The notes below the pieces were generated by a model. That model did not search any database, was not told the origin of the DNA, and saw only the letters and a program-made list of their open reading frames with translations. This document shows positions 1 through 64,000 of a DNA stretch of 64,000 bases, one piece after another. The stretch comes from Umbilicaria muhlenbergii. Lineage: Eukaryota; Ascomycota; Lecanoromycetes; Umbilicariales; Umbilicariaceae. Within the stretch, counting starts at the first letter, position 1. Each line of letters opens with the position of its first letter. The position numbers and the translations under genes are program-made. Location: the NCBI GenBank assembly GCA_000611775.1, contig KK106986.1:1054001-1118000 (forward strand), written 5' to 3'.

Positions 1-1440
1 GCTGAGTTCGGTGATGGGAGGCGATGCTTTGAATCGCCAAGATCAGTAAAATCTGGCACGGGCTCACCCCGCATGCTAGGCGCCAAGACAACCTGAACCG
101 GTCCTGCTCTCTGAGGCACAAAAGAGGTGCTACATCCTCTTTGCACTTGAGTTGCTATTGCTCTCGACGTACGGAGGAATTCAGTTCAACAGCCGTCTGT
201 GTCCCCATCTTCCCTCCAAAATATACTCCATCATATGCCCATCTTTACCCAGCAATGAAATGAGGAATTCCAACACCAATCAAAAGAAAGAGCGCCCAGG
301 TATTCGGAGCCTAGCACCAAAATCGGAGATCGAGATACTATCTCAACCCATATATGACGAGACGGGTACCTACCGCGTTCGAGCTCGGCACAGAATCCAC
401 TGTTTAATAATTCCCACCAACGTCTTCGATGAAGATACAATGTGCCGTCGTACCTTTTAATCCTGAAGCTTCCCGACTTTCCTGATGCGGACTAGACGAC
501 GATGCGCAGATCCCGGGGAGCAAAACACTTGTTGAGATGGAAAATCTCCTATATCTGCTACCTACAATTCAGAGGACCTGGCACCCTCAAACCATCCAAG
601 TCCTTTCGCTGACACAGCTCAAGCGTCATCGATCAAACGTTCATGAGGTCCTATACAAAGGTCACCCAGCAATTTCAAAAATGCATGCTTTGAATGGGAC
701 ATTCGCCGGATTGAAAATGAGACTTGGGCATATTCAATCGTCTGCTCCTTCTGCTGAGGGGCGCCATGAACCTTGTCTTCCTCGTTATGTTCCCTCCCTT
801 TTGTAACCATTAGCTTCGGCACAGGCTAGTAGCCCTCCGGCGGTGACCTGTTTCCTACCCATGGCGGCGAGGATAAAACAGTTGGGAGGAGGACGGGGGA
901 GGGAGAGGGAGACCAGGAAGAGGGTGGTAGGGCAGGAGAATCGCGAGGTGAGGAGGACGGTAATCTTGTAGGTTCAGCTAGTGGGCTGGGTGGGGTTTCT
1001 GTTCTCACACGAAAGTGAGGGAGGAGAGGGGGCAAGGGGGAGGTGGTCACTGTAGGACGAAACAGCGACCGCAAGTGATGGCAATGGTACCGCCAAGATG
1101 CCAAAAGTAGAAGCTGGTTTAATGCGAGAGGTACAGTCCACCATGGAGGGGAGGGTGAGGCGAAGGTGAGGTCGTGCGAGGCTCACCAGCGACTCACCCT
1201 CGACTCACCCTGCTCGCCAGGTGCGGTCGTTAAAGCGGCATCGTAAGGGTGGGCGTCTAAGTGAGCTCAGAGCGGATTCTCATCCAGTAACGTTCCATCC
1301 ACTCCGCCATTCCAACACTTCGCAACCAAATGTGACGCCTTTAGAATTCTGCAATACTGGCTCCGCGTACTGCTCTTACAAGATACGTGGGGATGACCAC
1401 TGCCTTGACCAACGGGACCGTCCATCCCACTGGGCGCAAG
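1..1440. other. Geneless 5' part of the window
   Basis: No protein-coding gene is supported here. The stretch has a strongly purine-rich, G-rich part (about 876-1065, many GGGAGG and GAGGAGG runs) and a short direct repeat of CGACTCACCCT near 1191-1212. Short open frames exist but none shows a recognisable domain or plausible splice continuation. It probably holds the promoter of the + strand gene starting at 1441. Confidence 0.5.
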
Positions 1441-3415
1441 ATGGCTTCCCGTACGATCACTGGGTTGAAGCGCTGGTCATGTCAGAACACGGAGCTTCCT
1501 CGTATGGGCGCCGTACCAAACCTGATAACTATGTAATTCCTCTGACCAATACATAGCTGTACCGCAGGTCAAAGCTCTGCACATCTATGATTTTGACAAT
1601 ACATGTGGGTACCGGTTTGGTGGCCTCACTATTGTTCATGACTGACCCGGGTCAGTGTTTATGAGCCCATTGCCGAACCCCAAACTGTGGACAGGACCTA
1701 CCGTAGGACATTTACAGACGCAAGAAGGGTTTGCGAATGGGGGTTGGTGGCATGACCACCACATACTGGAAGCAACCGGGGAGGGGTTAGAAAAAGAAGA
1801 ACCAAGAGCGTGGGAAGGCTGGTGGAACGAACAGATTGTATGATGGGCAACGACTTGACGAGCTTCGATCGCTGATCAGGTGAAGGTCAGCCTCGTTGAG
1901 CTTAGCATGCAGCAGAAAGACGCCCTTACTGTACTGCTGACCGGCCGCGGGGAGCACAACTTCGCCGACCTTATCAAGCGCATCGTCGCCAGTAAGAAGC
2001 TGCAGTTTGACATGATCTGCCTCAAACCACGAGTCGGGCCGAATAACCAGCGGTTCTCAAGCACCATGCTTTTTAAACAGGCCCTGCTCGAAGACATTGT
2101 CTATACCTACAGGGATGCAGACGAGATACGAGTCTACGAGGACAGACCTAAACAGTAAGCCCCACACACTCGACATATCACATCCTCCGAACATTTCGCT
2201 GACCATTGATAAAGCACCAAAGGGTTCCGCGAGTACTTCGAGCAACTCAATAAAAGCCTCCTCTCACCCACCGCCCCAACTCCCCGCAAGCCCATCACGG
2301 CAGAAGTGATCCAAGTAGCCGAAGGAGCAGCGAACCTTGACCCAGTCGTCGAAGCCGCAGAAGTGCAACGCATGATCAACAGTCACAACGCTTCATTTCG
2401 CGCCGGTAACACCTTCTCCAACTCTTCTCGTCTCCAAATCAAGCGTACAGTCTATTTCACCGGCTATCTCATCTCTCCATCCGACACTGCGAAACTGCTC
2501 ACATTAATCAACCTTCCCTCAGGGATGCCCGAAAGCGAAGTCAAGTTCCTGGCCAACAACATATTGATTACCCCCCGGCCTTGCCCTAAATCCATCCTGG
2601 ACAAAGTCGGCGGTATCGGCAACAAGGTAATCTGGCAAATCACCGGCACCGCCATCTACGAAAATAAAATTTGGGCCGCACGCGTTGCCCCTATTCCCTC
2701 AAGTACGACCTTCTACTCAGAAAACCCCGTCCCCATCGTCGTGCTCGCGTTACGGAAAGGCGCTCGCCCAATCGACGCCAAAAACATCCAGAACTGGCAA
2801 CCCGTGAGCGCAGACCGGCAATTCATCTTCGAAACGGTAGTGGGAGAAAAGGTGCAATTGCGAGTGGAGGAGGAAGTCGAAGGGGAAGGAGAGTGGGAGA
2901 GCTTATTCGCCAACAAGAGCAACAAACGTCGCCACCCCCAAGAAGACGACGAAAACGGCCGGAGTCAAAACTTGCCACCCACCGGACCGCAACAGGGACG
3001 ATTCGGCGACGACAACAGAAGACCGCACGGCAACAACAACAACAACAGCTACCGTGGCGGCAACCAGAACCGTGGTCGCGGCAGCGGTGGAGGTCGGCAC
3101 CCCCCACATACTGGACGTGGCGGACGCGGCAACAACAGGGGCGGCGGCGGTGGTGGCGGAAGGGGCAGAGCAAGAGGAGGTGGGTATGGCGGATACAAGT
3201 CTCTAGACGATATGACGGACGGTGCGAGGTACGGACAGGGAGGGGGGTATCAGAATCAGAACGTGCAGCCGAGTTACGACGACAGTCCGAGTCAGGGGCT
3301 CGCAACCCAGGGGGAGGGGTATAATGCGGCGTTTCCTCCCCTTGGCGGGACGGGGTATGGGAGTGGGAATAGTAGGCCAAATGGGGGTGGGGGTGGGTTG
3401 CCTTATGGTCATTGA
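1441..3415 (+). CDS. HAD-superfamily 'Swiss Army Knife RNA repair'-like protein with RGG tail
   Basis: Five exons: 1441-1512, 1568-1604, 1656-1837, 1880-2154, 2215-3415, in phase throughout, giving 588 aa. The N-terminus (LKRWSCQNTELP, then VKALHIYDFDNTLF) carries the HAD motif I, DFDNT at residues 32-36 with the nucleophile/acid pair D32 and D34. A second HAD motif, LLTGR, and a late acidic motif, YEDRPKH, follow. This order matches the fungal HAD_SAK_1 family, which is predicted to act on RNA ends; the true substrate is unknown. A second conserved region follows (about residues 230-400). The last 140 or so residues are rich in Gly, Arg, Asn and Gln with RGG repeats, a typical RNA-binding tail. 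The start was chosen because the LKRWS motif is in frame with the ATG at 1441. Intron 2 (1605-1655) ends in a perfect palindrome. Confidence 0.8.
1641..1656 (+). repeat. Perfect 16-bp palindrome over branch site and 3' splice site
   Basis: ACTGACCCGGGTCAGT is its own reverse complement. It lies at the 3' end of intron 2 of the HAD-family gene. It contains the likely branch sequence CTGAC and the acceptor CAG that ends at 1655. As RNA it could fold into a 6-bp stem with a CCGG loop. Confidence 0.8.
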
Positions 3416-3909
3416 TGAAGAAGAATTGTTCTGGTGCGCGGATATGGCTGTGACATGGGTTGGGCTATTGGAAATTTGTGGGTGTACATATTGCTGTGAG
3501 TGCTAGACATCAATTCGTTACAGATATGGAAGCTCACTTCTTTCGCAGACGTTCTCAGCACGGTCAATTTGATTGGTCTGGAATAGTATGAGCTTCCAAC
3601 CCATGTTTAGATTCATGCATACATCCGCTCCTCGGAACGGGATATCTGTCTCGAAGCCAGAATGTCCAGACCTGGCAACAATAACCCCTGCAAATGCTGG
3701 AACAAACATGGCGGAAGATGCTCTGTACAATCGGTATATGAAAACATTCTCCAGAAGGGGTATCCAGATCGCATCCCGAGCGTTCGCATCGCTCTTATGT
3801 CCATCCATCCGCATCCCAATGCTCGCTATGTAAACTCATTCATCAACAAACTCTCCCTTTCCTTCTTCAATCCATCCACCTGCTCTTCTTTTTCAACTCT
3901 TTCCATCCA
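3416..3909. other. Convergent intergenic region
   Basis: This lies between the 3' ends of the HAD-family gene (+) and fig1 (-). No gene or repeat seen; it should hold both 3' UTRs and terminators. Confidence 0.5.
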
Positions 3910-4936
3910 TCATTCCTCATCCGTCAACTGCGCCACGATATTAATACTCAAAATCATCACCAACAGCCCAATCGTCACGATAATAAACAGCGCGAACCCA
4001 AACCAGCCCAACACCATCGCCGACGTGCCCACCCCGGACTTCACCGACCCGTTGCCCAAGTCCTGCGCTATCGTCGAGGCGGCGACCGAGGCCGTGTGCT
4101 GCCACAGCACGCTGACGAGCACGAAGATGGAGGCGACGAAGATGAGGGCCAGCGCGACTTGGCTGACGGGGCGGGAGGGGAAGGGTTTGACGTCGCGTTC
4201 GGAGCCGCGCTCGTCGGTTTCTTGGTGCCAGCCGGGGAAGGTGGCGAGGAGGAGGAAGCAGATGAAGGCGAGGACGATGGCGACGATTCTAGATCCACGC
4301 GTCAGCAATTATTCGATGTCTCTAAACCGTCAATGCGTGGCCGGTTTGAGGGAAGATGATGATGATTGGAAACTCACATCAAGTACGGGAACACGATACT
4401 GTCTTTGAACGTGTTGGCCACCCAGATCAGGTTCAACGGGTCCTGGTCCACGCTCACCTGGCTCGCCAAACTCGACGCGTTGTTCGAGCACAGGAAGGCG
4501 CCGCCGTCCGGGTTGATGCAGATGCCGAAGTAGCCGACGCGCACCTGCAGTCTGGCGTGCCCGACGATGTTGGCGATGGCGGTCGTGACGCCCGGGTCGA
4601 CTTGGGCCGGGTCGAAGGTCGGCGGGTAGGACTGGTAGTAGAGCGAGATGAGGAAGATGTTGGGGATTAGCGGTGAGGAGGAGGAGCAGCCGGCGAGGAG
4701 GAGTGCTGGAGGAAAGGGAGCAATGTTAGCGCGGATGGCGGTGTGGGGAGAGGGGGGGATGGGGGCGTACAGAGGAGGATTATGGCGATGGCGATTAGGA
4801 TCATGAGAACATGGTGGTAGCCTAGGAACGGGATGAACCCTGCCCGGAGTAGCGTTTAGTATTATTTTCTTCAGTGGGTACGGAGACGGTGGTGGGACTC
4901 ACGCCGGACACCGATTGCGAACCTTAGGTTCGCCAT
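3910..4936 (-). CDS. fig1: Fig1-type Ca2+ regulator and membrane fusion protein
   Basis: Exons on the minus strand: 4936-4903, 4839-4771, 4705-4378, 4288-3910; 269 aa. The protein starts MANLRFAIG, then RRFIPFLGYHHVLM and a first membrane segment (about residues 20-40). An extracellular loop follows with the claudin-like motif GYFGIC...C (C97 and C107), then three more membrane segments (the second includes VLAFICFLLLAT). This four-pass layout and the Cys pair match the Fig1 family, which in yeast supports Ca2+ influx and cell fusion during mating and in filamentous fungi affects mating and development. Length is normal for the family. Donor/acceptor pairs GTGAGT/CAG, GTACGC/CAG and GTGAGT/TAG keep the frame. 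The upstream region has short AAGGTA tandem repeats. Confidence 0.88.
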
Positions 4937-6238
4937 ACCATCCGCCGCCCTTTTGTTCCTCCGCCGACTCTACTGTCGCTCCCTCCTGACGCTTCTCTTC
5001 TCGTGCCTCCGAGAAGGGAGCTGGTCCGTCGGTGCCTCCCAATGCTTGATTGTTTGAGCGGTTCGAGCCGTGGAATGTGGTCAAGCTTTGCTGGTAGCGT
5101 CTAATTGATCGATCCGAGAGACTGGTTGCGAGGAATGCGGAGAAGGATTGCTCGATGGCAGAGGATATGTGGAGAAGGTGAGGAATGGCTCGTAAAGTTC
5201 GTGAACGTCTATTGTATAAATCGACGGTTGGAGAACTGCAAGTCTCGAGTATAGTCAGATGAGATCCTCGATTTAGATACAACGGATGATAGATTGTCAA
5301 GGTAAAGGTAAAGGTAAAGATGGATGTGGAAGTGGAAGTGGTAGAGTAGGGTGGGTAGCTAGCTATTGTTTCCACATTCGACCTTCCATAGGCGCTCCTA
5401 GTATCTCTCCGTTTGGTAGCAGTAGCTGACTTGGAAATTTATTGAAGAGGTTGGAGCTGCATGGGGTGGCTTGGGCGAAAAGACAGGGCTGGAAAGCATG
5501 ACGGAAGCACATGTTTACTTTAAGCGACTTTAGCCCGTTGTCCCGGCAAAGGTTTTGGTGCTGTGCATCCGCCGCCAATCGGGACCCTTGCAGGATTGGC
5601 GCCACGTCGGGAAGTTTCTTGGTAACAAGCTTTTTTCTGCTTCCGAGCCGGAAGTTACCAAACATCCGACGCTGAGGTGGGGTCTTCCAGCCCATCTGTT
5701 TTCTGTTTTCAACGGGCAGGCCTCATCACCTGCTGCACGTCAAACATCGAAAGTGCTGCTCTCATATTGTCAATCAGAACAATGAAATGCAGATGTCACA
5801 TCTACATGCATTGACCCTCAGAAACCCTTCGATGTAACGGACGAAACTCTCAAGGAGCCTTTCATACCAAGCTTACCTCCGTACCCAAGTCTGCATCACA
5901 TCCTAAACGTGGTTCACTGCCATTCGGCAAGTACGTGTCTTGCATCAGTGGGCTCTGATCCTGTTCTTTCTCATTATCGTCAACTGCATTTTCACAGTGC
6001 GCAGTCATTAATATTCTTTTGTCGATCTGACAAGCGAGAGATAATAAGCTCTTCTCGGTCCAGATGGGACGCCTGCCGTGAGCCTCATTGAGATTCCCTA
6101 CCTTCCGAGGCTTGTCCAACCTGGCGCACCCAATAATTCCACTCAGGACACCGAAGTCTACGCATGGACTCAAAACACCAAGGACTCCCACACTTCAATG
6201 AATGCCCAGCTGGCGAACCGCAGAAGAACCGATCCTCT
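4937..6238. other. Intergenic region between fig1 and EXO1
   Basis: This holds the fig1 promoter side and the EXO1 3' side (both genes are on the minus strand). A small tandem repeat (AAGGTA units, 5299-5319, followed by GTGGAA units) sits about 370 bp upstream of the fig1 start. No convincing gene was found; open frames of up to about 110 codons lack any recognisable similarity. Confidence 0.45.
5299..5319. repeat. Short AAGGTA tandem repeat
   Basis: About three and a half copies of AAGGTA lie upstream of fig1. It is a simple-sequence tract with no assigned role. Confidence 0.7.
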
Positions 6239-8638
6239 TTACCCTTCATAAGCAAATCTACCAAGGTTGAGCCGTGCTTTGCTAGGCTCCTTTGTCTCCT
6301 CTAGCGACTGAAGGTACTCCCCTTCGTCCTCAGAAGAATGAGGTGCAATCATATCCTCACTGCCTTTCGAGCCTGGACCTGCGAAGATGGGTTCTGGCAA
6401 GAGCTGTGGGGGCTCCGAACTTCCTTCCCGACAGGCCATGCCTTTCTTGATGCTGGAAGCCTCGGCATTGTTCTTCCATTCGATGAGGCCAGGTGGAAGG
6501 GGACCGCTGCATGAGCGAGTCCTGTTCAAAGCTTTTACGCCGAGCCGCTGAAGTGACGTCAAGCTCCCGCTTCGTAAAGGCTGCGGTTTCGTCACTATAT
6601 GATCAGGCTTGGTCGCTATACCGGCTGCCCGAGACCCCTCACGCTTTTGCGACTGAAATTCTTCAGTATCTCGCGACGGTTGATAAGAGAATTTTTCGGA
6701 TAGCGCTGTCAACTCAACAGCAACGTTTTTGTCCAGGATCTGAGCGTATATCTGGCTCGCCTCAGAACCGCAGTATGAGGTCCCTGGTGTGCTTTCAGAC
6801 GTATCAAGTTGCGAAGTCCGAATTGTTGAGTCTGTTGAATTGGGGACTTGCGAGGCGCTGCAAGCACCGCCTGTGACATAACACGCTTGTTGTTCGCCAA
6901 CGCTCGTCTTGTCAACGAAGACCGTAATCTTCTCCGTAGTCACTACTGATCGCGAATGCTCCGTCACATCTGGCATTTCTGCCATGAGATCCTCAATGGA
7001 ATCATCAGACCAGATACTGATATCCTTTCTTTTGCTTCCTTTCTTTCCTTTCAACGTTGGACTAGGTTCTGCAACAGAAGAAGCAAAAAACCGACTTCTT
7101 CCCGTCTCAGGTGTCGCCATTTCGTTAGAGATATCTTTCCCATCATCTAGGACAGAGCAAAGCCGTTGCCGTTTCGGTGGATGTGAGGCTGAAAATGAAG
7201 GGTCATTGCCATTTGTCCTTGACTCGTTCAAGATTGGTCTTGTGCTAGCTTGAGTCGACGTTGGTGAGGGTCTGCTCAATCCAGGCAGTGATGGTCGAGG
7301 TGGTGCAGGACTCGACAGCCATGATCTGTTCTGCTGTTGTAAGAAAAGCCGCTGTTGGCTTGGTGACGGGGTGAAACTATTGGGATCTAACTCCGCAAGC
7401 GGTGTCCGCTGGGCCTTGAAGAAGGATTCGATTGACTTGTGTGACTTCAAATCAGACGCAGTATCGAGGGTCTGCCTGCGAGAAGCGGACCATGGCGTTC
7501 TGGGTGTTCCCTTCACCCTGATGTCGACATTGATCGGCCTTTTAGTCATGGGATGAAGATCGCCCCTTGCTACACCAATTGCAATCTCTGGTTCCACATC
7601 GTTGCCGATAAAGGCGAAGTCCTCAGGTTCTGCATCGCTGCCAAGCTCTGTGGTCATGACAAGAGAATTCGCAACTGGGCAGAAGACACGCTGATGGAGA
7701 AAGGTAAGCTCTGCTTTCCGAAAAGCTTCTAGATACCCAGTTGGAACACGGTATTGCCCATCGAACTGCAACATGCGGAGCACCTTCTCTATTGTCTTGT
7801 GCTTTCGAACGAGACGGTACGCGGTCTTTAACCCCATCTTGTTGATGCTCGGTAAATAATCACAGCCACTGAGGATGGCCATCCGTCGGAACTCAGCGTC
7901 AGACCAGCCCACCAAGCTGATATCGCGGCATGCGGTAAAATCATTGCGATTGATCTCTATACAATCTCCGTATTGGTCCAGCTTTGTCAAGAGCCTCTTC
8001 GCTCCGAAAACCAAAAGATCCGAGTCCTCGGAGAGTATGCCTTGGATTATCCCTTTCTGCTCGAGGTACGCAAGTTGTGCGTCGGCCTCATACGGGGCTA
8101 CAACGTATTGAACTCCTACCTTCTTCAGCTCCTCGATTAGTTGCCTAGCCATTTCTGGAGTAACGTCGACAGCCTTCTGGAGCTCGAGGTGTGCTTGGGA
8201 CGGTTTGCCGAGCCGGTGGAGCTCAAGCCCGGTCTTCCTGCTCTCTTCCCTCCTCTTTGCCCGTTCAATTTCCGTTGCCGCCTTGCTCGGTAGATAATCT
8301 CCATCGAATACGATGTATGGGATTACCCCGAAGTGGATCAGCATGCGGACTCGATTCATGGCAAAATCCACAAATCTAGACACCGATCAGCTGAGGCTCT
8401 GAGGTCCATAATACTTGGTGCTTACTTTGTCGTTGGCTTCCCCAGAGCGAGTTCAATGGCACAGGCCACCGTACCCCTGTGCAGCCAGCCATATGCGTCT
8501 ACTCCAATGGTTTGTCCGGCAAATTTCTTCAGGTTGCAAGGCTTGTGGATTGATTTGAGAAGCGGCAACAGGCCTAAAGTTGTCAGCACCATATGTTTGG
8601 AGAGAGGAAGTACCGTTAGTAATACCAGAGATGCCCAT
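6239..8638 (-). CDS. exo1: Exonuclease 1 (5'-3' DNA exonuclease, Rad2/XPG family)
   Basis: Exons 8638-8626, 8573-8426 and 8375-6239; 765 aa. It starts MGISGLLPLLKSI, the invariant N-terminus of the XPG nucleases. With this splicing the metal-binding acidic residues fall at D78, E150, D152, D171 and D173, the same numbers as in human EXO1, which supports the model strongly. The XPG-N, XPG-I and helix-hairpin-helix regions fill residues 1 to about 290; the rest is a disordered tail. The tail holds RSRFF (residues 480-484), like the MLH1-binding MIP box of yeast Exo1, and HKSIESFF (366-373), like a PCNA-binding box with the leading Gln replaced. EXO1 works in the nucleus in mismatch repair, end resection and telomere processing. 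The first exon is only 13 nt. An ACGCGT box lies 229 bp upstream. Confidence 0.95.
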
Positions 8639-9107
8639 TGCAACGTCGAGACGGCTTGGGTTGATACCCACCCCCTTCCTTGTATTGTTTACACAGGACT
8701 ATCCCCGAAGCTTACCAACGCTTCTCCCAGATATGGAAGATCAACCCATTACTAGAGAGGAGGTAGAAGGGACTGGATCACAAGCGATTAGAGGCAACGG
8801 TAGTCCGTGAAACAGTGTCAGGTTGTCCGAAGCTGCTGAACAAGGCTTCTTACAAGCTCAAAGTAAACGCGTGCGAACGCGATGAGGCAATCGCTAGCCG
8901 CACTGCGGGACAAATCCTGCGACGTAGGCGGTCAACGTGGTTTTGCCGGCAGAAAAAAGGGTTCCTTCCATTTCACCTGTTTTATCAAATTTGTTACTGT
9001 TGCCGTCCCCTCGAGACCTCGACCAGGTACCCGAGGCACTCATCAATCCACCAAGTCGAAAGGTCCGCGAGCGTTTAAAGGAACTTTCCGAGATCGTCTA
9101 ATCAAAT
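8639..9107. promoter_or_regulatory. Divergent promoter region of EXO1 and TMA16
   Basis: A 469-bp gap between two genes transcribed away from each other. It holds an ACGCGT MluI cell-cycle box at 8867-8872. No gene is seen inside. Confidence 0.55.
8867..8872. promoter_or_regulatory. ACGCGT (MCB-like) site upstream of EXO1
   Basis: The palindromic hexamer ACGCGT is the core bound by MBF/SBF-type G1/S factors in fungi. Here it sits within AAACGCGTGC (8865-8874), a decamer found again at 28004-28013 between the ELYS-like gene and SMC4. One hexamer alone is expected by chance many times in 64 kb, so the role is an inference. Confidence 0.4.
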
Positions 9108-9747
9108 ATGCCGAAGAGTTTGGCCAAGGTGCACAAGCAGATCTCCAAGAAGACCAAAGGGAACATCAGCAGCCTCCATGAGAACAGCAGAAACTCCCAA
9201 CGGTTGCGCCGCGCCGGCGCAAGAGACGACAAGCTGGCCCGCGTATCAAAGGCCAGAGCCAAGGCTAACCAACCTCATAGTCAGTGTTGGCCATCTCTGC
9301 GCGTAGGGTAAAAGCTCACCATCGCCTAGTGCAAAGGGTAGCTTTCTTCCAGGGAGCAGCCAAGGCGGCAGAGGGGCCTCTTGATGTGGAGATGATGCAG
9401 ATGCTAATCCAGAGGTCTTCGACTCTCCATAAAATCAACTGTTGTCAAGCTAAAGAATCAATAGGCATATACAGCGCGATGATGAGGAGCTTGCAAAACT
9501 AAAGAGTGAACGGAGACCCGGGCGCCCCTCGAGCACAAAGGAAGATCTATTGGGGCAGCGCATAGCGGTGGAACAACGAGAGTATGATACGGGGTTCTGG
9601 CTGCCAGACATGGAGGATGAAGAGAATCTGAGGCTGTTACAGAACTGGAACGGGGAATGGACGTCGTTGAGCACGTTGAGATACATTCGACTGTCGCCCA
9701 ATGGTTCTCGGCGTGAGTCGAGCTTTCCTCCGAAGGGAGAATCATGA
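9108..9747 (+). CDS. tma16: Translation machinery-associated protein TMA16
   Basis: Exons 9108-9279, 9330-9414 and 9465-9747; 179 aa; both introns are 50 nt. The N-terminus MPKSLAKVHKQISKK, the basic stretch around RLRRAGARDDKLARV, then RVAFFQ and RDDEELAKLKSERRPGRP match Tma16, a small basic protein that associates with pre-60S/60S ribosomal particles. The C-terminal part (GFWLPDMEDEENLRLLQNWNG) is acidic and aromatic, as in the family. Length is normal. It is transcribed away from EXO1 across a 469-bp gap. Confidence 0.92.
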
Positions 9748-10205
9748 CAGCAAACGATACTCTTCAAGACTTCTACGATCATTTATCATGGAGCATTGCT
9801 AAGGCGAATCGAGCTTAACGGGTTGCCTGTGGTTGGAATCTTGTAGGACATGTGCCAGTTAATGAGAATTGTCCCACAGGCAGATTATTCCATAGCCATT
9901 CTCAACGTGGCAGTGGGATAGCAATAACACATATGCACCTGAAGGAGAACGTGAACGTGTCCTATGAGCGAGAATCACTTCCCCTGTGTTCATGTGTTTT
10001 TGTCCCCAAATCCACTCGGATGTGCAAACACGTGCCAAGCCAAGGTGCTTGGCGAAATTGGCCTACTCGGAGCTAGCTCGAAATTAGCGGCGACCATAGC
10101 TTCTCCTACCAAAAAATCATCGGCACCAAACTGAGGAGACTGCATCATCGCAACAGTTCCACCAACTACAAACTCACCATTCGCCAGTCTCAGCGAACCG
10201 GCACG
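9748..10205. other. Intergenic region, promoter side of the MAM33 gene
   Basis: No gene seen. It contains a CACGTG E-box at 10029-10034, followed at once by an inverted repeat with 7-bp arms (GCCAAGC at 10034-10040 and GCTTGGC at 10047-10053). Both lie about 150-180 bp upstream of the next start codon and could be regulatory. Confidence 0.45.
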
Positions 10206-11420
10206 ATGATCTCACTACGTTCCTTTACGCGTTCTATCCCTCGATCACTGTCACGCCTGTCTGCATCCTCCACCCGAAGACCTCTTTCCTCTCTACGCCA
10301 GTCTCCTCTGTTGCAACAACCATGGAAAGCAGCTCCAAGCTTCCGATATGCAGCTTTCTCGACATCGCCGATGGCATGCGAGAAGGAAGGAGAAGGTAGT
10401 TTGATCTCAGATCCGCCTGTTTGGGGCTCTGGCTAAGAACTGTTTGTAGTGGATCAAGAGCTGTCGGCAAAGTTCGAGTCGGAGCTACAGATGGAGAAGG
10501 AGATGCGAGATTCGGACGAGCTCCCGGAGACTATCAGAGACTACCTTGAGGATGGTCCATTCGAGGTGAGATCAGCCGTGTTTCCACCATTGAATGGGCA
10601 TTAACATCGCCTAGCTCCACGACACCCCCGGTCAAGAAGAGGTTGTCCTCACCCGCACCTACGGCAATGAGACGTAAGCCACTCCCATCCTCCCCCCAAC
10701 CCCTACCCAAACCAAAACCTAACTCTCCCACCAGCATCCGCATAACCTTCTCCATCGCCGACCTCAACACCCTAACGGACGACCCCGACCGCTACTCCGA
10801 CGACCCCGCCCTCCAAGACGAAGACAGCACCTCCATCCCCGAAGAAGGCCAATCCGGCGGCGCCCAATCAAAAGGCACCATCAACCAAGGCCGCTCGCGC
10901 AACGGCAACATCAACGTCGCCCCCGAAGACAGCGTCTCCCCCGCCGACCGCAGCGAGCTCGCCGACGACGAATCCCCCTACAACGACGACGGCACCGACG
11001 ACGACGAAGCCAGCTTCCCCGCGCGCGTGAACGTGACAATCGAGAAGGCAGGGCAGGGCGCGCTGCAGGTGGAGACGGTGGCGCAGGATGGGATGATCGT
11101 GATTGAGAACGTGTACTATTTCCCCAACGCGGAACTGGCGGATGCGAAGACGGCGGATCAGGATTGGACGAGGAGGGGGCTGTATACGGGGCCGCCGTTT
11201 GGGAATCTCGACGAGGAATTGCAGGTTCTGCTCGAGAGGTATTTGGATGAGAGGGGGGTGAATACGGCGTTGGCGCTTTGGGTGCCGGAGTATATCGACT
11301 TTAAGGAACAGAGGGAGTATCTTAGTTGGTTGGCTAGTAAGTTTTACTCTTCCTATGTGATTTTTATGGACTGGAAACTGATGGCGTGGAATAGATGTCA
11401 AGTCGTTCGTTGATGCTTGA
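10206..11420 (+). CDS. mam33: Mitochondrial acidic matrix protein, MAM33/p32 family
   Basis: Exons 10206-10395, 10450-10565, 10615-10673, 10735-11336 and 11395-11420; 330 aa. The first 60 or so residues are rich in Arg, Ser and Ala with almost no acids, a typical mitochondrial presequence. The body has the p32 features: IRITFSIADLN, a long acidic insert, VNVTIEKAG, and the C-terminal helix ending in EYLSWLANVKSFVDA. MAM33/p32 proteins form doughnut-shaped trimers in the matrix and support mitochondrial translation and respiratory growth. The last exon is only 26 nt but completes the conserved C-terminal helix in phase. The acidic insert is longer than in yeast. Confidence 0.92.
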
Positions 11421-12250
11421 TCGAGCTCTTTCAATTTATTGATACCTGGCTTTCTCTTATGGTCTGTACAACTACATAGTCCACTCTTAGCGCCTACCAT
11501 CTGTACTTTTCTATCGTGTCTATCGTGCTTGTTACGGCAACAAAAATGTTGAGGATTTCCTTTCGAGGTGTAATACGTAGACTTGCAAACCCATACAATT
11601 TTCGTCGTTACTCATGGTCAATGTTATGAATCCACTCGAAGCAAGGGAATGCTGCAGCATATCAGTAAACGGTATTCACGGAAGACCACAGTTTCATAAC
11701 CCTTCACGTTCCTATCATCGTGTTTGCTGCCAAAAGAACCGCTAAACAAAACAGGGGACCTTGTATGCTCGCTGGGGGAAACCCCTCCGCAATAAAACCA
11801 CTCGACGAAAGGGTATACGAAACGCTTCCACCAAGATTATTTCCCTAACTCCACCGTTCCGTTTCCGTGTCCCCAAGTCCAAATTACCACCACGCCCCAG
11901 GCCCACCAATCCCTCCCTCAAGCCCCTTTATACACATCCTCCCCCCCCCTCGTGGTTCACGGCGTTGGGGAACTGGGGAGGGTCCGGGGTTAACGTGTCA
12001 TGATCGTGTGTGTATTAGTGTACTACAGTTGTTTTCATGTACTATCAACGCTAGACCTGGGACTAGGGACTATGTATGGCAGAGAGCAATCGATGTACTC
12101 TTTAACACCTGGCTATCCCCTAGTCTGTTCTAGTTCCGCTCCTTTATCAATAGCAGATCTGCGTACTTCCACACCACCCTGCCGCACTCGTATTTAAGCT
12201 CCGCTCCGCCCTTCTCGCCCTTCAAACAGGTACCCAATCATTTGGCAACC
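11421..12250. other. Convergent intergenic region
   Basis: Between the 3' ends of the MAM33 gene (+) and INP1 (-). Contains C-rich tracts (around 11870-11955) and no supported gene. Confidence 0.5.
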
Positions 12251-13738
12251 TCAACCATTAGAGTTGGGGAGGGGGGCGATGCGGGGTGTTGTGTAGGTGT
12301 GTGTTTTTTTCCCCGGAGGGTTAATTTCGGCGAGAGAGTCGTTATTGAGGCTGCGGTCTGCGGAGGCGATGGCGAGGGCAGGGGATGGGGTGGTGGGACC
12401 GTCGTCGGGTTGGGAGCTGGCGTCGTTGGTGAGGGCGGGGGTTTCGGGGAGGGTGGGGGAGCTGTCGGCGAGGGTGGGGGAGATGTCGGCGAGGGGGGCG
12501 AGGGGGGTGGGGGGTTGTCGCGTGGGCCGTTGGTTGGGGGATGTGGGCTTGATGGTGATGTCGGAGACTTCGCGGTGGTGGGCGCGGGTGCGGGGGAGTT
12601 TGATGGAGAGGTCTGAGGATGAGCGGGGGGAGGGGGATGGGGGGTCGGAGTAGGGTGGGGAGGGAGGGAGTGGGGATATGGGGCTGTGGAATGAGCAGAA
12701 CGAGTGGAAGGAGTCGACGCTGGATGAGAGGCTGGTGGGTTCGGCGTCTGCTTGTACGGAGTCGAGATGGGCGGTCAAGGTGTTGGGATGCGTTATGGCA
12801 TGTATAGATAGATGGGGTGGCGCTGTGATGGCTCTCCCTGCGATCAATCCTTTCGGTCGTGTCGGCGTCTTCATAGTATCTGAGGCCGGTTTGTAGTCTC
12901 CGGTCAGCTCTTCGACGTCCTCGGCCGTAGTGTCAATACTCGATTGGTGCTCATTGTCGCTGCTTCGTCCACTACTTTCGTCTGAAGCTGCTGCCGTGTC
13001 GTCATACGTAGTTCCCAGGTCTTGTACCGATTCTGCCACTAGAGACTGTGACCGCTGCTTGGGGCGCCATGGGCGGTATCGTACAGGAGTCTTAGGTGGC
13101 TCTGGCAATGGGACGATGAAACCCCTTGCGAATGGACATGGAGTGACTTCGTAATGCAACACTTTGGCCAGCACTCCCTTAAACTCTTCCACCTTCTCAA
13201 CGTCCTCCGAGGTCGAGTAGGGAAGTTCAATGCGGTAATAGGAGTTGAATCTTATGCGTAAAACAAATTTCGACTCCCCATCCACACACCAGCATTGGGA
13301 CTTGGCCATGATCGCATGCAATGTGTCCCCAGAATTGAGGAATGCTGTGCTTAGAACTCTGTAGATGCGTAATGGGCCTGAGTCTTTAGTCAGCTCTTCC
13401 TTCAACGTCAGATACTTGGTATGGGCCATACCAACGGCGATTGTTCTCTCGGTAGATGACGTCCATGGTAATGTTCCCATCGGCTCATCTTCAAGCTGGC
13501 CTCTTCCACGTCCTGAACTCGATCCTGGCCTGGAATTAGGCGACAGTGAAGTGAAAGACACTATCCTAGCACCTGAGTGTGCGAATAGCGTCGCCGCCCT
13601 TTCTTCCTCTGTTTCGAGCGTTGGGACTCGAGCTCTGATGTCGCCGGTAAGCTTTGTTGGCACGGTGAAAGCGCGGCGCATTGATGGCATCGCCGGCGCC
13701 GCATGCTCTGGTGTTGTAGGCGCTGTAGTGCTAGCCAT
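12251..13738 (-). CDS. inp1: Inheritance of peroxisomes protein 1 (Inp1)
   Basis: Single exon of 495 aa. The conserved N-terminal half carries LFAHSGARIVSFTSL, GTLPWTSSTERTIAVG, GPLRIYRV, FLNSGDTLHAI and KSQCWCVDGESKFVLRIR, the signature of fungal Inp1, which tethers peroxisomes to the cell cortex so that some stay in the mother cell. The C-terminal half (from about residue 235) is a disordered Ser/Thr/Pro-rich tail, which is usual. No membrane segment or signal peptide is present, in keeping with a peripheral protein recruited by Pex3. In this region the opposite strand is also open over long stretches because of the biased CT-rich coding sequence. Confidence 0.85.
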   Translation of the reverse strand: MASTTAPTTPEHAAPAMPSMRRAFTVPTKLTGDIRARVPTLETEEERAATLFAHSGARIVSFTSLSPNSRPGSSSGRGRGQLEDEPMGTLPWTSSTERTIAVGMAHTKYLTLKEELTKDSGPLRIYRVLSTAFLNSGDTLHAIMAKSQCWCVDGESKFVLRIRFNSYYRIELPYSTSEDVEKVEEFKGVLAKVLHYEVTPCPFARGFIVPLPEPPKTPVRYRPWRPKQRSQSLVAESVQDLGTTYDDTAAASDESSGRSSDNEHQSSIDTTAEDVEELTGDYKPASDTMKTPTRPKGLIAGRAITAPPHLSIHAITHPNTLTAHLDSVQADAEPTSLSSSVDSFHSFCSFHSPISPLPPSPPYSDPPSPSPRSSSDLSIKLPRTRAHHREVSDITIKPTSPNQRPTRQPPTPLAPLADISPTLADSSPTLPETPALTNDASSQPDDGPTTPSPALAIASADRSLNNDSLAEINPPGKKTHTYTTPRIAPLPNSNG

Positions 13739-14413
13739 TGCTTGAGTCTCCGAGTAAGATCATTACTTTCTTTCCCCCTGAAAGTAAAAGCAAGATTCTG
13801 GGTAACGTCGTCGAGTTGGCTTACTATTGTTGATGATGGACTGGGTCGAGGAGTTCGAAGTCGTATTGACAGGGGTGCTTGCTAGCCGAAAACACGACCG
13901 CGTCTGCACATGCTTCGGTTTCCCTGTGCTTCAATTCCTCCGAGATCATACACTGGATTTCTCTCAGTTTATCAGAATTTGAGTGGTCCTATCAAAGGCG
14001 AGAACCTAGCTAGACAGTCATCGTCATCGTCAGAGTTTACTTCAACGGTAGTTGGTACTAATTATCACCGTCCTTTCGAGTCTACATCGTGCGGAAGGGG
14101 CTCCCCAGGCCCTGTTAGACTAGCACTTTGCGGAGAGCGGACTACTACAGACGATAAAGACTGATGCCCTTCTTTGAACATTGACATTTGTCTGTGAGAC
14201 CAGAATGAGATATCGAAGCTAGCGTCAAGAGGTCACTTCAAAACGTAACAAAGTCCATCTCAAATCCGTCGGTCACTTTTTCCATCTCTCACAATGCCTC
14301 TTCATGACTGGTAGTGATCGCCGATATCGAGTATGTATTCCGTCAACGCTACAACAGTAACGAGGTAGGAGTCTCGGCATCGATCAAGCATGCATGCCGC
14401 TGGCTATCAGCCG
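13739..14413. other. Intergenic region upstream of INP1
   Basis: INP1 promoter side and 3' side of the DUF7730 gene. No gene or notable repeat was seen. Confidence 0.45.
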
Positions 14414-15343
14414 TCATCCTACGGCGCACATTGATTCTTCCAGCTTCCGTTCGAAGGACAACACTGCTGCAGTTTCGCGTGAGATCTCTTCCTCACGGAG
14501 GTGCATACTAACCCTACACCTCTTCAATCCGTGTACTTGCAGCAGCGGTTTCACCCAACCCAGCTCAAGGTTACAATCGGCGGCAGTACCGACTGTCAGC
14601 TTTATCCGGAGGTCGACAAGGCCACTCATTCCGTGCGAAACAACGCCCCAGAAAGTTTCCCACAAGTTATTTTCGTACTTTGCCTCCCCTCCCCTACTGG
14701 GTGGAAGTGCCGAGTTCAGAGGCAGTTTCCGCAAATGCCAGACTATTTGCAAATGATTAACCGCTGCCAGACGATGGGCAGGTATAGCCCTCGAAAAGTC
14801 GATCAAGGTCCATAAATTGTTCACCGAAAATGTGTTGTCAATGTAGAGCGTTTCGACAGCCTCCATATAGACTTGGCGGCATGTGCCAAGAATGCCAACA
14901 ATCGACGGCCCGAACCCTCCAAACGCCTTCTCTTCAGCGGATATGTTCTGCCTCGCTTCAGGAATGCAGCAGCAAAGGCGAGATATCTCGAGCGAAGAGC
15001 GGCATTGGACATGACCCAAACTCCGGGGCATTGAGAGAAGATGGATTCGCTTGCCGCCGAGAACGTAGTTGTAGATTTTCAAGCGAAGCTCGGCGGGGAG
15101 ACTCAGCAGAGGGGATTGCGCGTTGAGCTTCGGATCGAACGAGGTGGAGAGACTTCGACGTTTCTGAGGTAGCGGTTTGGGTTTATTGGCCTTTCTGTGT
15201 TTCTTTCTTGCTCGGAATGCCTTCTCCGAACGAGGGTGCTGGCGCCGGTACGAAACATACCATAGAAGGTAACAGGGAAGCCATAACGGGATAGTAAGGC
15301 ACACACAAGACGTACACAGGCATTGGCAGACATCAATGCCCAT
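14414..15343 (-). CDS. DUF7730 (F-box-like) domain protein with acylation-type N-terminus
   Basis: Single exon of 309 aa. From about residue 76 the protein reads PLLSLPAELRLKIYNYVLGG, an F-box-like helix pair, followed by ILGTCRQVYMEAVETLYIDNTF. This is the core of the DUF7730 family found in many copies in Dothideomycetes and of unknown function. The first 30 residues are unusual: MGIDVCQCLCTSCVC, then a hydrophobic stretch (CLTIPLWLPCYLLWY), then Arg-rich sequence. Gly2 followed by Cys6 fits a myristoyl/palmitoyl anchor, and the hydrophobic stretch could be a membrane segment, so the protein may sit on a membrane. Family assignment is from recall of motifs. Confidence 0.75.
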   Translation of the reverse strand: MGIDVCQCLCTSCVCLTIPLWLPCYLLWYVSYRRQHPRSEKAFRARKKHRKANKPKPLPQKRRSLSTSFDPKLNAQSPLLSLPAELRLKIYNYVLGGKRIHLLSMPRSLGHVQCRSSLEISRLCCCIPEARQNISAEEKAFGGFGPSIVGILGTCRQVYMEAVETLYIDNTFSVNNLWTLIDFSRAIPAHRLAAVNHLQIVWHLRKLPLNSALPPSRGGEAKYENNLWETFWGVVSHGMSGLVDLRIKLTVGTAADCNLELGWVKPLLQVHGLKRCRVSMHLREEEISRETAAVLSFERKLEESMCAVG

Positions 15344-15919
15344 GATGCTTGGGGACTGGGTCTAACGTCCTGTTGTCCTTTTCAACCGACGATTGAGACT
15401 GCAAAGGCAGTCAGGACGGCGATGGGCGGATATTGCATCTCGGATGTAGACGATCAGCGGACGGAGTTTGATTGGAGAATGGGCAGGCTGTTCAGCCTGG
15501 CTCGGCGTCACAGTATGCCTTGCAGTAAGGAGACGGGAATGTTTCCGATCAGATGGTTGCAGCCTTGCATTAACATAAGGGTGGCGTGGACGGCATCCTC
15601 AGGCATAAGCGTCGCGCACGCACGGGGCACCTCCGTGGGACGGACGGACTGAGGCTGAGGAGCTCGCCAAGGTAAGCACGCAAACAAGATTGGCTCAGTG
15701 GGAGCGACGCGCAGAGCCGCACCTTCATCCTTTCGTCATTTACCACAATTTGATCTTAACTTTGGAGCTTTTGTAGAAAAGCTTACCTTGTAGCTTGGGC
15801 TCTAAATTGATACTTTACTACTCCGAGTACAACTGAGCTGTTTCATTTTATCAGCCTTCTCTCTTTGACTCTCCTCACGACCCGCAACGACGAAGTCCCC
15901 CAGATGCTGATCAATAACA
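15344..15919. promoter_or_regulatory. Divergent intergenic region
   Basis: A 576-bp gap between the starts of the DUF7730 gene (-) and the UsgS-like gene (+). It should hold both promoters; no clear element was recognised. Confidence 0.4.
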
Positions 15920-17371
15920 ATGTCAAACTTTGACCCAAACGCGATCCTTCGTGGAGCGCAGCTGACCGTCGTGGGTGGTCGGTATCCATGACTTCTCGAG
16001 ATCCGAAAGATGTAGGCTGATAAGCTTCGTGCAGCCTACCGAGCCCTACAAAATCCGGGTCTGTTCAAGTATGAGCATTATCGGCAGGCAGCTATTGCAG
16101 TGTGCGCTGGAATAGTCATCAGGCTTCTGATCGGTGCCCCGGTGAGTCTCTTGTTGTAAGAAAGCCTCGCGAGCTGAAGCTGACAACGGCTACCATCCCT
16201 CGGTACAGATTGTGGCTATTAAGGCAATTCTATGGCTGTCATCTTACTTTGTAGATTTCCATGCTGCCACATGGGACGACAAACTCGTCGGAGGACTTGA
16301 CTTCCTTGCGAACTCTGTATTGCAAGTCCCATTCTTCCTGATGAGTTTGATGCGGTACATAACACCCACGCTGGATGAGATGTATGCAATTCCAATGTCC
16401 GCAGGTACTCCATGGGCTTACATTCTTCAGGTTCATGGATTCTCTGCAATGGGTGGATCAGACGTATATCCAAAAGCATAAGTCGGACGACCCTAAGACC
16501 CTACGAGCAATGTACTATCCTAATCTGCGGATGTACTCCACGCATGGCGATACAAGCAAGCATAGAGCACCTATGGACGCTGCCATGGCCTTTTTAATGC
16601 GGTTCGGGCGGAGAGCAGCCATTTCGCTCGCGGTCTACCTACTTTCCTATCTGCCATTTGTGGGCAGATTCGTCCTCCCAGCTGCAAGTTTCTATACGGT
16701 AATGAACGCAGCCGGACCAATACCGGCCACCGTCATCTTCGGCAGTGGTATCTTCTTACCAAGGCGATACCTGGTCGTCTTTTTACAGAGCTACTTCTCA
16801 TCTAGAAGTCTGGTGAGAGAATTGGTAAGCTACTCCGTGAATTCATTTCAGTTTGTTTCGTACCGTTGGCTATTCATGTAGGAAACCCTACGATATTGTC
16901 ATGGTCTAGTTATTTATGGCGTCGCTGTTGCTTGTATATCCGACTGCACTGTTCGTCGCCTCTGCGCTATGTTGGGTGCTTTGCTGAGGCTGAATTGATT
17001 TACAGCTCGAGCCTTACTTCTCCCGAATCCGATTCACCAAAGCTCAGAAACGTGCATGGTTTCATGATCGTGAGGGCCTCCTCTTCGGCTTTGGAGTAGG
17101 CTTCTGGGTATTTCTCAGGATCCCTCTCCTCGGAGTCCTCATTTACGGTATCGCTGAAGCATCCACTGCATTTCTTATCACGAAAATCACCGACCCACCA
17201 CCAAGCCCAGCCTACAGTTCAGACTTTGCCGAGAGCCAAATAAAGTGGAGAAACAAGCACGAATTCCTGAAACTCCCGCTCGCGAATCTTGATGCACACA
17301 ACGTGCATACCGAAGATTCTTTGGAGAACCCGATGCAAGCATCTGAGCTTCCTGGAAAGAAGTACTCTTAG
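15920..17371 (+). CDS. Multi-pass membrane protein, UsgS-like
   Basis: Exons 15920-15977, 16035-16141, 16209-16381, 16431-16824 and 17006-17371; 365 aa. The protein begins MSNFDPNAILRGAQLTVVGA and has several hydrophobic segments (about residues 38-75, 90-110, 180-240, 275-300) broken by conserved polar motifs such as ATWDD, TYIQKHKSDDP, FLPRRYLVVFLQSYFSSRSL and RIRFTKAQKRAWF. It resembles the fungal protein annotated as transmembrane protein UsgS, related to the Rrt8/Lds membrane proteins of yeast; no biochemical function is known to me. The last intron (16825-17005, 181 nt) is about three times the usual length here but is needed to join REL to LEPYF in phase. Confidence 0.72.
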
Positions 17372-17956
17372 CAAGAGGTGCATTGGACAAATCCGAGACG
17401 TGTTTGTAAAGGGCGATGTGCTGTTACCGTCTTGTAACGCAGACAATAGTATATACACCTATTTCGGCATTTGAGCCGGTCATTCACTTATCAGTACAAA
17501 GAAGGGTCCGTTGATGCCTCTCATGATTGATACCATGATATTGATGTCTAAGGTATTTTGTGTATGTTCCATTTCACTGTACGGGGATGAGTGGGCGGCT
17601 TTGGGAACAAGCTACCCCGCATCGATTAAACTCAGAGCTTCTTGATCCCATCTCAGGCCTCGTCAGCCAGGGGAGCCCCGCTATGACTGATAAGGCATCG
17701 AACTCTTATCAGCTAGCTGCACCCAACGCGCACCGAGTTGCCTAACGCGGGGAAGCATGCGCAAGAGGAGGAGACGAGAGTGGAGAGAGGACACAGAGCC
17801 TGGGCGCTTGTGTCCTGTATAATTTCCTTTGCTCCGCTATCTGCCAATCTAGATACCAGTACAGCTTCCATTTTTTGTACATAACCCGGACAAGTTGACC
17901 TCGCTCTTCTTCCATTACAACCCCGACTACTCCAAAGCCATAACAATCAATACATC
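17372..17956. other. Intergenic region between UsgS-like gene and formamidase
   Basis: Both flanking genes are on the plus strand. No gene or repeat was recognised; the formamidase promoter is expected in the last few hundred bases. Confidence 0.45.
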
Positions 17957-19610
17957 ATGGGCGTCAAAGAAATACGCACAGCTCTGAAGGTTGACCTGAA
18001 CAAACCCGCCGATCAGCAGCCAGGCCTACACGTACGTTGACAGTCATTTGGCGTCCGATTGGTATTGCTAATATTTGATTAGAATAGATGGCATCCAGAC
18101 GGTGAGCTTGGCTTGAGAAGGCAACTACAAAGGAGCTCTACCTAACGCCGTACGCAGTTCCATTTAATGGCACAATCAAAAACGGCGAGATTGTGAAGAT
18201 CGAATGCGTCGACTGGACTGGTGGACAAATCGGCAACAACGATAGCGCGAATGATGTGAAAAACGTCGATCTGACCAAGATCCACTATCTGAGCGGGCCT
18301 TTCGAGGTCGAGACTGCCGAGCCTGGTGATGTTCTGATTGTTGAGATTCAGGATGTGCAGCCGTTTCAAGATCAGCCGTGGGGGTTCACGGGGGTTTTCC
18401 ACAAGGACAATGGTGGTGGGTTTTTGGACGAGATATACCCCGAAGCGTGAGTCCCCGATTCAATGTCACCGAGTTCTGGTATAACTGCGTTACGATTGAC
18501 TGTGGCTTCCGATCTGCCTGTTTCGCCCTGGCTACCATGGGCCCATAGTACAGTGGTGACGATAATCGGGTGTCATGCATCATTGTGCTAGATATATGCC
18601 TAAAGCGCGGCTTTGCTGACGGCCTGATCTCCACTGCAGCGCGAAAGCGATTTGGGATTTCGAAGGCATATTCTGCTCCTCGCGCCACATCCCCGGTGTC
18701 CGCTTCCCAGGCTTGATCCACCCCGGTATCCTCGGCTGTGCGCCTTCAGCCGAGGTTCTCGCCGAGTGGAACCGACGGGAGGGCGAACTGATCAGTGCCA
18801 ATAAGATCGATCGCATCGTTGCACAACCTCCGCAACCACAGAACGTACATGCTGGTAGCGCGAGTGATGAGATCAAGGAGAAGGTGGGGAAGGAGGGGGC
18901 CAGAACGATACCAGGGAGACCAGAGCATGGAGGTAACTGCGATATCAAGAATCTGAGCAGGGGGAGCAAGGTCTATTTACCTATCCACGTCAAGGGGGCG
19001 AAATTCAGCGTGGGGGATCTCCACTTCTCTCGTAAGTGTCTCCTAGCAAAGTCATCACATAACGGTCCTTCTTAACAGGATGCAGAGGGTGATGGCGAGA
19101 TTTCCTTCTGCGGTGCCATCGAAATGGCCGGCATCATCACCCTCAAACTCACCGTCATGAAGAACGGCATGTCCGACCTGGGCATGAAATCCCCGCTTTT
19201 CCTCCCCGGTCCCGTCGAACCGCACTATGGCCCCGGTCGCTATCTCACCTTTGAAGGTTTCAGTGTCGACGAGAACGGAAAGCAACACTACCTGGACGCC
19301 ACCGTGGCGTATCGCCAGACCACGCTCCGGTGCATCGAGTATCTGCGTCGGTTCGGTTACAGCGACTACCAGGTGTATTTGTTACTGAGTTGCGCGCCTG
19401 TTCAAGGCCACGTTGCTGGTTTGGTGGATATTCCTAATGCGTGCATGACTCTGGGTCTGCCTATGGATATCTTTTCGTGAGTTTTCCTGTCCTTGGTCTT
19501 TTGGCTTGCGCAGGGGTCATGGCGGCTAACTTGTCTCAAGGTTCGACATCCATCCTGAGTCGAAGGTGCAGAAGACGGATATGGGTAGCTGTGCTTTTGC
19601 AAGCAAGTAG
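17957..19610 (+). CDS. fmdA: Formamidase (acetamidase/formamidase family)
   Basis: Exons 17957-18031, 18083-18101, 18158-18446, 18640-19031, 19086-19476 and 19541-19610; 411 aa. Exon 2 is only 19 nt and supplies NRWHPD, the family's HPD motif. Other family stretches are DWTGGQIGNNDSANDV, HYLSGPFEVETAEPGD, GRPEHGGNCDIKNL, GDLHFSQGDGEISFCGA and LLSCAPVQGHVAGLVDIPNA. The enzyme hydrolyses formamide to formate and ammonia, a nitrogen-scavenging step in the cytosol. The size fits the fungal enzymes. Intron 3 (18447-18639, 193 nt) is long for this window. The C-terminus ends SCAFASK. Confidence 0.93.
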
Positions 19611-20349
19611 ATGTAGTTCGGGCTTGTCATTAGTGTATACAAAACTTTTACAATGTCTTTACGCTTCCGTATTTATCATCATCTAATCTACCAGACATTT
19701 GCCATTATATGCTACTTTGGACTCCATCCTTTCTTGAAACAAATCAATCAAACAAAGCCTCTCTCAGCCTGCAGAATCCGTTGATGCTGATGACCATGCA
19801 GCTGGCTCATGCACGTACATAATCTGAGGATGTATGAAAGCCAGCCTTGCACCTATGGTTGTTAGCACATTATGTTATCTTTGCTTAAGCTACATCCTTT
19901 TGCTATACCTTCGGCAGCCCAGTAATAAAGCCTTTCGCCCGTTATTCACACCCGGCACCCCACACCACAAGAGTAACACCACAAGAGAACTTTGGTGCAG
20001 GGTGGTGATAAATGGGGAGATCAAGGCTCGAGTTTTGAGGGCCCGGGACGCTGAGACCGTCGGCATAAGAATGAGGGTGTGCAGAGCGATCTGAAGAATT
20101 AGAATGGCAGACGAAGAGGTCGAGAGGTTTGTGTCAAGTGACCAAGTGCAGGAACATGATGTTTGAATTGTGTTGTAAGCCAGGTGTTATGACCCTGCCA
20201 ACCTCTTACGTATCTGATCGGCAGAGCACATCTCCCTGTCCTCTCAACAGAACCATACACAGATCCCTAAGCGAGATCGTAACCTCCACCTCCACAGGCA
20301 CCTGTAGACCCTCGACGATCTACTCCATACCCTCTATCGCTTTACTCGA
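19611..20349. other. Convergent intergenic region
   Basis: Between the 3' ends of formamidase (+) and rps20 (-). It has a 12-bp direct repeat at 19962-19987 and no supported gene. Confidence 0.5.
19962..19987. repeat. 12-bp direct repeat
   Basis: ACACCACAAGAG occurs at 19962-19973 and again at 19976-19987, separated by TA. No function is known. Confidence 0.7.
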
Positions 20350-20835
20350 CTACTGCGCAATCGTAACCTCGACCTCCACCCCCGCCTCAATATTGATAAT
20401 AATCTGCTTCACGACCTCCGTCGGCGCATTCAAACTACCACCCTCACATCAGCAACCCCATGCTTCCCATCCTCTCATACACCACCATAAGAAAAAATCA
20501 CTCACTCAATCAAGCGCTTATGGATCCGCATCTCAAACGTATCCCACGTTTTACTACCCTCTCCACAGGGGGTCTTCCTCGTCGTGACCTTCAAGACCTT
20601 AGTCGGCAGCCGCACGGGACCCTTGACGCGCAGGTCCTTGGATTTGGCGCGCTCGATTAGCTCTTGGCAGACTTTTTCCAGGGACTGCACTTTGCGCGAG
20701 GTGAGCGTGATGCGGATTTTGTGGACTTTCTGGGGGCGGTGGTCAGTTCTTGCGGGGGAGAAGATGGCGGATAGGGAGGAGGGATGGGCATACGGGGCCT
20801 TCGCCGAAGTCTTTTTCGGGCTTGTTGTAGGACAT
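20350..20835 (-). CDS. rps20: 40S ribosomal protein S20 (uS10)
   Basis: Exons 20835-20794, 20729-20506 and 20434-20350; 116 aa. The core motifs [53 protein letters not shown] and the C-terminal EVEVTIAQ identify uS10 of the small subunit head. Exon 1 codes only for the 14-residue flexible tail [14 protein letters not shown]. Its K5 and K8 match in position the two N-terminal lysines that are ubiquitylated by Hel2/ZNF598 on collided ribosomes (K6/K8 in yeast, K4/K8 in human). The gene is head-to-head with the CUE-domain gene whose family product reads that mark. Typical for a ribosomal gene, introns lie near the start and end. Confidence 0.97.
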
Positions 20836-21255
20836 TTTTGCGGTTTGGTCGTGGGATTGATGGGGTTGGGGGGCCTGGGAGGGTTAGATTGAGCTCTTTG
20901 GCTAGGGGCTGAAGACTGGGTTCGTACAGATGAGAGAGTGGAATGCCAATCAAGACCTGAACTGCTGTTCGGTAAAGTGATGAGAGGCTGGTTGTTGGAT
21001 TGATATCGTTCGCGGTCGTCAAAGTAGGAAAATCCGTTGTGGGGTGGAAGTCTTGGCAAGAGGTAAGCGAACACTAGCCTTGTTTGCTTCAATGAGCATC
21101 ATGGTCCAAGAGTCATACTCCAGAATTTCTGTACATTTGATAAAAATATCCCTTTAAAGACGGCTGAAACTCTTTCCTAGATTCAAGAGAACAGTGCCAT
21201 AGATGCAGGCATTATATCTGCCGCCATCACCATATTTCGTGCCGGCTCACTGCAC
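20836..21255. promoter_or_regulatory. Divergent promoter region of rps20 and the RQT subunit gene
   Basis: A 420-bp gap between opposite start codons. Its right-hand part contains a good 50-nt intron candidate (21131-21180: GTACAT donor, GCTGAAAC branch region, CTTTCCTAG acceptor), so the shared promoter may be limited to about 20836-21091. Confidence 0.55.
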
Positions 21256-23283
21256 ATGTCTTTACCCTCGTTTGCTGCATTTCCCCAAGCGGCCCTACGT
21301 AGGGCTATAGTCCCAGAAGAATGGGCCGCATGCCTTGATGCATGGATACTACTTGCGCAAAGATATCTGCTTTTAGCACCCAAAGTTTTCTCTCTACAGT
21401 CTGCCAAGAATGGATCCTTGGTGGAGTTTTTGGTCTCCTATGTTAGAGAAGCTTCTTCTGCAGATGACCTGGCAAGCAAAACTTCCAAAGAGAAGGAACT
21501 GAGGCGGGATTGTTTTCTTCTTGGACATAGACTCCTGACAGAGGTTGTTCCTTCTCCTCCCAAAATGCTGAGCTTGGCCTTCTTGGGGGATTTCGGCACC
21601 GTCTATGCCAGAACTAAGAGCCTACCTATTTTGCTCGAGCAGACATGGCTTCGGCAGAGGCTGGAGACGAACCCCGGTATGCAGGAATTCAAGTCCAGTA
21701 TCATCAAGCAGCTCGAGCAGCCCCAGACAAATCCTTCGCCACTGTTAGAACAGGATCTTAGGAGAATTGCAGCTCTACTAAAGGCTTGCCATGCCTTTGG
21801 ACACTTCTTGATGACGGGATCTGACTTTCTGGACTCACTCGCAGCTATTGATGCCCATGTTTCCACTGAGTATACAAAGAAGCTCGTAGTGGTTGCATAC
21901 TTGGCGCTGACTAGCTTGATGGAAGGTGCCAAGCCTAACGTTTCGCTGTTACTTGATCATCTCTATAGCCTCAAGTCCTCATGGGACTCTCAAGCAAAGT
22001 CTGGCTCTGCTCAGAGGCCGTTACTGGCTTCCATTGTCTCATCTACATCTCTACTACGAAAGCTACGGGATCAAACCAAAGGACCAGATGCCGCGAGAGC
22101 GGAACCCTTGATTGCCTCCTTGGAAGGCCTCGGAGCTCCACTTCCGTCCAACTTGAAGAGGCCCACACGGAGGAGAATCAACAAAGACAAGCGTGTTGAT
22201 AGAGATGAGTATGGTCACGGTGCGGCGGAAGTGCACGTCCACAAGATGAGCCTTGTCACCCAAATCCAAGATTTGTTTCCGAACCTTGGCTCTGGATTCA
22301 TTGTCAAGCTTTTGGATGAGTACGGTGACGACGTGGAGCAAGTGACTGCACACTTACTCGAAGACTCACTGCCCGCACACCTGAAGCAGGCAGATCGAGC
22401 AGAAAGCCTGTAAGTATTTCAAATAGCGCTTGATGTATAGTGATCGACACTGACCGCTGCAAGGAGTCATATAAACAACAATCAAAGTAACGACCTCGTA
22501 CCAGACCTCGCCCCTCGCCCAACCCCTCCACTACTACCCTCCCGCAAAAACGTCTTCGACAACGACGAATTCGACAACCTAGCCATCGACACATCCCGCC
22601 TTCACATAGGTCGCAAAAACGAGTCCCTAACCGCCGACACCATCCTCTCCGACCGCTCCACCGCCCCAAACAAAGCCGCCATCCTCTCCGCCCTCGCCGC
22701 CTTCGACTCCGACGACGACGAGCGCGACGACACATACGACGCAGAGGACGTCGGCGGAACCGTCGACACAGCTCTCCCCGGCAGCGACGAAGTCGACGCC
22801 GACCTCCGTGACAAAAACGAAGAAGCGCTTTTCGGCGCTTACAGAACGTCTCCGGCTGTCTTCGAGCGCGACTCGAATACCCGCCGCGGCAAGGGTCGAG
22901 CGGCGCTGAAAAGTGAGACGGGTATGACGGACGAGGCGATCGAGGGCTGGGCTATCATGATTGGCAGGGATCCGAGACGGCTACGACGGTTGGAGGCGAA
23001 ATTCTCGACGTTTAGTGGTGCGCAGAGGGAGTTAGCTCCGACGGCTTATCGGGAGAGTCCTGTTGGGTCTGGAGCTGAGGACTCGGATGGGGGCGGGAGA
23101 GGAGGAGGGAGAGGCGGGTTTAGGGGAAGAGGGAGAGGGAGGGGTGGGGTGGGCAATGGTGGGGGACCTGTCGATGAGAAGTTGGCGCGGCAAAAGAAGG
23201 ATGCGCATAAAGGGTCTCGGGCGAATCATAATCGACGGGATCAAAGGGCGCGGAAGATGGCAAGGGGGGGCTTTGCGGGATGA
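21256..23283 (+). CDS. cue3: CUE-domain subunit of the ribosome quality control trigger complex (Cue3/ASCC2)
   Basis: Exons 21256-22409 and 22464-23283; 657 aa. The N-terminal half is the helical ASCC2-type region (begins MSLPSFAAFPQAALRRAIVPEEW, split here as MSLPSFAAFP then QAALRRAIVP). The CUE ubiquitin-binding domain is at about residues 331-373, with LFPNLGSGF and a LLEDSLP end. The tail is acidic then RGG-rich (GGGRGGGRGGFRGRGRG) and ends in a basic segment. In yeast Cue3 works with Slh1 and Rqt4 to split stalled ribosomes whose uS10 has been ubiquitylated. Start choice: the family usually begins with MSLP, but an upstream ATG at 21092 plus a 50-nt intron would add 38 residues in frame. 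Confidence 0.85.
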
Positions 23284-23467
23284 AGACCATAGATAGGTAT
23301 TGCCGCTGCTGTCAGACGCTCGCCGGTTCTGAATCGGATTTTTCCACCAAAACCGCTCACAACGCCTTATAAAGGTAAGATTACATATATCTGAGTACAA
23401 ACGCACATCTGGTATGCTCTAAACGCGTTGAATGCCCATACCCTGACTGCCGAAGCAAAACTTCCTG

Positions 23468-23491
23468 TCACTCACTCACTCACTCACTCAC
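23468..23491. repeat. (TCAC)6 microsatellite
   Basis: Six perfect TCAC units in the 245-bp convergent gap between the cue3 and nucleoporin genes. Confidence 0.9.
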
Positions 23492-23528
23492 ACATCCATC
23501 GCTCCGCCTTCCCTAACTCCAATTCCCT

Positions 23529-25445
23529 TTAAAAATCCCACCGGCACCACTCCCTCCTCGGCGGCAAATCCGGCATCCTCCCCCCCAAAAACGTTCCCTT
23601 TTCCCTCAAGTACATATAATTCTCCTTCGTACCCTCGTCGTACATCTCCAGCGGTAATTCCGGCGTCTTGTTATACACCGGCGCGCCGTTGGGGAACCAG
23701 ACTTTCTCCCAGGAGCCGTCGGGCCGTTTGTAACATGGTTCGTTGTCGATGTAGGTGATGGGTTTGTTGTTCCAGCTGCGGAGGAGGCCTTGGGCGTCGT
23801 GTTGGGCGTGGGGGGCGGAGTTGGAGATGGGAGGAGCGGTGGTGGGGGGGGCTGGTGTGTTGGTGGGGGCGCTGAATATGCCGTTGGTACTTGAGGCGGG
23901 AGCTTGGGCGAAGGGGTTTGAGGATGCGGCGGGTTGGGTGAATGAGGGGGCGGAGGAGGTTGTGGTGGGTAAGGCAAAGGGGTTTGGAGGCGGCGCGGAG
24001 GTGGGCTGTCCGAAGGGGTTTGCGGCAGGTGGTGCTGGAGCTTGGGCGAAGGGACTTGGTTGAGGCGGTTGTGACGGCTGGCCAAAGGTGTTCGATTGAA
24101 AGCCACTGGGGGCTGTTGGCGGGCCAAACGGGTTAGTTGGAGCTGCCGGATGTGCAGCCGGGGTGCCGAAAACAGAGGGTTTAATCTGCGCAGTTCCAAA
24201 TCCTGCAGGTTGGGTGAAGGCAGAAGAGGGCGCCGTGGGTTGGCCGAACGCCGGCGCTGTCGTTGATGGCTGTCCAAAAGCTGAAGATGATTGGCCGAAC
24301 CCTGTCGTTGGCTGGCCTAGCCTTGATGGCTGGCCGAATGACGATGGTTGGCCAAACATCGATGATGGCTGACCGAAAGTGCTAGGCTGCTGGCTAAACG
24401 CAGAAGGTTGGCCAAATGTCGAGGTGGGCGCCGACGGCTGAACAAAGGCAGGGGTTGGCCCGGTCAACGTCGATGGGAGCCCAAATGCTGTTGATGTGTT
24501 GGCTTTAGGTGCTGTTGAGGAAGACGGCTGGCCGAAAGTTGATGCCTGAGCGAATGGAGATGCTTGCTGCTGAATGCCGCTTAGGGCTGTCGGTTTGCCG
24601 AGGTTCTCACCTTTCGCCTTGCAGATGTCCAGCCTATTTGGGTGTTCATTTGCCCCATTGATGATGTATTTGATCGCTCCGTCAACATCGTTGAGCGCGG
24701 TTTGGATTTGCTGCTCCGCACTGTTAACCAAGGCTTGGGCTTCTTGGATCGCTTGCTGTTGGTTTCCTGACGCTGCCAATTCGTAGTACCGAAGCCTTAA
24801 TTCCTCGAAGCTTTGCTCCCTTGGATGGCCTCCAAAGAGCTGGAGTGGAGCCTCTCTTCCAGGCCCATAGGCCGATAAGATCCAGAGTGGGCGCTCCTTG
24901 GACAGATCGTTCGTTATGATATCTTTGCTCAGGTGGTATCTAGAGGATATTGTTAGACATGTCCTTCACTCCTTGATCCAAGGTCATTACGGGTAATCTC
25001 GAGTAGTTGGTGATCCTGAGTCTTCGTCAGTCCGCTATAGCTATTATTTTTTGTCGAGTGGGGCTAGAGACTAAACTCTGCACGAGAATACAGAGTTGAG
25101 TGGACACAACATGGGATGAAATAAAGTGATCAGACAGCGCATGGCAGAAATTTCGAGATATAATATGAAATAGGCGGTTACACAAGAAAAAGACGAGCTT
25201 CCAAATATCTCTACGTACCCCCAAAGGCGCCGGTGCCAGGACTGTTCGATGCATTGCTGCCGGGACTCTGAAAAACGCCAAACCGATTTTGAGAATAGAA
25301 CTGATTGCCTTGGCCTGGGTGCTCGAAATTGCATCTGTCTGGGGTACATGTCAGCTATGATACTCATGTACTACTTCTCGGGCTTTGCTGTACCGCCGTT
25401 CTTGCAATGGCCCCGCTGCCAGAATTTGCAGAGTACTGCTGGCAT
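23529..25445 (-). CDS. CCCH zinc-finger FG nucleoporin (NUP42/Amo1-like)
   Basis: Exons 25445-25394, 25338-25219, 25021-24991 and 24939-23529; 537 aa. Joining exons 1 and 2 restores a complete CCCH finger at the very N-terminus: C6-x7-C14-x5-C20-x3-H24 (sequence GHCKNGDRCNFEH). A conserved region follows (LSKERPLWILSAYGPGREAP, LFGGHPREQSFEELR, then a coiled-coil part ending NEHPNRLDICKAKG). The next part, about residues 170-430, is packed with FGQP-type FG repeats. The C-terminus (YIDNEPCYKRPDGSWEKVWFPNG...) is the conserved tail seen in fungal homologues. NUP42-type proteins sit on the cytoplasmic face of the pore and help mRNA export. Exon 3 is a 31-nt microexon, preceded by a long 197-nt intron; its join is inferred from phase. 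Confidence 0.85.
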
Positions 25446-26920
25446 TGCGAGTAGCTGGCCTGTTGGTCTGCAGAAAAATCACTCCTCATTCTTCATCACC
25501 ATTCTTTCTGTGACAGTGACGTGACCATGGTTTATTGTGAACCCTTCTGACAATGACCATGCAGATGGTTTCGAGGAAGGGATCGCTTGCAGTACGAGTA
25601 CTCTAATATACCGAGCCCTTCAAGAAATCGAGGTGCAATCGATTGTTAACCACTCTCAAACGGCCTTTGACCTTTCTTATACACGCTTAGCACTACCAAG
25701 TGGTGTCAAACCAATGGTAAGTCTTGTTTACATACCAATTTGCAATCCTTTGTTGCGGATTATATTTGTCTTATCTATCTGGAACCATCGCACTTGAATT
25801 ATTGTCCTCCTTGCGCCGTTCAGATCTATGTACTGAATTGCGGAGCGAATTCTATAACCTGTCATTTGCTAGATCCGACTTGCAGGAAGATCAAGGAATT
25901 TTGCCGCTGGCGACTTATGCTGACCAAGACATCTTGTTGCCCGTGCTGGGTGTTACGTCTATGTGATCTCGGACAGTGGGAACAGGATGCTGGTGGGAAC
26001 ATAGGGCAGCCTGCGGTGAAGTGTATACATAGAGAAATTTGATATCACGGCAATTTCTTCGGTTCGTAAGAGTTCTCTAGAGTCGACATGCCGGATCGTC
26101 AGTCGTTCTATTGTTGATGACTTTGGTCTCATGGGCTACTCTCAGGTTGGCTGTACCAGCCATCAACGACGGATCTTCATACTTGGTCACTCGGCCCTAG
26201 TCCTGGTACAATACCCCTTATATTGTGGCCGGAACCCCAATTACCGTCGGCTAAGAAGAATTAGATCGCTAAAACTAAGGGGCCTACTTTGGCCACCTTC
26301 TACACCGCACTAGACGTGACCCATCTATTGCCCGACAGGCCCAGACTCGCCTCCTGTGTCAAGCCGGTTACCTAACCCCAGCTTCGAGCTGGTGTCCTCT
26401 AGGAGCAACAGCGTACATATCAGACAGACTTCTTCGTGTGATTCCCGAGTCCGCTATCCAGCACTTGTTCTGTGCAGCCTATCACGCCTGCATTGATCAA
26501 ACCCAAGTCATAGGCCCCTGTTTGGTTCCACGAGGAAAATCCAACCGTGTGCAAGATAGGATCCGCCTAGTCTCAAGAAATTCTAACAATCATCGACAAA
26601 TATGGGTTCTGCTGAGCGCAGTATTGTCGGCCTTGCGGGACTACACGAAGACGCAATTCCGAGGCGGTGGCTACGTCGAAGCAATACAGTTTGAGGTGTG
26701 CGACGAAGGAATCGAAAGTTAGCCAGGCGATGGCCATCGTATAGATTCTTGCTGTGGTATGGAGGGCGAGAGTGTCGTACATCCATGGCCGTTAGTGCTG
26801 TATAGTCACCCTGCAAGGCCCTAGAGTCTTGCGTTCTGCTGTATTTGGGTTATGGTTGACCAGGAACTCGGGCCCCTATGAGATGCCAGCTGCTGTGATG
26901 TCGAACCGAGACTCTGAACC
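25446..26920. other. Geneless stretch between the nucleoporin and ELYS-like genes
   Basis: 1.5 kb with no supported gene. Open frames of 60-100 codons lack similarity and splice logic. A short hairpin (CCAGCT / AGCTGG with a TCG loop, about 26378-26392) is the only structure noted. It includes the promoter side of the nucleoporin gene. Confidence 0.4.
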
Positions 26921-27946
26921 TTACTTCAAGCTTCCCTTCAGAGCGATCCAATTGGTGCCTTCCTGTTTACGGCCATTTAGGTCCTTCGAATCACCCAAGG
27001 CATCTTGTAATCTCCCAATAGCAATCTGCCTTGCCCGAAGCGTATCCTTGGCGCCTTGCAAGGTTCTTCCTTTGCCCTCCAAGAGATACTCCTCGAACCA
27101 CAGTTCCTCCTCTTCCGTCAATGGTAGACCAATAAGTTCCATAGCTTTTGCTGCGCGAACATCTCCTGCTGCGCTCGAATGAATGAAGCCGACAAGATTC
27201 TCCAGCAGAGTTCTATGTATCAAGTCACCTTGACCGCGAGAAAAATAGAAAGCCTCCGTAATGGAGGCACGGCACATGACTTCAAAGAAAGCTTCAAGAG
27301 TCTTATTGGACGTGATCGAGGGCGCGACCGTGTAGAAATATGCCAGTGGAAGGGTCGGATCATCCTTCGGTGCATGCCTGCACAGGGTGTAGAGAATTTC
27401 CTGAGGAAAGGTTGGTACCAATGCGGGCTCTGTGAGATAATCCAGAGCTTTCTGTAAGGATCGAGCATTAGCGCTTGAGGCAGAGGGGCCCGTTCTGTCT
27501 TGGTTTACCTCGAATCTCAGCCGGTCCAGAAACCATAACCCGTCTATGAAGATTTTGTATTTACAGGGCAAGAAGCAGTCTTTTGCGAAACTCTCAGCGA
27601 CCTGGGAGGAGTGCGGGATGTCCTTTAAGATATAATAAAGTAGCGATTGCTTATGGTGATCTGGTGAGGCGCTTGATACGATGCGTCCATGGAGGGTTCT
27701 GAGGTCTTGATTGGACCGCGGAGGATATAGTTTTGACACTGCAAAGGATCAATGTTGTACTCATACCTGTGGTTTAATCGTTCCATACTAACCTTGACTC
27801 ACGCCTAAAGCTTTGAGAAGCCTGTCAAAGAAGAGCTCATTCTCCAGGGCGCGTCGATTACGCAGAACGTGGTCAACAGTCTGATGGTCGTAGGCAATAT
27901 CCGGTCTGAAGCCAAACACAGCTTCAAATTGTTCGAAATCTTCCAT
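26921..27946 (-). CDS. ELYS-like domain protein (nuclear pore assembly)
   Basis: Exons 27946-27793, 27738-27509 and 27451-26921; 304 aa. Exon 1 begins MEDFEQFEAVFGFRPD and ends in FFDRLLKALGVSQ, continuing to SKLYPPRSNQDLRTLH. The alpha-helical ELYS-like domain covers most of the protein (for example SLLYYILKD, WFLDRLRFEKALDYLTEP, PTFPQEILYTLCRH). Fungal proteins with this domain are small relatives of the ELYS/Elys1 part of the Y-complex of nuclear pores. The second intron (27452-27508, 57 nt) has a GTAAAC donor, GCTAAT branch and CAG acceptor; it is a multiple of three without a stop, so retention would give 323 aa. It is head-to-head with SMC4. Confidence 0.8.
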
Positions 27947-28157
27947 GATACGTTCTTCTCACACCTTAGGAGTGTCCCCTTGAGCTTTGCAGTCTGAATG
28001 AGCAAACGCGTGCAGATCAAACCTGGGGAAGTAGGAGATAGCCGAGCGAGCCCTGTAATCCACAGGGCTGATATGTTTACCTTCGCGTTTCCCGACGAGC
28101 TCATCAGACTTATTATTGCGGCAATATCGGGGCAACCTCGACATCGAGTCGCATACA
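27947..28157. promoter_or_regulatory. Bidirectional promoter of ELYS-like gene and SMC4
   Basis: Only 211 bp separate the two opposite start codons. An ACGCGT box lies at 28006-28011 inside AAACGCGTGC, the same decamer as upstream of EXO1. MCB-type control would fit a condensin gene expressed at S phase/mitosis; this is an inference. Confidence 0.55.
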
Positions 28158-31100
28158 ATGGCTACAGTATCGCCCACGCGCCCTTCGCGGAGAGCTGCCA
28201 CCCGCAAGAAGATCATAGTTGAAGAGTCGGACGACGACGAAGGAAATGGCGCTCAAGATGTGGGAGCCGAAAACAGTGGGGAGGACTTCACACCAGCACC
28301 ACAACGCAGCCCAAAGCGCCAGACGAGGCGTAAGACCACGGAGACGCCCGCAGCAACTCGCAATTCTACACGCAATGGACGAGCACGAACGGGGGATGGC
28401 ATTGAGCCGTCTCAAATCTTTGACCCGGAGGAGACAACTGCCCCAGAGCCTGTTTCTCCCAAGAAGACCTCGCCACGCAAGCGGAAAAGTGCTGCAGCTC
28501 CCAGAAAAGGGCGTGCCTCTCTATCAGTAGATCTTCCGCCACCTCTACCGACCCCAAAGTCATCACAAACACCCGAGCCATCACAATTGCACGGTACACC
28601 GTTGGGGGACATCACCGATGCGACTGTAAACGAGCAGGCACTACCTTCGAATTCACAGAAAGTCTTTGTGAAGGTCAAGCCATTGGATACAGTACTGGAG
28701 AAACCAATGGACATCGTGGTTAGGTCGCGGTCGACGGCAGTACCACCCACGCCAGAGTCCACCGGCCCTAAGGCACGGACAGTCATCAAGTATCTGGTCC
28801 TTACCAATTTCAAAAGTTACGCTGGGAGACAGGAGGTTGGGCCATTTCATGCATCGTTTTCATCCGTCGTGGGACCCAACGGATCCGGGAAATCAAACGT
28901 CATTGACTCATTGCTATTTGTTTTCGGCTTCCGCGCCAGCAAGATGAGGCAGGGCAAGATTTCAGCACTAATACACAACTCTGCTGCTTTCCCGGATTTG
29001 GACTTCTGTGAAGTGGAGGTACACTTCCAGGAAGTCATGGATCTACCAGATGGAAAGCACGAGGTACTCCAAGAGTCGACCTTGATCATATCTCGAAAGG
29101 CTTTCAAGAGCAATGCCAGCAAATACTACATCAATGGCCACGAATCCAACTTCACAACCGTAACGACTTTGCTCAGAGAACGAGGTGTCGATTTGGATCA
29201 TAAGCGATTCCTGATCCTCCAAGGCGAGGTGGAGTCGATTGCGCAGATGAAGCCAAAAGCTGCAAACGAGCACGATGATGGGCTTCTCGAATACCTTGAG
29301 GACATCATAGGGACTTCGAAATACAAGTCGCCAATAGAGGAGTCGGCAGCTGAAGTGGAGAGTCTGAATGAAGTCTGTGTGGAGAAAAGCGCTCGTGTAC
29401 AGCATGTCGAAAAGGAAAAGAACGGCCTAGAAGACAAGAAGAACAAGGCGCTTGCGTTCATTCGGGATGAGAACGAACTAGTTTCCAAGCAATCGGCGCT
29501 ATACCAGGTGTATATCAACGAATGCGGTGACAATATTAAAGTCACCGAGGAAGCCATAGCCCAGATGCAGGATAATCTCAACGCGGAATTGGAAAAACAC
29601 CAAGGGAGTGAAGACGGTATCAAGAACCTAGAAAAGCAGTACAAGCGTGGAGCCAAGGAGTACGAATCGCTGCAAAAGGCTACCGAAGCTGTGATCAAGG
29701 AAATGGCAAAGTTTGACAAGGAGAATGTCAAACATGAGGAGAAGAAGAAGTTCCTACTTGGAAAGCAGAAGAAGCTCGAAAAAGCCTTACAGGCCAGTCG
29801 TTTGGCAGGTTCTGAAGCCATAAGTCTGATCGCAAAACATTCTGACGACATTGAACGCAACACTGCTGAGATCGTGGCACTGGAGAAGGCTATGCGTACA
29901 GAGGAAAAAGAGCTGGCTGCTATCAGAGATAGCTTGAAAGGGAAAACTCAGGCCTTCTCAGACCAAATAGCGGTCAAGCAAAAGTCGCTCGAGCCGTGGA
30001 ACCAAAAGATCAACGAGAAACAGTCTGCCATTGCTGTTGCTCAAAGCGAGCTCGACATACTACGAGAGAAGGCCTCAGCTGGAGCGGTCGCGATCGGAGA
30101 GATCCAAGAAAAGATTACCGTCATTGAGGAAGGGCGAAAGGCTAGAATGGTGGAGCTCGAAGAGATTAAGACGCAGAAAGCCCGACTCGAGAAGGAAGCC
30201 AATAAAGTGCAGATGGAGCTGACCAAATTCTCCCAGAGGGAACCCGAGATCCGGTCTCAATTGTCAGGGGCACGTCAAAAAGCTGATGAAGCACGAGCTA
30301 GCCTCTCGAGCACTCAGACACAAGGTAATGTTCTGGCTGGCCTTATGCGGCTTAAGGAATCTGGCCGCATCGAAGGGTTTCACGGTCGCCTTGGAAACCT
30401 CGGGACAATCGACCAGAAATACGATGTGGCCATCTCAACAGCGTGCCCTTCTTTGGAAAACCTTGTCGTCGATACAGTGGATGTTGGCCAGCAGTGCATC
30501 GATTACCTACGAAAGAACAACCTTGGACGAGCTAACATCATCCTACTCGATCGACTGGCGAGACGAGATCTTTCTGCACTGGATACTCCCGAAGGCGTGC
30601 CCAGGTTGTTTGATCTTGTCAAAGCGAAGGATGAGAAATACCGACCAGCGTTCTTCAGCGTCTTGCAGAACACTCTAGTTGCTAAGGACCTTGAGCAAGC
30701 AAACCGTATCGCATATGGCGCTAGACGATGGAGAGTGGTTACACTAGACGGGCAGTTAATCGATGTATCCGGCACTATGAGTGGTGGTGGTACCCGAGTG
30801 GCTAGGGGAGGCATGTTCTCCAAGCTTGTTGCCGAGACATCGAAGGAGCAAGTCTCGAAGCTTGAAGTCGATCGAGATGCCTTAGAGCAGCAATACCAGG
30901 CCTTCCAGGCTAAACAGCATGAGCTGGAGTCCATACTGAAAGAACTGGATGGCCAGATACCACAACTGGAGACTAAGACGCAAAAACTCAGCTTGGAAAT
31001 TGAAAGCTCAAGTCGAAACCTTGCTGATGCTCAGCGGCGAGTCAGCGAGCTGGAAGCCGAGCAACAGCCTTCGAAGTCTGATGATGCTCGAATTGCCACC

Positions 31101-32665
31101 CTGGAAAAACAAATCGGTAGTCTTGAGAAAGACGTTGGAAAGCTGCACACCGAGACTGCAGGCCTAGAAGAGGAAATCAAGTCACTCCAAGACAGGATTA
31201 TGGAGGTTGGCGGTGTCAAGCTGAGAGGTCAGAAAGCCAAGGTTGACGGCCTGAAAGAGCAGATAGACACTCTGAACGAAGAAATCTCCAACGCAGAGGT
31301 GGCCAAGTCGAAAGCTGAGAAGCTAAAAACAAAACACGAGAAAGCATTCGGCGAAGGGGAACACGAGCTTGCATCGACGTCGAAAGAGCTTGAGCAATTG
31401 ATCGCAGAAGTCAAGAATCAAGCAACAGACGCAGCTGGGTCGAAACGTAAAGCAGAAGAGGCACATGAAGTACGTCAGAATAATCTTCTCGGCTGTCGTG
31501 TTTTATACTGACGAGCTGCTGGCAACAGGCCTTGGAAGTGAAAAAGGAAGAACTTGCGGCACTCAAACAGGAGCTCGATGCGAAGACCGCAGAGCTAAAT
31601 GAAACCCGCGGCATCGAGATCGAGATGCGTAACCGGTTGGAGGAGAACCAGAAAGTTCTAGCAGAAAACCAGAAACGAATGAAATACTGGACTGAAAAGC
31701 TCGGCAAGCTCACGATACAGAGCGTCAGGTTCGTGCAAGTTGGGACCGCGTCATAAGGATTATACTGACCACGAGATAGCGACCTCGGCGATGACCACGC
31801 CGCTGAAGAGCTCCCCCAGTATACAAAGGACGAGCTCGCCGACATGGACAAAGAGACGCTCAAAGGCGAAATCGCCATCCTAGAAGAAAAGACCCAAAAC
31901 GTCAACGTCGAACTCGGCGTCCTCGCCGAATACCGCCGCCGCGTCGAAGAGCACTCCGCCCGCAGTACCGACCTCCAACAAGCCGTAACATCCCGCGACA
32001 CAGCCAAAAAGCGTTGCGACGAACTCCGCAAGCTCCGCCTCGAGGGCTTCATGGAGGGGTTCAGCACGATTTCCCTGCGCCTCAAGGAAATGTACCAGAT
32101 GATCACCATGGGCGGCAACGCCGAACTCGAACTCGTCGATTCGCTGGATCCGTTTTCAGAGGGGATCTTGTTTAGTGTGATGCCGCCGAAGAAGTCGTGG
32201 AAGAATATCTCGAATCTTTCGGGGGGGGAGAAGACGCTGAGTAGTTTGGCGTTGGTGTTTGCGTTGCATCATTACAAACCGACGCCGTTGTATGTTATGG
32301 ATGAGATTGATGCTGCGCTGGATTTTCGGAATGTGAGTTCATCTGCCTGGGTGGCGTGGCTTGGGTTGGTGTTGACTGAGTTGGTGGTAGGTTTCTATTG
32401 TTGCGAGTTATATCAAAGAGCGCACGAAGAACGCGCAGTTTATTGTTATATCGCTGCGGAATAATATGGTATGTCACTCGTGATCACGCACGAGAACAGG
32501 TATTGATTGCAACAGTTCGAATTGGCATCACGTTTGGTCGGGGTTTACAAGGTTAATCATATGGTGAGCTTGTAGAGTGTTCTCGACAAGGGCTTCTAGG
32601 CTGACAAGTGGCAGACGAAGAGCGTTACCGTGGAGAACAGAGACTACATCACTGGGCGAGGTTAG
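28158..32665 (+). CDS. smc4: Condensin subunit SMC4
   Basis: Exons 28158-31469, 31529-31728, 31780-32332, 32391-32468, 32516-32563 and 32615-32665; 1413 aa, the usual SMC4 length. After a disordered basic N-terminus, the ATPase head begins at KYLVLTNFKSYAG with Walker A GPNGSGKS at residues 239-246. Two long coiled coils flank the hinge (about residues 745-870, FHGRLGNLGTIDQKYDVAIS onward in pieces). The C-terminal head has the signature LSGGEKTLSSLALVF and Walker B YVMDEIDAALDF; the four last exons encode SIVASYIKERT through the end ITGRG. SMC4 pairs with SMC2 in the nucleus to compact chromosomes. The start is the first ATG in frame. It ends 227 bp from the convergent SGD1 gene. Confidence 0.97.
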
Positions 32666-32892
32666 CTGTTGGAAGGGTATGGTGTCCAGCGTTCGAGGTG
32701 TAGGAAATCGGTCAAGACGGTGTAAGTGGGTTCTTCGGCGTCTCTGTGGGCAAGGAGAGGACTGGAGGTTGGCGAAGTTGTGATCTTTATAAATCACTTC
32801 TATGATGTGGGATATTCCTCAGCTGCGCAGTAATTCGCAGCGGCGCAATGATCGCTCATCACTAAGGATGTAGTGCAGGCTGTGATCCGTGT

Positions 32893-35622
32893 TCATTCAT
32901 CTGCCACCTTGGAGGATGCTATAGCCGTCAAGGCGTTACCGGCAACCTTACAGCCCCACTTGACCGTTTCCTGGTCCTTCCTGCTACCAGCCACATCTGT
33001 CTTGCTGACAACCTTCTTCAGGAAGTACTGTAGGCCTCTGGCCAGCTGCGGAGCTTGCTCTAACTTCAAGAAAATATTCATCAGTAGCTTCTCATTCCTG
33101 GTGTGTTCTGATCCTTGCTGCGAGTGAACAATGACTGTGATGAGCATGAGCTCCACAAATGTCCGCGTTTTCGATTGCAGATAGGCTAGGTTGAGGGTCT
33201 ACAACACCGCCACCGTCAGTAAGCAGTCACTTGTACGGCAGATCCTTAGTAAGAACTACCTTCAATACGCCGAGATCCAGTCCCCCTTCAGCAACAAGGA
33301 TGCCATACAATTTCGCCAGGTTAACAATACTCCTCATCCCGAGCGCATCATCCTGCTCGTCCTGTTCGTCGAACTCCTCTTCAACACCTTCCTCGCCTTC
33401 GCCCGTGCGTTTGAAAAGACCCCATAACGAGAACTGAAACGCCATTTTGAGCTTGCGATCTGAGCAAAGCCTTCGGGCTATCAGGGTGTAGTAGGGATTG
33501 TATATTTTCTCTGCACCGGCACAGTGGATCAACACCTTTGGGATCTCCAGCTCTTGACTTTTCTTGAGACGGAGCTTTAGCAGGCGCATATGCGCGTCGC
33601 GGTAGTCGGTTGCTGACATGATGGAGACGAAGATGGAGCGTCGGACGTCGGTGTTCATCCTTTGCTCGCGCGCTAGCTGTACCAGATCGGTGGCGCCAAG
33701 ATCCACCATTTCCGCCTCCTCCGTGTTAGGCGAATGTTGGAGTTTGGACTGGAGTGCAGCTACGTCTTGATCGTTCCGCTCCTCATCTTTGTAGCTTGCA
33801 CCTACAAGCCACCACTTGCCTCTCTTGTCGGTGTCCCTGATATCTTTGAGCCCAATCCTGAGGGGTTCGCTGGCGCGGATGGTTCTGGTGTTCAACGAAC
33901 CAAGTGTTCTCTTCATGCGGATCGTATGCTCAGATGTTACATTAGAAGCAGCAACACCCGTCTTCATGCGGTTATTCTTGAGGTTGTTGATCGTCTCGAT
34001 CATGAATTTGGTCCGCACTGATAGATTATCTTCGCCAATCTTGGCAACAGCATTCTGGAGCAATAAAACAACGTCCTTGAGAGTTGTCGGGTCATCTTGT
34101 CGCAATTGGGGCCCAGAGACTAACAACGGTATTAGTGACGCTCGATCTGGACCATCTTTGAAAGACTTACTTCGAATGATCTTGAGAAGAAGCTCAGTGT
34201 TGTTCTCAGAAAGACCTTCTAGGAAGATGCGTATAAAGTCATAGATGAGACTGCTACCAATAACTTGGAAATTATACAATTCAGCAAGTAACGATATAAG
34301 GTTTGTCAATTCCTTTCTGCTGGCTTCTCCGTCCGTCTGTAGACCATAGATTCTGTCGAACTCTTCAATAATCCTCTGCACGACCTGAGCTCCAAAATCG
34401 GTCCCGATAACCTTGTAAAGTGCAGCAATGAAGCCTGCATGTAGAATGATAAATGTGTCTTGCAGGCTGGTGGGATCACTGAGCAAGCTCAACAGTAGAT
34501 CGATCATTGTGGAAGAAAGGTGCTGCCTAGGGTGATCTCGGTACAGCTTTTCGGTGTCGCCGAGTATTGCAATGAGGTTGGCTTCGGACAAGCGGTTCAA
34601 AAGACCTTGCAACTGCCGGCGGAGGCGGAAAAGATCTTGTTTTTCAGATGTATTGGTTTCTCGTAAAGAAGGTGGTATGTATTTTCCAGAGGATGCAGTA
34701 GTTGGCAGTACGCTTGGAGCAACGTAGGGATTCTCCCGAATTTTCTTTCTTGAAGGCTCTGCTGATTGGGTGTCCGAATCTAGGCCATCGAATGAGGAGG
34801 CCATAGAATCAGCGCCATCGTCCGATGAATGATCCTCATCAACTCCATCGGAAAGGCTATCGACATCGCTCTCCGCCAGGAGGTCCTCTCCACCTGACTC
34901 AGAAGCTTCAATATCAAGCCCAGAACTCCCCTCATTTGCATTTGTTCCACGTGCTTTCCTCCGCTTTCTCTCTAACCATTCGTCCTCCTCCGTTTTCCTC
35001 TTCTTGCCACGTCTCTGGTCTCCCTCCTCTTGAGAGTCGTCAAGATCAGCAAGCAATGAGCCCAGGCCATCGTCCTCAAACGACTTCGGCAACTTCTTCT
35101 TTCCCTTTAAACCGAGAGCCTTCTCCAAGGCTGCAATCTCAGCATCGTCCGCAGCTAGTCGGTCCTTCACTCCTCTTGACATTCGAGGCGCTAGTTGCGG
35201 TGACTCGGAATCGCTCTCGCTTTGTAATGGGCTATTCTTAGGCTTTGGAGGTTTCAGAATCGACTTTGGAACCCGTGCTCGTCCTTCGGATCCGTTAGAG
35301 AGGCCTTGCCGCACGCCAGCTGGTGGATTTGGAGGCGCTTCATCTTCGCTGTCGTCAAGACTTGGTGACCGTATCGACCTTCCTGCATTCTGGGATGGCC
35401 TGCCATTCACATGGCTTCCCTTCTTCTCAACTCTTGAGGCCTTCCTCCGCTCTTTTCGGGCGCGGGGCCCGTTGCGCTTACCACGGCCACCACCGAGATT
35501 GTCATCTGCCTCTTTCGTCAACTGATATCATATTGAACGGGGTGTAAGCCTGTACCTTTAACGCCGAGTTCCTCGAGCAACTGTCGAGGGAGCTTTGCAG
35601 TGTTGTGGGTTGGCCGGCGCAT
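32893..35622 (-). CDS. sgd1: SGD1/NOM1 nucleolar MIF4G-MA3 protein
   Basis: Exons 35622-35556, 35505-34171, 34119-33260 and 33198-32893; 855 aa. Exon 1 begins MRRPTHNTAKLPRQLLEEL, the usual start of this family. An acidic/basic disordered region follows to about residue 270. Then comes a MIF4G domain (LRRQLQGLLNRLSEANL onward) and, after SGPQLRQDDPTTLKDVV, the MA3 domain, ending in a C-terminal helical part. NOM1/Sgd1 acts in 18S rRNA maturation in the nucleolus. The intron at 34120-34170 (51 nt, GTAAGT...CTAATA...TTAG) is a multiple of three with no stop and interrupts a conserved join (KIIR to ISGPQL). The exact acceptor of intron 1 could be 35506 or 35512; both keep the frame. Confidence 0.9.
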
Positions 35623-36042
35623 GACAACTCATGCATGCAAAAAGTTCTGTAGGGCGGAATTGGTTATCGAACGTCAGATGCTTGGCGGCGGGAGTGCCCG
35701 CGCGATAACCTTTCGAACAGGACACCGCAAAAGCGGCACTGTAAGGAAACAGATCATAGAACCCCAGATTCAGCATGGTGTCCCTCAAGAAGTAACAACT
35801 TTTTCAACGATAGAATCCTGAACTGGACGTTCCTTTTAGAGTATGGTTGGGTAGATCTGAGATATTTCTCCATCTGCCCAGTTTCATCCATGTAAGGTTC
35901 TGATACATGGTGCCGCTTAGTGCGCGCTCCGGCACTAAAAGCCAAGCTCCTCTGGATTCACTCTCCGCCATGGTCGTCGAATATTGAGGAACTGAAACCA
36001 GAGATTCTACCAAAAGAGCTAACACTTGAGGCAACCCGCAAA
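35623..36042. promoter_or_regulatory. Divergent promoter region of SGD1 and SRP14
   Basis: A 420-bp gap between opposite start codons. The frame upstream of the SRP14 ATG is open for about 40 codons but has no family support. No specific element was recognised. Confidence 0.5.
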
Positions 36043-36571
36043 ATGGCTACAGGCCATCTGAGCATTGAAGAAGTGAGTCGCCCATGGCAGTACTCAAAAC
36101 TCTGAAACAGTACTGATAGCTCAGTTCTTTTCCCGCCTATCAGAGCTTTTCGATTCCCGAAGGAAATCAGAACACGGCTCCATCTTTCTCACCCAAAAGC
36201 GCTGTACGGTCCTCTACCGTTCCCACAGTATTTTGAACTGACCATTCTCCACAGTAAGTCACGGTAGTAGCGGGCTCTCCTCACCCTCGTCCCCCAAGGA
36301 CCTCCCAAGCGACTCATTCGCCGACCTTCACCCTGCCTCCCCGTTGCCAGTCCTCATACGAGCTACAAACGGCAAGTCACAAGAACACAAGAAAGACAAG
36401 ATTAAATTGTCGACGGTGGTGCAGCCAGACGAACTGGAGGGGTTCTTTATAAGGTATGCAGAGGTTTGCAGGGCCGGGATGCAGGCGTTGAAGAAGAGGG
36501 ATCGGAGCGGGAGGAAGAAGGCAAAGGCCAAAAAGAGGAAAGGCGGGGCGGAAGGGGAGAAGAAAGGATGA
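36043..36571 (+). CDS. srp14: Signal recognition particle subunit SRP14
   Basis: Exons 36043-36072, 36125-36203 and 36255-36571; 141 aa. The protein reads MATGHLSIEEFFSRLSELF, then GSIFLTQKRL, a Ser/Pro-rich loop, then PVLIRATNGKSQEHKKDKIKL, the beta-strand core of SRP14, then FFIRYAEVCRAGMQALKKRD and a lysine-rich C-terminus. SRP14 belongs to the Alu domain of the signal recognition particle, which slows translation while the ribosome is delivered to the ER. The first exon is 30 nt; introns are 52 and 51 nt. It diverges from SGD1. Confidence 0.92.
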
Positions 36572-36992
36572 GATCCCGTGTAGAAACTTGCAGCTAAAAT
36601 TGCTTACTGCTGAGATACCCATATTGCGCTCTCAAAATTAAGATGATACTCTTGTCTTCCAATACCAGTACAGGGTTCATGCGTGGAGGTTGCGCAAAAA
36701 CGCTGTTCGATGTTTCCATTACATGAAGGTCTCGTTGTCTTTTAAGGCATTTTCCCAAAAGTTGTAACACTGTCTGATCTTCTCACTACACCGTTTTGAG
36801 AAGTACTTGTGTGGCAAGTGTCGTAGGGCTGAGCAATCGGCTTCCGAGCTTCGTCTAAACTTGAGACGGCGCCACCAAAACCCCGGTACATCATCTCATA
36901 GCTACAGATACCTACCTCCCCTACCAACATTACCGCCATATTTACGACTCCGTCCCCTGCCCCCCTTCCCACTTTCTTAGCGTTCCTACATC
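36572..36992. other. Intergenic region between SRP14 and LPD1
   Basis: Both genes are on the plus strand. No other gene seen; the LPD1 promoter and 5' leader are expected here. Confidence 0.5.
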
Positions 36993-38759
36993 ATGTTCCG
37001 TGCCTTGATTCCCAGAGCGACGTCAAGGTTTGTCGTCAGACCATTGAAGACTAGCTCTTCGAGCGCATTCGCCCCCCCAAGCTTCTATGTCGTCAACAGA
37101 TCGCGGAGGGGATATGCTTCAGAAGCCCGTGAGCAGAAGATCTGTCTCGGAACACCGCAGTAAACCGTGCTGACATGGAGCAGAGGAACATGATTTGGTC
37201 ATCATCGGTGGAGGCGTTGGGGGTTACGTCTCAGCAATAAAAGCAGGGCAAGAAGGCTTGAAGGTATGGCGTGTGTCTGCAGCATTGCTACATGACTATC
37301 AGCTAAGCATATCCTGCGTCTCTAGGTCGCCTGCATAGAAAAGCGTGGTGTTCTGGGCGGGACCTGTCTCAACGTTGGCTGCATACCCTCAAAATCTCTC
37401 CTGAACAATTCGGAACTCTATCATCGGATTCTGCACGATACTAAAAAGCGGGGCATAGAGGTTGGCGAAGTCAAGCTCAACTTGGATCAGATGATGGCGG
37501 CAAAGAACACATCAGTAGACGGTTTGACCAAAGGTGTGGAGTTTCTGTTCAAGAAAAACAACGTGGAATACGTAAAAGGCACTGCTGCATTCTCGGGCGA
37601 GCACGAAGTCAAGGTCAATCTAGTCGATGGCGGGGAGCAAACGTTGAGAGCGAAGAATTTCATTATTGCTACAGGAAGTGAGGCGACGCCATTCCCAGGG
37701 CTGAAGATAGATGAGAAGAGGGTTGTTACCAGTACAGGGGCCATAGCACTGGACAAGGTACCAAAAAAGATGGTGGTGATTGGAGGTGGCATTATCGGAC
37801 TGGAGATGGTGCGCCACTTTTCCAGGAATCAGTACTAGAATACCATCACTGACGAAATCTATTACAGGGTTCCGTCTGGACGCGATTAGGCGCTGATGTC
37901 ACAGTCGTTGAGTTCTTAGGGCAGATTGGGGGGCCAGGAATGGATGCTGAAATATCCAAAATGACCCAGAAGATTCTCACGAAACAAGGCATGAAATTCA
38001 AGCTTAACACCAAAGTACTAAGCGGAGATGACAGCGGAGAGACACTTAAGCTCAAGACGGAAGCTGCTAAAGGCGGAAAGGAGGAGACGGTAAGCATCAG
38101 CTACTCTGCGATTCTGGGTCCAACCTAATAAACGCACCTAGCTCGAAGCGGACGTCATCTTGGTAGCTATCGGTCGTCGCCCATACACCGCTGGTCTTGG
38201 ACTTGAGAACATTGGTCTCGAAGTCGATGAGAAAGGGCGTCTGGTAATCGACCAAGAGTACCGGACCAAGCTTCCCCACATCCGCGTCGTCGGCGACTGC
38301 ACTTTTGGGCCCATGCTCGCGCATAAGGCCGAAGAAGAAGCCGTCGCGGCTGTTGAATATATCACAAAGGGCTACGGCCATGTCAACTACAACGCCATCC
38401 CCTCAGTCATGTACACACACCCTGAAGTCGCATGGGTAGGCCAAAACGAGGCAGAACTTAAATCCCAAGGAGTCAAGTACAAAACCGGCAGCTTCCCCTT
38501 CAGCGCGAACTCAAGGGCCAAGACGAACTTGGAGACGGAAGGTATGGTGAAGTTCTTTGCGGACGCGGAGACGGATCGAATATTAGGCATCCATATCGTT
38601 GGACCGAATGCGGGAGAGATGATTGCGGAGGGAGTGTTGGCGATCGAATATGGAGCAAGTTCGGAGGATGTGGGTAGGACGAGTCACGCGCATCCAACGT
38701 TAGCGGAGGCGTTCAAAGAGGCTGCAATGGCGACGTATTCGAAGGCTATTCACTATTAA
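36993..38759 (+). CDS. lpd1: Dihydrolipoamide dehydrogenase, mitochondrial (E3)
   Basis: Exons 36993-37128, 37184-37263, 37326-37808, 37868-38089 and 38142-38759; 512 aa. The first 40 or so residues ([20 protein letters not shown]) are an Arg-rich mitochondrial presequence. The FAD-binding site is [18 protein letters not shown]. The redox-active disulfide lies in GGTCLNVGC (C86 and C91). The NAD-binding site is [14 protein letters not shown]. The catalytic His-Glu pair is H491 and E496 in [11 protein letters not shown]3 reoxidises the lipoyl groups of the pyruvate, 2-oxoglutarate and branched-chain dehydrogenases and the glycine cleavage system. Length and motif order are exactly as expected. 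Confidence 0.97.
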
Positions 38760-39050
38760 GCGCGGGGATGACGGCAGGTTGAAGAAAGGGATTGTGAATA
38801 AACACCTGTAAAGTATTCCCGCTTTTAAAAATATGTCAGCCTGGTTGGGGCAATGGATGCAATTATGGCAATTCACTGGCCCTGGTAAGAGTCATCGCTC
38901 GTCGATCCAACCACACTAAAACTATTGATAATGTGGCTACCCGCATCTCAGGTACATCTCGATTCCATCACAGATCTAGTTTCAGATTACACAACTCTTC
39001 TCAGGTCGCATCAGTCCTCGGCTTGCTTATTACGTTCAGATCTCTCCAAT

Positions 39051-39479
39051 ATGTGCGACGTCGACCACGGCTTTTGCAGCACATGCTGCAAGAGCGGCTA
39101 CACACTCCGCAAAATGTGCAGGGCCGGCAAAAAATCCAAGAAGACCTGTAACCCTTCTTTTTGTGTGGCTCATAAAGTGACCGAGAAGAACTGGCTTTGT
39201 GCGCGATGCGTGCATACAAAACAGAGGAGAGAGGCAAAGGAGATACTCGAGAAGAAATTGCGGATGGAGAGGATGGAAAAGATGGAGAAGGTCAGAAAGG
39301 CTATGGAAACCAGAAAGGCCGTGGAAAATAGGACGCAGAAGATGGAGAAGGTCGAAAAGGTTACAGAGACCGGAAAGGGCGTGGATGAGGTCGCTGCAGA
39401 GACCAGGAAGGGCATGGGGGGTATCAGAAATGGCATAGCAATCAGAAAGGCCATGGAGATTAAGAGATTGGTCAATTAA
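39051..39479 (+). CDS. Seven-cysteine-pattern protein, copy A (unknown function)
   Basis: Intronless, 142 aa. I do not recognise a named family. The N-terminus has MC (C2), CSTC (C9-C12), single Cys at 23 and 33, and CARC (C50-C53), plus extra C13 and C38. Copies B and C downstream have the same pattern at nearly the same spacing, which suggests a small zinc-binding fold. After the second CxxC the protein is a charged helix with repeated short Lys/Glu/Arg/Met units (KMEKV-type), perhaps a coiled coil. No signal peptide starts at this ATG. An in-frame ATG at 38931 would give a longer form, but the shared MC start favours 39051. Confidence 0.6.
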   Translation: MCDVDHGFCSTCCKSGYTLRKMCRAGKKSKKTCNPSFCVAHKVTEKNWLCARCVHTKQRREAKEILEKKLRMERMEKMEKVRKAMETRKAVENRTQKMEKVEKVTETGKGVDEVAAETRKGMGGIRNGIAIRKAMEIKRLVN

Positions 39480-39970
39480 GAGGACCGGAAAAGTCGTGGA
39501 GACTCGGGATGTCTCCGAGGTGGGGAGGCATTGGTGAATGATTGAATCACGCTGGTATCCGGTGTGGGTGGGAGGTCGGTCGAGTGCGGAAACGATGGGA
39601 GCCGGGGCAAGAATGTTTGTTGTTCGGTGACGGGGGTCTCTGCATGGACTCCATGAAGGGCGCGGCAAGAGGGTGCAGATTTAAGAGCAGGCAAGTATGT
39701 CAGGAGGGAGCGAGTCTTGTGAGCAGTCGAGTGAAGGCATAGGGAAGGAGCGACTTTGTTTAAAGAATCGTGTGAATTTGGGCAGGAAAGGACCATCGGG
39801 TGCTCTCCAGCCTCTTTACTAAGGATGGGCGGCTCTATCTCTTGTTTGATTCCATTCTTACAGTTACACCATTCTTATCTTTTTGTATGCGCCGGTTGTC
39901 CTTGTATCAACTACGCAGCCGTGCACATTCGCATGTTTATCTTGCTCCTTTAGCCCTTCGCTGCACCGAT
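39480..39970. other. Intergenic region between copies A and B
   Basis: A 491-bp gap between two members of the cysteine-pattern cluster. No gene or clear repeat was seen. Confidence 0.45.
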
Positions 39971-40807
39971 ATGTGCATCTCCACATCCACCAATTTATCC
40001 TGCTTCCGCTGCCACAACCCCATCCGCCTGGTCATCGAGCGGTGCCACCGCTCCCGCACCGGCTCTTGCACCACCCCTCAAAGCATAGGACTATCTTTCG
40101 GCCCAGACTGGGTCTGCAGTCAATGCCACAAGCAGGCCATGGAATGGCTAGGCCCGGAACTAGAGAGAATGGAAATCACACTGAAGCAGGAACAAGACTC
40201 ATTCGACGCCAACGCTCTGCGAATCCCCCCACAAGAGCGCTACCACATCGCCGCGACGTTGACCACGAGGAGGAACGCTTGTCGAAAGTACCGCGCGACA
40301 CTAGACCAAGTCAACGCTATTGCAGCATGGCAACGAAAGGCTGATGAGGCAGACGAACCCCTCTACGAGGAAAACCGCATCATTACCGCCGAGGAAGAAG
40401 CGTTTCTAGTACACATATTCGGTGCCGAAGTCCTCCGCTCGTCAATCGCACTCGAGACAGCTCTGAGGGGCTTCGAAGCTCTACGCTTGATGCGAGATAT
40501 CCTGGACCCTGGATGGCGAACCCAGTACTCCAAATTGGGAACTCTGGGCACGCCGGCCGAGCTGGAGTACTGGGAGGCCCGGAATGATATCTGGCGTGAG
40601 CAGCGCATTCAGGAGATTCTTGAGACAGGAGTCACGGATGAGATTCATCTTGCGGAAGATCTTGAGGATGCATTGGCGAGGGTGATCGATGAGGCGATGC
40701 GGGATGTGGCGAGGAGGGCGCGGGATATGTTGCGGATGAGGAGGTGTGCGAGGCGGTTTGAGGGGAGGCGGGAGCGTAAGTTGATGGCTAGAAATATGGG
40801 GCTCTGA
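39971..40807 (+). CDS. Seven-cysteine-pattern protein, copy B (unknown function)
   Basis: Intronless, 278 aa. N-terminal pattern: MC (C2), CFRC (C11-C14), C25, C33, CSQC (C49-C52) preceded by a Trp-Val pair. The rest is an all-helical, charged domain of over 200 residues (for example PELERMEITLKQEQDSF, RNACRKYRATLDQV, RIQEILETGVTDEIHLAEDL, ending in Arg-rich sequence). I know no named domain for it. The first part aligns with copies A and C in cysteine spacing, the long helical part does not. The ATG at 39971 is chosen because it gives the shared MC start; the frame is open further upstream. Confidence 0.65.
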   Translation: MCISTSTNLSCFRCHNPIRLVIERCHRSRTGSCTTPQSIGLSFGPDWVCSQCHKQAMEWLGPELERMEITLKQEQDSFDANALRIPPQERYHIAATLTTRRNACRKYRATLDQVNAIAAWQRKADEADEPLYEENRIITAEEEAFLVHIFGAEVLRSSIALETALRGFEALRLMRDILDPGWRTQYSKLGTLGTPAELEYWEARNDIWREQRIQEILETGVTDEIHLAEDLEDALARVIDEAMRDVARRARDMLRMRRCARRFEGRRERKLMARNMGL

Positions 40808-41453
40808 TTTGAAGGTGGTGAAGTTGGTCTTGGGTCACACAGCACGTGTTGTTCGAGTTCCAGGCACCTATTTCAGGGTCTGTTTGGGTAGTGAATGCTG
40901 TTTGGATGCGTCATATTTAGAATGACCAAGCACACTAGGTTATGTTGGGGCACTGGGAAAGGTTTCGAGCTTTTGCTACTCGATTACGTTGTCTTGCGAA
41001 GGACTGCTGGACAGACTATGTTAGATTACATCAATATTTCTTGAATAAGAATCCTTTCCTTCCCATGTTCCTCTTGCTTGGGCTCTCCCAAGCCTTAGTG
41101 TTCTTTTGACTGTTGAGTCTGCTGTTCCCTAACAAAGGCTGTCGAGGGTGATGTGGTCTCGACGTGTCGTAATCATATGAGGTACAATTCAAAGACACTG
41201 ACTCCCAACCAGCGCATGAGTCAACGGTTCACTGGAATGTTCAACATGACTACATGAGAACATGGACGCTTATAAAATTGGACCGCGCTCTTCTCCGCCC
41301 ACCATCACTACCTCCAGTCCACAAACCGGCAAGGACCTCTACTATACTCCCACTCCCCAGAAGCCCCTACACTAACTCTAAAATAACCACGTCAACAACA
41401 CCATCCTCTCCACCAGGCCATCTTCAACGCATCTCCTCCCGGAGACCCCCAAC
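40808..41453. other. Intergenic region between copies B and C
   Basis: A 646-bp gap. A TATAAAA sequence lies at 41271-41277, about 180 bp upstream of the start of copy C. No gene seen. Confidence 0.45.
41271..41277 (+). promoter_or_regulatory. TATA-box-like sequence upstream of copy C
   Basis: TATAAAA, 177 bp before the ATG at 41454. This is a plausible core promoter element; it could also be chance. Confidence 0.35.
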
Positions 41454-41912
41454 ATGTGCGAGCTGAGCGGCAGAAGATGCCAAACCTGCAACAGGGTATG
41501 GGTCATAAACGAGCCCGAGATCATCTGCAATGACGCCCGCAAGAACGGAGCCTTATGCAACCCATCGCTTACACTCGTCATGCAAAGGGAAAACGAGCCT
41601 CTCTGCTTCGATTGCGCGGTCAAAAGGGCAGAGGCTCGTGAGAGACAGGTGAGTAGAACAGCAGGCGCTCACGCTAAAGTCGCAAAGCAACATATTGAGA
41701 AGTGGCTGCAAACTTGCCCACCCAAAGCGGAAGCAGGACTAGGGCTAGGGCTAGGATCGGGATCGGAAGTGAAAAAGAAAGCAGACAGTGCCAGACCTAG
41801 GGTAGGAGTCCTCCAGAGTCTGGGAACCAGGGTGGAGTCTCCAAAGAAAGCGGAAAGGGAAGAAGACAGCAAGAAACTCAAGACAGAAGTGGAGCATCAA
41901 GCGGCAAACTAG
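41454..41912 (+). CDS. Seven-cysteine-pattern protein, copy C (unknown function)
   Basis: Intronless, 152 aa. N-terminal pattern: MC (C2), CQTC (C9-C12), C25, C35, CFDC (C51-C54), with spacings close to copies A and B. The region after the second CxxC is basic and helical (AVKRAEARERQV), as in copy A, and the C-terminal half is a low-complexity Lys/Glu/Gly tail that includes LGLGLGSGSE. No signal peptide or membrane segment. Function unknown; a zinc-binding head with a variable charged tail is the best description. Confidence 0.65.
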   Translation: MCELSGRRCQTCNRVWVINEPEIICNDARKNGALCNPSLTLVMQRENEPLCFDCAVKRAEARERQVSRTAGAHAKVAKQHIEKWLQTCPPKAEAGLGLGLGSGSEVKKKADSARPRVGVLQSLGTRVESPKKAEREEDSKKLKTEVEHQAAN

Positions 41913-42093
41913 GGACAACAAAGCACGTTCACCAAAAACAAGGACATGCCACAGCGATACAAATACTCTAAAGAACAACACCATTCATTCGAAAAGAGCG
42001 AAGAGCAACCCATAAACTCCGCCTGTAGCACCCTATCCTAACGCCCCATCAAAAACTCAAACCACAACTGCCCTCCCCGTCCCCACTGCCATC

Positions 42094-42555
42094 TCAATAT
42101 CCATGTCCGTACGCGGCATAGTGCGGATCAATCATACGCCTCCCACTCGCCCCCGGATAATGCATCCCATGCCCCCCAATCCCATACCCATGCCCATGCC
42201 CAAGCCCCCTCGACCTCGACCCATGCCTACTCGACCGATGATGTTCCGGCACGGGATGGTAGCCGCCGCCACTAACTCATCAGCTCCGTTCATCCACATC
42301 TCACATCTCCATAATTCAAACAACTTACTATCCGCCACTGCGCCCACCGACATACCCATCATACCCCCGATAGCCGGATTCGTAGCTGTTATGGTGCACA
42401 GGCATTGGACGAGTCCCGCAGTACGGTGCTCGCAAGCTTTGCCGGTAGGAGCTGCGGTCGTAGGCTGGTGCGTAGCCGCCGCCGCCGACATAGTCGACGT
42501 CTTCGGCGTAGCCGATGGGGAGGCGGGGTTCGTATGGGTAGCCTTCGAAGGCCAT
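42094..42555 (-). CDS. Small Gly/Tyr/His-rich protein
   Basis: Exons 42555-42329 and 42271-42094; 134 aa. The first exon reads MAFEGYPYEPRLPIGYAEDVDYVGGGG in short pieces rich in Tyr and Gly. The intron (42272-42328, 57 nt) has GTAAGT and GTTAG ends. Splicing brings in a second exon that continues the same composition (GGGYHPVPEHHRSSRHGSRS, GHGHGYGIGGHGMHYPG, ending YAAYGHGY). The continuity of composition across the join is the main support. No family is recognised; the protein is likely disordered. Opposite-strand open frames overlap but lack support. It is convergent with copy C, 181 bp away. Confidence 0.6.
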
Positions 42556-43368
42556 CGTGCCAGGTAGTGGCTGCTGGATATGGTTGGTTAAACGAGGTCA
42601 GGTGTAGTGGATCTAAAACGGATGCAGCTCTAATAGCGAGTGTGAGCGTAAGAAGGTGGGGCGATGCGGAGCGAATGTTCGATCCTTCCCGTGGAGGAGG
42701 AGATGTCTTTTTATAACCCGCTGGCGCAGCAGTTCGTGACCCAGCAGGCTGGTGACGGTCTGTGTTTGCTGGCATGCATCGTACATGGACGAACAAACTA
42801 AAACTGAACCTAAGTCAAGCGTTCTGGAAGCAGAAAACGGGCCAATGTAAGCAGAGCGAGAAAACAGCATATTGGGGATGGAATTGTCAGTTGAATTGGT
42901 CATCCTGACTGATCGAGTTTGCGGGCGGGCAATCTTTGTATCACGACAAGCGATGATCGAGTTTGCTTCTATGCACCATTCCGTGGCGACCATCTGCTCC
43001 GATTGCGAGTCTGGAAAGGCTCTTATCGCTTGGGAGTCGGGAAACGGTAAGGCTTTTGTAACTGTTAGGGTTGAGTCTTCATTGGATTCGACGGACTGCT
43101 GCATTATTACATGTTTAGTTGACAGCTAAGGAGATCTCCTCGAGAATGAGACCGGCTCAAACAACAACGATAAAATAGTCCGAACTATGCTTGTAAAGCG
43201 ACCGCCCAATAATGCAAACTCCCCCGTAGCGCGTTAAACTTTCAACCCCTTCATGTACAAATTGTGATAGTCCTCTAAAAACGCTGTTAGCTCGTTGCAG
43301 GCGTGGAATTGTATGGTTCATCACCTTACAACCCGCAGCATCCAGTCGGTGGCGACCAATTACATGAA
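42556..43368. other. Intergenic region between the GYH-rich gene and the RTA1-like gene
   Basis: Promoter side of the Gly/Tyr/His-rich gene and 3' side of the RTA1-like gene. Open frames here show no similarity; no gene called. Confidence 0.4.
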
Positions 43369-44449
43369 CTAGACTTTCGTCAATTCAATCTGGTATTCAT
43401 AGAGGGTTTCTTCAGTCTTCGCTGACTCCGGCACAACAAGGAACCAAGCAGGATTGATGATATTGTAGACGATCACGGCCGCAGCCATCATAGAGCCATC
43501 AAAAGCGATAAAGTACCGTTCATGAGTAATGAGGAATCCCTTCCAGCCTTGTAAAAGCTCCATGGTTCGATAGACGGATCGGACGTAAATCAGCACCACA
43601 GCGAAAGCCGTCGCCGCGATTGTCAAGCGCAGACCTTTCGACAGACGTACATTTCTTGCGCGAAAAAGAATGTAGCTGAATAGAGCGCAGAAGACAGTGA
43701 TGGACGCCATTTGGAATAGTATACCGCCGATCATGATGTTGGTTCCGGGCTTGGTATCTCCATTCACCTTGTTGTCTTGGGCGGAGGCATGCCCGCCACC
43801 AATAGCCTGAATAACTATGGAGAGCAAGTCGCAGGTAGAGAATATCAAGAGGTAGCGCTTGGGGCTGAGGGGTGAGCTTTTGGGACCGAGGATTGGGATC
43901 AGTCGGCCAAGGATTACGTAGCAGCCTGCAGTAAAGAAGCAGGGGGCTGTAGAAAATCCCACTGTATCAACAGAGGGTCTAACTAATAGGACGTAGCAGA
44001 GCCGGCCAAAGCGATAGTGGATTGGATTTTTGCTATTACTAACCAATGATGAGGGTCGAGATTTGCATGAGAAATGCAGTCTGATTATACGGACATTTCG
44101 CAGACCATGTTCTTGCTGCCCAGCCGAGCAATTCAGCTGTTGAGCACAAGGTCGTGCATTAGCCTATGTAGACGTCCGGTACACAAGGAGACGGAGAAAT
44201 TTCCAGAGAATAATAGCATTACATACTGAGGGCTCCAACTGCGAAAACGCACTGCCACCATTGACGTTTCCAGACAGTTTGCACGGTATGTAGTAGCATC
44301 GAACCTCCAAACAGTACGACAAAAAGAACCCCAGCTGTGAGCGAAGGTCGATAGCCGTATGAATCTCTAAACCTAGAGTTCCATGCCACACATCCAATCC
44401 GGCGGTCGAGCATGTTGACTGTGGAGGCGCTTGAGAAATGGATATGCAT
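43369..44449 (-). CDS. RTA1-like seven-pass membrane protein (lipid-translocating exporter family)
   Basis: Exons 44449-44227, 44136-44044 and 43961-43369; 302 aa. After a short N-terminal part comes YGYRPSLTAGVLFVVLFGGS, then GALTELLGWAARTWSAKCPY, FFTAGCYVILGRLIPILGP, RYLLIFSTCDLLSIVIQAIG, and RSVYRTMELLQGWKGFLITHE, all hallmarks of the RTA1 family. Seven hydrophobic segments are evident. Yeast members (Rsb1, Rta1, Pug1) move or protect against sphingoid bases, 7-aminocholesterol or porphyrins; the substrate here is unknown. The two joins restore conserved motifs (GAL/TELLGW, TLIIVG). The C-terminus is a short cytoplasmic tail. Confidence 0.88.
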
Positions 44450-45758
44450 GTGTATGTTTTGATAGCTTCGGCTGACTGTTGGACGCAAGCACTGAAGGAT
44501 GAAAGGCTAGCTTATGATGTAGTATGTGGAACGAAGAGTAGCTTGAGGATGATAAAATGCCAGTGTGAAACATGCTCCCTACATATAGGTGAGAAGCGAG
44601 TGCGGTGATGAAGCCATCATTCTGCCATGTGTGAATTCAGCACGCAATTGGCCTTGCAGCACAGTGGAAAGTTCGGCCGCACCAATGGGTTGGACCAAAG
44701 CACAGTGCAGTGCTCTTTCATCCTGCAGTGGATGCCCGCAAGTCAAGAACTCTATCAATCGCAATAAGATTGACTGTGAAAACGCCGCACCAAGGTCGAC
44801 ATGAACCCGGAGGTTGCGAGATGGCTAGCATGGCGGGCGATTGCCACTATATCTCGAGACGTCATAAGTCAATTGCGAGTGAAGTCGTATAGGGCAAACA
44901 GCGCATATGCAAGGTTCAGCAGGCTTAATGTTGACCGCTCTTGTATGTGTTCTTCTCTGCTGAATCATTCTGAACCTTCTGAGGAGTCGCAGTCGACCCT
45001 GCGACTGCGACCCATCCTGAGATGAAGTAGCAATAGAAGACACGGTGAATTATGACCCGCTGGCAACGCTGATCGTTAACGTCCTGTTAGTGGAGCAGAA
45101 ACATGATCAGATGTTCGGACCAGCTGCCGCAGACACTCAATGAGGTACCTTAACTTACAAAGTAAGGTATGAAAAGCCAGATCCTTTCTGAATCTGCTGC
45201 GCATGCTTCTCCACTTATGACATTCCGCGTGATAGGTACTGCCTCGGTGAAGAGCTGTATGGGATATCAATCCAAAGACGGGTCAGCGAGGCTCGATTTC
45301 ATCACGGCTCTAACAACTCCTGGACACCCATGAGCATTCACTGCACGATGACTGCTATGTCATATATTGTAAAGTTTCTCTCCATTTCCTCCACGCCATT
45401 GACCGTGCGCATGGAACGATTCTGAAACCTTGTTTAGTGCATACCAGCGCCACGACGCTGCTGCAATAATAGCATTACAGCCGTTCGTGGTCTAATGCTT
45501 GATGGACTATTCCTCGTTGATGTGACTGCAATACTTCCACTGAAATGATCCTGTCTGAGGTGGATCATCGCTGCGAAATCCTCAGCAACTGTTATAATGT
45601 CGCAACGGCCCTTCTCGAAGATGTTCACATTCAATCAGAAATTGAGAGAGTGCACGACTCGATCAGTGCAGCCACCAGAACAGGGGCTTGCCACTCCGAG
45701 TGTATACATCTCAACCACCGTGGAGAACACCGATTCGAACTATCGTCCCAGTCATATA
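44450..45758. other. Intergenic region with an inverted repeat
   Basis: 1.3 kb between the RTA1-like gene start and the 3' end of the phosphopentomutase gene, both minus strand. No gene supported. It contains a perfect inverted repeat at 44986-45011. Confidence 0.45.
44986..45011. repeat. Perfect inverted repeat, 10-bp arms
   Basis: GTCGCAGTCG at 44986-44995 and CGACTGCGAC at 45002-45011, with a 6-base spacer. It could form a hairpin or be a dyad for a dimeric protein. It lies 540 bp upstream of the RTA1-like gene. Confidence 0.75.
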
Positions 45759-47706
45759 TCAAAGATCCAGGAACTTTTCCTCCAAGGTGAGATCAGGATC
45801 ATCAAACCATTCTTTCCGAAGACGATGAAGGGTTTCAACAGCTCCTGCTCTTGCCTCCTCATGGCTCTGGCTGCAGCACTCAAGGTAGACTAAGATTAAT
45901 CAGCCTAGATCTCGTGGTCGTATGAGAAGACCAGATGCTTTCATACTTTTGATTTTTGGCTCTGTTCCAGACGCTCTGATGGTAAATCGGATACCTTGAT
46001 CCAGCTTCCCGCCTTTCAGCCAACAAGTGATCATCTGACTGTCTCTCGACGAAGGTAATTCTGGAACGTTGTTCGTAGTAGCCGAGTCGTACTTTTTGCT
46101 GAGGTCGCGCCACCGCAGCACTTGCCTTTCTCCAACCGTCACTGGGAAAGGGTTACCGAGACTTTGTATTCTCCCGAAGAGCTTCTTCGTTGCGGCCACT
46201 TCTGGGGATCTCCAGTACGTATTCAAAGTGTAGAAATAACCATACTTCTCGTAAAGCTGTAGCAGTTTTTCCCAGGGTGACCCCCATTCAGTAGCGGCGC
46301 ATAGAAACAGAATCGCAGCAGTGATACCATCTTTGTCATGCACAATGTTCGGTATCATGTAGCCGAGGGCTTCCTCGTAAGCAAATGCAACAGTTTTGCC
46401 CGCTTTACCAAGGGTCAAAGCAGTATTTCCGAGCCATTTGAAACCAGTCAAGGTTTCTGAGAACTTAAATCCTTCCTTCGCCGCAATTTCCGCCAGCATC
46501 TGGGACGACACAGCAGAGTTCAACATGGAACAATCCGGTATCTTCTGCGGTAACATGTGTGAAAACAAGTAGTGTGCAAGGAGGACTCCCACTTGGTCCC
46601 CTGTGAACTGCTTCCACTGGTCACCAACCTTCTCCGCAACCGCAAAGCGATCTGCGTCAGGATCATTAGATAGGATCAAGCGGACACCATGTTTATCAGC
46701 AGTCTCCATCGCAAGATCTAATGCACCGGCCTCCTCAGGGTTGGGATACTTGACCGTAGGAAAGTCCGGGTCAGGTTGAGCCTGTTGCTGGACCATGGTC
46801 ATTCTGTTCCCAATGCGAAGCTGCTCCAAAGCTGCCGTCATATAATAAATTCCAACCCCATGGAGCGGTGTATAAACAAAATTTGTAACATTCGTAGCCT
46901 TGAGATATTTCTTGACGAAGTCGCACACCTCTTGAAGGTATTTCGCCTTCATCAAAGGCAGCACTAGTCGCAATAGAGGAGAAGATTGAAGTTGTCTTAC
47001 GTCCCAAGTCACGGGCTCCAGGTTTTCTAATATTGAAGCTGCGATAGCTGCGTCTTCAGGAGAGTTTATCTGACAACCATTCGATCCATAGACTTTGTAG
47101 CCATTGTCTTGCGCTGGATTGTGGCTCGCAGTAACCATGACCCCGGCAACCGCTCCAAGGTTTTTGACGCCGTAAGGCACCATAGGCGTGTGGACAAGGT
47201 CTTCATACCACAACACCTGGATGCCTTTGGCAACAAAGGCGGCTGCTGCCAGTTCTGCAAATTTCTTAGAATTGTGTCTGGCATCATAGCCGATTACGAT
47301 CCCTTTGGCAGCTGCCCTAGGATAGTTCTTGAGTAAATGTTCAGCAAGTCCTTGCGAGGTCTGGATAATCGTTAAGCTATTGAGACGCGCAAAGCCAGCT
47401 TGCATTCGAGCCCTTAGCCCCGCTGTACCGAAACCAATCCCTAACGGCCACGTTGATTTCAGCAATCAATGTCATGCATGTATTTGTGCCCAATACAGAC
47501 CATACTTACGAGTCCCAAGTCTCTTCTCGAGCTCCAATGTCTGTCCTCTGTCTAGCAGACCTTCGATTTCAGATCTGGTGATGGGGTCCTCCCCAATGTT
47601 AACCTAAGCATGAGTGTGTGTGTGTGTGTGGAAACAGTCATACCTTGTCCAACCGGAGCCAGTCTTGCGCAAGAGCATTGATTGTTACCGTTTTCTCCAT
47701 ATCCAT
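45759..47706 (-). CDS. Phosphopentomutase / phosphoglucomutase-2 family enzyme
   Basis: Exons 47706-47644, 47603-47510, 47440-45947 and 45889-45759; 593 aa. The family motifs are all present: IGFGTAGLRARM, GIVIGYDARHNSKKF, the phosphoserine loop TASHNP (S158), the metal-binding DPDADRFAVAEK, the sugar-binding loop GFKWLGN with EEALGY, and the phosphate-binding RASGTEPKIKIYLE completed by the last exon. This sequence order is that of yeast Prm15 (Pgm3) and human PGM2, which interconvert ribose-1-P and ribose-5-P in nucleoside salvage, rather than the main phosphoglucomutase. Intron 1 (47604-47643) carries a (GT)n tract. The last exon was found by phase: splicing after AAAATCAAAA restores IYLECCSQSHEEARAGA. 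Confidence 0.9.
47614..47630. repeat. (GT)n microsatellite in an intron
   Basis: About eight GT units inside intron 1 of the phosphopentomutase gene. The intron is only 40 nt, so length change of this tract could affect splicing. Confidence 0.85.
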
Positions 47707-48366
47707 TACTCCAGGCGTTGGGACAGTATGTGTGGAGTACAACAAAATCAAGAGCGCTATGGGGGTTTAGATAAGGCGAAACGGTTGTTTTCCACTACAG
47801 AACCTGATACAGATACAGAAGGAATGAAAGAAAATCGACTGAAGGATGAAGAGCAGTGCGGAATTCGAGCGCACAGAGAGTGGTTTCTCTCTGACTCGGA
47901 TTCTATATAAACATGGATATCTAGAGGATTTGCGAGACGACAAAGTGTGCTAACAGTCCGTGCTGCTGCTCAAGGGCATCTATAGCATGACTGAGATTGA
48001 AAAGCGGCTAGATCAATGGCAGCGGCGAACCCTATGTTGATTTCCCGGGGAGGTATTTAGGAGTTGTAAAGAAGTATAGCAGTACCAGTGCGAAGTGACG
48101 ATGTGGGTACTTCCCATAGGGCTGACACATCTCACTAGTCCATTTCAGGAAGCAGGGCTCAAACTCAATGAGCCCTCCCTGCCCTCTCTATGCTCACTTG
48201 GCTGCCATCCTAGGCATCTCACTTCACAAGCTCCCCTACAATAGACTCAATGCATTGCCTCTCCTTCTTATGGTACTGCTAGATCCAAGTCGCAACTATG
48301 GCCGTGGATTGAGTGTATTGCATACACGCTTCCACGCTTCCACGCTTCCATTCCCTCCCTCGTATC
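47707..48366. promoter_or_regulatory. Divergent region upstream of the mutase and desaturase genes
   Basis: A 660-bp gap between opposite start codons. Close to the desaturase start it has three tandem copies of ACGCTTCC (48326-48349). No gene is seen. Confidence 0.5.
48326..48349. repeat. Three tandem 8-bp repeats before the desaturase start
   Basis: ACGCTTCC three times in a row, ending 17 bp before the ATG at 48367, so it lies in the 5' leader of the desaturase mRNA. Confidence 0.85.
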
Positions 48367-50140
48367 ATGGCCTTGATAAGCAGATTTACGGGCCCAAAGT
48401 CTCGTAAAGAGACCATCCTGACGCGTCGGCAGGTTGAAGGACTTATTGCAGATGGGCGAAGCATTATCATTGTCGACAACAAGGTATTGAAGGCAGATGC
48501 ATGGCTCAAGTACCATCCTGGCGGCGACAAAGCCATCATGCACATGGTGGGTAGAGATGCTACGGACGAGGTCAATGCGTACGTGAACACACCTGTATGG
48601 TCATGCATATAGCTGATCAAGTTTTACTGCTAGACTGCATTCAGCTGAAGCACGACAACGTATGAATGCCTACCAAATCGGTGTCGTTGAAGGTCGATGG
48701 AACAACTTTTTACCACCAATACAAGGCGGGAAGTACAGAACCTACCCGGAAAGCGAAGAGGAGGGTGGGGTAGAGGAACACTACGAGCAGGACTCGTCAA
48801 GCCAAAGCAGCTCTGCCTCAGGCTCGCCATTGTTTGAACCTGCGCTGGACCGCTCTTCGAAGATCAGACGAAGAAAAGGCAGTAATGGATCCGAACTGCA
48901 CGAAGTCTCCTCTATGTCGTCATTGTCGTCTCTTGAACCACTTGAGCATGAGGAAGAGAAGAAACTTTCGCACATGGACGCCTATACCCAACAAGAAATT
49001 AATTTAGACCTAGCGAAGTATCCTGCATTGGACCCGGCCACGCAGGACGACATCGTACAACGATACCGTCAGCTCAACGAAAGAATACGAGCCGAAGGAC
49101 TCTATCAATGCAACTACACATCATACATGATTGAGCTCTGCCGATACACCTTCCTCTTCAGCATGTGTCTACTATGCCTCCATTGGAGCTGGTACGGCAC
49201 CAGCGGGCTCTTCCTCGGCATGTTCTGGCACCAACTCGTCTTCACCGCCCACGACGCCGGCCACATGGGAATAACGCACTCCTTCACCCTCGACACCATC
49301 ATCGGAATAATCATCGCCGACTTCCTCGGCGGCCTCAGCCTCGGCTGGTGGAAGCGCAACCACAACGTCCACCACATCGTGACCAACTCCCCCGAACACG
49401 ACCCAGACATCGAACATATGCCCTTCTTCGCCATCTCCCACCGCTTCTTCGACTCCCTCCGCAGCACCTACTACGACCGCATCATGACCTACGACTTCTT
49501 CGCCCAATTCACCATCCGCTACCAGCAGTACCTCTACTACCCCATCCTCACCCTCGGCCGCTTCAACCTCTACCGCCTCAGCTGGGAATACCTGCTGCTG
49601 GGTCTCGGCCCCACAAAGGGCCCCGCATGGTGGCATCGCTGGCTCGAAATCGCCGGCCAAGTCTTCTTCTGGACCTGGTTCGGCTACGGCATCGTCTACA
49701 AATCCATCCCCACCCTCAGCGGCCGTTTCGCCTTCATCATGGTCAGCCACATGGTCACGGCGCCGCTGCACGTGCAGATCACGCTCAGCCACTTCGCAAT
49801 GAGCACGGCGGACTTGGGCGTCCACGAATCCTTCCCCCAGAAAATGCTGCGCACGACGATGGATGTCGATTGTCCCGAATGGCTGGATTTCTTCCACGGC
49901 GGGCTTCAGTTCCAGGCTATCCATCACCTGTACCCGCGTATCCCGAGACATAATTTGCGGCGGACGCAGAAGCTGGTGCAGGGGTTTTGTGCGGAGGTGG
50001 GGATTCCGTATGCGTTGTATGGGTTTGTGGATGGGAATCGGGAGGTTATTGGACGGTTGGGGGAGGTGGGACGGCAGGCGAGGATTTTGGCGGAGTGTCA
50101 GAGGAGGTTGGCGGAGAGGGGGGATCATGGTCAGCACTGA
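48367..50140 (+). CDS. Delta-8 sphingolipid desaturase (cytochrome b5 fusion)
   Basis: Exons 48367-48578 and 48634-50140; 572 aa. The N-terminus is a cytochrome b5 domain with the haem motif HPGG (H50). A Ser/Glu-rich linker follows (about residues 125-200). The desaturase domain has three histidine boxes: HDAGH at 277, HNVHH at 314, and QAIHH at 498, where the Gln in the third box is the mark of front-end desaturases. Several hydrophobic segments span the ER membrane. The order matches fungal delta-8 sphingolipid desaturases, which act on the long-chain base of glucosylceramides. A related delta-6 type fatty acid desaturase is possible but less likely in this group. The gene is GC-rich at third positions, so both other strands show long false open frames. 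Confidence 0.9.
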
Positions 50141-50292
50141 GTTTGTGTTATAGATATATAATATATCGTTAGAGGTTAGACGATATAATGACGATGCGTC
50201 TGTGATACCCATATTCGGAAGCAAGGATTTGGTAATGTTCTGAATACTCGAGCTCTGACGTTGGTAAGATTGCATAACCTGGAACAGAAGCC

Positions 50293-51729
50293 TCAGCCGC
50301 TATCACTATCGCTGTCACTACCGCTTTCGCTGTGACCGCTGCTGCTGCTGCCCGTATCGCTGCTGTCACTCCCACTGCTGGAGTCCTTCTCCTCCTCCGA
50401 ACTCGAGCTCCCTGACCGCGCTCCCCCACCATCCTTCTCCTCATCCCCACTGTCCTCCTCCCCACTACTACTGCTCTCACTACTACTACTACTGCTGCTG
50501 CTACTGCTCTCATCATCATCATCCGGCACCCCCGTCCTCCTCTTCCTCCTCCTCTTCTTCTTCCCCCCCTCATCCACCCTAACCTTCTTCAGGACATTCC
50601 CATCCCCATCCACCGCCATGACCCCTCCACCATTCCCATCCATCGCCTGCGCCTGCACCTCCGCCGTCCCCGCATCCACATCCCCACCCGTAGCCCAAAG
50701 CACCATCTCTGCTCTCTTCCGCTTCAGCAGCCTAAGCCGCCACATGGGATCGAGTTCGCGTTCTCGGTCCTCGCGCTCGATTTCTAGCCCTTTGAGTTGC
50801 GCTTTGTACCGCTGCAAAGCGTGCAAGTAGTACTCGCGTCGGCGGGCCGGGTCTTCCATCTCCGCGGCCCCGGTCTCGGTCTCGGGTTCAGGGTCGGGTC
50901 CGGGGTCTGTGGCCAGGGCGTCGTCGTCTGCTTCTATGAGTGTGGAGGCGGCAGACCGGATGCGAGCGCGGGCAGAGGCGCCTTGGAGGCCGGCGAGGTA
51001 GGAGGAGAGGGAAGTGTCGTGAGAAAGGGGGATGAGGAGGGGGTCGAAGAGGTGTTTGAGGAGGTGGGTTTGTTTGGATTTGTTGAACTTCCAGGTGGGG
51101 CGGGAGGTGTGGTAGTTGGTGAGGTATTCGAGGGTCGGGGATGGGTGTGGGGGTGAGGCTGAGGGGGCGGTTGGTTGGGGTGAGGGTGGGGTCTTCGTCT
51201 TCTTCTCTTTCTTGGGGGGTTTCGATTTCTTTACTGGTGCATCATTGGATGGTGGGAGAGGTGAGGGTGAGGCAAGCTTGAGGGCTTGGCTGGCGTGAGT
51301 GGGCGTGGAAAATAGGTCTTCGGGTTTTTGCTCTGCTAGCCATGTGTGGTAGAGTTGCTTGACGCTGTCGCCGTCCTCGGTCTTTGTTTCGGGGGTGAAG
51401 GCCACGGATTTGCGCTTTGTGAGAGTAGGTGTTGCAGCTGGTGATTGCGGTGTCTGTTCTTGCGGTCTCGAAGATTCAATTGGAGTCGCGTCTTTTCTTC
51501 TAGGCTTTTCCGTCGAGGTCAAAGCTGTTTTCTTTGACTTCTTCGTAGGCGTGCTCTCTGCAATCACCCCGATTTCCGAGCGTCCTCTCTTCTTCGAATT
51601 CGGTACGCTGTCCCCAGTACCTGCAGTGTGTATCACATCTTCCGGCGTATCCTTGGCATACTTGAGCTTCAGGCCCAGCCTTTTCCACGCAGGGACGTGT
51701 GGTAACATAGGCTCGATCATCGAGACCAT
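50293..51729 (-). CDS. WKF-domain protein (C7orf50-like)
   Basis: One exon of 478 aa from the ATG at 51729. The N-terminus has VPAWKRLGLKLK, a conserved start in fungal members. A disordered Lys/Ser/Pro-rich part follows. The WKF domain is about residues 210-330: PTWKFNKSKQTHLLKHLFD and, further on, RREYYLHALQRYKAQLKGLE. The C-terminus is a long run of Ser and acidic residues. The human homologue is a nucleolar protein of unclear role in ribosome biogenesis. The frame stays open upstream to 51798 without an ATG, so a short extra 5' exon cannot be excluded. Convergent with the desaturase gene, 152 bp apart. Confidence 0.75.
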   Translation of the reverse strand: MVSMIEPMLPHVPAWKRLGLKLKYAKDTPEDVIHTAGTGDSVPNSKKRGRSEIGVIAESTPTKKSKKTALTSTEKPRRKDATPIESSRPQEQTPQSPAATPTLTKRKSVAFTPETKTEDGDSVKQLYHTWLAEQKPEDLFSTPTHASQALKLASPSPLPPSNDAPVKKSKPPKKEKKTKTPPSPQPTAPSASPPHPSPTLEYLTNYHTSRPTWKFNKSKQTHLLKHLFDPLLIPLSHDTSLSSYLAGLQGASARARIRSAASTLIEADDDALATDPGPDPEPETETGAAEMEDPARRREYYLHALQRYKAQLKGLEIEREDRERELDPMWRLRLLKRKRAEMVLWATGGDVDAGTAEVQAQAMDGNGGGVMAVDGDGNVLKKVRVDEGGKKKRRRKRRTGVPDDDDESSSSSSSSSSESSSSGEEDSGDEEKDGGGARSGSSSSEEEKDSSSGSDSSDTGSSSSGHSESGSDSDSDSG

Positions 51730-52467
51730 TTCGGCCGATATGGGATCAAGCAGAAAGATTGACCATGCTGAGGCTGAGGGAGGGTCAGGAGCCTGCACTA
51801 ATGTTGTGACAGCGCTGACACCCTGGAGCGGACCGTCCCGCCGCCAAGACTACTAGGGCTCAGGCGTCAGGTCAAAATAAGTGACAGTTCCAAGTAGGGA
51901 GATCCGGGCGGCCGCCAGCAACAAAACAGCAACGGACTGCAATAATTGGAAATCGTATCACTGCAGATTGCAGAGCCCAATGGCTTCTAAGAGTTTACGG
52001 AATTCTTATCCTCAAGGCCTGAGGTCGGTGCTTTGTTAGGTGGGGGTTCCCCCTGTTGCAACTGCCATGTATTTTGATCCTACGCCCTGGGCCCGCTCAC
52101 ATGCGTCTGGAGGAGAGCAGGGCTTGTGGGACAACCAACGCTTGCGTCTAACAAGCAATTCCTTCTCAAAGAATGCTGGATACATGAGTAAAGCATTGCC
52201 CACGAACTGCGGGTCTTCTCACCCCTGGAGATGGATTCATGTTTTGAAGGGTTTGAAGCAAAGTGCCTTCGATTGCACTTTGGGTGACGTCGGTAGGGCT
52301 ACAAGTCTCAATCAAGACTATCGTTCATGAAATACTTTTACGACACTGGTTTTGGTATAGCGTTACCCAGGGCTTTCATGAACCCGCCGCTATTCTGCAC
52401 AGGATATCGCCGTACGAATAATGCATTGGCTACCCCAACCCTGAACGCCCTAGCTAAGATGCAACCT
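51730..52467. other. Intergenic region between WKF gene and eIF3e
   Basis: Promoter side of the WKF gene and 3' side of eIF3e. It has a small dyad, GGGGGTTCCCCC at about 52042-52053, which includes a CCCCT stress-element-like core. No gene supported. Confidence 0.4.
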
Positions 52468-53931
52468 CTACTTCGCAACGGCAGCACTAGATCGTACGTC
52501 AATCGATGTCCTTGCATAACCACCAGCATCGTATGTTACATACCTGAGAACTTGTGTCCTGAAGAAACCCCCCTTCGTCCGCTCGATGACCTGCTGATAC
52601 ACCGATTGTGGAGGGTGATTCATGACGACCGTACCGTCCTTGTAGTCGATTTTCGCGTCTACTCTCGTATCTCTGATGAGGTTGACTATCCACTTCTCGC
52701 CTTCATCCTGGTTCAGCCCTAATCGCATGGACAGGTCCCTAGTACGGTATTAGCCCGGTCATGATGCCTTCGCTCAAGTTGGAACGTACTTTATGTCTAT
52801 CCTCTGATGAATCTTGCAGTACGATTCGGATATGAGATGACGGGCCGCCTCGACAAATGAATCGGCAGCAGCTACTAAAAAGAAATCGCCTCGTAGTACT
52901 TCCTCAGCTTCGATTAACTTCTTCTGCGCCTCTTCGAAGTCAAAATCGATGTACAGCGCTTTGATGAAGTCGGTCACTGGGTCGTTGTACTCGTAACCCT
53001 CTTGCCTAACAATCCTTACTAGATCTTTGAGCTGTTTTTGATACTGCCCCGTGTTTCTGCTTCGGCTACGGTTGGTGATGACTGCTGCAGCGAGGTAGCG
53101 GAGGATCCAGGGGCAGTTGGTTTGAATTGTGTTTATGAATGGGGCGGAGAAGAACAGGTCGCAGACAGTGTCACGGGCCGGTTCGTAGTTGAAGAAGGGG
53201 AAGAGTGACCAGTGGATTAGCCAGGTACGGTGTTGGAGTTGAGCTAGCGGATTGTTGAAGAGTTTGGTGTCTATTGACTCTTTGACTTTGTTGACCTCGT
53301 CCATGACCACCTCCCAGTTTGTCGTCAAAATATCTGAAGCCAGCTTTCCCCAAGTCGCGGACGTCACTTTGTCGTTGTCTGTGGAGAGGATTCGAAACTG
53401 ATCCAGGAGGTGAGCGGCATTGGCATAGCTGCCGCAGCTGTACTGGAACCGGCCGTAGTCATAAAGCATGTCAACCATCTCGACGGTGACGCCGTGCTGC
53501 TCTCCAAGAAACTTCAGATTGGCCACTTTATCGCTTCGAAGGTTAGAAATAACGCTGTCGTCGTTGAGGAGCTCATCGATCTGGTTCGTCTCTTCTGCAA
53601 AGAGCTGCAGCCTCTGCAACACTTCTTCTCTTTTCTTCGAGAATTCCTCGGGTGGGGTGTCGCTATTGTTGATCTCTTGCCACAGGCTCGAAACGTAATC
53701 GGTCATGTTGGTTTGCTTAAGAAGCTCATATTTGGTCTTCGTGATCTCGGTCGGATCTTCTTCTTGGCCAGATAGGAACTCGAGCAGGGGAAAGATTAGA
53801 TGGCGGTCGAAGTGGGGAATGAGTTTGGGTAGAAGGTCATATTCTTCCGCGATGTCTGTTGGAGTTTTCTGGGCTTGCTGGCCAGCACCGTTGAGCATGG
53901 CGTCGGCGGACGTGGGCTCGTTATCTGCCAT
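52468..53931 (-). CDS. int6: Eukaryotic translation initiation factor 3 subunit E (Int6)
   Basis: Exons 53931-52790, 52738-52544 and 52486-52468; 451 aa. It begins [13 protein letters not shown], then the conserved [22 protein letters not shown] and the helical repeats. The PCI domain fills the last third (for example [21 protein letters not shown], then [20 protein letters not shown]). The C-terminal tail, FFRTQVLSAAVAK, is completed by a 19-nt last exon. eIF3e is part of the eIF3 octamer that prepares the 40S subunit for mRNA binding. The start was placed at the family's MAD start; an upstream ATG at 54129 would add 66 residues of low-quality sequence and is not favoured. Confidence 0.95.
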
Positions 53932-54283
53932 GATTGCGCCCTTTGCTCTGGACGAAGAAGAGTGGCGCGGTGGAGAAGTCGTAAGGGTAAACGGATGGTT
54001 ATGGGGCCTTTGGAGGTGCTTCTGAAAGTTCGCGAACAAGGCGAAGTGCGCGCCAAGAGTTCCCTCACTAGCGGCCGACGCTAGTGAGCCAGCATCGCTG
54101 CAGATGCAGATGCATACTACATGTACCATACCGTACCGTACAAGCGCAAGCTACCTCAAGGTACGAGTAAGGCCCAGACTATCTCACCATTGATCGTTGT
54201 GGTGCCGTTCATTCTGAAGCTGGCGGACCGCATCTAGTAACCAATCTACTGAAGCTCCAAAGAGCCCAAGACACCCAGATACA
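53932..54283. promoter_or_regulatory. Divergent promoter region of eIF3e and mL49
   Basis: A 352-bp gap between opposite start codons. It contains a perfect inverted repeat at 54064-54088 and a short TACCG-type repeat around 54127-54140. Confidence 0.55.
54064..54088. repeat. Perfect inverted repeat, 10-bp arms, in a divergent promoter
   Basis: CTCACTAGCG at 54064-54073 and CGCTAGTGAG at 54079-54088 with the 5-base spacer GCCGA. It lies 133 bp upstream of the eIF3e ATG and about 195 bp upstream of the mL49 ATG. Confidence 0.8.
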
Positions 54284-54801
54284 ATGGCATCACCTCTAGG
54301 TTTTCTCAGACCACTTCCACTACCGCGCGCCTCGTTCGTCCAATCCTTCCTCCGTAGAATCTCTACAGCCCCCCAGATAAACCAAGAAGGTCGACCCCCA
54401 TCATCTCGATTTCCACCCTCATTCTCTAACAGTTTTCAGCTCCCAAACCCCACCCTACCGCAGCGCCCCAGACGACTACTCCGGCCTTACCCTACCACGT
54501 CAACCGCACACCCTCGAACCAACTTCCCATATACAACATAACCAAGGGCGGCGGTGGGACCTCGAAGCTTACGCGCGTTCGGAAGATCGATGGGGATTTA
54601 GCTGAGTTGCGGAACGATTTGCAGCAGGCGCTTCAACTGAAGGATGAGCAAATCAAGATCAATCAACTGACGAGGCATATTATCATAAGGGTACGTCTAG
54701 TCATTCTTTACCGAGGAGACTGTGTCCTGATTATGTTCGGGTGCACATAGGGATGGAGGAAGACAGACGTTACCAAGTTTCTTGAGGAGAGGCAGTTTTG
54801 A
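54284..54801 (+). CDS. img2: Mitochondrial large ribosomal subunit protein mL49 (IMG2)
   Basis: Exons 54284-54389, 54440-54690 and 54751-54801; 135 aa. A Pro/Arg/Ser-rich mitochondrial presequence (MASPLGFLRPLPLPRASFVQ) is followed by the mL49 core: ALPYHVNRTPSNQLPIYNIT, KLTRVRKIDGDLAELRNDL, and the end GWRKTDVTKFLEERQF from exon 3. mL49 is a component of the mitoribosome large subunit; yeast img2 mutants lose mitochondrial genome integrity. Introns are 50 and 60 nt. It shares its promoter region with eIF3e. Confidence 0.9.
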
Positions 54802-55108
54802 GTGAGCGATCTCAGAGCATCTAGTGGGGTTATGGACTCGATGGTATATAGATATGCAAGCCTGTACGATCGTCGATGCGCTATCCAAGCAACTATCGCA
54901 AGCAGAGCTCCGCGCTGTACCCAGTGGCAAACCAGAATAACATGTACAGTAACAACGCCTTTGCACCACTGATGTACAACAATTCTCCTCTTCCCAACGA
55001 ACGATGCAACCCTGGCCCGCATTATTTTAGCACAATGTTTAAGTCGCACGTGGTATATGCTCAAATCAAATTCCTGAAGCGCCCCCTTTGCTATGTCCCA
55101 ACGCATGA
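54802..55108. other. Convergent intergenic region
   Basis: 307 bp between the 3' ends of mL49 (+) and SWI1 (-). Nothing else seen. Confidence 0.5.
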
Positions 55109-58100
55109 TCAGGTTTCCAACCTCGCATACTCGTATATTTGACGTACCACCTGCCTATCTTTGTCCGTTGCCGATAGTGCTTGCATCACGGTGGCTTTGC
55201 TTGGGAGCACAGCAGCAAGAAGGCCGGTAGCCGGGCTTTCCAGATTTTTGCATTTCTCTGCAAGCTTGCGGAGTACAGCCATCCCACGGCGGGTGATCAT
55301 GAGAATCCCTTCACTTGAGCCATTGGGTTGGATCGATCTCGCAGCTGGTAGGTGTCGCGATGGTGTTGGCGCTGGCGCTTGCGCGGAAAGGTTGCCAGTG
55401 TCAATGGTAAGGAAACAAACAAGTCGAAGCAAATTTACGGCAAAACCGTCCGCAGATAAAAGCCATGATCGGGCCAATACATGTTCAGGACCGGGTACCA
55501 GAGTAGAAAGAATCTCCGCAGCCAGCATCCCTTGCGCTAGATATGGCATACGAGCTTTCACCCTCGCCAGAAGATCCGTCTCTCTGGCTTCTATGTCTTT
55601 CTTTGCCGCTTCTGGATCACTCCCAAGACCTTGGACGGCCCTCAAAACATCGGCATTTCCATAGTCAGGCACCGGAGCGATAGCAAGGGCGAAGGTACGG
55701 GTGAGAAGGTCATAAGATGGCGTTGAAGCGCTGTCCGCGGCGAAGATCGATTTGTAGAAAGTCCGATTCGGCTCATCGCGAGCAAGAAGCTTTGCAAGAC
55801 TGTCTACCGCCGGGGGCAAATAGGGATGGACGGACGGAATATACGTCGAGAACATGATTTCCTCGGTTCCAGGTGTGTTAGGGGGAGGACACGGGGCAAG
55901 TGACAATAAGAAATGCAGCATGCACAAGGCTTCCTCCTTTCCTGGCAGATCGATTTTGTGTGATACATTGCTCAGGTAGATGATGATATCTTTGGTGAAA
56001 TCGAGAGTGTTACGATGGCTTCGTAGCAACAGGTTCCGAGTGCCAAGGTAGCGTATGACCGTTGCCATGAACTTAATGATAATGGGATCCGCTAGATAAG
56101 GCTGGTTGGCCGCGTCGAAGGAAAGGTTCCGCAGTATTGTCGTGATACATATCAACCGATCTACCGAGCGATCCAGATCATATTCAAGACTACCGAACTC
56201 AGGCACTTCTTGCAACGTTTCGAATTCGAGGCGACAGCCCCGAACCACTTCCTCATACGGACTGATGAGCATGACATCAGAAACTTCGGCAGCATTCTCT
56301 GCAAGAAGGTCGACCTGCTCGTCGGCACAGTCAATCAATATCTCCACAAGATCCTCGCAATTTTCCAAATGCAACAGAAAGCGCGAATCAAGCGAAAGAG
56401 ATGCCAGTGTATCAAGCGCAAGCCGGACTTCCGCATGAAGTCCCGATCGAAGACTCATTGTTAAAGCGCGGACATCAATCACGCCAAGCTCTTGTACCGT
56501 AGGTACATTTGGCCGAAGCTCTATCAGCTCTTTCACGATACCAGTGAGGTTGGCAGGTTCAATACCAGCCCAAGTTTCGCAACCTTCGAGCTCGTTGTTT
56601 TTGTTTAGAGTTTTGACCTGCGATTGCATCCTTGCAATGAAATGGGGATATATTGGCTCTTTTCGAGGCATAACGTCCGTGGGGTCGGTGTACGACACAG
56701 CGGTGTGTGGCACATCAGTATACGACTCTTTCTTCGTTGTCGAGCTATGCCGATGCGGTGGGTAAGCTGGGTGCTGTGCTTGCGGCGGAGTTGCTTGCGG
56801 TGGGAACGGCTGACCCGCTTGCTGGGCAACATATTGATTCGCCTGCCGGGCCTGAACATGGCCCGGTTGTGGCGTTAGGTATCCGTTTTGCAGTGCTTGA
56901 CGGGAAGGTGTCGCCTGCTTTGGAGGGCTGTGGTAATCAGCCTGCGATTGCTGTTGCATTCGGGCAAGATGCTGCAACTGCTGGTTTTGAAGGTGCGAGT
57001 TCAACTGCTTATCGGGTGAGAATTGGCCTGGCGTGCTCGCCATATCTCCGTTCTGGGCCTGTTGGGATATCTGTGCCTGCTCGGCCAGAGCTCGCTGTCG
57101 TTGTTGGTGCGCCTGTTGTGCCTGCTGCTGCTGCTGCTGCTGCTGTGCCTGCTGCTGTTGCTGCATTTGAAGATGAACATTCTCGTATGCTGAAAGGTTC
57201 CGCTGCCAGTAGTCCAGAATTTCTTGGCCTGCGGACGGATATGAGATCAAAGGGAATTGCAAAGTAGTCGCAACGCCAGACCAAGTACCCATAGCTGTAA
57301 CCCGCCTAGAACCCCCCTGCTTCATGACTGTCGCATACAACTGCATCATGTTGATCGGCCGTCCACAAATGATGGGATTGGTATTCAGCGGTAGGTTCCG
57401 CTGCTGCATAAACTGCACAAGACCCCTAACGAACTGTTCCGCGTTACTTGGTCGTTGCATAGATTGTTGCATCTGTTGCGCTCTTGCAGCCATCTGGTAG
57501 CTGGTCATCTGATTCGAATGATTGGCAGCAGGATTGAGCGTGCTCTGTCGATGTTGATGCTGAGCAGCCGGGTTATTCGCTTGAAGTTGTCGCACAAACT
57601 GCTGCTGCCGTGCTTCAATCATCCGCTGTTGCTGCTGAACATTGGCAGAAAGTTGAGGATATTGAGAGGTCGCGCCACCTTGTGGACCAGCACCGGTTGA
57701 GCCAGGTGGAGGCGTGAAATGCTGATTCGCCCCGCCACCGTACGGCACGGCCTGAAAGTATGCTCCACCGCCGTTTTGAGGAGTATTGACTCGGCTGCCC
57801 TGGTCCGAATGGGGAGGCGATGCCTGGGAACCAAACGTCGGTACGGCGGGTGAGAAAGGGGAGGGGGACATCGTTTGTACGCGCTGCGGTATGCTCGGGT
57901 TGTGGAAATTTTGGTTCTGCATGATTGGCGATGGACTGGCATTGCTAGCGCCTCCATGTTGAAGGTGCTGGTACGCTGTAGGAGCGTGGAACTGCTGGCC
58001 ACCGTTTGCGTTGCCTGGGAAGCCGGGATACGGTGGTTGTTGCGGTGTTTGCGAACGGGAGACAGGGAGTGCGCCTGGCGCTTGTCGTGGGGATGACGCC

Positions 58101-58366
58101 AAGCTATCTTCCCTCGGTCGAGGTCTTTTCGATGGCACAACTGAGTGGGTCTGGTACATTGGGTTTTGGAATGCCGGCGACCCGTTACGTGCGTTCCCGT
58201 TCTGCATGCGCTGTTGCATTTGTTGACTCTGCAGCTGAGTGAAGTCGAACGATGTGGGCGTTGATGTCTGGATGAAGGGCACGGAGGGGTCGAGGGATGA
58301 ATTGAAAGACCCATTGTCGTTGTTCGAGACGGGGACGGCGTCGTTGAGCCAAGCGGGCATACTCAT
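55109..58366 (-). CDS. swi1: SWI/SNF chromatin-remodelling subunit SWI1 (ARID protein)
   Basis: Single exon of 1085 aa. It begins MSMPAWLNDAVPVSNNDNG. A long Gln/Asn/Pro-rich disordered region covers about the first 300 residues. The ARID DNA-binding domain follows at about residues 305-395 (FVRGLVQFMQQRNLPLNTNP, GRPINMMQLYATVMKQGG, then MGTWSGVATTLQFP). A poly-Gln region comes next, then from about residue 590 a helical armadillo-like C-terminal half that in yeast anchors Swi1 in the complex. SWI1 is the ARID subunit of the nuclear SWI/SNF remodeller. It has no introns despite its length. Upstream lies a 2.6-kb geneless stretch. Confidence 0.92.
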   Translation of the reverse strand: MSMPAWLNDAVPVSNNDNGSFNSSLDPSVPFIQTSTPTSFDFTQLQSQQMQQRMQNGNARNGSPAFQNPMYQTHSVVPSKRPRPREDSLASSPRQAPGALPVSRSQTPQQPPYPGFPGNANGGQQFHAPTAYQHLQHGGASNASPSPIMQNQNFHNPSIPQRVQTMSPSPFSPAVPTFGSQASPPHSDQGSRVNTPQNGGGAYFQAVPYGGGANQHFTPPPGSTGAGPQGGATSQYPQLSANVQQQQRMIEARQQQFVRQLQANNPAAQHQHRQSTLNPAANHSNQMTSYQMAARAQQMQQSMQRPSNAEQFVRGLVQFMQQRNLPLNTNPIICGRPINMMQLYATVMKQGGSRRVTAMGTWSGVATTLQFPLISYPSAGQEILDYWQRNLSAYENVHLQMQQQQQAQQQQQQQQAQQAHQQRQRALAEQAQISQQAQNGDMASTPGQFSPDKQLNSHLQNQQLQHLARMQQQSQADYHSPPKQATPSRQALQNGYLTPQPGHVQARQANQYVAQQAGQPFPPQATPPQAQHPAYPPHRHSSTTKKESYTDVPHTAVSYTDPTDVMPRKEPIYPHFIARMQSQVKTLNKNNELEGCETWAGIEPANLTGIVKELIELRPNVPTVQELGVIDVRALTMSLRSGLHAEVRLALDTLASLSLDSRFLLHLENCEDLVEILIDCADEQVDLLAENAAEVSDVMLISPYEEVVRGCRLEFETLQEVPEFGSLEYDLDRSVDRLICITTILRNLSFDAANQPYLADPIIIKFMATVIRYLGTRNLLLRSHRNTLDFTKDIIIYLSNVSHKIDLPGKEEALCMLHFLLSLAPCPPPNTPGTEEIMFSTYIPSVHPYLPPAVDSLAKLLARDEPNRTFYKSIFAADSASTPSYDLLTRTFALAIAPVPDYGNADVLRAVQGLGSDPEAAKKDIEARETDLLARVKARMPYLAQGMLAAEILSTLVPGPEHVLARSWLLSADGFAVNLLRLVCFLTIDTGNLSAQAPAPTPSRHLPAARSIQPNGSSEGILMITRRGMAVLRKLAEKCKNLESPATGLLAAVLPSKATVMQALSATDKDRQVVRQIYEYARLET

Positions 58367-60957
58367 ATCGATCGGGAGTTGCAGCGACCCATCTGTTGCG
58401 ACGCATAGCCATCAGTATTGACTCCAGCATACGCTGTACCGGTTCATGCTGGCAGGCAGAACATGTTGAGGCTGAAAATCGGCACGGTCACGACGTGACG
58501 TGCTTAGCCTGGGGAGTGGACCTCCAGGGTCAGGACGCGTCGCAGCGGTGGAAGAGACACAGAGGCGGTGCAGTGGAGCGCGAGAGGCATCGATCAGGAA
58601 TGAGGGAAGTCACAGAGCCGCATGTGATGAAGGCTCAAAGGAATGCTCACCTGAGACTGCAAGGTTCTGGTTCGCCGACGACGCTCCGGCACATGCAGCG
58701 ATGCACTAAAGCTGCCATCACGATATAAAATCAGTACAATGCACGCTAATCCTGGACACCACCACCATCGCCATGATTCGAGGTATGCGCGAGATGACAC
58801 CACGCTTGGGTAAGATTTATCAGGCCGGGGGGGGGTGGTGGAGCAGGCTCGAATGGATGCGTGGCACACATCCGACGGGCGGAGGGTTGCGTAAGGAGGC
58901 GTGGATGAAAGCGAGCAGGTTGGGAGTGCCAGCGGTCGGGGGGCAGCCTGAGCGGTGGGATAGACGCGCTTCACCCACGGCCACAGGCCATACAGGACAC
59001 GTACCTTTTTTGCTTCCTCTGCGCTTCGAAAGACAAGGCCCGACTTGAGATTAGATACAGGAAGGGCGGGGGGCTAGCGGAATCGTGAATGGGTGGTCGC
59101 TCACACTCGTCACGAGAGAGAATTGCTGAGCACATCCCGAGACCATCCGGCCTAAGCCGCTTCCGGCCAACCGCGCCACTAGCTCAGCTCAAACACTTCA
59201 CTCGACACTTGGGGTCGACGGGGCCGTCGTGACGCTGGGCCCACCCACGCCCCGAGGCCGCTTCTCATGCCCTGACCAGGCCGGACCGTGACGCTCTCCC
59301 CGTGATTCTTCGTCCGGCCGCGCTGGATGATGCCCGTGCAAGTCCAAGGAAAGAAAGCACCTGGCTCGTCACGGGACGGCGGGAACTCGTAGAATCGTCA
59401 TAACCCTTAACCTTGATGTGGTGAGGTAGTGCGACAGTCGAATGGGGAAGCAATCGGCAAACAACCGATCCTGCGCCTGTGCCTGTGTCAGTGCCAGTGC
59501 CAGTGCCTGGGCCAACTTCGTCTCTCTTCCTGACTCTGCACACTGCACTCCGCTGCTGATCGGCCACGGACTACCTTATTCTTACCGTACAGCTGCCAAT
59601 CTGCCGCAGCCTCTGAATGGGCCATCTCGAGGTCCTGTTTGAAACACAGCCAACGGCGTGTAAGCTACCTGACTTCCGTAGTCACCAATCAAGCTCTGGT
59701 TGTGGGCGGCAGTTGAGCAACATGACTAGAGTGATAAACCACCAGGGGTGACGGCAGGCCCTGAAGCAAGTCTTTATGTTTCCCTCTTACACGGTTCAGC
59801 CAAAAATCAGTCAACGCTATAAAACGACACACTGAGCTGTACAAGGCGCTGCCCTGCAGCACTCGGCACAAAATGTGGCAAGACTAAGGTGTCAGGTAGT
59901 GTAGGACACTGGCTGTTCATTTATATTTAGTCTACGCGCTGTTGGCTGTCTTTCAGACGCGACCCATTCGATGGGGGCCAGATAGGGTATGCGTGGAAGG
60001 GCACTACGACCGGCAGAGGATACCTTAACCTTAAGGTGCTATGGCCTTAGAACGTAAAATCTTACAATGAGGTGCGGAGTAGCTCGTGTGGTATGAGCAG
60101 TGCGAGGTTACTAAGGTACCTACGTGGTATTCGGCCCTTCGGCTCGACCACGTCTGCGATTGGAGACGAAGCTGCATGCTGTTTGATCATGCCAAGGGCT
60201 GCATGAGAGATCCTCTTCCGATTCCGCCGTGATGCCGCTTTGACAATCGCTCTACAGGAATCTTTCTTCTCTGTAGAGCTGTTCGTTTTGAAAGCATGAG
60301 GTTTTCTCTTAATGGCACGCAGTTCAATCACCACAAACGTTATCCATCCATAGATTGTTCAACGGTAGGCACGTTTCCTGGAAGAAAGAATCCAGACGCT
60401 ATCGGGGGGTGGGGGCTTGGATACTCGTCTATCAGGACAACTAAATCAAGATCTTACTTGGTGTCTACCACTAACAATTACAAGAACAGAATGGGCAATC
60501 ATCCATTGAATCGTAGGAGCTACCAAAACAGAACCAGAAACAATACACCGATGTTTGTATTCAAGTGCAAGAACTTGGATGAACAGAGCGCCGATATCGT
60601 CCTCTATAGAATTGAATAACGATCCTCAATGATATGGGAGCAGTCTTACTGCTACACTGATAAGATCCAGTAAATCCTGGAGACCCTCCGGAATACGTGC
60701 TTGTCTAGAAGAGTGAAGCACTCGAGTCGGCTTGTTTGGACGTGTGGCAATACTAAGGTAGTGCAACGTTATTAGTACATCCACCTGTTTCTGGCGCACC
60801 TTCGTCTAACCTTAGAGCCGCCGCTGATGTCCATGTCCAAAGCAGACCTGGTGGGTTCATGCAACTATCGCGCCACCAACGATTTTCTCATCACACTAAG
60901 CTCCCTCCGCGTATTACAAGACATCCAGTACCCTTATACGCATACCAAATTTCCAAG
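58367..60957. promoter_or_regulatory. 2.6-kb geneless region between SWI1 and RPT3
   Basis: The two genes are divergent. No protein gene is supported; the best open frame (60296-60619, 107 codons with a real ATG, Asn/Arg-rich) has no similarity I know. The region has a G-run near 58828-58838, short GCCAGT-type repeats near 59485-59510, and a 9-bp-arm inverted repeat at 60249-60279. It may hold a long SWI1 leader, an untranslated RNA, or simply spacer DNA. Confidence 0.45.
60249..60279. repeat. Inverted repeat with 9-bp arms
   Basis: GCTCTACAG at 60249-60257 and CTGTAGAGC at 60271-60279, spacer 13 bases rich in pyrimidines. It lies in the SWI1-RPT3 gap, just before the small open frame at 60296. 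Confidence 0.75.
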
Positions 60958-62500
60958 ATGGTAAGCGTTGCCGTCGAAAACCCTGCGAACACCGTCGCGC
61001 CTCACAAGAAACAGCTACCCTCCAACTCCATACCCAATATAGACTCGCTTGAAGGCATAGGCAACGATGGCAGCGACGAGTACTCGACTCTCAAAAAGCT
61101 CCAGAGGCATCTAGAGTATGTCACCTCCATTGGGCTCCCCACACGTTGGCTTACCATCCGCAAGGTACATCAACCTACAGGAAGAGTATATCAAGGATGA
61201 ACAGAGGTACGACTAAACAAAAGCCCCTTACCATCCTCCGTTCGACACTGACCTGTAACGTACAGGAGTCTCAAAAGAGAGCTGGTGCGGGCTCAAGAGG
61301 AGATCAAGCGGATACAGAGCGTACCCCTAGTGATCGGGCAGTTCATGGAGGCAATAGATCAAAAGTATGGAAACCAACCTTCTTCTATTTCCTGCACGTT
61401 GTTAATCGTTGCAACAGTACTGGCATTGTGCAATCATCCACCGGCTCCAACTATGTTGTCCGCATACTCTCTACTCTAGACCGGGAAAAGCTCAAACCAT
61501 CATCTTCTGTCGCACTCCACCGTCACTCAAACTCCCTTGTCGACATCTTACCCCCGGAAGCGGATTCCTCAATAGCTATGCTGGGGGCGCACGAGAAGCC
61601 TGACGTTACATATGCCGATGTTGGGGGCTTGGACATGCAAAAGCAGGAGATCCGGGAAGCCGTGGAGCTGCCTCTCACACATTTCGACCTCTACAAACAA
61701 ATAGGTGCGCTATCACCTGTACTTGCGATTATATTAAGTACTCCACTGACGAGCAACAGGCATCGATCCGCCCCGAGGCGTCCTCCTCTACGGCCCTCCC
61801 GGTACGGGCAAGACAATGCTTGTCAAGGCCGTGGCCAACAGTACGACCGCAAACTTCATTCGAGTAGTGGGTTCGGAGTTCGTCCAAAAGTACTTGGGTG
61901 AAGGGCCTCGTATGGTTCGAGACGTTTTCCGTATGGCACGAGAAAATTCGCCTGCTATCATTTTTATCGACGAGATAGATGCCATCGCTACCAAGCGATT
62001 CGACGCACAGACAGGCGCCGACAGAGAGGTCCAGCGCATTCTCCTGGAATTGCTCAATCAGATGGATGGATTCGATCAGACAAGCAACGTCAAAGTCATC
62101 ATGGCTACAAATCGTGCCGACACTCTTGATCCTGCGCTGCTGAGGCCCGGACGTCTGGATCGCAAGATTGAATTCCCCTCGTTACGGGACAGAAGAGAGC
62201 GAAGGTTGATCTTTACTACAATTTCGTCGAAAATGTCGTTATCGCCTGAAGTCGATCTGGATTCGCTCATAATCCGGAACGACCCTCTTTCCGGCGCTAT
62301 CATCGCTGCTATTATGCAAGAAGCTGGGTTGAGGGCTGTGAGAAAGAATCGATATAACATCATCCAGTCGGATCTGGAAGATGCGTATTCGAGCCAAGTG
62401 AAAGGGGCGCAAGAAGCAGAAAAGTAAGTTTAGCCCCTTTGAAGACCCATATGAAGCACGTATATTAATCATTATAACTAGATTCGACTTTTACAAATAG
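60958..62500 (+). CDS. rpt3: 26S proteasome regulatory ATPase RPT3
   Basis: Exons 60958-61115, 61165-61206, 61266-61364, 61418-61704, 61760-62423 and 62482-62500; 422 aa. It starts [18 protein letters not shown]. The N-terminal coiled coil ([20 protein letters not shown]) is followed by the OB region ([19 protein letters not shown]) and the AAA module: Walker A GPPGTGKT, Walker [12 protein letters not shown], arginine-finger region [13 protein letters not shown]. The C-terminus is FDFYK, encoded by a 19-nt last exon, and is close to the hydrophobic-Tyr-X type tail that docks RPT3 on the 20S core. The ATG is followed at once by GTAAGC, which could mimic a donor, but the protein fits the family without splicing there. 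Confidence 0.97.
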
Positions 62501-62987
62501 ACCTTTGAGACCGGCACGGGGAATCTTTTCGTTTCATGCTAGAGGCTTGCATAGTGGGCGTAGCCCGGGTGCACTCCACATAATGGTTGTCGTAAAGTAG
62601 ACCCAACAGTTAGGAAAATACTGATACACCAACCCCGCTGATTACCGAGTGCTGTCATCTCAACTACGTGTGCGATCGCAAGATAGTTTCACTCTGTCCT
62701 GTGCAGTTATCATATGAAGTTGTCGTGTGACCATAAACGGTAGTCGCACTTGCCACACCTTAGCCGCCAGCATGCATGCGTCATCGTTTAGGGGTCCTAT
62801 CATCGCTAGCCGTCACAGTAGCAGCTTGGCGGCAGCAGCAGCAGGCAACCACCAGCCACCCCTCGTCCGCATCACAACAACACTCATCTTCCGACCTTGC
62901 GTTCATCAAGTTCATCATTCTCTGCATCAGTGTTATCTAGTTGATATACATATTCTCGCTGCAGCCTGATATCTTGTAATCATAGCT
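62501..62987. other. Intergenic region between RPT3 and the vacuolar protease gene
   Basis: 487 bp between two plus-strand genes. A short GCA-type triplet run lies around 62827-62845. Promoter of the protease is expected here. Confidence 0.5.

Positions 62988-64000
<1,013 letters not shown>

Follow-up and report, generated by a model that had tools for sequence, protein, structure and literature searches.

Three adjacent plus-strand genes of Umbilicaria muhlenbergii encode proteins with a Met-Cys start and a common layout of seven cysteines in their first 52 to 54 residues, followed by tails that differ from copy to copy. We read them, with a probability of about 0.5, as intracellular proteins in which a small zinc head carries a helical adaptor tail, and which would have arisen partly by an old tandem duplication within a housekeeping region.

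Three adjacent genes share a layout of seven cysteines

The cluster lies in a 64-kb stretch of DNA (C6:1054001-1118000; the window) of a 34.8-Mb genome in seven contigs, with genes that resemble those of filamentous ascomycetes. The three frames of the original prediction are all open on the plus strand and encode 142 aa (gene 1, P0001; 39051..39479), 278 aa (gene 2, P0002; 39971..40807), and 152 aa (gene 3, P0003; 41454..41912); we call the genes intronless from their open frames alone. Cysteines occupy positions 2, 9, 12, 13, 23, 33, 38, 50, and 53 in gene 1, positions 2, 11, 14, 25, 33, 49, and 52 in gene 2, and positions 2, 9, 12, 25, 35, 51, and 54 in gene 3, giving nine cysteines in the head of gene 1 (residues 1-53) and seven each in the heads of gene 2 (1-52) and gene 3 (1-54). 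The Met-Cys start and the seven common cysteines are found at the predicted positions in all three translations. Two cysteines of the gene 1 head beyond the common seven, Cys13 and Cys38, had been left out of the prediction. Past the head, gene 2 contains Cys104 and Cys259 and gene 3 contains Cys88. The cluster observation as a whole is thereby confirmed.

The tails had been described as charged, which fits in part: those of genes 1 and 3 are basic, with net charges of +11 and +8, and the long tail of gene 2, helical in a low-confidence model, has a net charge of -5. The gene 1 tail contains a degenerate internal repeat of three 56-nt copies (39270..39457, plus strand; the later copies are 80% and 64% identical to the first, at spacings of 60 and 72) and probably grew through internal repetition.

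The layout is rare. Patterns describing it match three places in the window, the trio alone, and none in the 20 flanking 10-kb stretches (one of which, L006, contains 484 N), in a scan that covered the window and 200 kb of flanks, 264 kb in all. Ten more kb from each of C1, C2, and C3 gave no match either, nor did 60 order-2 Markov windows of 64 kb or 35 Mb of order-3 Markov sequence; the patterns were designed after the trio had been seen, and these counts gauge the rarity of this layout, not the number of other layouts that might have been noticed. The seven-cysteine layout in the trio is far above chance.

The neighborhood of the cluster is an ordinary housekeeping region. Upstream are encoded a MIF4G/MA3 protein and a pyridine nucleotide-disulphide oxidoreductase, which ends at 38759 and, judged from its position and sequence, is dihydrolipoamide dehydrogenase. 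On the other side lies an RTA1-like gene (43369-44163, minus strand), and beyond it are a phosphoglucomutase-family gene and a fatty acid desaturase.

Directly downstream of the cluster, a Gly/Met-rich frame of 151 codons (42135-42587, minus strand) has no Pfam match at E 0.01. A 315-aa frame elsewhere in the window (14417-15361, minus strand) matches DUF7730 with E 2.4e-35. The 5S rRNA genes of this genome are dispersed over C1, C4, C5, C6, and C7, with at least 15 matches, at least 13 of them above the cut-off. A scan with bacterial promoter and terminator models, which are inapplicable to a fungus, yielded about as much as shuffled sequence.

Genes 1 and 3 resemble each other beyond the cysteines

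In a single BLASTP comparison, gene 1 matches gene 3 with E 0.001 over 66 columns. Their alignment scores 74; shuffles in which Met and Cys were held fixed average 30.1, and 0 of 2000 reach the real value. When all seven cysteines were anchored, the real score was reached by 1 of 5000 shuffles. The pieces common to the two proteins include Met-Cys, Cys-x-Thr-Cys, and Cys-Asn-Pro-Ser. To judge from these alignments, the homology of genes 1 and 3 extends past their cysteines and the two are tandem duplicates; the duplication is old, since no long DNA repeat connecting the three genes was found and the tails have only 15-base matches between them.

Gene 2 gave E 0.059 over 31 columns against gene 1 and E 3.5 against gene 3 in BLASTP. 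Its real scores against genes 1 and 3 are reached by 619 and 911 of 2000 shuffles with fixed cysteines and by 1757 and 2006 of 5000 anchored shuffles. Similarity beyond the cysteines is present for the pair 1-3 and absent for the pairs 1-2 and 2-3, and gene 2 is tied to its neighbors through layout and adjacency only. The proposal of one tandemly duplicated family is therefore borne out by genes 1 and 3, which agree in the residues between the cysteines, but not by gene 2, whose residues do no better than shuffles.

These results leave some room for gene 2 being unrelated to genes 1 and 3, its layout having arisen by convergence or within a separate branch of some broad class of Met-Cys heads, a possibility that we regard as unlikely. 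It would account for the lack of residue similarity beyond the cysteines, for a tail composition unlike that of genes 1 and 3, and for the behavior of a composite query, built largely from genes 1 and 3, that retrieved these two genes and missed gene 2. However, gene 2 is on the same strand and sits between the two duplicates, and its seven cysteines follow the same order at similar spacing, in a layout absent from 35 Mb of simulated sequence. Gene 2 is probably a third, more diverged duplicate.

A fourth Met-Cys frame on another contig

When the trio's heads and full proteins were each used to search the genome, the only good match was the query itself, and one such search also returned a weak place on C2 (E 1.47). 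These empty searches are no proof of absence because gene 1 fails to find gene 3 in the same way. A query invented to represent the general layout found, with E 0.412, a 68-aa frame with a Met-Cys start (P0004; C1:4220055-4220258, or L030:1453-1659, minus strand), a discovery that was not blind, as the query had been made up to have the layout of the trio. Another invented query gave E 4.4e-5 and added nothing new, and two others had no match in the genome. Partial matches in L032 (E 1.25) and L035 (E 0.0286) were dropped, their translations lacking the head layout.

The candidate ligands of P0004 are Met-Cys, Cys11-x-His13, Cys22, Cys34, and Cys50-x-x-Cys53. The frame fits a broad pattern that had been fixed before its discovery and that has no match in the 35 Mb of simulated sequence. 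Comparison of P0004 with the trio heads by hhalign gave a probability of 1.0 percent, which is not significant. In anchored shuffles the real score was reached in 145 of 5000 cases against gene 1 and 419 of 5000 against gene 3, weakly above shuffles, and in 2434 of 5000 against gene 2, which lends no support.

Unnamed small Met-Cys proteins of filamentous ascomycetes carry the succession Cys-x-His, Cys, Cys, Cys-x-x-Cys. Set beside these, P0004 has the seven positions of the trio in the same order and at similar spacing, but differs from the trio in its third position, a His that makes Cys-x-His of the first Cys-x-x-Cys, and in its tail of 15 residues. Its layout suggests that P0004 may belong to the same wide class as the trio. 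The frame beside it (L030:2298-3074, minus strand) presumably encodes a Gcn5 histone acetyltransferase with a bromodomain.

The heads may resemble zinc fingers and match no named family in the libraries searched

The original prediction knew no named domain with this spacing, and searches against Pfam, NCBIfam, and PDB sequences placed the trio in no family. The best Pfam-A matches remain below their cut-offs for gene 1 (PF19379, 17.2 bits vs 22.8), gene 2 (PF14522, 16 bits vs 24.8), and gene 3 (PF19720, 14 bits vs 26.6), and P0004 has none at E up to 0.01. NCBIfam, a library meant for bacteria and archaea, gave no family above cut-off for any member of the trio when E values up to 10 were allowed. 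Among PDB sequences, neither gene 2 (best E 0.092) nor a profile built from the three heads (best E 0.098) has a significant match. Weak matches to Cytochrome_C7, paired CXXCH, DUF5954, and PHD-finger, which fall short of their cut-offs or have E values of 0.0032 to 1.4, were rejected as chance effects of composition or of Cys-x-x-Cys. Pattern stretches in viral contigs (3) and prokaryote genomes (593), both poor places to look for a fungal family, yielded 0 confirmed relatives, and no literature title naming the seven-cysteine layout was found, which for titles only is no proof of absence.

The structures predicted for genes 2 and 3 are poor (mean pLDDT 56.8 and 49.3), and both draw on the trio's own three sequences. 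Both low-confidence models place two short strands before the last Cys-x-x-Cys and a long helix at that pair, and this order of strands followed by a helix is known from treble-clef fingers. Neither model had a Foldseek match with an E value of 0.001 or below; with the limit relaxed to E 10 there were 108 for the gene 2 model and 4 for the gene 3 model. Treble-clef and zinc-ribbon fingers likewise have two Cys-x-x-Cys pairs, the second at a helix start, where our low-confidence models also place it. In those fingers, however, four cysteines are enough per site, whereas the trio has three more in common, including Cys2 beside the start Met, and matches no Pfam family at cut-off.

Among 12-residue segments that begin within the first 25 residues, mean hydropathy peaks at 0.46, 0.89, and 0.66 in genes 1, 2, and 3; by this simple measure, which is not a signal-peptide predictor, the Met-Cys forms have no strongly hydrophobic N-terminus. 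Zinc ligands typically show Cys/His exchange. We take zinc binding as most likely because the Cys-x-x-Cys motifs are paired, P0004 exhibits a Cys/His exchange, and a hydrophobic N-terminus is absent. A role of the cysteines in disulphides or redox chemistry instead, as known from secreted cysteine-rich proteins, is improbable: the proteins are small and rich in cysteine, with nine in the gene 1 head, but secretion is at odds with the N-termini of the Met-Cys forms (for gene 2 the start at 39971, not that at 39887), and disulphides are at odds with the odd cysteine count of the gene 2 and gene 3 heads (seven each) and with two Cys-x-x-Cys pairs that have a Cys-x-His variant.

Zinc binding, the fold, the adaptor role, and the origin of gene 2 are all inferred, and the arrangement that we propose is as follows. 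The first ~53 residues would fold like a treble clef or a ribbon around one or two zinc ions; the first Cys-x-x-Cys would sit on a knuckle, and the long helix that opens the tail would begin at the second. Cys2 and the two single cysteines could complete a second site or brace the first. In this view the head would act as a compact module that binds protein or nucleic acid, and each copy would owe its own partner to its tail; an adaptor role is suggested because the compact head bears a different tail on each copy.

Start codons and coding evidence

Upstream of Met-Cys, gene 1 (at 38931) and gene 2 (at 39887) each contain a single additional in-frame ATG and gene 3 contains none, so that the Met-Cys start is a choice in two of the three genes. 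Codon use scores +0.039, +0.034, and +0.013 bits per codon for the whole of genes 1, 2, and 3 and -0.146, -0.184, and -0.095 bits per codon for their heads alone, and synonymous codon use is slightly positive in all three heads. Support from codon use for the coding of the trio is weak. That at least one frame is a decaying or non-translated copy, with variable tails that are drifting sequence, would fit these scores, the degenerate repeat in the gene 1 tail, and the upstream ATGs, but is quite improbable given that 3/3 frames are open and that the seven cysteines were kept while other residues changed, which drift would not do.

Implications

The trio looks like a modest, undescribed protein family with no known function; we call it modest because the genome has a similar layout at another place and gene 2 matches by layout only. 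It is a long shot that the Met-Cys start is itself functional, with Met removed and the sulphur and free amine of Cys2 joining the six other cysteines to make eight donors for a two-zinc site. Were this so, the head would respond to N-terminal processing or oxidation of Cys2 and would constitute an undescribed fungal switch placed on many tails. Should the layout turn out to define a single zinc-binding family in which the Met-Cys start is conserved, proteins that are unnamed in the libraries searched would gain a name and a fold, and the head would be one preserved by its cysteines alone while all else changes.
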